Positions 1 to 64,000 of a stretch of 64,000 nucleotides of DNA are shown here, one piece after another. The notes beneath the pieces are model-generated. The model did no database searches, was not told the DNA's origin, and was given only the letters and a program-made list of their open reading frames with translations. This DNA comes from Thermoanaerobaculia bacterium (GTDB lineage Bacteria > Acidobacteriota > Thermoanaerobaculia > UBA5066), in contig JAJVIN010000017.1 of the NCBI GenBank assembly GCA_022071945.1, positions 95,251 to 159,250 of the forward strand, written 5' to 3'. Position 1 is the stretch's first letter. Each line of letters begins with the position of its first letter. A program made the position numbers and the translations under genes.

Positions 1-3000
1 ACTTTCATCCGGGACAGCGCATCAGCTTCTACGAGATCGGGTCTCTTCTCGGCCGGGGTGGGATGGGAGACGTCTACTCGGCAATCGATACGCGGCTCGG
101 CCGCAAGGTTGCCCTGAAGAGACTCCGGATCACGAACTCGGCCCAGGACCCCGTCTACCGGCGCTTCCTGCGCGAGGCCCGCGCGGCATCGGCTCTCAAC
201 CACCCCAACATCATCACGGTCCACGGGCTCGAGGAGTGGGAAGGCTGGCCCATCCTCGTCACCGAGCTCGTCGAGGGATCGACGCTTCGCGCCCGGATCA
301 AGGCCGGAATCAGCCTCGCGGACGCCGTGGAGGCCGCCGTCCAGGTTTCCTCGGCCCTCGCCACGGCGGCTTCCGCCGGCATCGTCCACCGCGACATCAA
401 ACCCGACAACATCATGATCCGGCCTGACGGGCTCGTGAAAGTCCTCGACTTCGGCCTCGCGAAGATCCTGCCGGCCGTCAAGGACGCGACATCGGCGGGC
501 GACGCCGCCGTGACGGAGGTCAACCAGGTCGTCGGAACGCTGCGCTACATGTCGCCGGAGCAGCTCAAGGGCCTCGAGCTCGACTCCCGCTCCGATTGCT
601 GGAGTCTCGGGACCGTCCTCTACGAGATGGTGACGGGCGTGCCGGCGTTCAAGAGGGCTTCTCAGGCCGAGACCATCACCGCCATCCTGACCCAGTCCCC
701 CGCGGAGCCGGGCGCCCTCGTGACCAACCTCCCGCCGTCGCTCGTGAAGGTGATCGCCAGGTCCCTCGAGAAGAACCCCGAGAAGAGGTTCTCGCCGGCC
801 GAGATGCTCGAGGAGCTCCTCGCGGTCCGGGAAGAGATCCCGGCCCGCAAGGCCGCTTCCACTCGATCCTCCAGCGGCGGCTGGCTCAAGAGCTCGAGCG
901 GGTCTCTCCCGGCGCCGCCCACCGGAGACTCGGACACCGAGATCCTCGAAAAGGCGACGGCGACCTCGGGAACCGGCCCGTTCGTGCTGCTCCCCCAGGA
1001 GCGAACGAGCTTCGTCGGACGAGAGTCCGAGCTCGCCGCGCTCCGGACTCTTCTGCGGCGAAACGAGACACGGCTCGTCACCCTGACGGGACCCGGAGGG
1101 ACCGGGAAGACCCGTCTTGGCGTGGAGGCAGCCCGGCAGCTCTCTCGGGAGTTCCGCGACGGCACCGCCGTGATCCCCCTCAGCAACGTGACGAGCCCGG
1201 GCAAACTGGCGTCCTTCATCGCCTTCACTCTCAACCTGCGCGAGGCAGGCGGGACGTCCCTCGAGGACATCCTCTTTTCTTTTCTCAGGTCCCGGGATTT
1301 CCTCCTGGTCCTCGACAACTTCGAACAGATCGCCGAGGGGGGAGCCGCGTTTCTGGATTCCCTGATCGAGGCGACCTCGCGTTTGAAGATCCTCGTGACG
1401 AGCCGTGTGCTCCTCAGGCTCACGGCGGAGACGGAATTCCCCGTTCTCCCGCTCCCGGTTCCCCAGGCGGATGACGAGATTGCCACGGAGGTCCTGGCCG
1501 AGAGCCCCGCCTTGCGCCTCTTCGCGGAGCGAGCCCGCGGCGTCAGTCCCGGATTCGAGCTCTCGACCGCGAACATCCGCCCGGTCGCCGAAATCTGCCA
1601 GCGGCTCCAGGGCCTCCCGCTGGCGATCGAACTGGCCGCTTCGCGGGTGAAGATCCTCCCCCCGCCCATGCTCCTCGAGCGCCTCTCGAGCCAGCTGAAG
1701 CTCCTGACGGGGGGGGCCAGGGACCTTCCCCAGCGGCAGCAGACGATGCGCGGAGCCATCGACTGGGGATACGCGCTCCTGCCGCCGGAGGAGCAGGAGC
1801 TCTTCGCAATCCTCGGGGTCTTCGCGAACGGATTCACTCTCGAGGCCGCCGCCGAGGTGACGGGAGACCCCCTGACCGGGTTCGACCTTCTCGACGGCAT
1901 CACCTCCCTCGTCGAGAAGAGCTTCTTGAGGCGAGAGGAACTGCCTGAAGGGGTCCGCTTCTCGATGCTCGAGGTCATCCGGGAGTACTCCCTGGAGAAA
2001 CTCTCGCAATCGGGTTTCCTCGAGAGTGTCCGCGAGCGGCACGCCCGGTATTTCCTCGAGTTCGCCCTCCTTCTCTCACGGGCGGCGGAGGAGATGAGCG
2101 AGGGCGCGGTTCTCGAGACACTCGACCGGGAGCACGAGAATCTCCGCGCCACCCTCCGCTGGGCACGTGAGCGGTCGGACGGCAGTTTCCTGCTCGAGCT
2201 CGCGGGCTCCCTGCGCTGGTGCTGGTATCTGAGAGGACTCTACGCCGAGGGCCGCCAGTGGCTCGAGGAGGGCATGCAGCTTCCCGGAGAGCTCCCGCCG
2301 TCCGCCCGCCTCAAGGGCCATCTCGGCGCCGGGCACTTCGCGTTCCTTCAGTGCGACTACGCCAAGGCCGAACTCCATCTGATCGAAGCCCAGAGGCTCG
2401 CCGAATCGCTTTCGGACAGGGACTCTTTCGCCACCGCGGTCCAATACCTCGGAAGCGTCGCCCGCGAACAGGGGGACTACGCCGTCTCCCTCGCCCGCCA
2501 CGAGCAGGCCCGCCGGATCTACGAGGAGGATGGGGACGTGCGGGGCCGCGCCCGCTCCCTCAACTACATTTCCCTCGCCTCGTGGCTGCAACAGGACTTC
2601 GATGGGGCTGAAGCGGCCGCGGAGGAGGCCATCGAGGCGTTCGAGGCGGTGGACGACAAGGAAGGAATGGTCTGGGCGCAGCTGAACCGGACGGCGATCG
2701 CCCTTCATCAGGAAAAGCTCGAGGAGGCGCAGACGCGCGGCCGCGACGCCCTCAACCTGGCGGCGAGCGCGGGGTTTCAGGAAGGGATTGCCTGGGCCCT
2801 CGATCTCCTCGGCCGGACGGCCCTCTCCCAGGGCTCCGTGCCGCGCGCGGCCGCTTACCTCTCGAGGAGCCTCAACCTCCACTTCAGACTGGGAGACCGG
2901 TGGAGGGCGTCGACCGTTCTGGAAGCGATTGCACGCCTCAGGCTCGAGAGAGGCGACCCCGAGAGAGCGGCCACGCTCTTCGGGGCCGCTCACCGGATCC

Positions 3001-3170
3001 GTTCTCTCGTCTCGACTCCGGTGCCGGTCGCGGAACGGCCCGGGGTGGAGGACGCCGTTTCCCGGTGCCGGGCGGCCTTGTCTTCCGCGAAGTTCGACGC
3101 CGCCTGGAAGACGGGCACCGGCTTCACCCTCGAGAGAGCCGTGAAGTTCGCCACGGGCATCGCGGGCTGA
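1..3170 (+). CDS. Ser/Thr protein kinase fused to STAND-type ATPase and TPR region (5' end outside window)
   Basis: The frame is open from base 3, so the true start lies upstream. The glycine loop (LLGRGGMGDVY) begins before the first in-window Met at base 63. Counting from that Met, the kinase has VALK (Lys19), HRDIKPDN (109-116) and DFG (129-131), all intact, so it should be catalytically active. An ATPase of the AfsR/MalT (STAND) kind follows, with the FVGRE entry motif, Walker A GPGGTGKT near 341-350 and Walker B LLVLDNFE. The last 300 or so residues are TPR-like helices. No DNA-binding or membrane segment is visible. The architecture suggests a cytoplasmic signalling kinase whose ATPase/TPR part gates activity or recruits partners (inference). 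It converges on the next gene across a hairpin. Confidence 0.9.
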   Translation, partial: FHPGQRISFYEIGSLLGRGGMGDVYSAIDTRLGRKVALKRLRITNSAQDPVYRRFLREARAASALNHPNIITVHGLEEWEGWPILVTELVEGSTLRARIKAGISLADAVEAAVQVSSALATAASAGIVHRDIKPDNIMIRPDGLVKVLDFGLAKILPAVKDATSAGDAAVTEVNQVVGTLRYMSPEQLKGLELDSRSDCWSLGTVLYEMVTGVPAFKRASQAETITAILTQSPAEPGALVTNLPPSLVKVIARSLEKNPEKRFSPAEMLEELLAVREEIPARKAASTRSSSGGWLKSSSGSLPAPPTGDSDTEILEKATATSGTGPFVLLPQERTSFVGRESELAALRTLLRRNETRLVTLTGPGGTGKTRLGVEAARQLSREFRDGTAVIPLSNVTSPGKLASFIAFTLNLREAGGTSLEDILFSFLRSRDFLLVLDNFEQIAEGGAAFLDSLIEATSRLKILVTSRVLLRLTAETEFPVLPLPVPQADDEIATEVLAESPALRLFAERARGVSPGFELSTANIRPVAEICQRLQGLPLAIELAASRVKILPPPMLLERLSSQLKLLTGGARDLPQRQQTMRGAIDWGYALLPPEEQELFAILGVFANGFTLEAAAEVTGDPLTGFDLLDGITSLVEKSFLRREELPEGVRFSMLEVIREYSLEKLSQSGFLESVRERHARYFLEFALLLSRAAEEMSEGAVLETLDREHENLRATLRWARERSDGSFLLELAGSLRWCWYLRGLYAEGRQWLEEGMQLPGELPPSARLKGHLGAGHFAFLQCDYAKAELHLIEAQRLAESLSDRDSFATAVQYLGSVAREQGDYAVSLARHEQARRIYEEDGDVRGRARSLNYISLASWLQQDFDGAEAAAEEAIEAFEAVDDKEGMVWAQLNRTAIALHQEKLEEAQTRGRDALNLAASAGFQEGIAWALDLLGRTALSQGSVPRAAAYLSRSLNLHFRLGDRWRASTVLEAIARLRLERGDPERAATLFGAAHRIRSLVSTPVPVAERPGVEDAVSRCRAALSSAKFDAAWKTGTGFTLERAVKFATGIAG

Positions 3171-3233
3171 GTTTCACGGATCTGCCCTCCGAGCCCCCTC
3201 CTGCCCCGGGCGCGCTCCCGCGGGGGCGAGGCC

Positions 3234-3266
3234 GGCGGGGTGGACGAACGCCTCGGCCACCCCGCC
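3234..3266. terminator. Bidirectional hairpin between convergent genes
   Basis: A perfect 10-bp inverted repeat (ggcggggtgg / ccaccccgcc) with a 13-nt loop lies between the stops of the kinase gene (3170) and the secreted Asp-box gene (3274). There is no strong T-tract, so its efficiency is uncertain, but its placement fits a shared terminator. Confidence 0.55.
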
Positions 3267-3273
3267 CTTCTTG

Positions 3274-6200
3274 CTACCGGATCACCATCGGGACGTAGCT
3301 TCCGTCGCTGTTCGCCTGATCGTTCAGAACGCCATAGGCGATGAACTGGTCCGAACCAGAAATACGCCGGACACGAGCGTACCCCTCTGAAAGGCCGCGC
3401 TCGAGAAGCGGGGTCCCGAATTGCTTCCACTGTCCCGGCTGGAGCGTGACCGTCACGGGTGATCCGGCCTGGTTGCCCTGCGAGTTGAAGTAGGTGATCT
3501 CGAGTGTCAGGGGCTCGATGTTTCCACCCAGGGCGTGGATGACCGCCAGGTTCGAGCGGGTTCCGCCCTCCTGCCCGCGCTCTCCCTTCTGCTGGAGTCC
3601 GTAGATGTAGGCCTCGGTGTCGGACGCGGTGCCCGTCGGCGTGTAGCCGTAGGCGAGGCCGAACTTGCCGGACCGTTTCTCGGGCTGTTCCGTGAACGTC
3701 CTCACACCGATGAAGCCCTCGCTCGCCGGCACGCGCGGCTGGGTGTCGCTCTGGGAGTCGCGGAACTCCCCGTCGAGGAACTGGAAGAAGACGCTCGCAA
3801 TCGGATTCTCCCGTCTCGTGAACCCCACATTCCACAGCGCGGCGAAGATGTCCGGAACGATGAACTGTGCACGAGGCGGGAGCTGGAAGTACCCCCACTC
3901 CGGCGTTGGATCGCCGTCCGGAATGATGGCGAAGAGGCCCGAGATGACCCGGTTCGTCCGGTTGGCGAACGTGACCTCGGACTTGTAGCCGGCGGTGTCG
4001 AGGATGACGGGAACCATCGCATTGGGCGTGGCCGCCGGTGTGTCGTTGATTACCATGGGGACGAAGGCCCCGTCCCCATTCAGGTTGTCATTGAGAACCC
4101 CGTAGCAAACGAACTGGTCATCGCCCGCGATCTTCCGGATGACGGCGTAGCCGGTGGTCAGCCCCCGGCCCTCCAGCGGGCGGTTCCACTGATAGCGCGA
4201 GAAGGGAGTGAAGACCTTCCGCTCGTTCGAATGAGCCTGTCCCGTCTCGCCATTCCAGAAGGTCACCTCGAGCTCGATGTTCTGGTTCGACCCGCCACCG
4301 GCGTGGAGGCAAGCGAGGTTCGACCTCGTCCCCTCCTGGCCGATCGCCGACGTCTGCAGGAGGCCGTAGATGATGGCCTCGTTGACGGCGTTCCTGCCGA
4401 TGGGCACCGCCGCGAAAGCCAGTCCGAACGTGCCGCCGACGCCCCGGCCGCGAAGTTCCGCCGTCGGCGGAGTCGTCACCCGGGCCTGGGCCCCGAACTG
4501 CGAGAGGTTGTCCGCATTGCGGACCTCGATCCGGAGCGTGAAGACAGGGCTTTCGTTCGGGAAGGACATCCCGGTCGAGTACCTGAGGAAGTCGACGGCG
4601 TTGGCGTCGATCCGCTGTCCAGCCGCCAACGAGTACGTCGAGCTCGACTCGAAGCTGTCGTTGTCTCCCTTGGCCCGGAAAGTGAGGTTCAGCGTTCGTC
4701 CCGCCCTGTTGGTGAGCGTCAGCTCGGTCGTGAAGTACGACCCTCCGCCGGACGCGGAGAGGACGACGGGCAAGAGATACGTGTAGACGTCGGATCCTGA
4801 TCCCGTATCGCCGTAGCTGACGATCACGGTCTTCGACGCCGAGTTCGACCCGGCGCCGTTTTCGGCGCGGAGGGTGACGGTGTAGCTCCTGTTGTTCTCG
4901 AAGACATGGGTCGGGTTCTGCAGAGACGAGGACTGGCCGTCTCCGAAGTCCCAGGTCCACGCGTTGGCTCCTCCGGTGGACCGGTCGCTGAACGTGACTG
5001 CTTGCCCGGGCCTCGGGTTTTCTGGCGAGAAGGTGAAATCGGGAACCGGAGCGCTCGAGGGTCCCGTCGAGCCGCCCGTGGGGTTGATCTCCCACATCCC
5101 GCGGCCCCAGGTGGCCGCGCGCAAGAGGGAACCGTCAGCCGTGAACAGGAGCGCCGAGACCCAAGTCGCCGGGAAATTCGTCCCGAACCTCTCCCAGGTC
5201 TGTCCCGAGTTCGTCGAGCGGAAGATCCCGTACTTCGTCCCGGCGAACATCATCGATGCGTCCACGGGCGAGATGGCCAGACTGTCGACCGGGGCGTAGT
5301 AGGTCGCCGCGCCCCCGGCATAGTCGACCAGAACCCCGATTCCACTGTCCCTCGCGTCAGCGGTGAGGCTTCCCGTGCCCAGCCCCCCGATCTTCCAGAT
5401 GACGTGCCTGCCCGCGCCCTGGACGAGTTCTGCCCCGCCTTCGAGCCCGACGAAAAAGCCGCTCGGATCGTTGGGGTCCCAGGCAACCACGTTCGGTTCC
5501 GCCCCCAGGTTGACCCCCGACCAGCTCGCGAACTTGTCGAGCGTGTAGATGACGTATCCCGCCTGCGTCGCGAAAGCGATGCGATTGCCGTTCTTCGGAT
5601 CGACGGCGATGTTCGTGCAGCTGGCGTATTGCTGCTGGATCTGCGGGCACGGCTGATCTTGAGGACCATTGGCGCAGAAGTACTTCGAGATCGCGGGTTG
5701 CCAGTCGGTATAGTCCGCAGCGCCGCGGCTCGTGCGGTAGATCCGGTCCGTCATCGCGTAGATGATGTTCGGGTTCTGCGGGTCCATGCCGAGCCGTGAC
5801 CGGAAGGTCGTCACGGGGGGCAGGGTGCACTGATCGAGGCTCTGGGCGTCGGGCGGGCAGTTCGTCAGCTTGAACGAGCTTTCACCTTCTCCTCCATCGG
5901 TGGCCCGGCTCGTGTAGTTGCTGAAGTTCGTGGCGTAGACGATGTTCGGATTCTGGAAGTTGACGGCGGTGTCGTACCCGTCCCCATAGAAGATCCTCTT
6001 CCATGCCCTGTCGCTCGAGCCGTTCAATCGCATCGTCCCGTTGTCCTGCGTGCCGGCGTAAAGGCGGTACTTGTCCGTCGGATGCTGGGAGAGCGAGGAG
6101 AACATCCTGGCGACGACTCCGTCGTTTTTCCAGATGAACGTCCGGCCGGAGTCCGTCGACCGGAAGAGACCACCGTCGGTTCCCATCCAGAAGTTGCTCG

Positions 6201-7590
6201 AGTTGGGTTCGAACGCGATCACGTCGACGTCGGCGTGGCAGAACTGCGGGTGTCTCTCGGGCAGCGTCCACTGCGCGATCTGGGTCCAGGTCACGCCCCC
6301 GTCCGTCGACCGCCAGGTGTCGAGCCCGCCGGCAATGACGAGATCCGGATTCGTGGGGTCGACCGCGATGCCGAGAAACGACCAGCCCTGCGTGCCGGCG
6401 ATGAGGGGGTAGCCCTGGCCGCCCGGCGGTCCCAGCGCCGCCCGGAAGTTCTGCCCCCCGTCGTCGCTCCGGAAGACCCCGAGCTGCGAATACCCCTGAG
6501 GCGTCTGGGAGGCGACGAACCAGTACAGGCGATCCGGATTCGACTTGCTCATGGCCACGAGCGACCGGATGGGGTTGGCCTGAACGCCGAGCTGCTGGGC
6601 GAGGTTCTCGAAGATCGGGGTCCAGTTGTCTCCCCCGTCCAGCGTGTACGCGAGTCCGCCCCACAATCCCGCCCAGACGACGTTCGGGTTGCGCGGGTCC
6701 CTTTCGAAGTTGCAACCCTGCCGCGTCCCTTCCTGGGTCGAGGGCAGGACGACACTCCACGTCTCGCCGCCGTTGCGGGTCCTGAAGATCCCGTTGGCCG
6801 TCCCGAGGAGCACATCGTTCGGATCGTTCGGATTCACGTTCAGGTCGTACGAGTAGTACGAGGGAACGAGACTCGAAAGCCCTCCGTTGACCTGCCTCGT
6901 GTTGAAGCTCCAGGATGCCCCGCCGTCCGTCGACTTGATGGTGCCAAGTCCGTTCACCTTGCTCCCGGAATACGGGGACTGCTCGCCGGTGGCCGCATAG
7001 ACGATGTTCGGGTTCGACGGGGCCACCGCCACGGCACCGAACGTCAGGAGAGCCAGGTTGTCGGTCAGGTTCCTCGGCGAGCCGTAGTCGTCTCCCTGCC
7101 GGGTGAGCATCCAGATCCCGCCGTTGGCCGTCGCCACGTAGAGCTTGGCGCCATCCGGAGTGAAGGCGTAGTCGCGCACCCGGCCGGCGTCCGTCGAAGG
7201 CCCGAGCGTGGTCCACAGGACATCCGCGAGAGGCTCGGGTCCGCCGTTCTCTGCTCGATGTCTCGTGCGTTCCCTGTACACGGCCTCCGACACCTTCCGG
7301 AGGAAGTCCGGGGACGACTCACCCGTGGCACTTCTCCGGGGCCCTTTTTCCCCGGCTTTTCGTTCGTACTCCAGGCGAGCCTTCCAGTACTGCCTTCCCT
7401 CGTGCGTCGCCTCGCTCGCCCCCGCGTTCGAGCGCGGGGCGGCCTCCAGGGCCAGGTTCCGGTTCATCCTCACGGCGGGACCCGGGAGCGGCGGCCCCAG
7501 CTCCCTCTGGACGGTCACGACGGCCGCGCTCGAGGCGAATGGCCAACAAAGTAGGAGTCCCAACAATATCGGTTTCGCGAATCGTTTCAT
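3274..7590 (-). CDS. Secreted Asp-box (sortilin/BNR-like) beta-propeller protein with PKD domain and two C-terminal modules
   Basis: A 1438-residue protein with a clear signal peptide (MKRFAKPILLGLLLCWPF, cleavage near SSA-A). Residues about 90-830 carry many Asp-box repeats of the form S-T-D-G-G-x-x-W (for example STDGGASW, RSTDGGVTW, RSTNSGQTW), typical of VPS10/BNR propellers. A PKD domain (about 840-925, WDFGDG core) follows. The last 500 or so residues are two tandem copies of a module of about 240 residues, each ending in a YGVLND..N.DG.(F/Y)VPMV motif; the same module ends the protein at 43346-48085. The sialidase catalytic Arg triad is not evident, so an enzymatic role is not claimed. 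It is probably an extracellular or surface binding protein. The next gene upstream (7674-12992) is on the same strand. Confidence 0.85.
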   Translation of the reverse strand: MKRFAKPILLGLLLCWPFASSAAVVTVQRELGPPLPGPAVRMNRNLALEAAPRSNAGASEATHEGRQYWKARLEYERKAGEKGPRRSATGESSPDFLRKVSEAVYRERTRHRAENGGPEPLADVLWTTLGPSTDAGRVRDYAFTPDGAKLYVATANGGIWMLTRQGDDYGSPRNLTDNLALLTFGAVAVAPSNPNIVYAATGEQSPYSGSKVNGLGTIKSTDGGASWSFNTRQVNGGLSSLVPSYYSYDLNVNPNDPNDVLLGTANGIFRTRNGGETWSVVLPSTQEGTRQGCNFERDPRNPNVVWAGLWGGLAYTLDGGDNWTPIFENLAQQLGVQANPIRSLVAMSKSNPDRLYWFVASQTPQGYSQLGVFRSDDGGQNFRAALGPPGGQGYPLIAGTQGWSFLGIAVDPTNPDLVIAGGLDTWRSTDGGVTWTQIAQWTLPERHPQFCHADVDVIAFEPNSSNFWMGTDGGLFRSTDSGRTFIWKNDGVVARMFSSLSQHPTDKYRLYAGTQDNGTMRLNGSSDRAWKRIFYGDGYDTAVNFQNPNIVYATNFSNYTSRATDGGEGESSFKLTNCPPDAQSLDQCTLPPVTTFRSRLGMDPQNPNIIYAMTDRIYRTSRGAADYTDWQPAISKYFCANGPQDQPCPQIQQQYASCTNIAVDPKNGNRIAFATQAGYVIYTLDKFASWSGVNLGAEPNVVAWDPNDPSGFFVGLEGGAELVQGAGRHVIWKIGGLGTGSLTADARDSGIGVLVDYAGGAATYYAPVDSLAISPVDASMMFAGTKYGIFRSTNSGQTWERFGTNFPATWVSALLFTADGSLLRAATWGRGMWEINPTGGSTGPSSAPVPDFTFSPENPRPGQAVTFSDRSTGGANAWTWDFGDGQSSSLQNPTHVFENNRSYTVTLRAENGAGSNSASKTVIVSYGDTGSGSDVYTYLLPVVLSASGGGSYFTTELTLTNRAGRTLNLTFRAKGDNDSFESSSTYSLAAGQRIDANAVDFLRYSTGMSFPNESPVFTLRIEVRNADNLSQFGAQARVTTPPTAELRGRGVGGTFGLAFAAVPIGRNAVNEAIIYGLLQTSAIGQEGTRSNLACLHAGGGSNQNIELEVTFWNGETGQAHSNERKVFTPFSRYQWNRPLEGRGLTTGYAVIRKIAGDDQFVCYGVLNDNLNGDGAFVPMVINDTPAATPNAMVPVILDTAGYKSEVTFANRTNRVISGLFAIIPDGDPTPEWGYFQLPPRAQFIVPDIFAALWNVGFTRRENPIASVFFQFLDGEFRDSQSDTQPRVPASEGFIGVRTFTEQPEKRSGKFGLAYGYTPTGTASDTEAYIYGLQQKGERGQEGGTRSNLAVIHALGGNIEPLTLEITYFNSQGNQAGSPVTVTLQPGQWKQFGTPLLERGLSEGYARVRRISGSDQFIAYGVLNDQANSDGSYVPMVIR

Positions 7591-7673
7591 CCCCGGCTCC
7601 TCCTCTCGGAACGTGTGACAGAGCCCGGCCTTTCGGGACCGGCCGCCACGCCTGGTGATTTATGCGGGGGATT

Positions 7674-10600
7674 CTACGCCCGGTCTTCGTCCTGACCGCG
7701 AAGTCCGTATTTCGCCATCTTGGACTTCAGGGTGTTGCGAGCCAGGCCGATCCTGCGGGCGGCATCCCGGATCTTCCCCTTCGACTCCGACAGCGCCCGT
7801 TCGATCAGCTCCTTCTCGACGGAGTTGAGGATCTCCTCGAAGGTCGCGGAGTCGAGGGGCTTGTTCAGGTCGACGAACATCCCCTTGCCCGGCTCGCTCG
7901 TCTCGGCGGGCTTTCCGGCCCCTCCGCCCGCGGCGGAGGGCGCCTGGCCGAGCAGGGGAGATTCGAGAATCCAGGGGAAGTCGCGCTCTGTCAGAACGTC
8001 GCCGGGCGTCAGGACGAGCGCGCGGTGAATCGTCGCCTCGAGCTCACGGATGTTTCCGGGCCACGGGTAGCGTGAGAAGAGCTCGAACACGTTCGGGTCG
8101 AGCCTTCTGGGGTCCGTTCCGAGGTCCCGGCACAGCTTGTTGAGAAAGTGCTGGATCAGGGACGGCAGGTCTTCCTTGCGCTTTCTGAGCGGCGGGATCT
8201 CGATGGGAACGACATTCAGCCGGTAGAAGAGGTCTTCCCGAAACTCGTTTCGCTGGATGGCCTGCTCGAGATCGAGGTTCGTCGCCGTGAGGATCTTCGC
8301 GTCGGTCTTCAGGGTCTGGGTGCCCCCGACGCGCTCGAATTCCTTGTCCTCCACGACCCGCAAGAGCTTCGCCTGGATGGCGAGCGTCGCTTTTCCGATC
8401 TCGTCGAGGAAGATGGTCCCGCCCTGGGCGAGCTCGAACCGGCCGGGCTTCCTGCGGTCCGCGCCCGTGAACGAACCCTTCTCGTGTCCGAAAAGCTCAG
8501 ACTCGGCGAGGGAATCGGGCAGGGCGGCGCAGTTGAACTGGACGAAGGGCCCCTGGTTTCTCGGTCCGAGGGCGTGCAGGATGCGGGCGACGAGGTTCTT
8601 GCCGGTGCCGCTCTCACCCCGGATCAAGACCGTTCCCGTGCCGGCGGCGGCTCGAGGGAGGGCGGCCTTGATCCTGCGGGCCATCTCGGATGAGCCGACG
8701 AGGGCATCGAGGTTCCAGCCCCGGCTGAGGTTCGCCTTGAGGCTCTCGTTCTCGACGGAGAGTCTGACCCGGGCCTCGAGGAGCTCCTCCACGAGCCGCG
8801 CGTTCTCGATCGCGACGGCCGCCAGGTCCGCGAAGGCCTCGAGGAACGCCCGGTCGTTCTCGGAAAAGAGGCGGGGCGCTCCCCGGTGGTCGACGTAGAT
8901 CGCCCCGACGACGCGCTCCTTGACGCGAAGCGGCACGCAGATGAAGGAGACGATGGAGTGGGCCAGGATCGAGTCTCGCCCGGCGAAGCGCGGATCGATC
9001 CTCGCGTCGGCCGAGACCATCGACTTGCCTTCCTTCACGACTCTCTCGACGACTCCGTGAGAGATCGCCTCGCCCTCCTCCTCCCGGCCCGTCTTCAGAT
9101 TCCGCGCGACGCGAATCGCCAGCTTCCCGGTGACCGGATCGGTCAGGAGGACCATCCCCCTCTCGGCGTTGAATCTCTTCAGGGCGAGGTCCACGATGTC
9201 CTCGAGGACGGCGGAGAGATCGCGCGTGGAGTTGACGATCCGGCCGACCTCGTACAGGCCGATGACGCGCTCGCGGGACGGAGGGGAGATAACGGCGTCG
9301 ATCTGTGCCCGGATCGAGATCCGGTCGAGAACGCCCCGCGTCCTTTCGAGGTCGCGCCGGGCCCCGAGAGTCTCGAAGATGCGGGCCGCGGAGCCGAGAC
9401 GGGCCATGGCCCGGGGCCGCTCGGGCGTGCGGACTCCCCACTCGTAGTACGCCCGTCCGAGGTCGTACTGGGCGCCCACCTCCGACAGCTGGCGGATGCC
9501 GTCCTCGAAGACCCGCTCGGCCTCCTCGAACTGGTTGACGGCGTGGAACTTCCTCGCCTCTAGGACCTTCAGGCGCGAGAGGTCGTACCGGTCCTCGAGC
9601 GAACGCGCGATTTCCAGAGCCCGCTGGATGTCGCGCTCGGCCCGCATGACGTCCTTCATCACGAGACCGAGATCGGCCGATGAGTAGAGAACGCGCGCGA
9701 GACCGCTCTTGGTTCCCGAGGCCTCCATCTCGGAGATGACCTCGTCGAACTGGCGGCGGGACTCCTCCATCTCGCTCTTGTCCTTCGTCACGAGGGCGAG
9801 CGGGTAGAGAACGACCGCGAGGAGGTCGCGATCCCCGATCGACCGGGCCTGCGCCAGGGCCTCCTCGAGGAGCTTTTCGGCGCGCGCCAGGTCGCCCTTC
9901 TTGCGGATCAGGTTCGCCAGCGCGGCCTTCCCCTCGACGACCGGCTTGGTAACCGGGTCTTCGCCGAGGAGGTCGAGCATGAGCCTGTAGTTCGTTTCGG
10001 CCTCTTCCCAGTTCCCCAGGATTTCGTCACACGAGCCGAGGTTCATGTGGGCCGAGGCCTGTCCGGCCGGCGAACCGAGGCGGCGGTGGATCTCCAGTGC
10101 GCGCTCGAAGTGCGGACGCGCCGAGGCGAAGTCCCCGCGGCCGCACCAGATGATGGCGAGATTCGTCAGCGACGTCGTCAGGCCCCACAGGTCCTTGGAG
10201 GCCTCGGACTCCTTGAGGCACTCGCGCTCGATCGCCTCGCTCTCGTTCCAGCGGCCCGTCTTCCAGTAGGTCGCCGCCAAAGCCGAGAGGGCGCGCCGCA
10301 TCAACTCGGCGCGTCCGGAGCGGCGGGCCTTGTCCGCCGCCTCGCCCAGGTGCCTCTCGGCGGCGAGCCAGTCTCCCCGCTGGAAGGCCGCTGCTCCGAG
10401 CGTCGCGAGGAACATCGCCTGCAGATCCTCCGGTCCGTCGGCCCCGATCAGCGTGAGCCCCTCGCGCGCCCTCACCTCGGCACGGACAGGCTCCGAGCGC
10501 TCCAGAAAGGTCTTCGCGAGGGCGTCCAGGAGCCAGGCTCGCTCTTCGAGGGTCCCGGTCTCGGCGAGATCGCCCCGAGCCTTCTCGAAGAGGCTCAGGG

Positions 10601-12992
10601 CGGCCGCGTGGTCTCCGCGGCGCAGCCGGATCATGCCGACCTTGTAACGCAAGAACCCGACCCTGTGCCGGTCCTTGGCCCCCGGGGACGACTCGAGCTC
10701 CGCCAGGATCGCGTTGTAGGCCGTCAGCGAGCGCCTGAGATCCCCGGCCCTGAAGTAGACGTCGCCGAGGCGTTCGCGCAGGGTGCTGGCTTCCAGGGGC
10801 GAGTCGAGCTTCTTCAGAAGCTCGAGAACGGTCGCGTAGGCGCCGATGGCCGAATCGAAAGCGAAAAGCCTCTCCGCGTGCTCGGCGGCGGCGACGCCGA
10901 GCCGGACGGCTCGCTCGAGGTCCGTGCCGAATCGCGCATGCGCGGCGGCGGCCGAGACGAGGTCGGGCCGCGTGGGCAGCCGCTGCTCGTAGTACGTGGC
11001 CGCCGCCTCGTGAAGGCGCGTCTTCACTTCCTCGTCGAGGGACCGGCCCAGGAGATCCCGCACGTGCGGGGAGACGAACTCGTACGTGGCCTCGCCCAGG
11101 GGCTCTCGAACGCGAAGGATACCGGCCGTGACGGAGGACTGGAGCCGCGCGGCGATCGCCGGCGGGGGCGGGGCGTTCTCGGTCCCTTCCGCGGCCTCCA
11201 CGAGACGCTGGGCGAGTTCCAGCGTCAGGTCCGCGGGCGCGACGGAAAGGATCGAGAGGGCCGCGCGGTCCTCCTCGGAAAGCCCTCGCAACCGGGCATC
11301 CGCGAGCTCTTGTGAGCCTCCCGGCTTCGTGAGCTGGTTCCTCTTCTTCTCGTCGATCCGCAGCCTCCCGGACTCGACCAGGAGGACCGCGGAGGCAGCG
11401 TAGTGGTTCAAAAGGTCGACCAGCCGTCCGGGCCTCCCCTGGGACTCCTGGTGGAGCGAGTGGATGAAATCCAGGGGCAGCTGACTCTGACCGAGGGAGA
11501 TGGCCGCGGCGTGCGCGACGTCCTCTTCCTCCAGAGCAGGAAGGGGCAAGACCGTCTGGATCTCGAGCTCGGAGGCGATCTCGCGAGCCGTCCGGTGGGC
11601 CCCGGACTCGGAGGGTGTCCGGGACGAATCGACCGATCCCGCCACGAGGATCCTCTTCCCCTCGATCGCGCGCACGAGGAACGAGAGGATGTGCAGCGTC
11701 GACCGGTCGGCGAAATGGAGGTCGTCGAGGAGCAGGACGAGGGGCCGGTCGCCCGCCAGGGCCGCGCGCGAGGCCTCGAAGGCGGTCAGAACTTCCTCGT
11801 AGAAGGAGAGCCGGCTGCTCTCGTCGAGGAGCTTCGCCATCGAGAGGTCATCCGTCTGGGTGGCCGCGATCCGCGCCATCCTCGCGAGGGTCGCCCGCGC
11901 CGCGGCGCCGGCGGAGCCCCCACGGCGGGTCAGAGCGGAGAGCACGTCGAGGATCGGCTTGTAGGGCGTGCGGTCCGACGCCCGCGCGTGTCCTTCGACG
12001 ACGAGGGCGCACTCCGACTGCGCCAGGGTCCGCCACTCCGACAGCAGGCGGGTCCGTCCGGAGCCTTCCGGTCCGATGACGAGGAGGGCCCGTCCCCGCC
12101 CCTTCGAGGCCGAGCCGAGATCCTCGGCGAAGCGCTCCATCAGGTCCCGGAACCCGCTAAACGGCGGCGTCAAGAGCTCTGGCCGCCCGTCGAACGTCAC
12201 TCCCCGGACGAGGCCGAACTCCCGCGCGAGGTCCTCTAGGAGCGCGTGCGCGGAGGGGTAACGGGCCCCGGGTTCCTTCTCGAGCAGCCGTCCGAGAATC
12301 CGGTCGAGGGAAGAGAAGATCCCCCGCTTGACTCTCGAGGCAGGCTTGATCTCCTCGTCGAGGTGGAACCGCAGGAGCCCGCCGAGGTCGCGTCCATCGG
12401 TGGGGAGCTTGCCCGTGAGGGCCTCGTAGAACGTCATCCCCAGCGAGTAGAGGTCCGAGGCCCGGTCGGGCTTGGTGCCCCGCAACACCTCGGGCGCCGC
12501 GTAGGCGAGCGTGCCGCGCAAGCCCGGCGTCTGGGCCTCGGCCTGCGTGACCGACAGGCCGAAATCCAGGAGGAAGGCGCGCTCCCCCGCCACCCGTACG
12601 TTGAGGGGCTTGACGTCGCCGTGGACGAGGCCCCGGGCGTGCACATAGGCGAGCGCGTGCGCGACATCGACGAGGGCCGAGAGCGTTTCGAGCTGGGCGT
12701 GATTCCGCGAGAACTCGCCGAGATCGGAGCCCGCCACTTCCTCCATCGACAGCCAGCCCCGGCCATCGGGCAGGACGCCAAATTCGCGGGCCTTGACGAT
12801 CGAGGGGTGATCGAGGGACGCGAGCAGCCTGAACTCTTGCCGGAGAAGATCCCGCTCCTCCGGACCGGGGTGGGCGGTGACCTTCAGGACGCATCGAGCG
12901 CCACGCTCACGGTCGAAGACCGAAGCGACACGCTGCCCGGTGCCCGACAGGATCCGAATGAGCTCAAAGCGCGGCGGGAGAGTCAAGGTCAT
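7674..12992 (-). CDS. Ser/Thr kinase-like / ATPase / TPR / GAF / sigma54 AAA+ / Fis-HTH transcriptional regulator
   Basis: A 1772-residue single chain. Residues 1-265 are a protein kinase fold with HGDVKPLN in place of HRDxKxxN and an intact DFG, but a degenerate glycine loop (LSGTGQRVASVF). An ATPase follows with Walker A GPEGSGRT near 304 and Walker B LVLLLDDLHFAD. TPR helices fill about 640-1240. A GAF domain spans about 1245-1400. A sigma54-interaction AAA+ domain follows, with Walker A GESGTGKN near 1459, a GSFTGA loop near 1506 and Walker B TIFLDEIG. The C-terminus is a Fis-type helix-turn-helix (IRDAARRIGLARNTLKSK). The kinase-ATPase-TPR part resembles PknK/MalT-like regulators and the C-terminal half is a complete NtrC-class enhancer-binding protein. 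Its ATG overlaps the hflX stop (ATGA), implying translational coupling. It probably senses a ligand or partner and activates sigma54 promoters; the targets are unknown. Confidence 0.92.
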   Translation of the reverse strand: MTLTLPPRFELIRILSGTGQRVASVFDRERGARCVLKVTAHPGPEERDLLRQEFRLLASLDHPSIVKAREFGVLPDGRGWLSMEEVAGSDLGEFSRNHAQLETLSALVDVAHALAYVHARGLVHGDVKPLNVRVAGERAFLLDFGLSVTQAEAQTPGLRGTLAYAAPEVLRGTKPDRASDLYSLGMTFYEALTGKLPTDGRDLGGLLRFHLDEEIKPASRVKRGIFSSLDRILGRLLEKEPGARYPSAHALLEDLAREFGLVRGVTFDGRPELLTPPFSGFRDLMERFAEDLGSASKGRGRALLVIGPEGSGRTRLLSEWRTLAQSECALVVEGHARASDRTPYKPILDVLSALTRRGGSAGAAARATLARMARIAATQTDDLSMAKLLDESSRLSFYEEVLTAFEASRAALAGDRPLVLLLDDLHFADRSTLHILSFLVRAIEGKRILVAGSVDSSRTPSESGAHRTAREIASELEIQTVLPLPALEEEDVAHAAAISLGQSQLPLDFIHSLHQESQGRPGRLVDLLNHYAASAVLLVESGRLRIDEKKRNQLTKPGGSQELADARLRGLSEEDRAALSILSVAPADLTLELAQRLVEAAEGTENAPPPPAIAARLQSSVTAGILRVREPLGEATYEFVSPHVRDLLGRSLDEEVKTRLHEAAATYYEQRLPTRPDLVSAAAAHARFGTDLERAVRLGVAAAEHAERLFAFDSAIGAYATVLELLKKLDSPLEASTLRERLGDVYFRAGDLRRSLTAYNAILAELESSPGAKDRHRVGFLRYKVGMIRLRRGDHAAALSLFEKARGDLAETGTLEERAWLLDALAKTFLERSEPVRAEVRAREGLTLIGADGPEDLQAMFLATLGAAAFQRGDWLAAERHLGEAADKARRSGRAELMRRALSALAATYWKTGRWNESEAIERECLKESEASKDLWGLTTSLTNLAIIWCGRGDFASARPHFERALEIHRRLGSPAGQASAHMNLGSCDEILGNWEEAETNYRLMLDLLGEDPVTKPVVEGKAALANLIRKKGDLARAEKLLEEALAQARSIGDRDLLAVVLYPLALVTKDKSEMEESRRQFDEVISEMEASGTKSGLARVLYSSADLGLVMKDVMRAERDIQRALEIARSLEDRYDLSRLKVLEARKFHAVNQFEEAERVFEDGIRQLSEVGAQYDLGRAYYEWGVRTPERPRAMARLGSAARIFETLGARRDLERTRGVLDRISIRAQIDAVISPPSRERVIGLYEVGRIVNSTRDLSAVLEDIVDLALKRFNAERGMVLLTDPVTGKLAIRVARNLKTGREEEGEAISHGVVERVVKEGKSMVSADARIDPRFAGRDSILAHSIVSFICVPLRVKERVVGAIYVDHRGAPRLFSENDRAFLEAFADLAAVAIENARLVEELLEARVRLSVENESLKANLSRGWNLDALVGSSEMARRIKAALPRAAAGTGTVLIRGESGTGKNLVARILHALGPRNQGPFVQFNCAALPDSLAESELFGHEKGSFTGADRRKPGRFELAQGGTIFLDEIGKATLAIQAKLLRVVEDKEFERVGGTQTLKTDAKILTATNLDLEQAIQRNEFREDLFYRLNVVPIEIPPLRKRKEDLPSLIQHFLNKLCRDLGTDPRRLDPNVFELFSRYPWPGNIRELEATIHRALVLTPGDVLTERDFPWILESPLLGQAPSAAGGGAGKPAETSEPGKGMFVDLNKPLDSATFEEILNSVEKELIERALSESKGKIRDAARRIGLARNTLKSKMAKYGLRGQDEDRA

Positions 12993-14140
12993 GAACGAAC
13001 TTCCGTAGCGTAGTTGGGGACCGGGATGGGCACGCCCAGGGATTCGAGCCGCTTCACGATGGCAGCCTTCAGCTCAGCCATCCCCTCGCCCGTCTTGGCC
13101 GAGAACCTGAGGGCCTCGAGATTCTCGCCGGAGGCCGTCAGGGCGTCGACCTTGTTGTAGCCGAGGAGGATCCTCTCCGGCTCGACCCCGAGACCGGCCA
13201 GGACTTCCTCCGCCACCTGCCGCTGCTCCTCGGCCTGGGCGGAGGAGGCATCCACCACGTGGACCACGAGGTCCGCCTCCTCGACCTCGCGCAGAGTCGA
13301 GCGGAACGAGGCGACGAGCGAGTGAGGCAGCTTGCGCAGAAAACCCACCGTGTCGCTGACGACGACCGGCCGGCCCTCGACGCCCAGGAGCCGGGCGTGA
13401 CGGGGATCGAGCGTGGCGAAGAGCCGGTCTTCCGCGAACTCCCTGGAGGACGTGAGGCGGTTGAAGAGCGTCGTCTTGCCGGCATTCGTGTAGCCGGCCA
13501 GGGCGATCACCGCCATCCGGTGAAGCCGCCGTTTCTGCACGCCGCGGCTCTTCTCGATCCTCTCGAGCTCTTCCTTGAGGGTCGCGATGCGGCGCCTGAT
13601 CTTCCGCCTGTCGAGCTCGATCTGCTTCTCGCCTCCGCCCGCCCGAAAGGCTCCTCCGCCTCGCTGCTGGGCGAGATTGGCGGCGCTGCTCGAAAGCCGG
13701 GGCAAGAGGTACTGCAGGCGCGCCAGCTCGACCTGGGTCATCGCTTCCCGGCTGCGGGCTCGTGCCGCGAAGATCTGGAGGATCACCGCCGGGCGATCCA
13801 GGACGCGGGCCGGGAGCTCCTTTTCCAGATTCCTCACCTGCGAGGGAGTCAGCTCGTCATCGACCACGATCCAGCCGGCCGAAAGCGCGCCCGCCTGCTC
13901 GGCGACCTCCCGGACCTTGCCCTTTCCGAGATAGGTCGCGGGATCGGGCGTGTCGCGCTCCTGAAGGACCCGGGCGATCACCTGCCCCCCGGCCGTGTCG
14001 ACGAGCCTCTCGAGCTCGTCGAGGTGGTCTTCGGCCACCGCGCGGGGCAGCGCGCGCCCGAAGAGACCCGCCAGGATGACCTTCGAGTTCTCTGTCTTGT
14101 TGGAAGGCAAAGCGCCCCCGGAGGTGTCCGGATTCCTCAC
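12989..14140 (-). CDS. hflX: GTPase HflX, ribosome-associated
   Basis: A 383-residue protein with the HflX layout: an N-terminal domain with the glycine-rich YLGKGKV segment, a coiled-coil-like basic linker rich in R/K/E, then a G domain with P-loop GYTNAGKTT (about 214-222), switch/G3 DTVGF and G4 YNKVD. HflX family members bind the large ribosomal subunit and split stalled or stressed ribosomes. The start is GTG at 14140, and the upstream SD match is weak. The stop overlaps the ATG of the large sigma54 regulator by 4 bp, an unusual pairing for hflX. It is divergent from the TIGR02757 gene across 77 bp, which must hold both promoters. Confidence 0.96.
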   Translation of the reverse strand: MRNPDTSGGALPSNKTENSKVILAGLFGRALPRAVAEDHLDELERLVDTAGGQVIARVLQERDTPDPATYLGKGKVREVAEQAGALSAGWIVVDDELTPSQVRNLEKELPARVLDRPAVILQIFAARARSREAMTQVELARLQYLLPRLSSSAANLAQQRGGGAFRAGGGEKQIELDRRKIRRRIATLKEELERIEKSRGVQKRRLHRMAVIALAGYTNAGKTTLFNRLTSSREFAEDRLFATLDPRHARLLGVEGRPVVVSDTVGFLRKLPHSLVASFRSTLREVEEADLVVHVVDASSAQAEEQRQVAEEVLAGLGVEPERILLGYNKVDALTASGENLEALRFSAKTGEGMAELKAAIVKRLESLGVPIPVPNYATEVRS

Positions 14141-14217
14141 CGGCCGATGCTAGCAAAGCAGCAGGCAGTTTCTTAGCGGGAAGGGCCCCGCGGAGGCTGC
14201 TAACCTTTTTTCTTCCA

Positions 14218-15102
14218 ATGGAAACACCCAGGGAGATCCCGCGACAGCTTCTCTTCTCGCGCCTGGAGGCCCTGAAAGGCGACTGGGAGGGGAGCCGGCT
14301 CGACTCGGATCCCCTCCTGTTCCCGCACCGTTACCGGGACGGGGCCGACCGGGAAATCGCCGCCTTCATCGCCGCCTCGCTCGCGTTCGGCCGCGTCGCC
14401 TCGATCAAGAGATCCGTCGAATCCGTCCTCGCCTGGCTGGGCGCGAACCCCGCCCGCACTCTCGCAAGCCGCGGCGTTTCGGTTCCAGAGGGTCCGGCCG
14501 GCCGCCTGAGCCTCCATCGCTGGGTCTCTCGAGCCGACATGGCGCGCGTCCTATCGGCCCTCTCTCAGACGCTCCGCACGGAAGGCTCGCTCGAGATGCT
14601 GTTCGATCGGGGCGACGACGGACAGGGCGACACCGTCCGGGCTCTCGACCACTTCTTCCTCGTCCTCAGGGAGCGGCTGCCCCAAACGAACGAGGGACTG
14701 ACCCGCGGCATCAAATTCCTTCTGCCCGAGCCCTCCCGCGGGGGCGCGGCCAAGAGAGCTCACCTCTTCTTGCGCTGGGTGGTGCGGCGCGACGGCTTCG
14801 ACCTCGGTCTGTGGAGGCGGGCGAGGGTGACGCCCGCCCGGCTTCTCTTGCCGATGGACACCCACGTCCACCGGATCTGCCGCTACCTCGGGCTGACAGC
14901 CCGGCGTTCCGCCGATCTCGCGGCGGTTCGCGAGGTGACCGCCGCGCTGCGCGAGCTCCGCCCCGGCGACCCGGCCGCGTACGACTGGTCGATCTCCAGG
15001 CTCGGAATCCTCGCCGAGTGCGTGAAAGAGCTGACGCGATCGCACTGCGAGAGATGCCGCCTGGAGGAGGTCTGCCAGCAGTCCTTGTTGAAGGCCCGAT
15101 GA
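14218..15102 (+). CDS. TIGR02757 / DUF2400 family protein
   Basis: A 294-residue protein matching the TIGR02757 (DUF2400) family by the N-terminal pattern DPLLFPHRY and AFGRVASIK, and the central PMDTHVHRICRYLGL stretch. No function is established for the family. The helical second half (DTH followed by LxL..R, then YDWSISRLG) and the C-terminal cysteine pattern C-x8-C-x2-C-x5-C resemble the iron-sulfur loop of HhH-GPD DNA glycosylases (C-x6-C-x2-C-x5-C), suggesting a DNA-repair-like or Fe-S protein (inference). The ATG at 14218 follows a T-rich leader. The gene ends 39 bp before the TlpA-like gene. Confidence 0.8.
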   Translation: METPREIPRQLLFSRLEALKGDWEGSRLDSDPLLFPHRYRDGADREIAAFIAASLAFGRVASIKRSVESVLAWLGANPARTLASRGVSVPEGPAGRLSLHRWVSRADMARVLSALSQTLRTEGSLEMLFDRGDDGQGDTVRALDHFFLVLRERLPQTNEGLTRGIKFLLPEPSRGGAAKRAHLFLRWVVRRDGFDLGLWRRARVTPARLLLPMDTHVHRICRYLGLTARRSADLAAVREVTAALRELRPGDPAAYDWSISRLGILAECVKELTRSHCERCRLEEVCQQSLLKAR

Positions 15103-15141
15103 GGTCTCGTTCCGGCGCGAAAGATGAGTTAACGTCCGGAC

Positions 15142-15705
15142 ATGTCAAAGGGACGCTGGGCCGTTCTGGCCCTCATCGCCGCCTTGTCCGCCACCCTCGG
15201 TGTTCTCGCCAAGGACTCCCTCAAACCCCAGCTCCAAGTCCTCGGCCCCGTGCCCGGGGCCAGCCAGTCCGAGAAGCGGATGTTCCCCGTCGCCCTCGAG
15301 GACGGCCGGATGAAGGACGTTTCGAGAAGCGAGGGGAAGCTCCTCATTCTCCACTTCTGGGCGACCTGGTGCGCCCCCTGTGTCGAGGAATTCCCTTCTC
15401 TTGCCGCCTTCACCAAGAAGATGGCGAAAGAACCGGACGTCGAGATCCTCGCTGTCTCGGTGGACGAAGAATGGAAGACCGTGAAGGACTGGATGGAAAA
15501 GAACAAGGTCTCCGGAGTTCCCCTCGCGCTCGACCCAGAGAAGGTCACGGCCCGCTCGTTCGGGACCGAGAAGTTCCCGGAGACCTGGTTCATCGCTCCG
15601 ACCGGGAAGATCCTCGGCCAGCAGGTCGGGCCGATGGACTGGACGTCGCCCGAGTCCGAAAAGCGGATCGCCGAACTGCGGAAGCTCGCCAGGGGCGGCG
15701 CGTAA
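15142..15705 (+). CDS. TlpA/ResA-like thioredoxin-fold protein, membrane-anchored or secreted
   Basis: A 187-residue protein with a short basic N-terminus and a hydrophobic segment (residues 6-23) serving as signal peptide or anchor, so the thioredoxin domain lies in the periplasm. The redox motif is WCAPC (Cys77, Cys80), preceded by HFWAT, with the cis-Pro region at KFPETWFI. This arrangement is typical of TlpA/ResA/CcmG reductants that keep cysteines reduced during cytochrome c maturation or other periplasmic redox work. No cytochrome maturation genes adjoin it, although an octaheme cytochrome lies at 48126-49937. The partner is therefore unknown. Confidence 0.88.
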   Translation: MSKGRWAVLALIAALSATLGVLAKDSLKPQLQVLGPVPGASQSEKRMFPVALEDGRMKDVSRSEGKLLILHFWATWCAPCVEEFPSLAAFTKKMAKEPDVEILAVSVDEEWKTVKDWMEKNKVSGVPLALDPEKVTARSFGTEKFPETWFIAPTGKILGQQVGPMDWTSPESEKRIAELRKLARGGA

Positions 15706-15715
15706 AACACGCGAG

Positions 15716-15744
15716 TTGACGGCACGGCGGGCGCGGACTAAGTT
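15716..15744 (+). promoter_or_regulatory. Candidate sigma70-type promoter for the DUF4160/DUF2442 pair
   Basis: TTGACG (15716-15721, 5 of 6 match to the -35 consensus) is followed by a 17-nt spacer and TAAGTT (15739-15744, a weak -10). It sits just upstream of the DUF4160 ATG at 15757, leaving a very short leader. Seen by eye only. Confidence 0.3.
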
Positions 15745-15756
15745 TCCGGGGACACC

Positions 15757-15999
15757 ATGCCGACCATCAAGCGGATCGAACCGTACCGCTTCTTCTTTTT
15801 CAGCAACGAGGGCTCCGACCAAGCCCACGTCTATGTCCAGCACGAGAACCGGCTGGCCAAGTTCTGGCTCGAGCCTGTCGGGCCCTCCTGGTCCAACCGC
15901 TTCCCGGCTTCGGAGTTGACGAAGATCCGTGAGCTCGTCCTCGAGAATCAGCGGTTTTTTCTCCCGGCCTGGTATGAGCTATTTGCCCCTCGTCGCTAA
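15757..15999 (+). CDS. DUF4160 family small protein (putative toxin-antitoxin partner)
   Basis: An 80-residue protein beginning MPTIKRIEPYRFFFFSNEG, the characteristic DUF4160 opening, followed by the HVYVQHENRLAKFWL segment. DUF4160 genes commonly sit directly upstream of DUF2442 genes and the pair has been proposed as a toxin-antitoxin-like unit; the biochemical activity is not established. Here the 3' end overlaps the DUF2442 gene by 26 bp, implying co-translation. The RBS is probably the GGGGA about 5 nt before the ATG. Confidence 0.82.
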   Translation: MPTIKRIEPYRFFFFSNEGSDQAHVYVQHENRLAKFWLEPVGPSWSNRFPASELTKIRELVLENQRFFLPAWYELFAPRR

Positions 16000-16249
16000 T
16001 CCACGAGCGTCGGAGGTCAAGGTCACGGCCGATGAGCTGATCGTCTATCTGGCGGATGGGCGGACGCTCTCGGTACCCCTGACCTGGTTTCCGAGACTCC
16101 TCGAGGCCCCGGAAGAGAAGCGGCAAGGCTGGATCCTGCTCGGCGACGGAGAGGGAATCCACTGGCCTGACATCGACGAGGACGTCAGCATCCCGGGCTT
16201 GCTCCGGGGAGAAGCCGCGCCCTCGGCCCTCGTCGGGTTGCTGAGGTAA
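15974..16249 (+). CDS. DUF2442 family small protein
   Basis: A 91-residue protein read from the internal ATG (MSYLPLVANPRASEVKV). An in-frame upstream codon at 15929 exists, but the family starts near this ATG. The central pattern DGRTLSVPLTWFPRL and the closing GIHWPDIDEDVSIPGLL are diagnostic of DUF2442. It overlaps DUF4160 by 26 bp. Its stop (TAA, 16247-16249) is followed within 3 nt by the start of the YhhN-family frame, so all three look co-translated. Confidence 0.85.
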   Translation: MSYLPLVANPRASEVKVTADELIVYLADGRTLSVPLTWFPRLLEAPEEKRQGWILLGDGEGIHWPDIDEDVSIPGLLRGEAAPSALVGLLR

Positions 16250-16252
16250 GGC

Positions 16253-16906
16253 ATCGATCTTCTCGCCTTTCTCCTGACCGCCGCTTCGGCCCTGGTCACG
16301 ATCCTGGCCTACGAGAAGACCCCGGTCCGTCTCCGTCTGGTCTACATCTTCAAGCCGCTCACGACCTTTCTCGTCATCCTCTACGCCATCAGCCGGTGCG
16401 GCTTCTCCCCCGGCCCGTACGGGGCCTGGATCCTGGCCGGTCTCGCCTTCTCGCTTTTCGGGGACGTCTTCTTGATGCTCCCCAAAGACGCCTTCTTGCC
16501 GGGCCTCCTGAGCTTTCTTCTCACCCACGTCTGCTATCTCGTCGCGTTTGAAAGACCCGGGGGCCTCTTTTCGCCGGTTCTTCCTTTCGTCTTCGTCGGC
16601 CTCGCGGCCGTGGCCGTGGCCTCCTGGCTCTGGAGCGGGATCCCGGCGAAATTGAAGATCCCAGTCCTCGTCTATGTGGCCCTCCTCGCGGCCATGACGG
16701 GCCAGGGAATCGCCCGCACCCTCACGATCGGCGGAACCCCCGCCCTGGCCGCGGCGGCTGGATCCCTGCTCTTTCTCTCTTCCGACAGCCTCCTGGCCAT
16801 CGACAAGTTCAAGAAGAAGTTGCCCCACCAGCAGGCGCTCGTGCTCTCGACGTACTTCCTCGCCCAGTGGCTGATCGCCTTCTCCCTCGGCGGAGGATCG
16901 AGCTAG
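16253..16906 (+). CDS. YhhN/TMEM86 family membrane protein (lysoplasmalogenase-like), apparent ATC start
   Basis: The YhhN family includes the vertebrate lysoplasmalogenase TMEM86B. The reading frame is open from 16250, directly after the DUF2442 TAA. It encodes about 217 residues with roughly seven hydrophobic segments, the usual family length, including the family-like blocks YIFKPLTT and FSLFGDVFLML. No ATG, GTG or TTG occurs in frame before TTG at 16469/ATG at 16472, which would remove two or three transmembrane helices. A good SD, GAGGT (16243-16247), lies 5 nt before ATC at 16253. I therefore place the start at this ATC; a CTG start or a sequencing difference is the alternative. The function call is by family; the start is inference. 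Confidence 0.75.
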   Translation: MDLLAFLLTAASALVTILAYEKTPVRLRLVYIFKPLTTFLVILYAISRCGFSPGPYGAWILAGLAFSLFGDVFLMLPKDAFLPGLLSFLLTHVCYLVAFERPGGLFSPVLPFVFVGLAAVAVASWLWSGIPAKLKIPVLVYVALLAAMTGQGIARTLTIGGTPALAAAAGSLLFLSSDSLLAIDKFKKKLPHQQALVLSTYFLAQWLIAFSLGGGSS

Positions 16907-16954
16907 ACGGAACTTTTCCCCGCTCGCTTTCGTTCTCTTCCTGTGGAGAGCGCC

Positions 16955-17623
16955 ATGAAAGAAGCCCGCGCCATCGCCAACGGCGTTTTTTCCTTCGTCA
17001 TCTTCCTCTTGATCTACGGGTTCTTCTTTTCTGGGCACGTGCGAGCGACGGGCGCCAGCGGACCCCGATTTCTGAAGATGGAGATCAACGAGGGCCATCA
17101 CGGGGACCACGTTTCGTTTTCCATGCCTTTCGCCTTCGTGCGAGGGAGCCTGCGGCTCGCGGCCATGGGAAACGTGAGGCGCGAGCTCGATCTGCGCATC
17201 CGTGACGAGGTCCACTCCGAGCTCCTGAGGGACATCTGGAAGGAACTTCAGGAGAAACCCGATGGGACCCCCGTCACGAGGGAGCTCGACAGCGCCGTTC
17301 TCTCGTTCACGAAAGACGGAAGCCTCCTCGATTTCTCGGTCACGGAGAAGGGGCCAGGGGAAGCGCCGGAGGCAGCGACGGAAGCCTCGACGGAGGCGGC
17401 GTCGGAGGCGGCACCGGAGGAGGCGACGGAGAAGGCACCAGAGAAGGCAGAGTCGCGGGACCACGTGACGATCCGGCTGCCGCTCCGGATCTTCGCGGCC
17501 ATGGCGGAGGGAGATGAAAACCTCGGGGTCGACACCCTTCTCGATGAGCTGCCAAACCTGAAGGAAGGGGAGCTCCTCTCCGTTCAGAGCAAGGACGGGA
17601 CCGTCCGGATCTGGATCGAGTAG
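16955..17623 (+). CDS. Membrane-anchored protein of unknown function
   Basis: 222 residues from the ATG at 16955, which has GGAGAG 6 nt upstream; a GTG four codons earlier is less likely. One N-terminal transmembrane helix (about residues 9-27, [14 protein letters not shown]) is followed by a soluble domain with the pattern [20 protein letters not shown]. Then comes a low-complexity Glu/Ala/Thr/Pro linker (17350-17460), and a second stretch with related wording ([16 protein letters not shown], then GTVRIWIE). The two halves both combine a (V)(S/T)(F/I)xxPxxF segment with a short acidic helix, so the protein may contain two copies of a small domain split by the linker. No family recognised. 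Confidence 0.7.
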
Positions 17624-17667
17624 GCCCACTGCCGCCGCGGCCTGCGCCGTGGCAACATCGTGGGCTC

Positions 17668-20655
17668 ATGCGGGAAAACGCGGTCCGTGCGCTGCTGGCA
17701 GTTCAGGGGCTCTTGCTCCTCTCTCCGCTCGCGGCCGTGGCCCTCGATCCAGCCAAGCTTCCCACCCAGTACCGGCTCGACACCTGGACGACCCGTCAAG
17801 GCCTGCCCCAGAACTCGATCGAATCGATCTTGCAGACCCGTGACGGCTACCTCTGGTTTGCCACCCAGGAAGGCGTGGCCCGATTCGACGGAGTCGCCTT
17901 CACGGTCTTCGACCGCGCAACGACGCCGGAGCTCCGCCAGAACCGCCTGACGGCCCTGGCGGAGGACACCTCGGGCACGCTCTGGATCGGGAGCCGGGGC
18001 GGCGGACTCACCCGCCTGCGGGCGGGAGTTTTCACGGCGATCGACCGTGAGAGGGGGCTGCCGAGCAACATCATCCGGGACATCGAACCCTCGCCCGAGG
18101 GCGGTGTCTGGGTCGCCACGGACGCGGGCCTCGTCAGGATCGTCAACGACACCATCACCCGCTTCTCGGCCCGGGATGGCCTGCCGGGCGACGACATCCG
18201 GTCGGTTTCCCGCGGACGAGATTCCCTCTGGATCGCCACGGGGACCGGAGCGTGCCGCCTGAGGGGAGAGAAGTTCGAATCCGTCGATCTCAGCCTGGCC
18301 CCATCGCGGGAAGTCCAGGTGGCCCTCGAGGACCGCTCGGGCGCCCTGTGGCTCGGCACGCCGGAAGGCCTCCTGCGGCTGAAAGATGGACGACTGACCG
18401 TCTTCACACAACGGGATGGGCTCGGGAGCTCCGACATCCGGACTCTCTATCAGGATCGCGATGGAATGCTCTGGGTGGGAACGGATTCGGCGGGGGCCGC
18501 GCGGTTTTCCAAAGAGACGTTCACGCGGTTCACCTCGGCCGACGGCCTTCTATCCGACAGTGTCCGCTGCTTCGGTGAGGATCTCGAGGGGAGCCTCTGG
18601 ATCGGGACGGGAGCGGGCGGCCTCACCCGCCTCGCAAACGCCTCGTTCACCCCAATCACCTCGCGCGAAGGCCTCTCCGCCCGGGTCACTGACGTCATCC
18701 TGGAAGATCGAAACGGGGACGTGTGGATCGGGACCCAGAACCAGGGCTTGAACCGCTACCACAAGGGCCAGATCACGGTCTTCACGACGAAGGAAGGGCT
18801 CCCCCACAACGCCGTGAGGGCCCTCCACGAGAGCCCGAACGGCGACCTCTGGATCGGGACGCGCGGAGGACTGGCGCGGCTTCGCGACGGCCGCTTCACC
18901 TCGTTCTCGACGGCGGATGGACTTCCCCACGACGAGGTCCGGGCGATCGCGGAAGACCGGGAGAAAAACCTCTGGGCCGGGACCCAGTACGGCGGAATCG
19001 GCCGATTGAAGGATGGCCGATTCACCACGTTCTCCACGGCCGATGGACTTCCCAGCAACACGATTCGCGATCTCTACGTCGACCGCAACGGCACACTCTG
19101 GGCGGGATCCCTTGCCGGCCTCAGCCGCCTGGAAAACGGCCGTTTTCAAGCTGCGTTTCCCGGGCAGGGCCTCGAGAACGATGTGATCTTCGTGATCCAC
19201 GAGGAGCCGGACGGGACGTTCTGGCTCGGCACGAACGGGAGCGGACTGCGGCGAATCAAGGATGGCCGGGTCCGCTCCGTCACGACCAAGGAAGGCCTCT
19301 TTGACGACACGATCGCGCAGCTCCTCGATGACGGCGCGGGGAACTTCTGGATCTCCTGCTACCGGGGGATCTTCCGGGTTTCCAAGGCCGAGCTGAATGC
19401 CGTCGCGGACGGAAAGGCGGCGGACCTCCACTCGACCGTCTTCGGGACGGCGGACGGCATGAAGAACGCCGAGTGCACGGGGGGTCCCTCGCCCGCCGGC
19501 TGCCGGACCCGCGACGGAAAGCTCTGGTTCCCGACGATCGACGGGGTCGTGGTCATCGACCCCAGGAACATCCTCCAGAACCAGACCCCCCCTCCCGTCT
19601 ACGTCGAGGCGGGAACTCGCAGGGCCGCGTACTACACCCACCTCCCGCCAGGACGGTACCGGTTCGTCGTCATCGCCTCGAACAACGACGGCATCTGGAA
19701 CGAGACCGGCGCCGCCATCTCGTTCGCGGTGAGGCCGCATTTCACCGAGACCTGGACGTTTTACGGACTCTCGGCCGTAGGCCTCGGACTGGCGGCCTTC
19801 GGTGTTCTTCGCCTTCGCGTCCGGCAGCTCGAGGCGCGGGAACGCCAGCTGATGACGATGGTGGAACAGCGGACCGAGAGCCTGAGGGAGGAAAAGCAGA
19901 GAAGCGAGGCCGCGATGGCCCAGGCCGAGGAAGCCAGCCGGATGAAGAGCCGCTTTCTCGCGAGCACGAGCCACGAGCTCAGAACTCCGCTCAACGCCAT
20001 CATCGGCTACACCGAAATGCTGTCCGAGGACGCCAGGGAAAAGGAGCTCCCCGAGTTCGTCGAGGACCTCGAGAAGGTCAACGGCGCCGCGCGCCACCTC
20101 CTGGGCCTCATCAACGACATCCTGGATCTGTCGAAGATCGAGGCGGGAAAGCTCGAGTTCTCTCCCGAGACGTTCCCCCTCTCACGCCTCGTCGAGGACG
20201 CGACCGAAACCGCCCGGCCCCTCGTCGAGAGGAACCAGAACGAATTCCGGGTCAGCCTGCCCGAGGCCCCGGTCGAGATGACGGTGGACGTGACGCGTTT
20301 TCGCCAGATCCTGTTGAACCTCCTCAGCAACGCCGCCAAGTTCACGAGTCACGGGGTCATCACCCTCGAGGTCAGGGCGCGCGACGACACGGGCACGCCC
20401 AGCCTCCTGTTCACGGTCACGGACACCGGGATCGGCATGACAGAAGAGCAGCTCTCGCGCCTCTTCGAACCGTTCACCCAGGCCGAGGCCGGGACCTCCA
20501 ACAAGTACGGCGGCACCGGGCTCGGACTCGCGATCACGCGCAGGCTCTGTCAGCTGATGGGGGGCGAGATCACCGTCTCGAGCACGCCAGGAAAGGGCTC
20601 CGCGTTCGCGGTCACGCTCCCTCTTGCCGCGCCTGTGTCGCCTCGCGTGGTCTGA
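17668..20655 (+). CDS. Reg_prop sensor histidine kinase with shortened Y_Y_Y domain
   Basis: 995 residues. The signal peptide/anchor is at 1-27. Residues about 30-620 form a periplasmic two-propeller sensor made of Reg_prop repeats (G-L-P-x-x-x-I/V-x-x-(I/L)-x-x-D-x-x-G-x-L/W-W-(I/V)-G). A Y_Y_Y remnant ([20 protein letters not shown]) follows, then one membrane helix (about 702-722), a coiled coil, a HisKA domain with phospho-acceptor His769 ([11 protein letters not shown]), and a HATPase with N box (LLSNAAKFT), DTGIGM and GGTGLGLA. No receiver or DNA-binding domain is present, so a separate response regulator is needed; none is in the window. The Y_Y_Y domain seems to lack about 60 residues (see findings). 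Confidence 0.92.
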
Positions 20656-20666
20656 GGGACGAGGGC

Positions 20667-21209
20667 TCAGTCCTCGAACGGATCGGTTCCGATGTCGGCG
20701 ATCAGCTTGTCGAGGCGGTACTGGCTGGGGCCGAAGACAAAGCGCATCTCACCGTTGTCGCAGACGACCTCCCGGATCTGAACCGTCAGCTCGGGCGGCA
20801 GGAAGGAAATCAGATTCAGGACGAAGACGCGGTCTTCGGGATAGTAGAAGGCCATCCCGGGCGGGAGCCGGTCCGCGATCCGGCGGAAGATCCACTTCGG
20901 AAATCGCAGGAAACCGAACGCCCTTGCCTCCTCGAGGTAGAAACCCAGGAAGCCGTCCTTCAACCGCAGGGAGGTCAGGTGCAGGCGGAGCGGCACCGAG
21001 ATCCCTTTCCTCACCTTCGCCATCAGGCTGAGGCGTCCGTTCTCCGGCTCGATCAGGAACTCTTTGATCTCGGGGATGTCGCGGACGACCCGCCGCACGA
21101 TGGCGTTGAGGGTGACCGAGTCGACCACGACGACGAGCCCCTCCCACCTCACCGTCAACGCGGGGAGGTCCGCGGTCGGAGCGGTCTGTTCGGATGCCTC
21201 CGTTCTCAC
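20667..21209 (-). CDS. Conserved-looking protein of unknown function
   Basis: 180 residues, no signal peptide or membrane helix. It shows alternating beta-rich segments (LTVRWEGLVVVVDSVTLN, VPLRLHLTSLRLKDGFLGF) and a C-terminal part centred on FVLNLISFLPPELTVQI. The alternating hydrophobic pattern with a VxxxxVxxxI helix could fit a lipid-binding fold such as LmeA/DUF2993, but this is only a suggestion. It converges on the sensor kinase with an 11-bp gap and lies 24 bp downstream of the UbiA gene, so it may be the last member of that operon. Confidence 0.65.
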   Translation of the reverse strand: MRTEASEQTAPTADLPALTVRWEGLVVVVDSVTLNAIVRRVVRDIPEIKEFLIEPENGRLSLMAKVRKGISVPLRLHLTSLRLKDGFLGFYLEEARAFGFLRFPKWIFRRIADRLPPGMAFYYPEDRVFVLNLISFLPPELTVQIREVVCDNGEMRFVFGPSQYRLDKLIADIGTDPFED

Positions 21210-21233
21210 AGGGCGGATCCTACCCGATTCGCC

Positions 21234-22220
21234 TCAGACGAAGACGTACGCCACCGCAAAGCCGGTCTGGGCGCTCATCATCATCAGGTACATGTGGGTC
21301 CAGGAGGGGTGATTCTCGGTTGCCGAAAGCTCGTCCGGATTCCGCCTGAGGAGGTGAACCGTGTAGAGCCCCCAGATCGACAGAACGGCACCGAGAACAA
21401 CCAGGAGCACGGAGTTTCCGGTCAGGAGCCTCGATTGAGGAGCGAGCGGATCCGGCAGAAAGACGAAGAGGATCAAGACGAGCCACGGCAGGACGAAGAA
21501 GGGCGACATGATCTTCACCGCCCTCTCGTTGCCGTAAAGGATCGGAAGAGTCTTGCAGCCCCCGGCCCGGTCGCCCTTCACGTCGGAGAAGTCCTTGGTC
21601 GAGGCGGCCCCGATCAGAAACAGCATGAACAGGAACCCGATGGCCCACGGTTCGAACGAGCGCGACGGCGCGACCATGGTCCAGCCCGCCACCTTCAGCA
21701 GACAACCTCTCGGGATGGCGATCGTGATGTTCGCCCAGATCCCGAGCCGCTTCGTCCGGCCCCAGGAGGGAAGCGAGTAGATCAGGGTGAAGACGAGTCC
21801 GCCCAGGAAGAGGAAGAAGCACTCATGAGTACCGAGGGGAGCCAGCGCGCGGGCGGCAAAGCCGTCCCGCGGCGGGACGACGATCCACCACGTCGGCACC
21901 ATCGCGAGCACGTACAGGACGGCGGTCAGTCCCCAGGCGCTCGCGATCGAGACCTCGCCCCGCACCAGCGGACGAGAGGGCTTGTTGACCCTGTCGACAT
22001 CGAGATCGGTGATCTGGTTGAGGACATTGGACGCCGCGTTCAACAGGGACGCGCAGATCGAGCCGAGACCGACCGCGAAGACCACGCCCCAGGTCACCTG
22101 CCGGCTCGGATCGGGATTGTGCGCGCTGCCGAAGGCGCAAACGGCGCCGGACAGAATCCCCAGAAGAGGCGGCAGCAGGGTGAACGGACGGCTGAGCTCG
22201 AGGACCGTCGAGAGCTTCAC
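21234..22220 (-). CDS. UbiA-family prenyltransferase
   Basis: 328 residues from GTG at 22220. The frame stays open much further upstream, but that part is the shadow of the neighbouring gene. Hydrophobic helices fill the length. The first Asp motif is NQITDLDVDRVNKPSRPL (N-x3-D-x3-D) and the second is KDFSDVKGDRAGG, the two Mg-diphosphate sites of UbiA enzymes. The family transfers a prenyl group from a prenyl diphosphate to an aromatic, chlorophyllide or glycerol-phosphate acceptor; the acceptor cannot be told here. Its GTG overlaps the TGA of the phytol-kinase/DUF92 fusion (GTGA), tightly linking prenyl diphosphate supply to transfer. Confidence 0.9.
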   Translation of the reverse strand: MKLSTVLELSRPFTLLPPLLGILSGAVCAFGSAHNPDPSRQVTWGVVFAVGLGSICASLLNAASNVLNQITDLDVDRVNKPSRPLVRGEVSIASAWGLTAVLYVLAMVPTWWIVVPPRDGFAARALAPLGTHECFFLFLGGLVFTLIYSLPSWGRTKRLGIWANITIAIPRGCLLKVAGWTMVAPSRSFEPWAIGFLFMLFLIGAASTKDFSDVKGDRAGGCKTLPILYGNERAVKIMSPFFVLPWLVLILFVFLPDPLAPQSRLLTGNSVLLVVLGAVLSIWGLYTVHLLRRNPDELSATENHPSWTHMYLMMMSAQTGFAVAYVFV

Positions 22221-23563
22221 AGCGCTTCTTTTAGCAGAGAAGTGAAGACCAGCCACCCCGTGACGGCCCCCACGATGGTGTTCAGGAAGTTGAGGACGTG
22301 CCCGTTGGAAACGCGAAAGGCCGCCCCCTCTCGCCCGAGAAGGCTCTCGACGACCGTCCCGGCAAACGCTCCGGACACGATTGCCGTGAGGGCCGAGGGA
22401 GGCCAGTCCCAGAACCAGCCGGCCAGCCCGCCGAGAGCCGTCGCTGCCAGAAGACCGGCAAGGGTGCCCACGATCGATACCGCTCCATCGGTTCCCGGGG
22501 GGACGGGCCGGAACTCGGGCAGCAGGAACGTCGGGCTCGCGATCGCCTGCCCCACCTCGGTGCCGATCGTGTCCATCAGCGCCGTCGCGAAGGCCGCCGT
22601 CGCGGCGAGAAGGAAAAGGGGCGAGGAGAAGCCCCCGGAAAGGCCCCAGCAAGAAACGAGGAACGCGGCCACCGACAGGTTGGCGAAGACGTGCGCCGCG
22701 CCCCGCCTGCCCCCGGCTTCCTCGGCCTTCCCCATGGCCTCCTTTCGCTTCTTGCCCGCGTGAGTCGCGGCGGTCCCCACCGCGAAGAAGAACCAGAGGA
22801 CCAGGTAGGCCTTCCATCCCCCGAACCCGTAGATCACGGTTCCGGCCAGAAACCCCGACCAGACACCAGACGGCCGGACGAGCCTGATGAAGAAGGCGAC
22901 GAGAGAGATCACCGCGTTCACGCCAATCCCGATCAGGAATTGATGCCAAAGGCGAGGTCCGAAATCGAGCCCGGCCCCGATGGGAACGAGGAGGCTCGCG
23001 AGCGCCGAGGCGCCGAGGATGGGGGGCAAGAGGTTGTCGTCGATCTCGGAGGGAAGCGTCTCGACGGCGGCCGCGATCGCGGCCGCGGTGAGGATCGCCG
23101 CCACCACGGCGGCGGTCACGGGCTGACGGGCCGTGAAGAAGTAGAGAAAGACGGCCGCAAGGCCTCCGAAGAAGGTGTTTCCCAGGAGTCCCGGCCACGA
23201 TTTCTCTCTGTTCCAGGCGAGCCGCGGACCCGAGACGATCAGCGACACGACCGTCGCCATCCCATCGCCAAAGGCCAGAAATGCCCATCCGGCGGCGGCG
23301 ATGGCGAGATTGTCGCGAAACAGCAGGATCAGGAGGAGAACGGTCACCGGGTAAAGGAGGATCCCGACCGGGTACCCGCGATTCACGTCGCTTTCGCGAG
23401 AGAAGCGGTTTCCCGAGACGCGCGGGAGAACGAAGAGATTGAAGGCGAGGGCGATCACGGCGCAGAGAGCCGCCTGTTGCCAGGTCAGAAACCGCAGGAG
23501 GAGCGCGAAGCCCCCCATGGCGATGTGGAGCAGCTTCCGGCCGCCTTCGAGCCCGGTCAGCAC
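22217..23563 (-). CDS. Fused CTP-dependent prenol kinase (VTE5/dolichol-kinase-like) and DUF92 (VTE6-like) membrane protein
   Basis: 448 residues from GTG at 23563. Starting at the internal ATG would cut the GRKLLHIAMG motif typical of the kinase family. The first half (to about 205) has RKxxHI, FGDGMATVVS and KSWPGLLGNTFFGG, matching phytol/dolichol kinases. The second half (about 215-448) has the DUF92 marks DNLLPPILG, GFLAGTVIYGFGGW, DTIGTEVGQA and DGAVSIVGTLAG. In plants and cyanobacteria VTE5 makes phytyl phosphate from phytol and VTE6 (DUF92) makes the diphosphate. One chain holding both would convert an isoprenoid alcohol to its diphosphate in the membrane. The start overlaps the rmlD stop by 7 bp and the end overlaps ubiA by 4 bp. 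The substrate chain length is unknown. Confidence 0.85.
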   Translation of the reverse strand: MLTGLEGGRKLLHIAMGGFALLLRFLTWQQAALCAVIALAFNLFVLPRVSGNRFSRESDVNRGYPVGILLYPVTVLLLILLFRDNLAIAAAGWAFLAFGDGMATVVSLIVSGPRLAWNREKSWPGLLGNTFFGGLAAVFLYFFTARQPVTAAVVAAILTAAAIAAAVETLPSEIDDNLLPPILGASALASLLVPIGAGLDFGPRLWHQFLIGIGVNAVISLVAFFIRLVRPSGVWSGFLAGTVIYGFGGWKAYLVLWFFFAVGTAATHAGKKRKEAMGKAEEAGGRRGAAHVFANLSVAAFLVSCWGLSGGFSSPLFLLAATAAFATALMDTIGTEVGQAIASPTFLLPEFRPVPPGTDGAVSIVGTLAGLLAATALGGLAGWFWDWPPSALTAIVSGAFAGTVVESLLGREGAAFRVSNGHVLNFLNTIVGAVTGWLVFTSLLKEAL

Positions 23564-24417
23564 GGCGGGGCCACCCGCTCGGCTATGTACCTTTTCAACG
23601 CGGCCGGGAGCAAGGGCGCGGGCTCGCCGGTGATCTTCTCGTATCGGCTCGTGTCGAGGACAGAGAAGGCTGGGCGGCGCGCCGGCCTCGGGAACTCCGA
23701 GGAGGAACACGGCACAACCGGACAGGTCAGGCCAGCGAGAAGGACCGCCTCGCGCGCGAGAGAGAACCACGTCAAGGGGCCGGCGTTGGCGAAGTGGACG
23801 ATCCCGGTGGCGTCCTTCTCGACGAGGAGCCGGATCGCGCGGGCCAGGTCCCGCGCGTAGGTCGCTCGCCCGTGTTGATCGTCGACAACCCGCAGCTCGC
23901 GCCGGCCCTCGGCTGCCAGGTTGAGAATCGTGTCGACGAAGTTCGATCCACAGAGTCCGAAGACCCACGACGTTCGAACGATGAGGGCCCGGGCCCCACT
24001 CGCGAAAACCCGCCTTTCGCCCTCGAGCTTGCCCGCTCCGTAGGCGTTGACCGGATCGACGGGATCTTCCTCGCGATACGGAACGGAAGACCGGCCATTG
24101 AAGACGTAGTCCGTCGAGAGATGAACGAGGAGAGCCCCGGAGCTCTTGCAGAGCTCCCCGAGCCTGCCGGGAGCCTCGGCATTCGTGGCCCAGTGTTCCT
24201 CGCTCGTCTCGGCAAGGTCGACCCGGGTATCGGCGGCCGCGTTCACGACGAGCGCCACGCCTGGACGGATGACGGACGAAAGGGCCCTGCCATCCCGGAT
24301 GTCGAGGTCGTCTCTCGAAAACCGGGCCGCCGCCGGGAACTCGTGCCGAAGGGCCGTCCCGAGCATGCCCGTGGCCCCAAGGACGACGACATCCTCCCCG
24401 CCGCGATGGGGGGTCAT
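23557..24417 (-). CDS. rmlD: dTDP-4-dehydrorhamnose reductase
   Basis: 286 residues from ATG at 24417, which overlaps the rmlB stop (ATGA); an upstream in-frame start would overlap rmlB further. It is an SDR extended fold with GATGMLG for NAD(P)H, STDYVFNG, and the catalytic YGAGK (Tyr/Lys). It reduces dTDP-4-dehydro-L-rhamnose to dTDP-L-rhamnose, the last step of the Rml pathway in the cytoplasm. Its 3' end overlaps the prenol kinase fusion, which places sugar-nucleotide and isoprenoid genes in one transcript. Confidence 0.93.
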   Translation of the reverse strand: MTPHRGGEDVVVLGATGMLGTALRHEFPAAARFSRDDLDIRDGRALSSVIRPGVALVVNAAADTRVDLAETSEEHWATNAEAPGRLGELCKSSGALLVHLSTDYVFNGRSSVPYREEDPVDPVNAYGAGKLEGERRVFASGARALIVRTSWVFGLCGSNFVDTILNLAAEGRRELRVVDDQHGRATYARDLARAIRLLVEKDATGIVHFANAGPLTWFSLAREAVLLAGLTCPVVPCSSSEFPRPARRPAFSVLDTSRYEKITGEPAPLLPAALKRYIAERVAPPC

Positions 24418-25445
24418 GACGGGCTCGTTGCGCCCTTCAAACGGTCCGCGTAGTTCTTCTCGTACCAGGCCTTGTACTGAAGGTCCCCCTGCTTGATGGG
24501 CCTCCACCACCACTCGTTCTCCTGGTACCAGCGAACGGTTTCGGAAAGCCCCTCCTCGAAGCCGTAGGCGGGGCCCCAGCCAAGGGCGCGGATCTTGGCG
24601 GTGGAGAGCGCGTAGCGGCGGTCGTGGCCGGGCCTGTCGGTGACCTTCCGGATCAACGTCTCGGGCTTGTCGAGGAGTCTCAGGATTTTTCGAGTCAGGT
24701 CGATGTTCTCGACCTCGTTCCCGCCCCCGATGTTGTAGGTCTCGCCGGGAACGCCGTTCTCGAGCAAGAAGAGAAGAGCGGCGGCGTGGTCCTCGACGTG
24801 GAGCCAGTCCCGCACGTTCCGGCCATCTCCGTAGAGCGGCAGGGGCTCATTGTCGATGGCGTTCGTGATGAAGAGCGGGATGACCTTTTCCGGGTAGTGG
24901 TAGGGCCCGTAGTTGTTCGAAGCCCGGGTGACGATAACGGGTGTGCCGTAGGAGGCCCAGAACGAGTAGGCGAGCCGGTCGCCCCCGCACTTGGCCGCCG
25001 AGTAGGGGTTGCGCGGGTTGAGCGGGTCGTTCTCGGAGAACTCGCCCTCGAGAATCTGCCCGTAGACCTCGTCCGTGGAGATCTGGATGAACCTTTCGAC
25101 GCCGGTCCGCCGGGCCTCCTCGAGAAGGACGAAGACCCCCTTGACGTCGGTGTCGAAGAAGTGTCCGGCCGACAGGAGCGAGCGGTCCACGTGCGTCTCC
25201 GCAGCGAAATTCAGAACGACATCGCAGCCCTCCATCGCGTCCTTGACCGCGACGGGGTCGGCGATGTCTCCCTTGACGAAGCGGAACCTCGGATCGGCGT
25301 CGAACACCCGCAGGTTGTTCAGATTGCCGGCGTAGGTGAGGAGATCGAGGACGACGATCTCCACTTCGGGGTGCTCCCGGCGCAGACGGCGGGCAAAGCA
25401 GGAGCCGATGAATCCGGCTCCCCCAGTGACGAGTACGCGTTTCAA
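24414..25445 (-). CDS. rmlB: dTDP-glucose 4,6-dehydratase
   Basis: 343 residues, usual length for RmlB. It has GGAGFIGS for NAD, STDEVYG (active-site Thr-Asp-Glu) and YSAAK (Tyr/Lys), followed by RASNNYGPYHYPEK, all typical of the enzyme. It converts dTDP-glucose to dTDP-4-keto-6-deoxyglucose, the second step of dTDP-rhamnose synthesis. The gene lies 47 bp downstream of rmlA and overlaps rmlD by 4 bp. Confidence 0.97.
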   Translation of the reverse strand: MKRVLVTGGAGFIGSCFARRLRREHPEVEIVVLDLLTYAGNLNNLRVFDADPRFRFVKGDIADPVAVKDAMEGCDVVLNFAAETHVDRSLLSAGHFFDTDVKGVFVLLEEARRTGVERFIQISTDEVYGQILEGEFSENDPLNPRNPYSAAKCGGDRLAYSFWASYGTPVIVTRASNNYGPYHYPEKVIPLFITNAIDNEPLPLYGDGRNVRDWLHVEDHAAALLFLLENGVPGETYNIGGGNEVENIDLTRKILRLLDKPETLIRKVTDRPGHDRRYALSTAKIRALGWGPAYGFEEGLSETVRWYQENEWWWRPIKQGDLQYKAWYEKNYADRLKGATSPS

Positions 25446-25492
25446 GAAGGTTCCTCCTGCCCGCGGCGTCGGGGCTGGCGCGGCCTCACCGC

Positions 25493-26575
25493 CTACTCGC
25501 CGATCCCGATCTCGGAGTTGTCACCCACCAGGAAGCGGTGGGCCTTGGGCTTCATGTCGGGGCGCCTGCGGATCGTCACCCCGCGCCCGATGAGGGAGTC
25601 GGAGATCCGCAGAGGGATGTCCGAGAGGCTCGAGCCTTCCCATACGATCGAGTTCTCGATCTCGATACCCGAAAGCCTGCAGCCAGCCGCAATCGCGGTG
25701 TAGGGGCCGACGAAGCTCTCCTCGATCCGGGTCCCGGGACCGATGATGACGGGTCCCCGGATGACGGAGTTGATCAGGACGACGTCTCCCGGGCTCCCCT
25801 CGAAGAACACCTTCCCCTCGATGCTCGAGCGCCCCTCGATCTCGGGAGAACCCGAGGGCTCGACGGCGTCGAGGACGGTCCGGTTCGCCTCGAGCATGTC
25901 CTCGGCCTTTCCCGTGTCTTTCCACCAGCCGGAGACGAGGTGTGCCTGCACCGAGCGGCGGTTGTCGACGAGCCACTGGATCGCGTCGGTGATCTCGAGC
26001 TCTCCGCGGGCCGAGGGGCGGATCGCCTTGACCGCATCGAAGACCGAGTCGTCGAAGAGGTAGACACCGACGAGAGCGAGGTCCGATTTCGGTTCCTTCG
26101 GCTTCTCGACGAGGCAGACGACCTTGCCTTCGGAATCGAGCTCGGCCACTCCGAAGGAGGAGGGATTGGGAACCTTGGTCAGGAGAATCTCGCAGTTGAC
26201 GCCGATGCGGACGTACTCCTCGACGAGCGACGTGATCCCTCTCTGGAGGAGGTTGTCGCCGAGGTACATGACGAACTTCGATCCCCTGAGGAACTCCTCC
26301 GAAATCAGGACGGCATGGGCCAGGCCCCGCGGAGCGTCTTGCTGGATGTAAGTGACGCTGGCGCCAAAGCGGGAGCCGTTGCCGACCGCGGCCTCGATCT
26401 CGGCGCGGGTATCCCCGACGACGATGCCGATCTCGCGAATTCCAGCGGCCACGAGCGCCTCGATGCCATAGAAGAGTACGGGCTTGTTCGCGACGGGAAC
26501 GAGCTGTTTGGCCGAGGTGTAGGTGAGCGGCCGGAGCCTCGTGCCCTTGCCGCCCGAGAGGATGAGTCCTTTCAA
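25493..26575 (-). CDS. rmlA: Glucose-1-phosphate thymidylyltransferase, long (RmlA-long) type
   Basis: 360 residues. The N-terminal nucleotidyltransferase domain has LSGGKGTRLRPLTYTSAKQL and the GDNLLQ metal-binding region. After about residue 240 comes a left-handed beta-helix tail (repeated I-x-G-x-x-x-I pattern), which marks the long RmlA form (TIGR01208-like) common in archaea and actinomycetes rather than the 290-residue enterobacterial form. It makes dTDP-glucose from dTTP and glucose-1-phosphate. It is the first gene of the rmlA-rmlB-rmlD set; rmlC is absent from the window. Confidence 0.92.
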   Translation of the reverse strand: MKGLILSGGKGTRLRPLTYTSAKQLVPVANKPVLFYGIEALVAAGIREIGIVVGDTRAEIEAAVGNGSRFGASVTYIQQDAPRGLAHAVLISEEFLRGSKFVMYLGDNLLQRGITSLVEEYVRIGVNCEILLTKVPNPSSFGVAELDSEGKVVCLVEKPKEPKSDLALVGVYLFDDSVFDAVKAIRPSARGELEITDAIQWLVDNRRSVQAHLVSGWWKDTGKAEDMLEANRTVLDAVEPSGSPEIEGRSSIEGKVFFEGSPGDVVLINSVIRGPVIIGPGTRIEESFVGPYTAIAAGCRLSGIEIENSIVWEGSSLSDIPLRISDSLIGRGVTIRRRPDMKPKAHRFLVGDNSEIGIGE

Positions 26576-26610
26576 AGCAGGCGGATCTTAGCGCGGAGCG
26601 GGCGAAGCGC

Positions 26611-27906
26611 TCACTTCACGAGCGCCGTCGCGTAGGAATCGCCCGAGAGCGAGTCGGAAACGACGGCCGCGGCCCCCACCACACAGCCGGTCTCACTGCT
26701 TCTGAGAGAGACGGAAACCGATCCGCTCCTGACCGTTTCCTCGACCGGGAAGACCTGTCTCAGGCCTCTTTCCACGGTCGTGTTCGGCGGCAGGGTCACC
26801 TCGGCCTCTCCGCCCTTGTAGACACCGCCGGAGCCATTCCGGAGCGCCAGGACAACGGAACAGGTCGCGGGAGACCGGTTCAACAGGACGAGGTAGGCCC
26901 GAGACCCCTTCTCCGCGGGCGGCACGTCATCTCGGATGCCGATCAGCCGCCCGGACTCCCCCAGCGTCAGGAGCCCCGTCGATACGTCGACCGCGTGGCT
27001 GAAGTAGCCCACGGAACCCGACGGGCCCTCCACCCGGATTCTCGCGCCGGCCGCCAGCCTCCGGGAGGAGCGAACGACGAGCGCGCCGTAGGCATCCCCG
27101 AGGGCGAACGTGCCGGGAAGCCCGAGGACGTCCGTCAGCTCCCGGGTTCCATTTGCCGAGATCGACATCGGTCTCGTCTCGGGCTGCGACGAGGGAGGGG
27201 TTTCGTCGCCAGGGTTCCCGTGGGAGAGGAACTGGAGCTTCAGCGCCCCATCAGCCCCCTCGAGGTTCGTGAGGATCAGGTCGGAGGTGGAGGTTCCTCC
27301 GGTCTCGACACGCTGGAGCAGCGGGAGAACATACTCGTAAGGGTAGGCCAGGGTGGCCGGCCGGATGTTCAGGACGATCGTCCCGGCCTGGGGACCTTCG
27401 ACGCTCCCGTAAAGAGGGTCACGAGATCCATTCGACCCGACCGCGATGGTGTAGGTCTTGCCTTCGAGAAGGGTCAACGTGACGGACGCGTCGAGTGTCC
27501 CGGGTGAGTTGTCGCTGCAACCGTTCGAGAACGGGGTGAGGGCGTCGCACTCGTTCGCGAAGACGGCCAGGATCGTGTCGATCGGGTCCGAGGCATCGCG
27601 GCCCGACGAGCCCGTCGTATCCAGGCGATAGGCTCCCGTTTCCAGGGGTGTGTACTGAAACCACACCACCCGCCCCGCCGGCACTCCACTTTTCTGAGAG
27701 CAGAAGAACGTCGTCACGGACGGAATGGGGAAGGCGTCGGTGGGCACTGCGAGGGACGCGGGAAGCGGGGTGCCGGCGGGGATCTGGATCGATTCCTGGC
27801 AGGAGGAACCCAACTGCGCCTCCGCGGCCCTGCCGGCCGCGAGCGCCATCACAAGGAGACACGCCAGGGTCACGCTTCGTTTCGGGAGGGTGAGGGTGGA
27901 CTTCAT
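26611..27906 (-). CDS. Secreted protein with pre-peptidase-like domain and one copy of the shared C-terminal module
   Basis: 431 residues with a signal peptide (cleavage near AEA-Q, about residue 30). Residues 35-185 look like a bacterial pre-peptidase C-terminal (PPC-like) beta domain, with VVWFQYTPLETGAYRLDT, then ILAVFANECD and KTYTIAVGSNG. Residues 190-431 look like a diverged single copy of the module found in tandem in the secreted proteins at 3274-7590 and 43346-48085; it has YVLPLLQRVETGG and (S/T)SDLILTN, and ends in a D-S-x-S-G-D-S-Y motif. No catalytic domain is visible. It lies 35 bp upstream of rmlA on the same strand. Confidence 0.75.
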   Translation of the reverse strand: MKSTLTLPKRSVTLACLLVMALAAGRAAEAQLGSSCQESIQIPAGTPLPASLAVPTDAFPIPSVTTFFCSQKSGVPAGRVVWFQYTPLETGAYRLDTTGSSGRDASDPIDTILAVFANECDALTPFSNGCSDNSPGTLDASVTLTLLEGKTYTIAVGSNGSRDPLYGSVEGPQAGTIVLNIRPATLAYPYEYVLPLLQRVETGGTSTSDLILTNLEGADGALKLQFLSHGNPGDETPPSSQPETRPMSISANGTRELTDVLGLPGTFALGDAYGALVVRSSRRLAAGARIRVEGPSGSVGYFSHAVDVSTGLLTLGESGRLIGIRDDVPPAEKGSRAYLVLLNRSPATCSVVLALRNGSGGVYKGGEAEVTLPPNTTVERGLRQVFPVEETVRSGSVSVSLRSSETGCVVGAAAVVSDSLSGDSYATALVK

Positions 27907-28058
27907 GACGCCTTCGACCTGGAAGTGTCGAAGCCGGGGGGGAGCCTAACGCTGCCCCCCGCAGACTTCAAGACGCCGCCGTGGCCGACCAGAGGGCCCC
28001 ACGCCGGGAGCCGAACCGAACAAGACCTCAAGACATTCCAAAACCTCGAGTTATGACC

Positions 28059-28096
28059 GGCCGGGTCCCAAGGGGAAAGCCCGGAAGGACCCGGCC
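28059..28096 (-). terminator. Hairpin downstream of the secreted protein at 28104-29144
   Basis: A perfect 10-bp inverted repeat (ggccgggtcc / ggacccggcc) with an 18-nt loop begins 8 bp beyond the stop. There is no strong T-tract. The rest of the stretch 27907-28058 holds no gene that I can see and must carry the promoter of the secreted gene at 26611-27906. Confidence 0.55.
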
Positions 28097-28103
28097 ACCG
28101 CTG

Positions 28104-29144
28104 TCAGTTGGAGCCCTTGGCCGAGGATCCCTTCTTGAACTTCACCTCGATCTCGTACTCGAGAGTCGCCGGATTGAGGTCGAACGTGCATTCGTCGCTC
28201 TTCCGCTGGCAGTTGATCCCCGATGGCTTGATGACCTCGTACCCGAGGAACGAGGAACCGGACGAGGGGCTCGCCTTCAGCTTGACCTTGATTGCCGAGG
28301 TGGCGGGAACGCTTCCGGTCTGGGACTTGTCGTTGGCGGTGAGAAGCACCACCCGCTTGTTGTCGGCCACGTTCGTCCCCTCGACGGTTCCGGCCCCGTC
28401 GCCGTCCCGCTTCAGCCGCACCCGGAAGAGCGGATCGGGCGGCTTGTACTCGGCCACGATGCGGCCCCCCGAGGATCCGACGGTGAACGAGCAGATCTTC
28501 GCGGTGATTCCATTGCAGGTGGCGGCGGACCCCGTTCCCCCCGAGAACTTCAAGAACCGAGTCGAGTTCTTGATCTCGAACTTCGCGACCGAGCCGATGT
28601 GGAGCTTGTCCCCGCAGGCAAACGAGACGCTCCCCGTCGAGCCAAAGGCCCCCCCGCCTCCGCCCGCCTCGCCACAGAAAGGCTTTGGATTCTGAGGATC
28701 CCCCTCAACGGTGAACGAAACCTGCCCGTCCGGCTGCCCCTTTTGCGTCAGCTCGACGATCGGGCGTGGCGCCGAGGGCTCGAGAGATCCCTTGACGTTG
28801 AATTTCCCGCTGGCCTTTCCGCACTTCACTTCCACGAATCCGACGGACGACACCACCTGCTCCTGCTGAATCAGCGCGCTGTTGTCGAACTCGACCGTCA
28901 GGGTGACGGGACTCGCGGCCCCGGTGAACGTATCGGGAGTGACGACGAACCTCGGCGGCTTGGTGAGCGTGCAGGCCGCGCCCGCCGGAGCCGTGACCTG
29001 GATGGTGAGTTGTTTCTTCGTCTTCGGAGGGAGCACTCCGAAATCGAGGGACGCCGGATTGAAGCTGACTCCCTGCCCGAGGGCCGCGGATGAGGCTCCC
29101 AGCGCCAGGACGGTCAATAGACCTCTTGCCAAGAAACGGTTCAC
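28104..29144 (-). CDS. Secreted beta-domain protein of unknown function
   Basis: 346 residues with a signal peptide (MNRFLARGLLTVLALGASSA). The mature N-terminus (VSFNPASLDFGVLPPKTKK) resembles ASPM/SPD-2/Hydin or DUF1573-type Ig domains. The C-terminal third carries two stretches like divergent InlB B-repeats: a GDGAGTVEG start, then KLKASPSSGSSFLGYE followed by C-x6-C. Cysteines occur in pairs, in keeping with periplasmic disulfides. No catalytic motif. The gene follows lptD after 157 bp with nothing obvious between them. Confidence 0.7.
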   Translation of the reverse strand: MNRFLARGLLTVLALGASSAALGQGVSFNPASLDFGVLPPKTKKQLTIQVTAPAGAACTLTKPPRFVVTPDTFTGAASPVTLTVEFDNSALIQQEQVVSSVGFVEVKCGKASGKFNVKGSLEPSAPRPIVELTQKGQPDGQVSFTVEGDPQNPKPFCGEAGGGGGAFGSTGSVSFACGDKLHIGSVAKFEIKNSTRFLKFSGGTGSAATCNGITAKICSFTVGSSGGRIVAEYKPPDPLFRVRLKRDGDGAGTVEGTNVADNKRVVLLTANDKSQTGSVPATSAIKVKLKASPSSGSSFLGYEVIKPSGINCQRKSDECTFDLNPATLEYEIEVKFKKGSSAKGSN

Positions 29145-29301
29145 GGTGTTTCCTCCTCTACCCCACGAGTCTAGAATTTGAGACGCATTCTAGTTGAAAG
29201 CATTCCCGAGGCCAGCGCCGCGGCTCACCAGAGGGCACGGCTCGGTGTGGCCGGGGCCGATTCCCCGAAAGCGATCGATCCCGGGCCGGCGGGCCGTCAC
29301 C

Positions 29302-31563
29302 TCACGGGAGGGAGACCGGGAAGTCCAGGAAGCTGCCGATGTTCTTCAGGTTGAGCCCCACGCGAAAGTCGCGGGACGTCGTCGTTCCCATCCGCAGATC
29401 CCGGAACTCGAAGAGGATCTTGAAGCACGACGCCTGGTAAGTGACCAGCGTGCGGAGCTCGAGGAGTTTCGTCTGGGAGAGGTCGTAGGCCCCCTGGATG
29501 TCGAGCCGGAGTTTTCGCGGGATGACCTGGGCCCCGCCCAACAGCCGGATCTGGGTGGACGCCTCCGGCGCTCCGACTGGCCTGTTGTGGAAGAGCGAGA
29601 TGTTCGCCTGGGTCTCCCCGAGGTTCATGCCAGCGGACAGGCTTGCCGCCGTGACCTGCGAGGCCGAGCTCGTGTACGAGACGCGGCCATCGACGTTGAG
29701 CTTCTGCGTGGCGTTCACCCTGAGAGAGAAGTCGATCGGGGACTTTTCCGGGTCGATGCCGGGCGGCGGCGTCGATGAACCGTAGGGGGAACGGAAGTAG
29801 TGGGTCTGGGAGATTTCGAGAGAGGCGATCTCCGTGGAGGAGCCCTGCTTCTGTTTGGCCAGGAGCCGCTGCACGAGCGCGTACTTGAGGGAATGGACCG
29901 GCACCACGGAGTCGACCTGGTCGAAGACGGGGGTCTTCTCGATGTCGTTTGGCTCCGACGAGTACTCGTAGTCGAACCTCGGCTCGATGATGTGCTTGAG
30001 CTTGACGTAGGGGCCGAGAGAGTCCTCGAAGATCCGGGAGAAGGACGGCCCGGCGACATGAACCCCGGCCGTGGCATTCGAGCGGGTGTACGGCTCATCG
30101 ACGAGCTGGCTTCCGTCCGAAGAGAGCGACTTGCCGTAAGACGTCAGCCGGTACCCGCCGTCGATCTGCATCGCCAGCCAGGGCACGAAGGAGAGGGGAA
30201 TGGAGACTCTCGGGAAGATGTCGAAGCGCTCGTAGCTGCCGACGGGCTGGTTCGGACCCCGGTCCACCCGGAGGATCCCCGCCTGGCCCTCGGCCTCCAC
30301 GAAGAAGGTCTGGCCCAGGAGCGGGGTGGGCCTCAATCGGGCCTCCAGAACGGGCCTTCTTTCACTGATGACGCTGGGGCGCCCCTCGTAGAGAGCCTCC
30401 TCCCGGTCCAGCCGAAAGTTGAGGGCGACGGGATCTCTCGTGTAGGTCAGGAATCCCTCGGACTTGATCGACCGCATCGAGGAGAGGGCGAAATCCCGTT
30501 CGTATTCCTGGAAAAACTCGAGGTCCGAGAAGTTCAGCCAGGTGACGACCCCGCGAAGGCCGGGGGCGAGATCGTCGGCCGTGATCCGGCCCCGGGTCTT
30601 GTACCCCCACCCGCCGTCCTGTTCTTCATCCCTGACGGCGAAGTAGTTGGCCTCCACCGTCGTCCCCTGGGAGGGCCTAGCCCGGACCTCCGTCCCGAGG
30701 CCCAGGAACCTCTTGGTGTAGAGCTCGGCGAAGAACGTGGTGTCGACGCTTCTGCCGATGGCCCAGAAGTAGGAGAGGCCGAGGAAGCCCCCCCGGTTCG
30801 TGCTGTAGCCGATGGCCGGAATCATGAAGCCGGAGGCTCTCTCGCGCATGGCGGGCCACAGGAGGTACGGCGTGTAGATCAGGGGCACGCCACCGAGCCT
30901 GAAGACGACCTTCTTCAGGCGAGCGTAATCCTCGAGAGTCACCCGGCCCGACGAGAAGCGGAACTCCCAGGCCGGGTCGTCTCCGTCACAGGCCGTCAGC
31001 CGTGCCCCCGAGAGGGTGAAGGTGCGGGCGCCGACCTTGGCGAGGGAGTCCGCCCGAAGGTGCATGCCCCCCTCGACATCGACGATGCCGTTCGTCATGA
31101 AGCCGGTCTTGGTCTTCAGGTCGAAGTCGATCTGATCGGCCCGGATGCGGTTCTTTCCCTGTTCGAGGACGACGTCGCCCTCGGCCGAGACGCGCTGCTC
31201 CTTGTAGTCGACGCGGACCTTCTTTGCGGCGAGCTTGATGTCCTGGTACTCGACCTCGACAGTCTTCCCGGGCGGAGCGACGGCTTCGCCAGAGGTCTCG
31301 GTCAGAAGGGAAAGCCGTCCCCCCTCGCCCTCGGGGACCTGGATCCTGATCGCCGTCCCCTTCTCGGGGACCCGGAACTTCGGCAGCTCGAACTGGGCCC
31401 GTTCCCGAAACCTCTGCCCAAACGGATCGCTCTCGAACGATGACTGACCGAGAAGAGGAAAGGACAAGAGAAAGGCCAGCCCGACACCGAACGCGGCGGC
31501 CACGGGCCGCCGCGCGGGCGAAAGGCGGGTTTGGGGCCCATGCGAGATGCCGGGCGCTCCCAC
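29302..31563 (-). CDS. lptD: LPS-assembly outer-membrane protein LptD
   Basis: 753 residues from GTG at 31563, the last start that keeps basic residues (RLSPARR) before the hydrophobic signal segment. The open frame further upstream overlaps scoB and is not expected to be coding. Residues about 85-180 are an OstA/LptA-like jellyroll (VRVDYKEQRVSAEGDVVLEQ, then GFMTNGIVDVEGG). The rest is a long beta-barrel with LIYTPYLLWP and GFMIPAIGYSTNRGG, the conserved LptD signature. It inserts lipopolysaccharide or a similar glycolipid into the outer leaflet. Only two Cys are present in the mature protein, fewer than the four of E. coli. It lies 46 bp after scoB, probably by chance of the operon. Confidence 0.9.
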   Translation of the reverse strand: MGAPGISHGPQTRLSPARRPVAAAFGVGLAFLLSFPLLGQSSFESDPFGQRFRERAQFELPKFRVPEKGTAIRIQVPEGEGGRLSLLTETSGEAVAPPGKTVEVEYQDIKLAAKKVRVDYKEQRVSAEGDVVLEQGKNRIRADQIDFDLKTKTGFMTNGIVDVEGGMHLRADSLAKVGARTFTLSGARLTACDGDDPAWEFRFSSGRVTLEDYARLKKVVFRLGGVPLIYTPYLLWPAMRERASGFMIPAIGYSTNRGGFLGLSYFWAIGRSVDTTFFAELYTKRFLGLGTEVRARPSQGTTVEANYFAVRDEEQDGGWGYKTRGRITADDLAPGLRGVVTWLNFSDLEFFQEYERDFALSSMRSIKSEGFLTYTRDPVALNFRLDREEALYEGRPSVISERRPVLEARLRPTPLLGQTFFVEAEGQAGILRVDRGPNQPVGSYERFDIFPRVSIPLSFVPWLAMQIDGGYRLTSYGKSLSSDGSQLVDEPYTRSNATAGVHVAGPSFSRIFEDSLGPYVKLKHIIEPRFDYEYSSEPNDIEKTPVFDQVDSVVPVHSLKYALVQRLLAKQKQGSSTEIASLEISQTHYFRSPYGSSTPPPGIDPEKSPIDFSLRVNATQKLNVDGRVSYTSSASQVTAASLSAGMNLGETQANISLFHNRPVGAPEASTQIRLLGGAQVIPRKLRLDIQGAYDLSQTKLLELRTLVTYQASCFKILFEFRDLRMGTTTSRDFRVGLNLKNIGSFLDFPVSLP

Positions 31564-31609
31564 CGGATGCTGCCGTCCCCTCGCGGAGAGTTTCAGACGC
31601 ACCCTGGCG

Positions 31610-32272
31610 TCAGAGCGCCATCTCCATGACGTCGCTTGCGTAGTGAAGCGGCGGCTCGGTTTTCGACACGATCTCCTCGACGGAGACCCCCGGGGCGCGC
31701 TCGACGAGGACGAGCCCGCCGCCCGGCTTGACGTCGATGACCGCGAGATCGGTGATGATCCTGTGAACGACACCCTTGCCGGTCAGCGGCAGCTGGCACC
31801 TCTTCAGGATCTTCTTCTCGCCGTTTCTCGCGACGTGTTCCATGGTCACGACGATGCGCTTGGCGGCGGCGACGAGATCCATGGCTCCGCCCATGCCCTT
31901 CACGAGCTTGCCCGGGATCATCCAGTTGGCGATCGAGCCCTCCTCGTCGACCTGCATGGCTCCCAGGATGCAGAGATCGATGTGGCCCCCGCGGATCATC
32001 GCGAAGGAGTCGGCGGAGGAGAAGTAGGAGGCGCCGGGCAGGACGGTCACCGTCTCCTTGCCGGCATTGATCAGGTCCGCGTCGAGCTCGGCCTCGGTCG
32101 GGTAGGGGCCGAGTCCCAGGATGCCGTTCTCGGACTGCAGGAGGATCTCCATCCCGTCGGGGATGAAGTTGGCGACGAGAGTGGGCATCCCGATCCCGAG
32201 GTTGACGTACATGCCATCGCGAAGTTCCTTCGCGGCGCGGCGGACGATTCCGTCCCGGTCGAGCTTCGGCAT
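31610..32272 (-). CDS. scoB: 3-oxoacid CoA-transferase subunit B
   Basis: 220 residues with the subunit B marks [13 protein letters not shown] and the catalytic glutamate in [10 protein letters not shown] (Glu48), which forms the glutamyl-CoA thioester. With subunit A it moves CoA from succinyl-CoA (or another acyl-CoA) to acetoacetate. Its ATG overlaps the scoA stop by one base (TGATG). Together with the thiolase upstream it forms an acetoacetate/ketone-body or short-chain ketoacid pathway. Confidence 0.95.
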
Positions 32273-32985
32273 CAGCCCCTCCTCACGGTGCGCCGCTCGA
32301 TCCGCTTCTCGCGGGGCGCGACGACGACGCGGTGGACGAAGACGCCGGGGGTGTGGATCTGATCGGGATCGAGCTCGCCCACCTCGACGAGCTCTTCCAC
32401 CTCGGCGATCGTGATCCGGCCGGCGGTCGCGGCCATCGGGTTGAAGTTCCGGGCGGTCTTCCGGTAGACGAGGTTCCCCAGACGGTCGCCCTTCCAGGCG
32501 GCCACCATCGAGTACTCGGCCTTGATTCCCCGCTCGAGGATGTACTCCCGGCCGTCGAAGACCTTGGTTTCCTTCCCCTCGGCCACGAGGGTTCCGGCAC
32601 CCGTCGGGGTGTAGAAGCCGGCGATCCCCGCGCCTCCGGCGCGCATTCTCTCGGCGAGGGTCCCTTGAGGACAGAACTCGAGTTCGAGCTCGCCGGCGAG
32701 GTACTGACGCTCGAACTCGGCGTTCTCGCCGACGTACGAGGAGATCATCTTCTTGATCTTCTTCTTCCCGAGCAGGATACCGAGGCCCCAGTCATCGACG
32801 CCGCAGTTGTTGGAGACGCAGGTGAGGCCATCCACGTCCCGTTCGGAGAGGGCGAGGATGAGGTTCTCCGGGATTCCGCAGAGGCCGAATCCGCCAACGA
32901 TGAGGAAGGCCCCTTTCGGGATGTCGGCCACGGCCTTGGCCGCGGCCTCCTTGTGGGAGGCGGCCTTGATGACTTTGTCGATCAT
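32272..32985 (-). CDS. scoA: 3-oxoacid CoA-transferase subunit A
   Basis: 237 residues from the ATG at 32985 ([15 protein letters not shown]); an in-frame upstream start would overlap the thiolase stop. [12 protein letters not shown] is the subunit A oxyanion/CoA motif, followed by [12 protein letters not shown] and FYTPTGAGT, as in SCOT/AtoD-type enzymes. It overlaps scoB by 1 bp and starts 16 bp after the thiolase stop, so the three are one operon. Confidence 0.95.
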
Positions 32986-33001
32986 GCGTTCGCGTCCTCT
33001 C

Positions 33002-34186
33002 TCACAGGACCTCGACGACGACGGCGGTCGCTTCACCACCGCCGATGCAGATCGAGGCAAGACCGTACTTCTTCTTCCGGGCCCTGAGGGCGTGGATCAG
33101 GGTGGCGACGATGCGCGTTCCGGACGCGCCGATCGGGTGGCCGATGGCGACCGCGCCGCCATTCACGTTGACCTTCTTCGGGTCGACGTCGAGGTCCTTG
33201 ATGAACGCCATCGCGACGACCGAGAAGGCCTCGTTGACCTCGAACAGGTCGATCTGAGAGAGGGAGAGTCCCGCGCGGTCGAGGGCCTTTCTGGCTGCAA
33301 ACCCGGGCGCCGTCGTGAACCACTCGGGCTCCTGGGCATGCGAGGCCTGCGCCAGAAGCCGCGCGATCGGCTTGGCGCCCAGCTCCGACGCGGCGGATTC
33401 CGAGGCGAGGACGACGGCCGCGGCTCCGTCGTTGATCTTGGAGGCGTTGGCCGCCGTGACCGTCCCGTCCTTCTGGAAGGCCGGCTTGAGCGCCCCCATC
33501 TTCTGGAGCTTTTCCTCGGGGGTGGCGAAGGGCTCTTCATCCCGGTCGATGATCGTGGCCCCCTTCTTCCCCTCCACGGTGACCGGGGCCATCTCGGCCC
33601 TGAAGTCACCCGATTCGTTGGCGCGCCGGGCCCGCACGTAGCTCTCCAGGGCGTAGGCGTCCTGCGCCTCGCGAGTGAAGGCGTACTTGGCGGCGCAGGT
33701 CTCGGCGCAGTTGCCCATGTGAATCCCCTTGTAGGGGTCCCACAGGCCGTCGTGAATCATCGAGTCGAGCATCGTGACGTGGCCCATCTTGAAGCCCTGG
33801 CGGGCCTTCGCGACGAGGAAAGGCGCCGAGGACATCGATTCCATACCGCCGGCGACGGCGATGGAGATCTCCTGGGTCCGGATCGCGTTGGCGGCATCCA
33901 TGATGGAGCGCATTCCCGAGCCGCAGACCTTGTGGACCGTGACGGCCCCCGTCGACTTGGGGAGCCCCGCGGCCAGGAGAGCCTGACGGGCGGGAGCCTG
34001 ACCGATCCCCGCCTGCAGGACGTTCCCGAAGTAGACCTGCTCGACCCGGTGCCCTGGTACATCACTTCTCTCGACCGCGGCCTTGATGGCGGCGGCCCCC
34101 AGCTGTGGCGCGGTGAGCGAGGAGAGAGAGCCCATGAAGCAGCCGACCGGCGTGCGGACGGCGGAAAGGAAAAAGACGTCGTTCAT
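33002..34186 (-). CDS. atoB: Acetyl-CoA C-acetyltransferase (thiolase)
   Basis: 394 residues, usual thiolase length. The nucleophile is Cys88 in HKVCGSGM. The His of [10 protein letters not shown] and the second Cys in CIGGGEATA complete the active site. The closing tail AVVVEVL is typical. It condenses or cleaves acetoacetyl-CoA. As the first gene of the thiolase-scoA-scoB operon it implies acetoacetate or butanoate catabolism, or polyhydroxybutyrate-type metabolism. It is divergent from ruvX across 120 bp. Confidence 0.96.
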
Positions 34187-34306
34187 CTCTGATTCTCCGC
34201 GATGGGACCCGAACGGAAGCCGTTCTTGGCCAAAAGCGGGGTCATTCTACTCTCCGGAGTGCCCGAGACTTGTCCCCCGCCCCGAGGGCTCCTATCCTCG
34301 CCCCGA

Positions 34307-34720
34307 ATGAGGCTTCTCGGCGTCGACTTCGGAGAGAGGCGGATCGGAGTGGCCGTCTCGGACGAGACGGGAGAAATCGTGCTTCCGGCAGCGACCCTGG
34401 AACGAAAAAGCGACCGGCAGGCGGCCTCGGAAATCTCCCGGATGGCCAGGGAACGCGAGGTCTCGGGCATCGTGCTCGGGCTCCCCCGGCGTGAGGACGG
34501 AACCGAAGGCAAGACCGCAGCGAGGGTCCGGAGCTTCGCGAAAAAGCTCGAGGAAGAGACCGGGCTCGCCATCACCTTTCACGACGAGAGCGGGACGACG
34601 GTCGAGGCGCACGGAAGACTCGCGGACTTCGGGTCCGTCGGCCGGGCCGGAATCGACGCCGTGGCCGCAGCCGTTCTCCTGGAGGACTACCTCTCCGAAA
34701 GGCGTTCTTCCGGCCGATGA
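34307..34720 (+). CDS. ruvX: Holliday junction resolvase-like protein RuvX/YqgF
   Basis: 137 residues from ATG at 34307. The RNase H-like core opens with LLGVDFGERRIGVAVSD (Asp7), continues with VLGLPRREDG, and ends with GIDAVAAAVLLEDYL, holding the last catalytic Asp. The middle motif reads DESGTT where the family usually has DERxTT, so the Arg is replaced by Ser. YqgF proteins act in 16S rRNA 5' processing or as Holliday junction resolvases. The stop overlaps mltG by 4 bp, a common pairing. Confidence 0.93.
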   Translation: MRLLGVDFGERRIGVAVSDETGEIVLPAATLERKSDRQAASEISRMAREREVSGIVLGLPRREDGTEGKTAARVRSFAKKLEEETGLAITFHDESGTTVEAHGRLADFGSVGRAGIDAVAAAVLLEDYLSERRSSGR

Positions 34721-35796
34721 GAGGGCACCTGATCCCCGTCTCGCTGTGGACTCTCCTGGCCATCGGTCTCGGAGCCGTCGTCGCCGTCAGCCTGGTCGTT
34801 TTCGCCGTCAAGTCGCCGTACAAGGGCTATCAGTCCGATTCCGTCCTGGTCCGGATCCCGCCGCGCTCCTCGACGCTCTCGATCCTCAGGGCGCTCGAGG
34901 AAGGGGGCGTCATCCGCGATTTCCGCATCGGCTACATCGCGCTCCGTGTGTTCCACAAGGGAAAGACCCTCCGGGCCGGCGAGTACCGGTTCACCGGCCC
35001 CCGCTCGGTCGAGCAGGTCATCCTGACGATCGCCGCGGGGGACGTCGTCACCTACCGCGTGACGATCCCCGAAGGTCTCACGGCGGATGAGATCTTTTCC
35101 ATCTTCTCGTCGCAGGGATTCGGCTCGGCCACGGAGTATTCCCAGCTCTTCGAGAGGCCCCAGGATTTCGAGGGCGTCCCGGAAGGGGCGCCGACCCTGG
35201 AGGGGTTTCTTTTTCCCGAGACCTTCGTCATCACACGGTCGATGACGGCCCGGGATATCGTGGCCATGCTCACGCACCACTTCGCCGAGAGGCTGCCCGA
35301 GGGGTATGCCGAGAAGGCCCGCCGCGCCGGACTGTCCGTCCTGGAGGCCATCACCCTGGCCTCGCTCGTGGAGAAGGAGACCAGCCTCGATGTCGAGCGG
35401 GCCCTCGTCTCCGCCGTCTTCCACAACCGGCTCAAGCGCGGGATGGCGATGCAGTGTGACCCGACCACGATCTACTCGCTGAAGAGGCTGGGCCGCTGGA
35501 AGGGCTATCTGACGCGATCGGATCTCTCGGTCGCCGACCCATACAACACGTACGTGATCCCGTCCCTGCCGCCGGGCCCGATCTGCTCCCCGTCGCCGGC
35601 CTCGATCCGCGCCGCGGTGGCTCCGGCGGACGTCGACTATCTCTATTTCGTGGCCCGGGGGGACGGCTCTCACCTCTTCGCCTCTGACTATGAAACCCAG
35701 CAGCGAAACGTCGCCCTCTACCGGGAGTATCAACGGAGCGCCCGTGAGGCCGCCCGGGCTCTGAAAGAAGCCGCGTCCGTCCCCGCCAGTCCGTGA
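34717..35796 (+). CDS. mltG: Endolytic murein transglycosylase MltG
   Basis: 359 residues with an N-terminal membrane helix (about 9-30), a LysM-like part (IPPRSSTLSILRALEEGGV), then the YceG catalytic domain. The catalytic Glu219 lies in LVEKETS, followed by VFHNRLKRGMAMQCDPT and the PLPPGPI-type segment (IPSLPPGPICSP). It cuts nascent glycan strands at the inner membrane. Coupled to ruvX by ATGA. About 85 bp without a clear signal separate it from the pseudokinase gene. Confidence 0.95.
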   Translation: MRGHLIPVSLWTLLAIGLGAVVAVSLVVFAVKSPYKGYQSDSVLVRIPPRSSTLSILRALEEGGVIRDFRIGYIALRVFHKGKTLRAGEYRFTGPRSVEQVILTIAAGDVVTYRVTIPEGLTADEIFSIFSSQGFGSATEYSQLFERPQDFEGVPEGAPTLEGFLFPETFVITRSMTARDIVAMLTHHFAERLPEGYAEKARRAGLSVLEAITLASLVEKETSLDVERALVSAVFHNRLKRGMAMQCDPTTIYSLKRLGRWKGYLTRSDLSVADPYNTYVIPSLPPGPICSPSPASIRAAVAPADVDYLYFVARGDGSHLFASDYETQQRNVALYREYQRSAREAARALKEAASVPASP

Positions 35797-35884
35797 TCGG
35801 TCCGCCCCTCAACGCCCGGTCCCGTGCGCTACACTCAATGGCACGAGCCCCCAAAGGGCCCAACTTGACCTCAGCGGAGAGATG

Positions 35885-37753
35885 ATGTCGGAAAAGCGCC
35901 CTCTTCCCCGGCTCTTCGGCCCGTTCGTGTTGACGCGATCCATCGGAAGCGACTCGCTCGGCGAGACGTTCCGGGCCGCGTCCGTCCCCGATCCGAAAGC
36001 CCCAGCGGGCCCGCTGAGCTTCTCGCTCGTCCGCACCTTCGACGGAGAGGCGGTCGACGGCAAGGCTCTCTTGCCTGCCATGGAAACAGCCGTCGAGTAC
36101 CTCGAGGAAGTCCGTGGACAGGCCGTCGCCAAGGGCACGGTCCTCGGAATCGTCGATGACGTTCCGTTTGCCGCGATCAACTACGTGCCGGGTCAGACGC
36201 TCGACCGCCTCCTGAAAGGGCCGAAAGGCGAGGGCGTCGCCTTTCCGATCGAGCACGCCCTCCTCATCGGCGAGAAGATCCTCATCGCCCTCGAGGCCGG
36301 GAAGGCCTTTGCGAGAGAGACCGGCGCCCCGCACGGATTCCTGGTCCCGGCCTTCGTGACGGTGTCCAACGACGGAGATACGCGCGTCTTCGGCGGAGGC
36401 CTCGGACCCGGCCTTCTCCCCTCGATCAAGAACGACAAGGCGCGAGAGCAGTTCGCCGCCTATCTGGCCCCGGAAGTCATCGAGACGGGCAAGCCCTCGG
36501 TGGCCGGTGACGTCTATTCCACGGCGGCCATCGTCTTCGAGTGCCTCACCGGCAAGCCGCTTCCGCCGGGAAAGTGCGAGGACGCCCTGATCGGGGCCGT
36601 CTTGGCCCTCAACGGCAACCCCGTCCCGGATGACATCCTCAAGCTCCTCGCCAAGGGCCTCGCTCGCGAGGTCCCCCGGCGCGAAAACGACATCACCGCG
36701 TTCAAGAAAGCTCTGGGCAAGCTCCTCTACGCGGGTCCCTACGCCCCGTCGACGTTCAACCTCGCGTTCTTCATGCACCAGACCTTCGAGCGCCAGATCG
36801 AGGACGAGCGCAAGGAGCTGGCCGAAGAGCAGAAGACGGACGTCGCCGGAATCGTCCAGGCCGAGGAGAAGGCCGACAAGGAGCGGATGGCGAAGGCCAA
36901 GGCCGCCGTCGCGGCCTCTCTCCCGCAGCCGCCGGTTCCGAAGTTCGGCCTCGAGACGTCGGCCGGAACCGCCGCCAAGAAATCCGGTCCCCCGATCGGC
37001 GCCATCGTGGGCGGCCTCCTCGTCGTGGGCGCCGTCGTGGGCTTCCTCGTCATGCGAGGGGGAGAGAAACCCCAGCCCGCGCCGCCCGTCGCCGCCGTCC
37101 CGGAGGCACCCAAGGCGACGCCGACTCCCGTCATCCCGCCGACTCCCATCATCCTCGGCAAGGAAGACCCCGAGTTCCAGAAGGCCCTGCAGAAACAGCT
37201 CGACGAAGAAATGAAGAAGGTGCAGGACCAGATCAAGAAAGAGCAGGAATCGGCCGCAAAGAAGCTGCAGGTGGAGCAGGCGAAGGCCGACGCCGCCGCC
37301 AAGAAGCTCAAGGATGCCGAGGAGGCCGCCAAGGCCGCCCGCGACCGTGCCGACGCTGAGGAAGCCTCGCGGCTGGCGAAGGAAGTGGAAGAGGCCCGCC
37401 AGCTGCAAGAAGCCGCGAGAAAGGCTGCCGAGGCGGCCGTGCCCAAGATCAAGGAAGGCGACCTCATCGACGTCACCCAGGTCGATCAGCCGCCCCAGAG
37501 GACGAAGATGGTCCTCCCCGAGGCGCCCTCGGCCGCGCGTTCCCGGCGCGTTTCCGGCACTGTCCTCCTCCGCGTTCTCGTGGACGAGAACGGAAAGACC
37601 TCGCGCGTCGAGATCCTGAGAGACACCAATCCCGCCGTCGGTCTCGCGGAGGCATGCGTCGAGGCCGTGAAGAAGTGGGAGTGGACACCGCCCATCAAGG
37701 AGGGCAAGAAGGTCAAGACCTGGGTCGTCGTGCCGATTCCGTTCAAGCTCTGA
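35885..37753 (+). CDS. Pseudokinase - membrane helix - coiled coil - TonB C-terminal domain protein
   Basis: 622 residues from the second ATG (35885); an ATG one codon earlier is equally possible. Residues 1-285 align in layout with a Ser/Thr kinase, but the catalytic elements are gone. At the HRDxKxxN position stands HGFLVPAFV, and at DFG stands FGGG. The later helical lobe (APEV, then GDVYSTAAIVFECLTGKPLP) is preserved. A membrane helix (about 368-390) is followed by a Pro-rich stretch, a charged Ala/Lys/Glu coiled coil (about 425-525) as in TolA, and a TonB C-terminal domain (VSGTVLLRVLVDENGKTSRV to the end). Predicted topology is pseudokinase inside and TonB domain in the periplasm. A FHA histidine kinase and a TonB-dependent receptor follow. 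Confidence 0.88.
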   Translation: MSEKRPLPRLFGPFVLTRSIGSDSLGETFRAASVPDPKAPAGPLSFSLVRTFDGEAVDGKALLPAMETAVEYLEEVRGQAVAKGTVLGIVDDVPFAAINYVPGQTLDRLLKGPKGEGVAFPIEHALLIGEKILIALEAGKAFARETGAPHGFLVPAFVTVSNDGDTRVFGGGLGPGLLPSIKNDKAREQFAAYLAPEVIETGKPSVAGDVYSTAAIVFECLTGKPLPPGKCEDALIGAVLALNGNPVPDDILKLLAKGLAREVPRRENDITAFKKALGKLLYAGPYAPSTFNLAFFMHQTFERQIEDERKELAEEQKTDVAGIVQAEEKADKERMAKAKAAVAASLPQPPVPKFGLETSAGTAAKKSGPPIGAIVGGLLVVGAVVGFLVMRGGEKPQPAPPVAAVPEAPKATPTPVIPPTPIILGKEDPEFQKALQKQLDEEMKKVQDQIKKEQESAAKKLQVEQAKADAAAKKLKDAEEAAKAARDRADAEEASRLAKEVEEARQLQEAARKAAEAAVPKIKEGDLIDVTQVDQPPQRTKMVLPEAPSAARSRRVSGTVLLRVLVDENGKTSRVEILRDTNPAVGLAEACVEAVKKWEWTPPIKEGKKVKTWVVVPIPFKL

Positions 37754-37780
37754 GACTCCCCCACGCAAGGGAACTGAAGG

Positions 37781-37813
37781 CCGGGAGGGTCCGCGAGACC
37801 TTCCCGGTTTTTT
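37781..37813 (+). terminator. Rho-independent terminator after the pseudokinase-TonB gene
   Basis: An 11-bp stem (ccgggagggtc / gaccttcccgg, one G-T pair) with a 5-nt loop is followed at once by six T residues. It lies 28 bp beyond the stop at 37753 and separates this gene from the FHA histidine kinase. Confidence 0.85.
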
Positions 37814-37924
37814 CTTCTGGAGCCGCTTGACCAGCCCGGAGACGGCGGTTCCCCGGGGGGCCTCGTTCTTTGACGCCCGTTCCCGCCGAAGACCGCTAGA
37901 ATCCCCCGCAAGGCTTTTCCTTTC

Positions 37925-39598
37925 GTGTTCGTTCTGGAGATATTCAGCTCGCGCTCTGGCCTTCGCCGCGTTCCCCTGGAGCCCGGAAACTACGTAGTCG
38001 GCCGGTCGAACATGGCCAACATCCTCCTCGAGGATGTGAGGTGTTCCCGCATCCATGCGCGGATCAACCGCGAGGATGAAGCCGTCACGGTCGAGGACCT
38101 CAACTCACGCTTCGGGACGTTTCTGAACGGGCAGCGGGTCGTCGAGATCAGCCCCGTCCGGCCGGGGGACCAGATCGTCATCGGCGACACGACCGTCATC
38201 CTGAAGTTCGCTCCCGAGGACGAGGGGGACGACGCGACGGTCAGCCAGTCCCAGTCCGGGGCGATCGACCACTCGTTGACCCTCTACTCGTCGCAGAGGC
38301 TCCTGCAGATCCCGATCACGAGCGAGTCGATCGATCCGGTCCAGAGGGGCCAGTTCTTCGAGCTCCTCTTCGAGGTCTTCAAGGAGCTCCTCTACGACCG
38401 TCCCCAGCAGGAGCTCTTCAACCTGATCCTCGAGAAGCTCTTCCAGGTGCTTCACGCCGACCGGGGTGTCATCCTGATCAAGGACTACACCGGCTCGTTC
38501 GTTCAGGCGGCGTCCCGCTTCGCCGCCGGCGTCCAGCCCTCTCAGTTTCACCTCTCGCGCACCCTGCTCGACTCCGTCACGAGGCAGCGCAAGGGCGCCC
38601 TCTTCGTCAGTTCCGGCTCGGACGAACCGGGCCAGGAGTTCGTCTCGCTGAGGATCCAGGGGATCTCGTCGTGCCTGGCCGCGCCCCTCTTCGTCGAGGA
38701 CGACGTGATGGGCCTCGTCTACCTGGACGTCAGGCTGAGGCGCAAGGAATACACGCTCGAGGACCTCCGGCTCGTCACGGCTCTCGCGAACATCGCCGCC
38801 ATCAGGATCCGGAGCGCCCGGCTGTCCGAAGCCGCGGCCCAGCGCGACGCCGCCGAGAAAGCCATGGCCGCGGCCGAGGAGGCCAACCGCGTCAAGAGCC
38901 AGTTCCTCGCCAGCATGAGTCACGAGCTCAGGACGCCCCTCAACGCCATCATCGGCTACACGGAAATGCTGAAGGAGGACGCCGAGTCGCAAACGCTCGT
39001 GCAGTTCCTCCCGGATCTCGACAAGATCCACCAGGCCGCCAAGCACCTGCTCGGCCTCATCAACGACATCCTCGACCTGTCGAAGATCGAGGCGGGCAAG
39101 ATGGCCCTCGTCCTCGAGACCTTCGACATCCACCCGATGCTGCGCGAGGTTCTCTCGACGGTCTCGCCCCTCGTGGAGAAGAACAACAGCCGCCTCGAGC
39201 TCGAGTGCCCGCCCGGTATCGGCACGATGCACGCCGACGTGACCCGCCTGCGCCAAGTCCTCTTCAATCTCCTCGGGAATGCCGGGAAGTTCACGCAGAA
39301 CGGAACTGTCCGCCTCAGGTGCCGCCGGGAAGGGATCGGAGCGGCCGAGACCCTCGTCTTCGAAGTCCACGACACCGGCATCGGGATGAGCAGGGAACAC
39401 CTGGCAAGGCTCTTCCAGCCGTTCTCGCAAGCCGACGCGGGCACGTCCCGGAAGTATGGCGGCACCGGACTGGGTCTGGTCATCAGCCGGAAACTCTGCC
39501 AGATGATGGGCGGAGACATCTCCGTCACCAGCGAGGTCGGGAAGGGCTCACAGTTCCGGGTCGAGCTCCCCTCCCGCGTTCAGCTCGAGAGCCGCTAA
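37925..39598 (+). CDS. FHA-GAF sensor histidine kinase, cytoplasmic
   Basis: 557 residues from GTG at 37925; a later ATG would cut into the FHA fold. Residues 1-100 are an FHA domain ([30 protein letters not shown]), which binds phosphothreonine. A GAF domain covers about 150-310. HisKA has phospho-acceptor His333 in [11 protein letters not shown]. HATPase shows [15 protein letters not shown] and GGTGLGL. No membrane helix and no receiver. The FHA domain links it to Ser/Thr kinase signalling, of which this window has several members. The transmitter module is closely similar to that of the Reg_prop kinase at 17668-20655. The gene converges on the TonB receptor with a 6-bp gap. Confidence 0.93.
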
Positions 39599-39604
39599 GG
39601 CCGC

Positions 39605-42385
39605 TTAGAAGTTGAACCTCGCGCCGAGCTGGAAGATCCGTCCCGGGCCGTAGAGGGTCGGCGCCCCAAAGTTCGGCTGGTTCTCGACATTCTGGACGGA
39701 GAGAACGTTCTCGTGGTCGGTGATGTTGGTACAGACCGCGACGAGCTCGATACCGGCCTTCTCGGAGAACGAGATCATCTTCGAGATCCTGAGGTCGAGG
39801 GTGAACTGGTCCGGCAGCGTGCCCGAGTTCCGGCCGACACCGGCCGGCCTGTCCGAGAGCGGATCCCCATTCTGGTTTCTGTCATAGCCCGCCAGGATGT
39901 TGTAGGGGAGGTCTTTCTTCCAGTCGAGGATGAGGGCGATCGTCCAGTCCCGGGTGAAGGCATTCCCGCCGCGGCCCACGTTGGAAAAGATCCCCGTCGC
40001 CACGATCTTGTGCTTGGGGGCGTGAATCGACGGTCCCCGCTCGTCGGCCGGATTGAGGGGATCCTGCGGCTGGAACTCCGTGAGCCAGTCGATGTAGTCG
40101 TCCTCGGAATCGGCGTAGGTGTAGAACGTCGTGAACTCGAAGAGCCCGCCGAGGCGGCTGATGAGACCCACCGTCGCGCCCGTGTACCAGGAGTTGCCCG
40201 TCGATTCGTAGAGGAATATGTCGGAGTAGGCGGGATTGGGCCGGCCCGTGGGCGGCTTCGTGATGGGGTTGATGTTGCGGTTCGTCAGGATGTCGCGGCC
40301 CCGCGCCCAGACGAAATCGACGCTCGTCAGGAGCTTGCGGCCGAACTCGACCTCGAACCCCAGATTCGCCTGATCCGTGTAGGCACTGCTGAACTCGCCC
40401 GGCTGCAGAATCGTCGGCGGGACAACCGAGCTGCCCGCGGAGGCGGCGTCGGGGAACCGGCGGTCCGGCAGGATGTTCCAGGGAACCAGGGGCGACGGCC
40501 CACCCTGAATCGTGCGGACGAGAGTCTGGACCTTCACTCCGTTCTGGATGTTCACGGCGAACATCGGTCCGACCGCCACGGTCCCGACGAAGCGGCCGTA
40601 CCCGCCCTTCACGCGGAAGTTCTCGAGCGGAGCATAGGAGAAGGAGGCCCGGGGCGAGAACGTCGAGTCCGAGGGGAACGGATCGATCGGGTTCTCGTAG
40701 TCGTAGCGCGCCCCCAGACGCAGGATGAACTTGGCCGAGAGGTCGAGGTCCGCCTGGAGGAACCCTCCGAGCTGGTAGGCCGTCTCGTCTCCGGTCGGAT
40801 CCCCGAAACCCTGGGCAAAGACCGCGGGAACCCCGGCCGCGAAGGCTTGACGAACCGTTAACCCCTGCGGGAAAGCCTGGGAGGCCGGAAGGGCAGAGAA
40901 CCGGTAGAGACCAAAGAAATTGAGCGGGAGCTGACCCTGAAGGTTGTAATGGGTCAGGTCGAACCCAACCTTCACCTTGAGCGGACTGTTCTCCTTCCCC
41001 GGCTGGAAGGAGAAGGCATCGAACAGCTGGAAGAGCGTGCCGTCACGGACCTGGCCCAGAAGGCGCTGCGTCCCCGCCGTGGCCACGCCGGGCAGAGTGA
41101 TGGAGACTCCCCTCTTCGGATCGAGCGTGGCGAGGTCCAGGGTCCCGTTGCTGTAGAGCAGCCGGACCTCGTTGAACGAGTGCGCTCCGAACACGGAAGT
41201 CAGGGAGGCCGCGCCGGTGATGTCCTCGGAATCACGGAACCCGCCCGCTGTCTTGGCCACGAGACCGCCCCAGGCCTGCGCGTTTTCGTCCTTGCCCTTC
41301 GACCAGTTTCCTCTCAGGGTGAAGATGTGGGAGGGCGAGAACTGGTGATCGATCTTCGCCACGAGTGCATCCGAACGCAGGATGTAGGGCACGTTGCCGT
41401 TCTCGACCTCGAACCCCTTGCTCCTCAAGAGCGTGATGTCGTCGGGCAGGATCGTCACGGGATTCGCCGTGTCGGTTGACTGCCGCTCGTACGCCGCGAA
41501 GAAGAAGCTCCGGTCTTTCACGAGCCGGCCCCCGACCGACGCCCCGAACCGGTGGTCGTCCAGCGGGACCTTCTCTCCCGTCAGGGGGTCCTCGCTGGAA
41601 AGGCTGTCACTTCTGTAGAAGTAGAAGAGGCTCCCGCCGAAGTCGTTCGTGCCGGACTTCGTCACGATGTTGATGATTCCCGCCGCAGTCCGGCCGTACT
41701 CGGCGCTGTAGGGATTCGAGATGACCTGGTACTCCTGCACCGCATCCTGGGAGAACTGCGCGCGGACAGCTCCGGACGCCTGGTCGTTGTTGTCGAATCC
41801 GTCGACCGCGAGGTAGTTGTACCTCGGGCTGACCCCGTTGATCGAGAAGCCCGAGGAGGCCGCCGCCCCGCTCTGCGGGCCCCGGTCCTCCGAAACGCGA
41901 GGCGTGGTCAGCGAGAAGGACAGAAAGTTTCGCGAGACGTTCGGAAGACTCTGAATCTGCTGACTGTTGATCCCCAAGGAAAGATCCGTCTTCGTCAGGT
42001 CGAGGAGCGCGGCCTCGGCGGTGACCGTCACCGCGGCCTCCGCGGCCTGGGCCGGCTTCAGCACGATGGCGATCGCCGTCGCCTGACCGAGGTTCACCCG
42101 GACGTTCTCCACTCGAGTCGGCGCAAAGAGCGCGAGCTCCGCCGAGACCGTGTAGACGCCCGGGGAGAGCAAGGGCACCGTGAACCCCCCCTCGACATCC
42201 GTCGTGTGGGACCGGGCCAGACCCGTCTCTCGGTTCGTCGCGGTGACGATCACTCCGGGCAGGCCGAGCCCCCCCTCGTCCTTGACTCGGCCTCGGATGT
42301 CACCGCTAGTGGTTCCCGTCGTCTGCGCGAAGGCAGGGCCGGCGAGAAGAAAAAGGGCCGATAGAAAGAGAACTCCACGCCGCAT
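39605..42385 (-). CDS. TonB-dependent outer-membrane receptor with carboxypeptidase-regulatory domain
   Basis: 926 residues with a signal peptide (cleavage near AFA-Q, about 20). Residues about 25-110 are a CarboxypepD_reg-like beta domain (GDIRGRVKDEGGLGLPGV). The plug follows (VDGFDNNDQASGAVRAQFSQ) and then a long barrel ending in the aromatic C-terminus FQLGARFNF. This type is common in Acidobacteriota and Bacteroidota. The cargo is unknown. The ATG is preceded by GAGGAGG. A 7-bp inverted repeat sits 12 to 33 bases upstream of the start. It lies 1.9 kb from the pseudokinase-TonB gene, which could supply its TonB partner (inference). Confidence 0.92.
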   Translation of the reverse strand: MRRGVLFLSALFLLAGPAFAQTTGTTSGDIRGRVKDEGGLGLPGVIVTATNRETGLARSHTTDVEGGFTVPLLSPGVYTVSAELALFAPTRVENVRVNLGQATAIAIVLKPAQAAEAAVTVTAEAALLDLTKTDLSLGINSQQIQSLPNVSRNFLSFSLTTPRVSEDRGPQSGAAASSGFSINGVSPRYNYLAVDGFDNNDQASGAVRAQFSQDAVQEYQVISNPYSAEYGRTAAGIINIVTKSGTNDFGGSLFYFYRSDSLSSEDPLTGEKVPLDDHRFGASVGGRLVKDRSFFFAAYERQSTDTANPVTILPDDITLLRSKGFEVENGNVPYILRSDALVAKIDHQFSPSHIFTLRGNWSKGKDENAQAWGGLVAKTAGGFRDSEDITGAASLTSVFGAHSFNEVRLLYSNGTLDLATLDPKRGVSITLPGVATAGTQRLLGQVRDGTLFQLFDAFSFQPGKENSPLKVKVGFDLTHYNLQGQLPLNFFGLYRFSALPASQAFPQGLTVRQAFAAGVPAVFAQGFGDPTGDETAYQLGGFLQADLDLSAKFILRLGARYDYENPIDPFPSDSTFSPRASFSYAPLENFRVKGGYGRFVGTVAVGPMFAVNIQNGVKVQTLVRTIQGGPSPLVPWNILPDRRFPDAASAGSSVVPPTILQPGEFSSAYTDQANLGFEVEFGRKLLTSVDFVWARGRDILTNRNINPITKPPTGRPNPAYSDIFLYESTGNSWYTGATVGLISRLGGLFEFTTFYTYADSEDDYIDWLTEFQPQDPLNPADERGPSIHAPKHKIVATGIFSNVGRGGNAFTRDWTIALILDWKKDLPYNILAGYDRNQNGDPLSDRPAGVGRNSGTLPDQFTLDLRISKMISFSEKAGIELVAVCTNITDHENVLSVQNVENQPNFGAPTLYGPGRIFQLGARFNF

Positions 42386-42396
42386 AGGAACCTCCT

Positions 42397-42418
42397 CGAA
42401 ATCGATCGGATGATTTCG
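42397..42418. promoter_or_regulatory. Operator-like inverted repeat upstream of the TonB receptor
   Basis: cgaaatc and gatttcg form a perfect 7-bp dyad around an 8-nt centre, just upstream of the SD of the TonB receptor. Its position could let a repressor block transcription or an RNA hairpin block initiation. A weak TTGCGT/TAGGAT promoter pair lies upstream on the minus strand (about 42425-42455). Seen by eye only. Confidence 0.25.
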
Positions 42419-42595
42419 CGCATCCTATTGACTTACGCGGCTTGAACGCAAACCCGCGTTAACGCTGGGGGGAGCCGGGAGGCGCAGAATTCCCCTCGCT
42501 CTCGACGATTCCCCGGTGTGCCCCCAGGCGGTCCGTGCGAGCCGGTCCGATCGAGCCGGACGCTAAAATTCCTCGAATCAGTGGAGGTGAATCCC

Positions 42596-43282
42596 ATGAG
42601 GAAACCCCAAATCGGCGTCGTTCTCGCGGGCTGCGGCGTCTACGACGGCGCGGAGATCCACGAGTCGGTCCTGACCCTTCTCGCCCTCGAGAAGGCCGGG
42701 GCACACGCGCTCTGCTTCGCCCCGAACGTTGCTCAGGCCCATGTCGTCAATCACCTTTCGGGACAGGTCGCCGAGGGCGAAACACGGAATGTCCTCGTCG
42801 AGGCGGCCCGCATCGCCCGGGGCAACATCACCGATCTTGCGAAGCTGGATCCGGCGGCGCTGGACGCCATCATCCTGCCGGGCGGCTTTGGAGCGGCCAA
42901 GAACCTCTGTGACTTCGCATTCGCGGGGCCAGACTGCACCGTGAATCCCGATGTGGCGCGCGCCGTCCAGGGCCTTCACGCCGCCGGCAAGCCGGTCGGG
43001 GCCGTCTGCATCGCTCCCGTCATCCTCGCCAGGCTCCTGGGCGAGGAGAAGCCCAGGGTGACGATCGGAACCGACAAGGGAACCGCGTCCGCGATCGAGA
43101 AGATGGGGGGCTGTCACATCGACTGCGCGGTCGAGGGGATGGTCGTCGACGAGGACAGGCGCGTCGTCACCACACCCGCATACATGCTCGCGAACTCGAT
43201 TTCCGAGGCCGCGGCGGGGATCGAGAAGCTCGTCTTCGAGGTCGTCAAGATGGCTCGGGCCGGGGTTTCCACCATCGCCTGA
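42596..43282 (+). CDS. elbB: Isoprenoid biosynthesis glyoxalase ElbB (DJ-1/PfpI superfamily)
   Basis: 228 residues from ATG at 42596, which has a strong SD (GGAGGTGA, 42583-42590). The family pattern VLAGCGVYDGAEIHE opens the protein. FAPNVAQAHVVNH and ILPGGFGAAKNLCDFA follow, and the nucleophile elbow Cys lies in AVCIAPVILA. ElbB proteins have weak glyoxalase activity and are linked to isoprenoid production in E. coli; the true substrate is unsettled. A TAAAAT -10-like box at 42564-42569 may be part of its promoter. Confidence 0.93.
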   Translation: MRKPQIGVVLAGCGVYDGAEIHESVLTLLALEKAGAHALCFAPNVAQAHVVNHLSGQVAEGETRNVLVEAARIARGNITDLAKLDPAALDAIILPGGFGAAKNLCDFAFAGPDCTVNPDVARAVQGLHAAGKPVGAVCIAPVILARLLGEEKPRVTIGTDKGTASAIEKMGGCHIDCAVEGMVVDEDRRVVTTPAYMLANSISEAAAGIEKLVFEVVKMARAGVSTIA

Positions 43283-43345
43283 GGAGAGGCAGGCCGGGCC
43301 CGGCACCGAGAAGCGAGGCCCCGTCCCGGGGGAGAATCGACGGTG

Positions 43346-46300
43346 ATGCCTTTCTTTTCGGTCTTCCGCAGCGGATTCCTCGCTGTTGCCGTCCTCCTCC
43401 CCGCTGTCTCCGCCGCCGGGTCGGAGCCCTCGCGGCCGCTCCCAGATGTCCCCCGAAGGCTCTCGGACCCTCCCTGCCGGGCAGACCTCTGCGGCGCAGA
43501 CCTCGTTGCGGCAGAGGAGTTTCTGGGTCCAGGGGCCTCTGGTCCCTCGCGCCCTCGTTCCGCCTTCCCTGAAAGAAGAACCAAAGGAGCATTCCCCGCC
43601 GCGAGCGCTCCTGCCGGAACCAGGAGCCCACGGACGGGCTTCTCGGCGCCGGGGCAGAACACCCGGGTCAACGACCCGTCGATGGACGAGACCGGACACA
43701 CGAACAGCCAGACCTCGATCGCGGTGGCGGGGTCGAGGATCCTCATCGGCTTCAACGACGCGAGCCCGAACGCAGCCGGGTACGCCTTCTCGACGGATGC
43801 GGGCGCGTCGTTCTCACACCGCAGACTCCCGGCACAGGCAGTCGCCCCGCTCGGTGACGCCTTTGTCGCTTTCGGGCCCTCGGGCGAAGCCTACCTCGCC
43901 ACCCTGATCGAGAACTCCTGGGGAGCCTCTTCGGTGGGCGTCGCGAGATCGATGGATGGAGGAGCCACGTTCGGACCGCTCGTCGACGCGGCAGAGAAGA
44001 TCGTGGACGCGCTCGACCTGCAGGATCAGCCCAGGATCGCCGTGGACACCGCCGCCTCTTCTCCCAGAAAGGGATACATCTATCTGACCTGGACGTACCT
44101 CCTTCAGGGTCTCTACCCCACGATCCTCTTCTGCCGTTCAAGAGATGGGGGAGCAACCTTCGAGTCACACTGGCAGATGTCGCGGCTGGATGGAGTCTCG
44201 GTCGGCAGCCCTGTCCTGTCCGTCGCCCCGAACGGAGACGTGTACCTCGCCTACGAGGACGCACACATCTCCCCGGCGGCCATCACGTTCCTCAGATCGA
44301 CGGACGGCGGAGCGACCTGGAGCAGCCCGAAAACGGTGGCCACCTTCACCCCTCTCTCGATCCTGACGGGGGGAAGCAGCGTCGCCGCCGACAGCTATCC
44401 CGCCATGGCCGTCGACGGGAAGGGAGTCATCCACATCGCATGGGCGGCTCCCTCGTCGTCCACGCGGATCGACAGGTCGGACATCTTCTACAGCCGGTCG
44501 ACGGATCGGGGGATCTCCTTCTCCACTCCCCGGAAGGTGAACGACGACGCGACGGCGACGACGCAGGCCTTCCCGGCCATCGCGGCGACCTCGGATGGGT
44601 ACGTCGGCATCACGTGGTCCGACAGACGAAACGATCCCGTCCATGACGGGTACAACGACAGGTACATGACGATCTCGCCGGACGGCGGCGTCACGTTCGG
44701 CAACAACTTCCGGGTCACGGATCAGAGCTCGACGTACGGACCTTCCGAACGCCAGTTGAGCCGCGGCTACCACGGAGCCTTCGACGGAATCGCCGCGGAC
44801 TCGGACACCTTCTATCTCTCGTGGAGCGACGAAAGGGGGACCGACCCGGACGTCTATTTCACGAAAGTGCCAAAGACAGCCTCCGCAACGAGCGCCGGCT
44901 TCGGCCTGGTGCCGGACGAACCCCAGGTGACCATCAGGGCCGGGGAGAGCGTCTCCCTAGGCCTCTCGACCTTCTCGGAAGGGGACTTCCGCGGTCCCTT
45001 GACGTTGTCCGCCTCGATCCCGGTGGAAGGCCTCTCGTCCTCGTACGAGAAGGCCACCGTCAATGCCGGCGGCTCGACACGCCTGACGCTTTCGTCCTCA
45101 GCCTTCGCAACCCCGGGCGACCACGTCCTCACGCTCAGCGCGAGCGCGGACGGGATGAAACGTTCGACCACTCTGAGGCTGACCGTGCTTCCCGCCAGCC
45201 GGACGCTCGGATCTCCCACCAATCTGACCCGGACCCCGGGATTCACCTCCGGAATGGGAGTGATCCGGGATCCGGCCGGAAGGCTCCACCTTCTCTTCGA
45301 GGACGACTCGCTCGCGGTTTCGGGAATGGACATCTTCTATCTCCGTTCCACGGACGAAGGCCTCTCGTTCTCGAGCGCCAGGAAGCTCAACGAGGCGGGA
45401 TCGGCAGGCCTGGAGTCCGCGCTGGCGGCCGACGGCGCGGGACGAGTCCTGGCCGTGTGGGCCGGCCGGCGCTCGGGAGACACCTCGACCCGGGTCTTCG
45501 TCGCGAGATCGACGGATGGCGGAGCGACCTTCTCTGCTTCGGTGCCCGTCAGCCCGGCCGGCCACGAGGCTCGCTTTCCGGCTGTCGCCCTGGATGGTGC
45601 CGGGAACGCACTGATCGCGTACTTCCAGGTCGGCTCGAACCCCTCGACACTGGAGACCATGCGTTCGACCGACGGCGGAGCGAGTTTCGCCGCCCCTTCC
45701 CGGGTGCCCGACATCGACGCGGCCCAGATCTCGCGCCCCGCGCTCGCGTTCGATTCGAAGGGAACCGCGTTTCTCGGCTACACGGCACAGATTGGAACCG
45801 TCCTGTCGTCGGCAAGGGTTGCCGTCGCCCAGAAAGGCCAGGCCTTTCAGTCGATCGTCGTCGTCTCCGAACCGAGCCGGGCGAATGCCTTCGGCACGGA
45901 GGTCGCCGTCGGGCCAGACGACAACGTCGCTGTCGCCTACTACGCGCGTCTCGTCTCGCCCGATCTCGAGTCGAACCGGGAGATCTTCTTCACTCGCTCC
46001 ACCGACTCCGGAAAGACGTACTCCACCCCCGTCAACGTTTCCGGGAACCCGGGACAGTCCAGCTTTCCCGCAATCGCCGTGGAACCCTCGGGCGCCATCT
46101 CCATCGCATGGGAGGACACGTCCGACAACAACCAGGCGGATGTCTTCCTCAGCCGCTCGACGGACGCGGGCCGGACCTTCTCGCAGCCGTTGAATGTCTC
46201 CGCGACGCCGGGGCTCTCGGGCAGCGTCGCGAACCCGCTCGCCGTCGTCCCGGTTGGAGGCTCCGGCCGGACCCTCGTGGTCCCCGGGGCGGGCGAGTCC

Positions 46301-48085
46301 CTCCTCGTCTCGTTTACCGACGACAGCAGGGGCAACCCCGATGTCTTCCTCTCGTCCATCGGAATCCGGCAACTGACGAACCGCCCCCCCTCCGCGCAGA
46401 TCGTTTCCCCCGAGGACGGCTTCACCGTCGAGGCTGGAATCCCGGTGACGTTCCGGGGAACGGTCACCGATCCCGACGGAGATCCCCTGACCCTTCAGTG
46501 GACTTTCGGAGACGGGACGAGCGCCTCCGTGCTCGAGCCCCCCGCTCACACGTTCGCCGTGCCCGGAATCCATGTCATCACCCTGATCGCGAAGGACGCC
46601 CCGGGGGCGGCCGCCGCGTCACGGATCACGATCCAAGTCAAAGAGCCCACGGCGGCCGGCACATCCCTCCTCCTCCCCGTCGTTCTCGACGCCCCGGGAG
46701 AGGCGCAAAGCCACTACATCTCCGAGGTGACTCTCGCCTCCCGTTCCCTTGACACTGTCAACGTTCTTCTCGCCTATACGAGCTCTCTCGGGAAGGGATC
46801 GGGATTCGCCCGCCTCGGGCTCGCCCCTGGCCAGATGCGGACGATCCCGGGAATCATCTCGTTCCTGAGAGATCAGGGACTCCCGATTCCGGGCGACGGG
46901 ACGCCCCAGGCAGGGACCCTGCGCGTGACGTTTGATGGGGTCAAGGATTCGTCCACTGTCTTCGCGGGTGTAAGGACCTACACCCATTCCGCCTCGGGCG
47001 GCCCCGGGACCTTCGGCCTGTGGTACGGCGGGGCGGCAGCGGCGAGCTCGACTCTTTCTCTCTTCGGACTCGAAGAGACGGAAGCCGTCCGCTCCAACAT
47101 CGGCCTCGTCAACGCCGGGGAGGATCCCATCACACTCGAGGTCAGGCTCCTGGGGCCGGGAGGAGAGGATCTCGAGACGGTGCACAGAGAAGAGCTCGGT
47201 CCCTACGGCTGGGCGCAGCTGTTGCGGCCCCTGCGGGGCAAGGCCGAGTCGGGCCGGGCCGTCATCACCCGGATATCGGGAACTTCCTCGTTTTCCGCAT
47301 ATGGCGTGCTCAACGACACGGTGACCTCGGATGGCTCCTTCCTGCCGCCCCTCGTCCCGGGGATGACCGGGAGTGCGAACAGACTCATCCCGGTCATCCT
47401 CGACGCACAGGGGGTCACGCACCGGTACCGGACATCGCTGACTCTCTGCAATCTGACGGCGAACCCGCTCTCTCTCCTCCTCGATTACCGTGCCGCCGAG
47501 GGCTACGGCAGCGGATCCGGCACGGTCTCGCTGAACCTTGCGCCGGGAGAGCAGCGGATCATCCCGGATGCCATCGCCTTCCTCCGGGTACAGCTCCCGA
47601 TCGAATCCGATGGGAGAAACGTTGGAGGTTCTCTTCTCATCAGAACTCCGGCCGCAACGCCGCCAGACGGCTTTGCCGCAGGGGCCCGGACATTTGCCGC
47701 GGCCGGGCCGGACGGGACTTTCGGTCTCTTCTATCCGGGGTTGACGCTCGCGGAGTCCGCCGACGGCCCTGTCTTCGTCTACGCCCTGGAAGAGAGCGCG
47801 AGCCAGCGGTCGAACGTTGCGCTCGTCAACTGGGGAGATCAAGGGGATTCGATCACGCTCGAGCTCACGTACCGCGACGCCTCTGGTTCTCCCTTGACTC
47901 CCTCCGTGAGGAGGACACTCCTCCCCGGGGAGTGGTACCAGTTCGATCGTCCTCTGTCCTCCCTGGGAGCGGCCGCGGGATTCGTCAAAGTTGAACGGGT
48001 ATCGGGGAGATCCCGTTTCGTCGCCTACGGGGTGCGCAACGACAACACGACCTCGGACGGGAGCTACATTCTGATGAGCCGCTGA
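43346..48085 (+). CDS. Secreted Asp-box (BNR/sialidase-like) protein with PKD domain and two C-terminal modules
   Basis: 1579 residues from ATG at 43346 (a GTG precedes it). After a signal peptide (MPFFSVFRSGFLAVAVLLPA) comes a Pro/Arg-rich low-complexity stretch. About eleven Asp-box repeats follow (RSTDGGATW, RSTDRGISF, RSTDSGKTY and the like) in two blocks separated by a beta region near 530-620. A PKD domain is at about 1015-1100 (WTFGDGTS). The rest is two copies of the module of about 230 residues that also ends the protein at 3274-7590, each opening with LxPVxLDA and closing with YGVxND..TSDGS. A cell-surface or secreted binding role is likely; no catalytic triad is claimed. Confidence 0.87.
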   Translation: MPFFSVFRSGFLAVAVLLPAVSAAGSEPSRPLPDVPRRLSDPPCRADLCGADLVAAEEFLGPGASGPSRPRSAFPERRTKGAFPAASAPAGTRSPRTGFSAPGQNTRVNDPSMDETGHTNSQTSIAVAGSRILIGFNDASPNAAGYAFSTDAGASFSHRRLPAQAVAPLGDAFVAFGPSGEAYLATLIENSWGASSVGVARSMDGGATFGPLVDAAEKIVDALDLQDQPRIAVDTAASSPRKGYIYLTWTYLLQGLYPTILFCRSRDGGATFESHWQMSRLDGVSVGSPVLSVAPNGDVYLAYEDAHISPAAITFLRSTDGGATWSSPKTVATFTPLSILTGGSSVAADSYPAMAVDGKGVIHIAWAAPSSSTRIDRSDIFYSRSTDRGISFSTPRKVNDDATATTQAFPAIAATSDGYVGITWSDRRNDPVHDGYNDRYMTISPDGGVTFGNNFRVTDQSSTYGPSERQLSRGYHGAFDGIAADSDTFYLSWSDERGTDPDVYFTKVPKTASATSAGFGLVPDEPQVTIRAGESVSLGLSTFSEGDFRGPLTLSASIPVEGLSSSYEKATVNAGGSTRLTLSSSAFATPGDHVLTLSASADGMKRSTTLRLTVLPASRTLGSPTNLTRTPGFTSGMGVIRDPAGRLHLLFEDDSLAVSGMDIFYLRSTDEGLSFSSARKLNEAGSAGLESALAADGAGRVLAVWAGRRSGDTSTRVFVARSTDGGATFSASVPVSPAGHEARFPAVALDGAGNALIAYFQVGSNPSTLETMRSTDGGASFAAPSRVPDIDAAQISRPALAFDSKGTAFLGYTAQIGTVLSSARVAVAQKGQAFQSIVVVSEPSRANAFGTEVAVGPDDNVAVAYYARLVSPDLESNREIFFTRSTDSGKTYSTPVNVSGNPGQSSFPAIAVEPSGAISIAWEDTSDNNQADVFLSRSTDAGRTFSQPLNVSATPGLSGSVANPLAVVPVGGSGRTLVVPGAGESLLVSFTDDSRGNPDVFLSSIGIRQLTNRPPSAQIVSPEDGFTVEAGIPVTFRGTVTDPDGDPLTLQWTFGDGTSASVLEPPAHTFAVPGIHVITLIAKDAPGAAAASRITIQVKEPTAAGTSLLLPVVLDAPGEAQSHYISEVTLASRSLDTVNVLLAYTSSLGKGSGFARLGLAPGQMRTIPGIISFLRDQGLPIPGDGTPQAGTLRVTFDGVKDSSTVFAGVRTYTHSASGGPGTFGLWYGGAAAASSTLSLFGLEETEAVRSNIGLVNAGEDPITLEVRLLGPGGEDLETVHREELGPYGWAQLLRPLRGKAESGRAVITRISGTSSFSAYGVLNDTVTSDGSFLPPLVPGMTGSANRLIPVILDAQGVTHRYRTSLTLCNLTANPLSLLLDYRAAEGYGSGSGTVSLNLAPGEQRIIPDAIAFLRVQLPIESDGRNVGGSLLIRTPAATPPDGFAAGARTFAAAGPDGTFGLFYPGLTLAESADGPVFVYALEESASQRSNVALVNWGDQGDSITLELTYRDASGSPLTPSVRRTLLPGEWYQFDRPLSSLGAAAGFVKVERVSGRSRFVAYGVRNDNTTSDGSYILMSR

Positions 48086-48092
48086 ATCGAGT

Positions 48093-48123
48093 CCGGGCAG
48101 AGCCCGTTCGAACGGGAGCCCGG
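48093..48123. terminator. Bidirectional hairpin between convergent genes
   Basis: The perfect 14-bp palindrome cccgttcgaacggg (48103-48116) is extended by an outer stem (ccgggc / gcccgg) after a short internal bulge. It fills the 40-bp gap between the stops at 48085 and 48126, a likely shared terminator. Confidence 0.5.
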
Positions 48124-48125
48124 GA

Positions 48126-49937
48126 TCACTCTCCGATCGAGACGACCGAGTTGTCCTGCTGCTTTCGGAGCTCGCGGATGCGGGCGCGGTCGGGCATGAA
48201 GTCAGGGTCCAGCAGGACGACGCCGCCCGGATTCCCGATCCCCGTCTTCTCCAATCCCCGCCAGAACGCCCAGAGTCCGGAGATCTCCCGCTCTCGCTGC
48301 TGGGTGGTCCCCTGCGGGTCGAAGTCCGGGAGGCCCTCCCCCGCGCCGGCCCTCTCGAGAGTCGCGCGGAGCTCCCTCCAGGCCATCCCGCGAAGGGACG
48401 GATAGGTCTCCTCGAGGGCGACGAGGAGCCACGGAACCGTCCACAGCTTCTCGCGAGGGCTCGCGCCCGGGATGTCGGCCGACCCCAGAGAGCAGATCGC
48501 GATCGCCCTCTGAACCACGTCTCCAGCCAGAAGCGCCCGGACAGCCTCCGAAATCTCGCCGCGGCCAGGGGGCGGCTCGGAAGCGTCCCGCTCCTTGCCG
48601 CCGAAATGGTCGTGCATCCGCGCCGCCGCCCAGCCCAGACCCTTCTCGACGTGACAGACCGTGCAGGCCTCCGGCATGTCGAATCTCCAGGCTCGCGACG
48701 GATCCGGCTTCTGGATCCGGTGAGTCCGGTGCGCCATCAGGAGGCCGAATGTGGTCCGGGGCATGTGGCAGGCGTAGCAGTTGCTGCCACTGCTGCCCGC
48801 GAGGTGCCGCGTGTGAGCGGTGATGTTCTGGGTGATCCCCCCGTGACAGGGAGCGCAGGCCTTCGGCCCGCGCTTCTCGGGTTCGATCATTCCACTCGGA
48901 TCTCCGCCGTGGGGTTCGTGACAGGAGAAGCAGGTCAGATTCCCCTTCTGGTAGTCCTTGCTCTGGAGCAAGCCTTGGTACTCGTAGGCCGAGAGCCTCG
49001 CGGTTCCGTCCTTCCAGAAGCGCGCGGAGAAATCGACCGGCCCATAGCGGGCGCCCCGCCAGAGAGGGGTCGTGTACTGGTTGAGGTCTTGCCCCGGAAC
49101 GAAGGGATCGCCGGCCGACATGAGGTCCCGGATCTTCTCCGGGGGGTTCGGGAGCCGCTGTCCGTGGCAGCGTCCGCAGACCTGGACTTGGCGGTCTTTC
49201 GGGAGGCGGTCGGGAGCCACGATCGTCGGATCGGGCCATCCCGTCTTTTTCAGGAGCGTCCGGCGAAGCCAGCTCGCGTTCTTGTCGACGTGCAGCCCGC
49301 CGGGGCCGTGGCACGCCTCACAGGCGATCCCGAGCTCGGCCACCCGGCTCGAGAACGTCTCCTTCTTCCAGTCATAGCCAGGATCTGGCCGGGTGTTGTG
49401 GCAGAAGATGCAGTTGCCATCCCAGAGGGAATAGTGCTGGGAAAACGGAGCCGAGTCCGGATCGAGAAAGCCTCCGTTCAGATGAAACCAGCTCTTTTCC
49501 TGGATGTTCCAGGCCAGGGGCAGCCGGACGTGCCGGTCACCCCTTCGCGTCACGTACTGCTGGTAGCGATGGGATCCCACCGTCCGGACGACCTCGAACT
49601 CCTCGCGGGTGCCGGCCTCATTCTCCGTCTCGATGAAGAACTTGCCATCGCGCTTGCGGAAGTGCGACGTCACTCCGGCGAAGGAGTGGCTGCGATCCGA
49701 GAAGTCGCCAACGACGGAAGTCTCCGAGGCGGGCTGGGTCATGGTGCGGTGGTAGGTCTGATGCCACGTCGCATATCGCTCTTCGTGACAGCCGAAGCAG
49801 GAGCGGGACCCCTCGTAGCGGACGGTACCGAGGTCCACCTTGGACTTCAGGTCCACGACGGCGTGGAGGACCACGCCTCCACACAGCGTCAGAGACGCCG
49901 CGAGGCCCAGGGCCGTTCCCTTCATCCAGGTCTTCAT
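48126..49937 (-). CDS. Octaheme c-type cytochrome, exported
   Basis: 603 residues from ATG at 49937 (AGAGGTG upstream as SD). A signal peptide or anchor (MKTWMKGTALGLAASLTL) precedes eight CxxCH haem sites, in order CFGCH (47-51), CIFCH, CEACH, CGRCH, CFSCH, CAPCH, CYACH and CTVCH. The opening CHEERYATWHQTYH and the CEACHGPGGLHV block resemble the cytochrome c554/NapC-associated multihaem family. The last 150 residues are haem-free and helical, similar to TPR/HEAT tails seen in such proteins. It would work in the periplasm as an electron carrier or reductase; the substrate is unknown. No cytochrome maturation genes are nearby. Confidence 0.88.
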   Translation of the reverse strand: MKTWMKGTALGLAASLTLCGGVVLHAVVDLKSKVDLGTVRYEGSRSCFGCHEERYATWHQTYHRTMTQPASETSVVGDFSDRSHSFAGVTSHFRKRDGKFFIETENEAGTREEFEVVRTVGSHRYQQYVTRRGDRHVRLPLAWNIQEKSWFHLNGGFLDPDSAPFSQHYSLWDGNCIFCHNTRPDPGYDWKKETFSSRVAELGIACEACHGPGGLHVDKNASWLRRTLLKKTGWPDPTIVAPDRLPKDRQVQVCGRCHGQRLPNPPEKIRDLMSAGDPFVPGQDLNQYTTPLWRGARYGPVDFSARFWKDGTARLSAYEYQGLLQSKDYQKGNLTCFSCHEPHGGDPSGMIEPEKRGPKACAPCHGGITQNITAHTRHLAGSSGSNCYACHMPRTTFGLLMAHRTHRIQKPDPSRAWRFDMPEACTVCHVEKGLGWAAARMHDHFGGKERDASEPPPGRGEISEAVRALLAGDVVQRAIAICSLGSADIPGASPREKLWTVPWLLVALEETYPSLRGMAWRELRATLERAGAGEGLPDFDPQGTTQQREREISGLWAFWRGLEKTGIGNPGGVVLLDPDFMPDRARIRELRKQQDNSVVSIGE

Positions 49938-50112
49938 CCCCGACACCTCTTCCTCCGCCAGAACTGAAACGAGATCGCCTCGACTCACTGGCGCCGCGAA
50001 CCTCTCGCTCCTGCCTTCCGGCCGCGAGCTTACCCGGTGGGAGCACTGTCCGGGACCCGTTTGCGACCCCGTCTTGCGGAGAGTGAGGAAGGGTCCAGTC
50101 AGTATCGACAAG

Positions 50113-50333
50113 AAGGCCCCCTCTCGGGAGAGGGGGCCGGTTGTTCTTCGTTCCCTTCTCCCCCAGGGAGAAGGTGGCGCGCCAGAAGCTGGCGCGCCAG
50201 CCGCAGCTGGCGCGTGACCGCCGGATGAGGGCTCAAGGTGAAAGCCCGTGAGTCCGGCCAAAGTCACCGGGTGAGGTCCGTGGAGGCCCTCACCCGGCCT
50301 TCGGCCACCCTCTCCCGCACCATGCGGGAGAGG
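50113..50333. repeat. Palindromic intergenic repeat, copy A
   Basis: A run of hairpin-forming segments: ggccccctctcgg/gagagggggcc, then cccttctccc/gggagaagg, then a tggcgcgccag tandem (50173-50213), and finally ctctcccgc/gcgggagag (50310-50333). Most of it recurs in the same order at 57301-57500 (copy B). REP-like, no coding capacity. It sits immediately 3' of the large SLH-protein gene, so it may also end its transcript. The remaining gap 49938-50112 shows no gene and must hold the cytochrome promoter. Confidence 0.7.
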
Positions 50334-50343
50334 GAAGTCGGCG

Positions 50344-53300
50344 TTACGGCATCGGCACCAGGCCCAGCGTCCTCGCCAGGAACTCGCCGATCTGGGCACG
50401 CGTCACCGCGTCATTCGGACAGAACTTCAGGTTGCTCCCAGGAGCCCCCGAGCACCCGGCCGTGATCCGGTCCACGAACGCCACGTTCGCTTCCCGCCGC
50501 GGCCAGCCCGCCACGTCCATCACTCCGCCAGCATCCGTCCATCCCTTGCACGCCGGGTACGCCACCGCGCACCCAGGATCCGTCTCTCCAACCGTCGAGA
50601 GAAGCGTGTTCAGGACGCCCGTCTGCCTCAACCGCTCGATGAACGTCACCATCTCCGCGCGGGTCACATTGTTGTTCGGGTTGAAACACAGTCCCTCTGC
50701 GCACGGCGATCCTTGCGTCACGCCCCACGCCTTGATCCAGTGAATCGCCAGCCAGTTCGGATGACTGCACGCAACATCCGGGAAGTCCGTCGATCCCGCT
50801 CCACTCGGTGTACACGTCGCCGACGGCAGCCCCGTACTCCGGTACCGCCAGAACTGGTAGCTCTTCGCCAGGTACTCCGCCATCCACGCTCTCGGCACGT
50901 TCGTATTCGGCATGTACTGAGGTCCAGGCGTCCCACTCGAGAAGTCCGCCTCCATGATCCCGGCGTCCGCCATCCGCGCCGACGACAGGTAGTAGTAGTC
51001 GCTCTCCGTCACGTCCGTGAACGCTCGCAGCGCCATCGCCTGCAACAGGCGTCCCTCTTCAAGCCCAGACACCGTCACGCCCACGTCGTACCGTCCCGCC
51101 GGCGCCGCCGGGTTCCCGATCAGGGTCGCCTGCAGCTGCGTCGGGTTCGAGAACGAGTTCGTGAAGATCGCCGGAACCAGTGTCCCAGCCTCCGCATCCT
51201 GGTAGTCCGTGAACAGCTGCATCCCGGCCGTGAACCCACTGCCCGATAGCGTCACCGTCCCCGTCTCCCACCGGTTGAAGAAGCTCGGTGCAAACCCCGT
51301 CGCTCCAAACGGTGTCCCCGCCGTCGTGAAGCTGTTCGTCGAAGACGTTGCCACCGCGGCCGACCCGCAAACAGGCACCGCCACCACCTTCCAGTAGTAC
51401 GTCGCGCCAGCCGACACCGGCACCGCAACCGAGTTCTGCGGAGCCTCCACCACGTCGTACCGAGTCAGGCTCCCCGAGCTCGTCCCCAGGTACACGTCGT
51501 AGTGCGCCGTCCCGGCCACCGGTGTCCACACCAGCGTCGCCGTCGACCCCACCCCCGTCGCCCCGTTCGCCGGGCTCGTCAGGACCGGGGCCGCTCCCGT
51601 CCACGGGCAGCTGCCCGCCACGAACGACTGCACCGAAGACGGCACGCTGCCGCATCCGTTGCGAGCCACCACCTTCCAGTAATACGTCACGCCGCTCACC
51701 CACGACGGGATGAAGGCCTCGAAGTTGTTCGTCTGCCCCGAGAAGATCAGCTTCTCCGGCGGGTTCACCGTATCCAGGTACACGTCGTAATACGTCCCGC
51801 CAGCGTGCGTCCACGATACGAACGCTCCGCTGTACGTACTCCCGTTCGACGGGATCATCGGAACCGGCGCCGAGGGCAGTGTCTGGATCGGAATCGTCTT
51901 CGTCCCGACGTTCGGACACCCGTCCTTCGTCACCGTCACCGTCAACACCACGTTCCCCGACGCGTTCGCCGTGAACGTGACGCTGTTCGTCCCGGTTCCC
52001 GCCGTGATCGTCCCGCCCGTGATCGCCCACGCGTACGTCGTCCCGGCTCCGCCATCCGGCACCGAGGCCACGTTCCCCGTAGACGAGAAGCACACCCCGT
52101 CAGCAGCCGTGATCACGGCCGACGGCACCGGCTTCACCACGAAGGCCGCGATTCCCGTCGACGTCCCGCCCGCGCACTTGCTGTCGGACAAAGACACCAC
52201 CGAGAAGGCCTGGTTGAACGTCGGGCTCACCGTCCGCGTCGCCGGCGAGGCCCCCGCGATCTGGACCATCCCGTCGTTCCACGTGATCGTCCACGGGGCC
52301 GTCCCCGTCAGCGCCACGCTCACGACTGACGATGTCCCAGCGCAGATCGTCCCGCCGCCCGAAACCGTGCCCGTCGGGCGTGGATTCACCGTCACGAGAG
52401 CCGATCCCGTCCCCGTCCCGGCGCACCCGTTGGCGCCCGACACCGCCGTGATCGTGTAGGTCGTCGTCACCGCCGGGGACACCACGCGTGTCGCCGGTGA
52501 CGCCGCGATGCCGCTCTGGACGAATCCGTCCGACCACGTCAGGCTCCATGGACCGACTCCCGTCAGCGCCACGGAGAGCGTCGTGCTCTCGCCCGCGCAC
52601 AGGGTCGCGCCGCCCGTGAGCGTCGCCCCCGCCGCGTTCGCCGTCGTGTTGACGTTCAGGGTGGCCTGGACGGTATTCGTACCGTCGTAGGCCTGGAGGG
52701 TTGCCGTCTCACCGGTGGGGAGAGCCGTGCAGGAGGCAAAGACGTCGGCCGTCACGGCCCATGTGTTCGCAACCGTCGGACTCAGGACGAAGTTGGAAAG
52801 CAAAAGACCGGCAGTCGCGCTCGGCACCGAGAAGACCAGCGTCGGAGGCGCGGTGTCGGTATCCGTCACTGTCGCGATCTGGAGGTTCGTCGTCGCGCCG
52901 CGAGGCACCGTGATTCCGCCGGGGGTCGGCGTGACCGTGGGGGCCTGGTTCGTCACCGTGACGCAGCACGTCGTGACGGACGTCGTGATGTTGATGGCCC
53001 AGCCAGTCGCAAGCGAACCGTTATCCAAGCTTCCAAAATCGTCGACAATGTAGAGGCTCCACGTTCCATTTGGATTGGTCCCGATGAAGTCGCTCAGCGC
53101 GGCTCCATAAGGTCCGGGCGGCGCTGTGTTGAACGTGTCTCCCGCACCGCTGTTGGTGGGCTTGTAGCTCGCCCCGTTCGTGATCGAACCGCTCGGTATT
53201 GCACCGGCGGCGGCGTCGTCGAGAGTGAAACTCACGCTAGCCTGGTTCCCGCTCGGCCCGGCGTCGGACATGATGATCACCTTCTGCCCCGCAGGCCCAA

Positions 53301-56300
53301 CGAGAAGCATGTCGACGTCGGCCGACCATGCGTGCGCGTAGCCGTTCAGGCTCACGGTCACCTTCGAAACCATTCCGGTCAGGCCCGAGACCACGATGCT
53401 CGACGGGAAGGGATTCGCGGACTGAATGCCGCCAGCCACAGCGCCAGGAATCGTGATCGGGGTAGTGTTCGCAAACGCTGTCGGGCCAGACTGCGATGTC
53501 ACGCCCGTGTTGAGGGTGCGAACGATGTTCGGGTAGGTCGCAGCACCATCGGCGAGTGTGAACGTCGCGGTAACCTGCTGTCCACACGTCAAGGCGTTGC
53601 TGACCTGGAACGTGAAGTCGCGGCAGACCGTTGCGGCAGCGGCCACGGCGCCGTAGTTCTGGCTCGATCCGGCGACAACGCCGCCGCCCGCCTGCAAGGT
53701 TGCCACGAGGTTGGTCGTGCCGGCTCCACCCGTGTTCTGGATGCAGAGCGAGTAGGTGACCGTTTCGCCCGGATCCGGCACGCCATTGGACGGGGCGGTA
53801 CAGGATTCACCTGTCTGTTGCGTGAAGGTCGTCGCACCGAGGATTGGCACCGCGCATGCGCACGTGATGGGTCCAGCTGGAAGTCCCGGAAGAGTGATCG
53901 TGTCGATCGCCCAGCCCGTGCTGGCGGTAGTGCTATCAGACCCCATCCGCCAGCGGAGCTTGATGGGCTGCCCGCCGGCCGCTGGGGGCATCGTGAGAGT
54001 GGTATTCCGGTACAGTCCCGAGGTGGTTCCGATGAAGGCCTGACGCCCACCCAGCGGGTTCCCGAAGGAACTCGAGATCGTCCCACTGTAGCCGTTCAGA
54101 GTGAAGACACCTCCCGCGGCCACGATGTCCTGGTAGGTGTTCGAGAGGACGTTCGCGCTTCCAATCGCGATCTCGAGGACGCCACCGTCGTAAGCCGGAG
54201 TTTCGAAGGCGTACCGGTGGTAGAAGCTCAGCGTGTTGCTTCCCGCCGGCAGATTGATCACGGGGCTGTAGATACTCTTGTCAGAGACACCGGCGGGATC
54301 GTCGATGAACGCGAAGTTCGGGCTGGTGTTGGAAGTAAACCCGCCTGCGTTGGTCGAAGTCACCCAGCCGGCGGCACCCGGGCCGCTGGCCGTTGTCGTC
54401 CAGCCTGGTGGCAGGGCTGGGGCCGTGACTGTGTCGAAGCTCTCCGCACCGGTCACCGCCTGTGCGCCGGTCGTCAGGGTCCTGACCACGTTGGGGAACG
54501 TTGTTGCACCATCCGCGAGCGTGAACGTCGCGGTAACAGCGGCGGTGCAAAGGACGCCGGGGCTCACCTGGAAGGTGAAGTCGCGGCACACGGCCGGCCC
54601 AGCGGCCGTCACGACGCCGTAGTTCTGGCTGGAGCCAGCAACAACTCCGCCTCCCGCCTGAAGGTTGACGACGAGATTCGCGGTGTTGGCGTTCCCGGTG
54701 TTGGCGAGACAGAGACTGTAGGTCACAGTCTCACCTGGATCGGGCGTCGAATTCGCCGGGATGCAGGACTCGGCCGTTTGCGTAAAGGTGGTCGAGCCGA
54801 TGACGGCTACGCCATTCAAGAGGAAGTTGACGGTGACCGTCGCTCCCGCCCCCACGTTGCCGGACGAGAGAGTTGCCGATGAGTAGCCGGCGGCGGTGGC
54901 GGTGACGTTGTAGGTGGCGGAGGAGGGAACGACGATCGAATACGTCCCCGTTCCATCGGTGAAGGTGCTGAAGCCTCCGGGAATGGTGACGCTCGCACCC
55001 ACGATCGCCGCGTTCGTGGCCGCGTTCTTGACGGTTCCGGTGATCGTGCCGGTCGAGGCCGCGCACCCCGGATACTTGAAGGCGGCGACGCGGGTCTGCC
55101 AGGGTGCGGAACCGGTCGTCTGGACGTACTCAGTCGTATACCAGAACGTGCAGTCATCGGCCGGGTCGATGCCCATCATCGAGTAGTCGCCCCAGCGGGC
55201 CGCCGAATGCGTCTGGGCTCCAGTACCCGCCATGATGACGGACTCCGCCTGCGTCATGGAGCCGTCGGCGGGATCCGCTCCCAACTTTCCAGTGATGGCG
55301 ATCGAAGGGAACTGCCCGGCCCCGGCGCCCGAGGTGCTGTAACCGAGGGCGATGTTCCCCTGGCCATCCTGCGAGATGCTCCCCATCCAGCGATGGAGGG
55401 TGTCGGCGGGGGCGTACGTCCCCTGCTGCCGGACCGCCCAGGTCGCGCCTGTTTTCTGCAACTCGTACCAGCGAACGCCCGCGCGGCCCGAACCCGCATC
55501 CACCGTGTGGTTGAACACGAGGCGCTGGTCGCCAGAGAAGTTCCTGTAGGCGGCACGGTACATGGCCCTGTCCCCGATCGCGTCGAGTTTCTGGGTGGTT
55601 GTCGCCGTCGGCTGGTCGATGCACGTGCGCGTTTGCGCGATCGTGCAGGGCATCAAGTTGAAGTTGCTCACCGTCAGCGTTTCGTTCGGCTGCCCGGAGA
55701 GACCGAACGACGAGGTCGGTGTCGGGCTCACCGACCAGTCCACGGTGAAGTACCAGATTCGGATCGCGTCATTCGGCGGGAGATAGGACGAGTCGTCCAC
55801 CTCGACGAACACACCCGGAGCCGCCGCGGGCGGCGGGCTCGCGCCGTCAAGGTCGGCGGGAAGCATGCCGCCGAAGTTCGAGTTCGCGGAGAGGAGGTCG
55901 TAGTAAACCGCTCGCGCCGGTTGACCGAGGACCATCTTGTCCTTCTCAAACGCGGCGACTCCGGCGCCTCCCCAGCTGTTTCCAACAAACTGGTTCACGG
56001 TGACGAAGTAGGAGTTGGGCCACACGCCCCACTTGGGGTAGTCCGGGAATTTGTTCGCGGGCCAGTCAAATGCGTATCGATTCCATGTGCCGGTCGGGTC
56101 ATTCGTCGTCGATACCGCCACGCACAGTTTGTAGGGCGCCGAGCCCGAAGTGAACTGCGACATCACCCAACGCTGCGACAGCGGGTCGTAGAGCGTGATC
56201 GGGTCCCCCGCGTTCTCGGACTGGCACGCTCCACCAAAGCCGGACCAGATCGTGTTCCCGGCTGCGGGGCCAAACACCACTGTCCCCGCCCGGTTGTAGA

Positions 56301-56709
56301 TCGCAAAGCTCAGGTTGACCCACTGTACATAATGATTCGGGCCGATGTCACCCTGCGTATCGGGAGGCAGGACCCCGTTCACGTTGCCAACGCCTTCGAA
56401 ATTCACCGTAGTCGCAGGCATCTCGCGCGTTCCCGGGCTGCTCTGAACTGCTTGATCCGCACCGGCCAGGAAGCCCTCGACCGGTGACTTGATGACCTTG
56501 ACTTTCGGGTTCTCGGGCGCGTTGAGGGCCCGCTGAGGCGGAATCGGCTGGATGTTTCGGAGCGCTGGAGAGACATCCATCTTCTCCATCTTGATGGGCA
56601 CACCCACTGGCATGCCCTGCTTCTCATCTCGTGCCTGGCCAAGAGCGGAAGCAGCCGGTAGTACGAGGATGGCCGCGATCACGGCCAATTTCGGACGACG
56701 TATCCTCAT
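50344..56709 (-). CDS. Very large secreted multidomain protein with P domain, FN3-like repeats and C-terminal SLH domains
   Basis: 2121 residues from ATG at 56709 (GGAGGA upstream; an in-frame start 8 codons earlier is less likely). Signal peptide to about ALG-Q. Residues about 75-550 are an N-terminal domain of unknown function (PPDTQGDIGPNHYVQWVN). Then follow a carboxypeptidase-regulatory domain (about 557-636), a DUF11-like repeat (637-755), a MAM/immune-inhibitor-like domain (757-945), a second DUF11-like repeat (953-1068), and a proprotein convertase P domain (1070-1250). Ig-like repeats (1260-1610), two fibronectin-like repeats (1615-1800) and three SLH-type repeats (about 1895-2121, NVTRAEMVTFIERL) complete it. 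It is likely a surface protein. A fragment of a paralogue lies at 57569-57683. Confidence 0.88.
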   Translation of the reverse strand: MRIRRPKLAVIAAILVLPAASALGQARDEKQGMPVGVPIKMEKMDVSPALRNIQPIPPQRALNAPENPKVKVIKSPVEGFLAGADQAVQSSPGTREMPATTVNFEGVGNVNGVLPPDTQGDIGPNHYVQWVNLSFAIYNRAGTVVFGPAAGNTIWSGFGGACQSENAGDPITLYDPLSQRWVMSQFTSGSAPYKLCVAVSTTNDPTGTWNRYAFDWPANKFPDYPKWGVWPNSYFVTVNQFVGNSWGGAGVAAFEKDKMVLGQPARAVYYDLLSANSNFGGMLPADLDGASPPPAAAPGVFVEVDDSSYLPPNDAIRIWYFTVDWSVSPTPTSSFGLSGQPNETLTVSNFNLMPCTIAQTRTCIDQPTATTTQKLDAIGDRAMYRAAYRNFSGDQRLVFNHTVDAGSGRAGVRWYELQKTGATWAVRQQGTYAPADTLHRWMGSISQDGQGNIALGYSTSGAGAGQFPSIAITGKLGADPADGSMTQAESVIMAGTGAQTHSAARWGDYSMMGIDPADDCTFWYTTEYVQTTGSAPWQTRVAAFKYPGCAASTGTITGTVKNAATNAAIVGASVTIPGGFSTFTDGTGTYSIVVPSSATYNVTATAAGYSSATLSSGNVGAGATVTVNFLLNGVAVIGSTTFTQTAESCIPANSTPDPGETVTYSLCLANTGNANTANLVVNLQAGGGVVAGSSQNYGVVTAAGPAVCRDFTFQVSPGVLCTAAVTATFTLADGATTFPNVVRTLTTGAQAVTGAESFDTVTAPALPPGWTTTASGPGAAGWVTSTNAGGFTSNTSPNFAFIDDPAGVSDKSIYSPVINLPAGSNTLSFYHRYAFETPAYDGGVLEIAIGSANVLSNTYQDIVAAGGVFTLNGYSGTISSSFGNPLGGRQAFIGTTSGLYRNTTLTMPPAAGGQPIKLRWRMGSDSTTASTGWAIDTITLPGLPAGPITCACAVPILGATTFTQQTGESCTAPSNGVPDPGETVTYSLCIQNTGGAGTTNLVATLQAGGGVVAGSSQNYGAVAAAATVCRDFTFQVSNALTCGQQVTATFTLADGAATYPNIVRTLNTGVTSQSGPTAFANTTPITIPGAVAGGIQSANPFPSSIVVSGLTGMVSKVTVSLNGYAHAWSADVDMLLVGPAGQKVIIMSDAGPSGNQASVSFTLDDAAAGAIPSGSITNGASYKPTNSGAGDTFNTAPPGPYGAALSDFIGTNPNGTWSLYIVDDFGSLDNGSLATGWAINITTSVTTCCVTVTNQAPTVTPTPGGITVPRGATTNLQIATVTDTDTAPPTLVFSVPSATAGLLLSNFVLSPTVANTWAVTADVFASCTALPTGETATLQAYDGTNTVQATLNVNTTANAAGATLTGGATLCAGESTTLSVALTGVGPWSLTWSDGFVQSGIAASPATRVVSPAVTTTYTITAVSGANGCAGTGTGSALVTVNPRPTGTVSGGGTICAGTSSVVSVALTGTAPWTITWNDGMVQIAGASPATRTVSPTFNQAFSVVSLSDSKCAGGTSTGIAAFVVKPVPSAVITAADGVCFSSTGNVASVPDGGAGTTYAWAITGGTITAGTGTNSVTFTANASGNVVLTVTVTKDGCPNVGTKTIPIQTLPSAPVPMIPSNGSTYSGAFVSWTHAGGTYYDVYLDTVNPPEKLIFSGQTNNFEAFIPSWVSGVTYYWKVVARNGCGSVPSSVQSFVAGSCPWTGAAPVLTSPANGATGVGSTATLVWTPVAGTAHYDVYLGTSSGSLTRYDVVEAPQNSVAVPVSAGATYYWKVVAVPVCGSAAVATSSTNSFTTAGTPFGATGFAPSFFNRWETGTVTLSGSGFTAGMQLFTDYQDAEAGTLVPAIFTNSFSNPTQLQATLIGNPAAPAGRYDVGVTVSGLEEGRLLQAMALRAFTDVTESDYYYLSSARMADAGIMEADFSSGTPGPQYMPNTNVPRAWMAEYLAKSYQFWRYRSTGLPSATCTPSGAGSTDFPDVACSHPNWLAIHWIKAWGVTQGSPCAEGLCFNPNNNVTRAEMVTFIERLRQTGVLNTLLSTVGETDPGCAVAYPACKGWTDAGGVMDVAGWPRREANVAFVDRITAGCSGAPGSNLKFCPNDAVTRAQIGEFLARTLGLVPMP

Positions 56710-57300
56710 GAATCCTCCTCCATGTGGGGACACCCGATAAAAAGGGAAGCCCCTCGCCTCTTGCTCCCCATCAAGCTGGGGTAACTCGAAGATTGAAACA
56801 GACGAGACCTGGACAAGTTAGGGGTGCTGGACCGCCGAAAGTCTCGCTCGGGTCCTCCTTCACGTCAAGAAGATCCGAGCTCGCTCGCTCTTCGAAGCTG
56901 TGCAGCTTCCGACAATGCACACGAACGTGTGCATCACCACGCTCAGCTCGCGATCGGCTGTCGCCTGGAGCCCCTTCTTGACTCTTCCAGGTCATGTCGG
57001 ACTGGATCGCCAACACTCCCATCCCGTCCTTGACCTTGCGCAGGGTCGTGCCGATCGCTCCCGCGTTCAAGTGGATCCGCCTCTCCTCGAAGCGAAACTC
57101 GACGGATACGAATCCGAGGCTGGCCGCAACCGGAGCGGCCGCCAGGTTCCCCGAATGACACATCCCGTTCCGGCGCAGGTTTGGCCGAATCGTGTGACGT
57201 CGACTTGATCAACTCCGGTCACCGACGGGAACGGCTTCTGCCCGGGCTCCGTCCTCGACGAAACCGCCGGAGACCTGGACTCCGATCCAAGAGAAACAGA
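56710..57300. other. Intergenic stretch without a convincing gene
   Basis: It carries the promoter and RBS of the SLH-protein gene at its left end. An open frame of 130 codons on the minus strand (56771-57163) has no recognisable domain, no convincing RBS and an odd composition, so I do not call it. The stretch may be decayed upstream sequence of the lost paralogue whose remnant is at 57569-57683. Confidence 0.4.
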
Positions 57301-57500
57301 AAAGGCCCCCTCGCGAGAGGGGCCGGTTGTTCTTCGTTCCCTTCTCCCTCAGGGAGAAGGGGGCGCGTGAGCACCGGATGGGCCCAGGGTGAGAACCCCT
57401 GAATCCGGTCGAGGTCACCGGGTGAGGTCCTTGGAGGCCTCATCCGCATGAGGCCTCATCCGCATGAGGCCTCATCCGCATGAGGCCTCATCCGGCCTTC
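57301..57500. repeat. Palindromic intergenic repeat, copy B
   Basis: It shares with copy A (50113-50333) the core ggccccctc.cgagaggggcc, then ggttgttcttcgttccct, the cccttctccctcagggagaagg hairpin and gtcaccgggtgaggtcc. The middle tggcgcgccag block of copy A is missing. The right end is interrupted by a 16-bp tandem repeat. Copy B lies 3' of the paralogue remnant, just as copy A lies 3' of the intact gene. Confidence 0.7.
57434..57494. repeat. 16-bp tandem repeat, nearly four units
   Basis: The unit gaggcctcatccgcat starts at 57434, 57450, 57466 and 57482; the last copy breaks after 13 bases into ggcc. Each unit contains the palindrome gaggcctc. Slippage expansion within repeat copy B is the likely origin. 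Confidence 0.85.
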
Positions 57501-57568
57501 GGCTACCCTCCCTCCCCCCGGTCCCCTCCCCGCTCGCGCAGCTCGCGCAGGGGAGGGCCAGGGTGGGG

Positions 57569-57683
57569 GCTTCTCCGGCGGGTTCACCGTGTCCAGGTAC
57601 ACGTCGTAATACGTCCCGCCCGCGTGCGTCCACGAAACGAACGCTCCGCTGTGCGTACTCCCGTTCGACGGGATCATCGGAAC
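57569..57683 (-). pseudogene. Fragment of a paralogue of the SLH-protein gene
   Basis: 115 bp aligned without gaps to 51750-51864, the fibronectin-like part of the large secreted gene, with four base differences by eye. It reads MIPSNGSTHSGAFVSWTHAG in the same sense (minus) and breaks off at both ends. It has no start or stop of its own and cannot make a functional protein. It begins 4 bp past the WG-gene stop, with a GAAC/GAAC direct duplication at the junction, suggesting a deletion that removed most of a second copy. Confidence 0.85.
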
Positions 57684-57687
57684 GAAC

Positions 57688-59979
57688 TCACTCCGGCCAG
57701 CTCTGAGCCCGGGCTCGTGACCTGGTCCGCGCGGGGTTTGCCACCCCCGTCACCGCCAGCCCGTCGCTGAAGTCCTCCGCCCGGACGAACCCCGGCGGAA
57801 TCCGGAAAGCGCCCGTTTGGTCGAGGTACCCGTACCGGCCGTTGACCTTCACTCGTGAAGCCCCCGAACAGAAAGGGTGCACTTCCAAAAGCCACATCGG
57901 AGGGATCGCGAGCTCCCCGGAAGGCGTCACGGCCCCGAACCGTCCGGCCCCATCCCGAACCCAGGCTAGGCCCTCGGAGAACCCCCGGGCTTCGGTGAAC
58001 ATCGCGGAAATCGCCAGCCTTCCCTTCGGGTCGATGTAGCCCCAGCTCCCGCCGGAGACCGATCCGGCGTCCCGCACCATCACCGGAGCCCGGCCCTCGG
58101 AAAAGAGACCCATGTGGATGAATCGCGCGTCACGAATGACCAGCTTGCCACTTCGATCGGAGTACCCGTGCACTCCTCCATCGATCGTGGGCACCAGCGG
58201 CTCGCCGAAACGGTGGGAGCGCCGGGCCTGGAACTGAGCGAGGGACGGCGTCCCGAAAAGCGCGCGAGACACCTCCGGCAGGAACGGCTTCTCCACGACA
58301 TGGCGTCCCCGCGCATCGATCACGGCAGACTGGATGTAACGCTCCTCGGAGACCCACTCGACGAAGGCGAGCCCGTTCGAGAACGAGCCCGCGGCCTTGA
58401 AGCGGGGAGGGATGACGAATGCCCCCTTCGTGTCGATGTATCCCCAGTCGTTCGTTGAAAGGTCTGAAGACACCTTCACGGCCGCGAGCCCTTCCGAGAA
58501 CGGAGCCGCGTCCGCGTACTGCGCCGGGATGACGAGCGCGCCGGTTCGATTCATGAACCCGTACCTCGCCCTCTTGCCATCCGAGTTCGAAACGAGTGAG
58601 AGCCCATCCGTGAAGGGCAGGGCCCGAGACACCTCCTGCGGAACCTCGACAACCGGCGAGCCGGCGCGGTCGATGAACCGCCGTGGATACACTCTTCTCT
58701 CGCGTGGCCCCTCCACCATCGCGAGCCCCTCGGAGAAGGGCTGAGCCGACGCGTAAACGTGAGACAGGACGACGGCTCCCGCGACATCGACGTACCCATA
58801 TCGAAGACTCGTGACCCGGTGCCACGACTCGGTCCGGTCGCTGATGTAGCTGTGGTCGAGCTCGACGATCGGAGACCCCTTCTTGTCCACGACGTAGCTC
58901 CGGTCTGCGGTCGTGACGACCGCTCGCCCTCCCGAGAACTCCGAAGCGAGATCGAAGCGTCCGGGCATGAACTCGCCGTCACGCTTCATCAGCCGGTACT
59001 GGTAGCAGTCGCTGCAGAGGCCCCCCTGCGGAACCCGGACCACGGAGATCCCCTCGACGAAGGACGTCGCATCCAGGATCTTCGGCCCGATGACCTCGCG
59101 GCCCTGCCGGTCGATGAAGCCTCGAAAGGTCGACCGCCCCGTGTATCCGCCAAACTTCGGGTCGAACGACGATTCCTTCACGATCCCGACTTTCGCGAGC
59201 CCTTCAGAGAACTCCGAGGCCTCGTCGAATCGAGGCTCGATCACGACCCTTCCCGACAGATCGAGGTACCCCCACTTCTCTCCTCTCCGAACCGGTGCGA
59301 GGCCCTCGCTGAAGGTCCCCGCATCGTCGAACTCTCTCGGCGTGACATCCCGTCCGGACTCGTCGATGAAGCCGCACAGGCTCCGGTCGCACACGAACGC
59401 CCGTCCCTGCCGGAAGTCTCCGGCCTTGTAGAACGTAGGAGGAACGACCCACTCCCCTAGTCTGTCGACGAATCCGATGAGTCCCTCCGAGACGACCCGC
59501 GCCCGCCCGCCTGAAAACCCGAATGCATCGTCGTACCGGGGCCGGATCTGGAGAGTCCCCGACCGGTCGATGAAGCCCCATTTGTCGCCGAGCCTGACGG
59601 CCGCCATCCCTTCCGAGAAGGGCAGAGCCGAGTCGAACTGGGGTTCGATGGCCCACTGGCCCTGTCGATCGATGTAGCCGAAGCCATCGCGAAAGTCCTC
59701 CTCGACGGCGGCGAGACCCTCGGAAAAAGGCCTGGCATCTGAAAAGCGGGCCGGGATGACGACCGCGCCGCCGGCGTCGATGTAGCCGTGGCGGAGCGCC
59801 TTTCTGTCCTTCACCACAGCCAGACCACCCGAATAGCCCGATTCGATCTGATACCCAGAGAGCGTGGTCTTGGCTGCTGGCATCCGGAACGGGATCTCGC
59901 AAGCGCCCGTGCCCAGGAGGACGAGCACGGCCACGCCGAGACCGATCGTGAAGCGGAGGACTTTCACCTCGGAGCCCAC
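57688..59979 (-). CDS. WG-repeat protein, probable exported or lipoprotein
   Basis: 763 residues from GTG at 59979, preceded by GAGGA at 5 nt; a GTG at 59967 is the alternative. The N-terminal hydrophobic segment (FTIGLGVAVLVLLGTGAC) ends in a Cys, giving a weak lipobox. The rest is about seventeen WG repeats of the form (F)SEGLA.V....GYID..G..VI.P.F..A. The repeats form beta-hairpin arrays of unknown function found in many surface or signalling proteins. The gene begins 8 bp after the fadH stop, so the two are probably co-transcribed, though no functional link is evident. The stop touches the paralogue fragment at 57569-57683. Confidence 0.88.
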   Translation of the reverse strand: MGSEVKVLRFTIGLGVAVLVLLGTGACEIPFRMPAAKTTLSGYQIESGYSGGLAVVKDRKALRHGYIDAGGAVVIPARFSDARPFSEGLAAVEEDFRDGFGYIDRQGQWAIEPQFDSALPFSEGMAAVRLGDKWGFIDRSGTLQIRPRYDDAFGFSGGRARVVSEGLIGFVDRLGEWVVPPTFYKAGDFRQGRAFVCDRSLCGFIDESGRDVTPREFDDAGTFSEGLAPVRRGEKWGYLDLSGRVVIEPRFDEASEFSEGLAKVGIVKESSFDPKFGGYTGRSTFRGFIDRQGREVIGPKILDATSFVEGISVVRVPQGGLCSDCYQYRLMKRDGEFMPGRFDLASEFSGGRAVVTTADRSYVVDKKGSPIVELDHSYISDRTESWHRVTSLRYGYVDVAGAVVLSHVYASAQPFSEGLAMVEGPRERRVYPRRFIDRAGSPVVEVPQEVSRALPFTDGLSLVSNSDGKRARYGFMNRTGALVIPAQYADAAPFSEGLAAVKVSSDLSTNDWGYIDTKGAFVIPPRFKAAGSFSNGLAFVEWVSEERYIQSAVIDARGRHVVEKPFLPEVSRALFGTPSLAQFQARRSHRFGEPLVPTIDGGVHGYSDRSGKLVIRDARFIHMGLFSEGRAPVMVRDAGSVSGGSWGYIDPKGRLAISAMFTEARGFSEGLAWVRDGAGRFGAVTPSGELAIPPMWLLEVHPFCSGASRVKVNGRYGYLDQTGAFRIPPGFVRAEDFSDGLAVTGVANPARTRSRARAQSWPE

Positions 59980-59987
59980 GGAAATCC

Positions 59988-63317
<3,330 letters not shown>

Positions 63318-63321
<4 letters not shown>

Positions 63322-64000
63322 GGAGCGAACTTTCCTCCTCGTGAAAGCTGCGAAAGCCCTTCCCGAACGGCGGGCTGATCTGCATTTTGAGCCAGGGACT
63401 TCTGAAAGAACTCGCGGGCTTCCGGCAGGCGTCCCTGGCACCATGCCGTCAAGGCTAGCAAGTTCAGGACCTCGACGTCATTCGGGAGCTTCACGACGAG
63501 GGTGCGAAAGATCTTCTCGGATCCCGCGCAGTCCCGATTCTCGAACAGCGCCTTGCCGAGCGCCGCCTGGTAGCGGTCGTTTTCGGGGAAGGCCGCCACC
63601 GTCTTCTTCAGGAACGACACGAGCTGCCCCCTTGACTCCGGGCGTTTCTCGAACCTCTGCATGTAGGTCGCCACCCTCCGGAAGACCGTCGCCTCCGGAT
63701 CCTGATAGCCGTTCCTGGCGGCCTCGAGGAGGGCGTCATCCGACTCGTTCCAGCGATCGAGCATGTGGAGGGTCACGGAGAGGTTGTACCAGACGGTCCC
63801 GGCCTTCGGGTTGACCTCGAGGGCCTTCTTGTACCACTCCACCGCCTTTTCTGGCTGTCCCTTGACCCGCAAGTAGGACCCCACGTTGGCAAAGGAGCCG
63901 GAGGTCTCGGTTCCGGCCCTCTCGGCTGGACGGGCGTCGATGGCGGACGCCTCCGAGCCGGTCAAGTAGCCCAAGGCGATTAGTTTCTTCGTGAACTCCT
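63318..64000 (-). CDS. C-terminal TPR part of a larger protein (5' end outside window)
   Basis: The frame runs open off the right edge of the window. The visible part starts EFTKKLIALGYLTGSE, a sequence typical of the joint between a sulfatase/phosphodiesterase-type catalytic domain and a TPR tail (inference from the LxALGYL motif). The remaining 210 residues are TPR units (for example NVGSYLRVKGQPEKAVEWYK, LNLLALTAWCQGRLPEAREF). A TTG at 63974 could start a short protein, but the in-frame upstream residues fit a continuing protein better. The 3' end overlaps the DsbA-like gene by 4 bp. Confidence 0.75.

Follow-up and report, generated by a model that had tools for sequence, protein, structure and literature searches.

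The window, as we term the whole stretch of 64,000 nucleotides that was analysed, encodes a protein (hereafter PSK) that combines a catalytically dead kinase lobe with a transmembrane (TM) helix and a TonB-type C-terminal domain (TonB_C), and that almost always co-occurs with an active sister kinase elsewhere in the same genome. This near-constant co-occurrence suggests an undescribed kinase/dead-kinase pair signaling across the envelope. We tentatively interpret PSK as the non-catalytic member of such an inner-membrane-spanning pair, a reading to which we lend slightly less than even credence, with the physical pairing itself predicted from comparisons of sequence. What is new here is a membrane pseudokinase that bears a TonB-type extracytoplasmic domain, together with its active twin.

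Domain architecture of PSK

The features of PSK and of the genes around it are as follows:

34202..34720, + strand: RuvX/YqgF, which opens the conserved ruvX-mltG-PSK group
34717..35796, + strand: endolytic transglycosylase MltG, conserved in the class and lying 85 bp upstream of the PSK gene
35882..37753, + strand: PSK, the pseudokinase-TM-coiled coil-TonB_C gene, an ORF of 623 aa (ORF, Pfam, family profile, orthologues)
35912..36730, + strand: cytoplasmic pseudokinase domain, residues 11-283 (family profile against StkP, dN/dS)
36032..36034, + strand: R51 at the position of the ATP-binding beta-3 lysine
36332..36358, + strand: HGFLVPAFV (residues 151-159) at the HRDLKPxN position, catalytic Asp and Asn gone
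36392..36400, + strand: GGG (residues 171-173) at the DFG position
36746..36781, + strand: PSK family motif PSTFNLAFFMHQ, immediately C-terminal to the C-lobe
36995..37051, + strand: TM helix, residues 372-390, with no histidine
37169..37438, + strand: long helix/coiled coil in the periplasm, approximately residues 430-519 (structure model)
37526..37750, + strand: TonB_C, residues 549-623 (Pfam, Foldseek)
37925..39598, + strand: FHA-GAF histidine kinase (FHA, GAF, HisKA, HATPase_c; no TM helix), a neighbor with no conserved partnership
39605..42385, - strand: Oar-like TonB-dependent receptor (CarboxypepD_reg, OMP_b-brl_4, Plug), convergent, a neighbor with no conserved partnership

The ORF begins at 35882; position 35885, where the gene had been said to start, is that of the second methionine. 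Pfam searches detected the TonB_C domain of TonB energy transducers at residues 549-623 with an E-value of 1.2e-14, and a Pkinase match with an E-value of 5e-4, which lies under the Pfam cut-off. PASTA repeats were absent from PSK in the Pfam search, and the NCBIfam PASTA-kinase match covered the kinase part and fell far under its cut-off. A single TM helix is followed by a proline-rich stretch, the long helix and TonB_C, with 157 residues, about 90 of them helical, lying between the TM helix and TonB_C. The AlphaFold model was built from an input of three sequences and is of low confidence over much of its length (mean pLDDT 51), with a poor N-lobe; in Foldseek searches its TonB_C matched 1u07 and 6i97 (TM-score to target 0.78-0.85), and many kinases were matched weakly on the C-lobe. 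Together, Pfam, TM prediction and fold match confirm the originally predicted union of a TM helix, a TolA-like coiled coil and TonB_C in one protein. Four residues of the motif that follows the C-lobe (T291, F292, N293 and A295) are invariant across 23 orthologues from the same class as the window genome (in-class, below).

Loss of catalysis in the kinase lobe

The bilobal kinase fold was recovered by a PSK family profile built from 15 members, which aligned to StkP, its best PDB match, over positions 11-276 with an E-value of 2e-27. None of the residues that mark an active Hanks-type Ser/Thr kinase, namely the beta-3 Lys, the HRD Asp, the catalytic Asn and the DFG Asp, is present in PSK. Relative to StkP, the beta-3 Lys is replaced by R51, the HRD by H151 G152 F153, the Asn by F158 and the DFG by G171 G172 G173. 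Retained are the APE motif (A196 P197 E198), the alpha-F Asp (D210) and R267, which is of the type of arginine that ordinarily pairs with the APE in kinases.

In all 30 of the aligned in-class orthologues the HRD slot reads H-G-x (the third residue in the class being F, L, A, C, V or G) and the DFG is missing; their beta-3 position is most often occupied by Arg. The same pattern repeats in a wider motif table that adds more in-class proteins and 19 from outside the class, with lengths of about 600-750 aa. Among the orthologues of roughly 650 aa that align over the active-site positions, nearly all combine H-G-x with the lack of DFG and none has the HRD Asp. The motifs are degraded further in one in-class locus (L059), and in a few distant relatives the H too is gone (Y-G), the G is gone (H-N in L122), or a Lys occurs near beta-3. 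The alignments with StkP and with the orthologues thus bear out the prediction that the kinase lobe layout is kept while HRD, Asn and DFG are lost, making PSK a true pseudokinase. Misalignment masking active residues, which had been named as a way in which this could fail, is ruled out by the family profiles and the active sisters. The recurrence of the pattern indicates that catalysis was lost long ago and is fixed in PSK across Acidobacteriota.

In close orthologue pairs, dN/dS was 0.07-0.17 for the dead lobe (residues 1-300), 0.12-0.30 for the linker and 0.12-0.55 for TonB_C. The dead lobe is thus the most constrained part of PSK and is under strong purifying selection. A decaying pseudogene is ruled out, given that PSK is open in relatives and its dN/dS is far below 1. 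Among close species of one genus (g5: L011, L012 and L014), TonB_C showed a dN/dS of 0.40-0.55 versus 0.07 for the dead lobe, as if the partner of TonB_C varied.

Relationship to known envelope proteins and pseudokinases

In its layout of a kinase lobe, a single TM segment and an extracytoplasmic domain PSK resembles the PASTA Ser/Thr kinases StkP and PknB; however, it is catalytically dead, lacks any PASTA match and has TonB_C instead. With TonB and TolA it shares the TM helix, the periplasmic linker or coiled coil and the TonB C-terminal fold, but it differs from them in its 370-residue cytoplasmic kinase-like domain, in its TM helix and in its genomic setting. In TonB proteins, a TM histidine couples the protein to ExbB/ExbD. 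We noted that the PSK helix IGAIVGGLLVVGAVVGFLV has no histidine, whereas both clear TonBs of the genome (contigs C15 and C30) carry one in their TM segment, which makes it unlikely that PSK is a TonB driven by the proton motive force. The only two ExbB/MotA matches in the genome lie on contigs C11 and C15, the latter beside the TonB, and none is near PSK. A role of PSK as such a TonB is therefore not supported, and the earlier suggestion that the pseudokinase regulates energy coupling is unlikely for the same reasons. PSK may instead offer a case of a TonB-type domain serving signaling rather than energy transfer.

Among pseudokinases, the MviN/MurJ protein of Mycobacterium tuberculosis (ActPs3) likewise has a pseudokinase within an envelope protein, and its dead lobe acts as a scaffold that PknB phosphorylates and the FHA protein FhaA recognizes (PMC12599244). 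PSK differs from it in having no flippase and a TonB_C tail, and in belonging to Acidobacteriota rather than Actinobacteria. The hallmark of ActPs3 is a deletion in the activation loop (PMC12599244), and no such shortening was seen in PSK between the DFG slot (171-173) and the APE (196-198) when compared with StkP. EssB/YukC is also a membrane-anchored pseudokinase with degraded motifs, but belongs to a secretion apparatus of Firmicutes and lacks TonB_C (PMC12599244). The GLW pseudokinases have G-L-W in the HRD slot and Leu or Trp in place of the beta-3 Lys (PMC12599244); judged by this published definition, PSK, with its H-G-x slot and predominant Arg at beta-3, does not fit that family. A review from 2025 that covers the families of pseudokinases in bacteria (ActPs1-3, GLW, CP1, DYD and DLHK) has none of the words TonB, Acidobacteri- or MltG (PMC12599244). 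No description of a pseudokinase-TonB_C fusion was found in the literature searched, from which subscription papers were mostly absent, in agreement with the earlier statement that no system of such make-up was known to have been described. A plasmid search with PSK gave generic kinase matches only, and a scan of named genomes yielded only two loci, both from Acidobacteria, which says little about other phyla because exact patterns were used.

Genomic neighborhood of PSK

We compared 40 orthologous PSK neighborhoods from the class of the window genome, using a home-made gene caller and tblastn. MltG was found no more than two genes upstream of PSK on the same strand in 32 of the 40, and RuvX no more than two genes upstream in 32 as well. 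A same-strand gene follows PSK in only 3 of the 40, suggesting that PSK is usually the last gene of its group; the downstream genes change between families while ruvX-mltG stays upstream. From this placement we infer that in the class PSK is probably made together with MltG, the terminator of peptidoglycan strands. PSK may report on wall growth, with its position behind ruvX-mltG being unnecessary for its persistence. A promoter and terminator scan gave a result at chance level. In one genome (G019, locus L057) two tandem PSK genes follow mltG.

Eight of the 40 loci have no MltG upstream of PSK, and six of these belong to a single family, f11 (L045, L049, L051, L053, L055 and L079), where PSK directly follows ruvX. 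MltG was not detected in these six genomes with a query that found it in 4/4 other members of the class, an apparent family-wide loss. Conversely, genome G018 and the genomes checked of genus g18 keep lptD, ruvX and mltG in a region that lacks PSK. Linkage to mltG is thus a conserved feature but not an obligatory one, and MltG as an obligate partner of PSK is ruled out, given that each occurs without the other. Outside the class PSK is placed elsewhere, not beside MltG. Furthermore, the upstream lptD-thiolase side is syntenic too, which weakens the inference from linkage.

Pfam confirmed that an FHA histidine kinase and then a TonB-dependent receptor adjoin PSK in the window. However, the FHA kinase was next to PSK in none of the 40 in-class neighborhoods, and a TonB-dependent receptor lay within two genes of it in just one. 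Among the full-length relatives found, the one closest to the window FHA kinase (55% identity) is in genome G005 on contig C28, and the PSK of that genome is on contig C38; roughly 14 receptors of this family are encoded by the window genome. These observations make the trio most likely a local chance arrangement. The window also encodes, at 63-3170, a further Ser/Thr kinase that forms a fusion with an NB-ARC/AAA ATPase and TPR repeats.

Two readings of the neighborhood have to be weighed against these counts. The original prediction saw in the pseudokinase, the FHA histidine kinase and the receptor a possible single uptake or signaling system, with PSK acting as its TonB, and proposed a search for their conserved co-occurrence. 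In its favor one could cite the adjacency of the three genes in the window, the TonB fold of the PSK TonB_C, and the FecCD-type importer and, in some genomes, the TonB receptor that lie close to the active sister rather than to PSK; but the 40 in-class loci revealed no conserved neighborhood of this kind, the receptor is convergent, and the histidine-free TM helix of PSK and the ExbB genes on other contigs speak against a TonB role. The survey largely refutes such a unit, which we now consider very unlikely. The ruvX-mltG-PSK order seen in most in-class genomes, along with downstream genes that differ by family, could instead mean that PSK chiefly regulates MltG: a signal from a kinase would arrive at the cytoplasmic dead lobe, and the periplasmic part of PSK would hold or gate MltG and so set glycan-strand length. 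This is modeled on streptococci, where the Ser/Thr kinase StkP controls MltG via DivIVA and EloR (PMC10269899). However, the f11 genomes with PSK beside ruvX and no detected MltG, the g18 and G018 genomes with MltG and no PSK, the separation of the two genes outside the class, and the shared synteny of the lptD-thiolase side, which may account for part of the linkage, render this reading improbable, though still worth considering.

An active sister kinase and the proposed pair

The window genome encodes the active sister as a protein of 1013 aa on contig C29 (L040:6919-9957), with a receiver domain, an intact kinase (VAIK, HRDVSPQN, DFG), one TM helix, a proline-rich stretch and TonB_C. All five sisters scanned have the receiver, Pkinase and TonB_C domains, the last being under cut-off in one of them, and the motif table shows VAIK / HRD[VI]SP.N / DFG intact in active sisters. 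Profile-profile alignment of PSK with the sister extended over 609 columns (probability 100, E-value 4.9e-82), spanning the post-kinase motif and TonB_C. Despite this end-to-end homology, the sister differs from PSK in its receiver domain, its intact active site and the gene that follows it (see below); its TM helix lacks histidine, like that of PSK. In a kinase-domain tree the PSK group, the sister group and a group of 26 further kinases from the genome received SH-aLRT values of 99, 93 and 99 respectively, and PSK and the sister are closest to each other if the tree is rooted among the ordinary kinases, a root that was assumed. In the loci read the two genes are never adjacent, and the pairing thus rests on shared ancestry and co-occurrence.

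Across 297 acidobacterial genomes, 74 have both proteins, 6 only PSK, 16 only the sister and 201 neither (Fisher p 3e-46, a test that ignores phylogeny). This scoring was done by hand, a sister being called at a best E-value <1e-100 and PSK on a match that scored at least about 140 bits and whose frame lay apart from the sister locus, such that diverged members may be missed. In the sample from the class (n=61), 47 genomes have both, one only the sister (G018), two only PSK (G013, which is 75% complete, and G040) and 11 neither. The last comprise ten species of genus g18 and G007, which is 77% complete. All ten g18 genomes lack PSK and the sister alike, and ruvX-mltG is intact in those checked; this joint loss with retention of MltG favors the sister over MltG as the candidate partner of PSK.

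In the proposed pair, PSK and the sister would meet in the inner membrane, and their TonB_C domains would bind a component of the wall, outer membrane or periplasm, or each other. The dead lobe could act allosterically by docking on the active kinase, or be its phosphorylated scaffold, and the state of the envelope would thereby set the output of the active kinase, with the receiver domain of the sister contributing a two-component input. Against the pair stand its exceptions, G018 with a sister and no PSK and G040 with PSK and no sister, and the many kinases in these genomes (about 100 domains in that of the window). A fuller scheme, which is speculative and somewhat unlikely to hold as a whole, would have an undescribed acidobacterial trans-envelope system built on a heteromer of a receptor kinase under receiver control and its dead twin, each with TonB_C at its end; the heteromer would sense the condition of the wall or outer membrane, with the twin in one class being built into the ruvX-mltG locus and helping to set glycan-strand termination.

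Two further readings dispense with the sister or with the loss of activity. The 157 residues between the TM helix and TonB_C, with about 90 of them helical, would suit a passive TolA-like tether, whose TonB_C binds an outer-membrane or wall partner, whose coiled coil crosses the periplasm and whose dead lobe merely anchors cytoplasmic partners. A plain anchor would, however, be an odd role for a lobe that is the most constrained part of PSK (dN/dS 0.07-0.17 versus 0.12-0.55 for TonB_C), and this, along with the end-to-end homology to and co-occurrence with an active kinase, leaves the tether quite improbable. It might also be argued that some non-canonical transferase or nucleotide-binding activity persists in the fold and that PSK is no true pseudokinase, as certain dead-looking kinases such as SidJ have a different activity (PMC6858067) and a few distant PSK members have a Lys near beta-3. 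As the window protein has substitutions at the Lys, the HRD Asp, the catalytic Asn and the DFG Asp alike, and the in-class family throughout lacks the Asp of HRD and that of DFG, we consider this very improbable. The kinase/pseudokinase pair, if real, would be of wider use. To our knowledge, bacterial pseudokinases are largely unexplored by experiment, and an old, strongly selected dead kinase with a co-occurring active twin constitutes a natural matched pair for asking what bacterial pseudokinases do.

Several other features of the sister and its loci were observed. The window genome (6.2 Mb) has about 100 Pkinase matches over the cut-off, with PSK being the only listed match under it. A gene for a coiled-coil protein of about 75 aa, with a sub-threshold match to Tup_N and to no other Pfam family, lies directly after the sister in 20/20 sister loci read across the phylum (L040:10035-10253 in the window genome); the listing has 21 rows with L115, whose best match is a shorter active kinase. 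In the class of the window genome the sister is often then followed by a periplasmic binding protein, a FecCD permease and an ABC ATPase (L040:10424-13068, checked with Pfam, and L129, L130, L133, L136, L141 and L142), and in L129, L130, L137 and L140 a TonB-dependent receptor is found near the sister, upstream and divergent.
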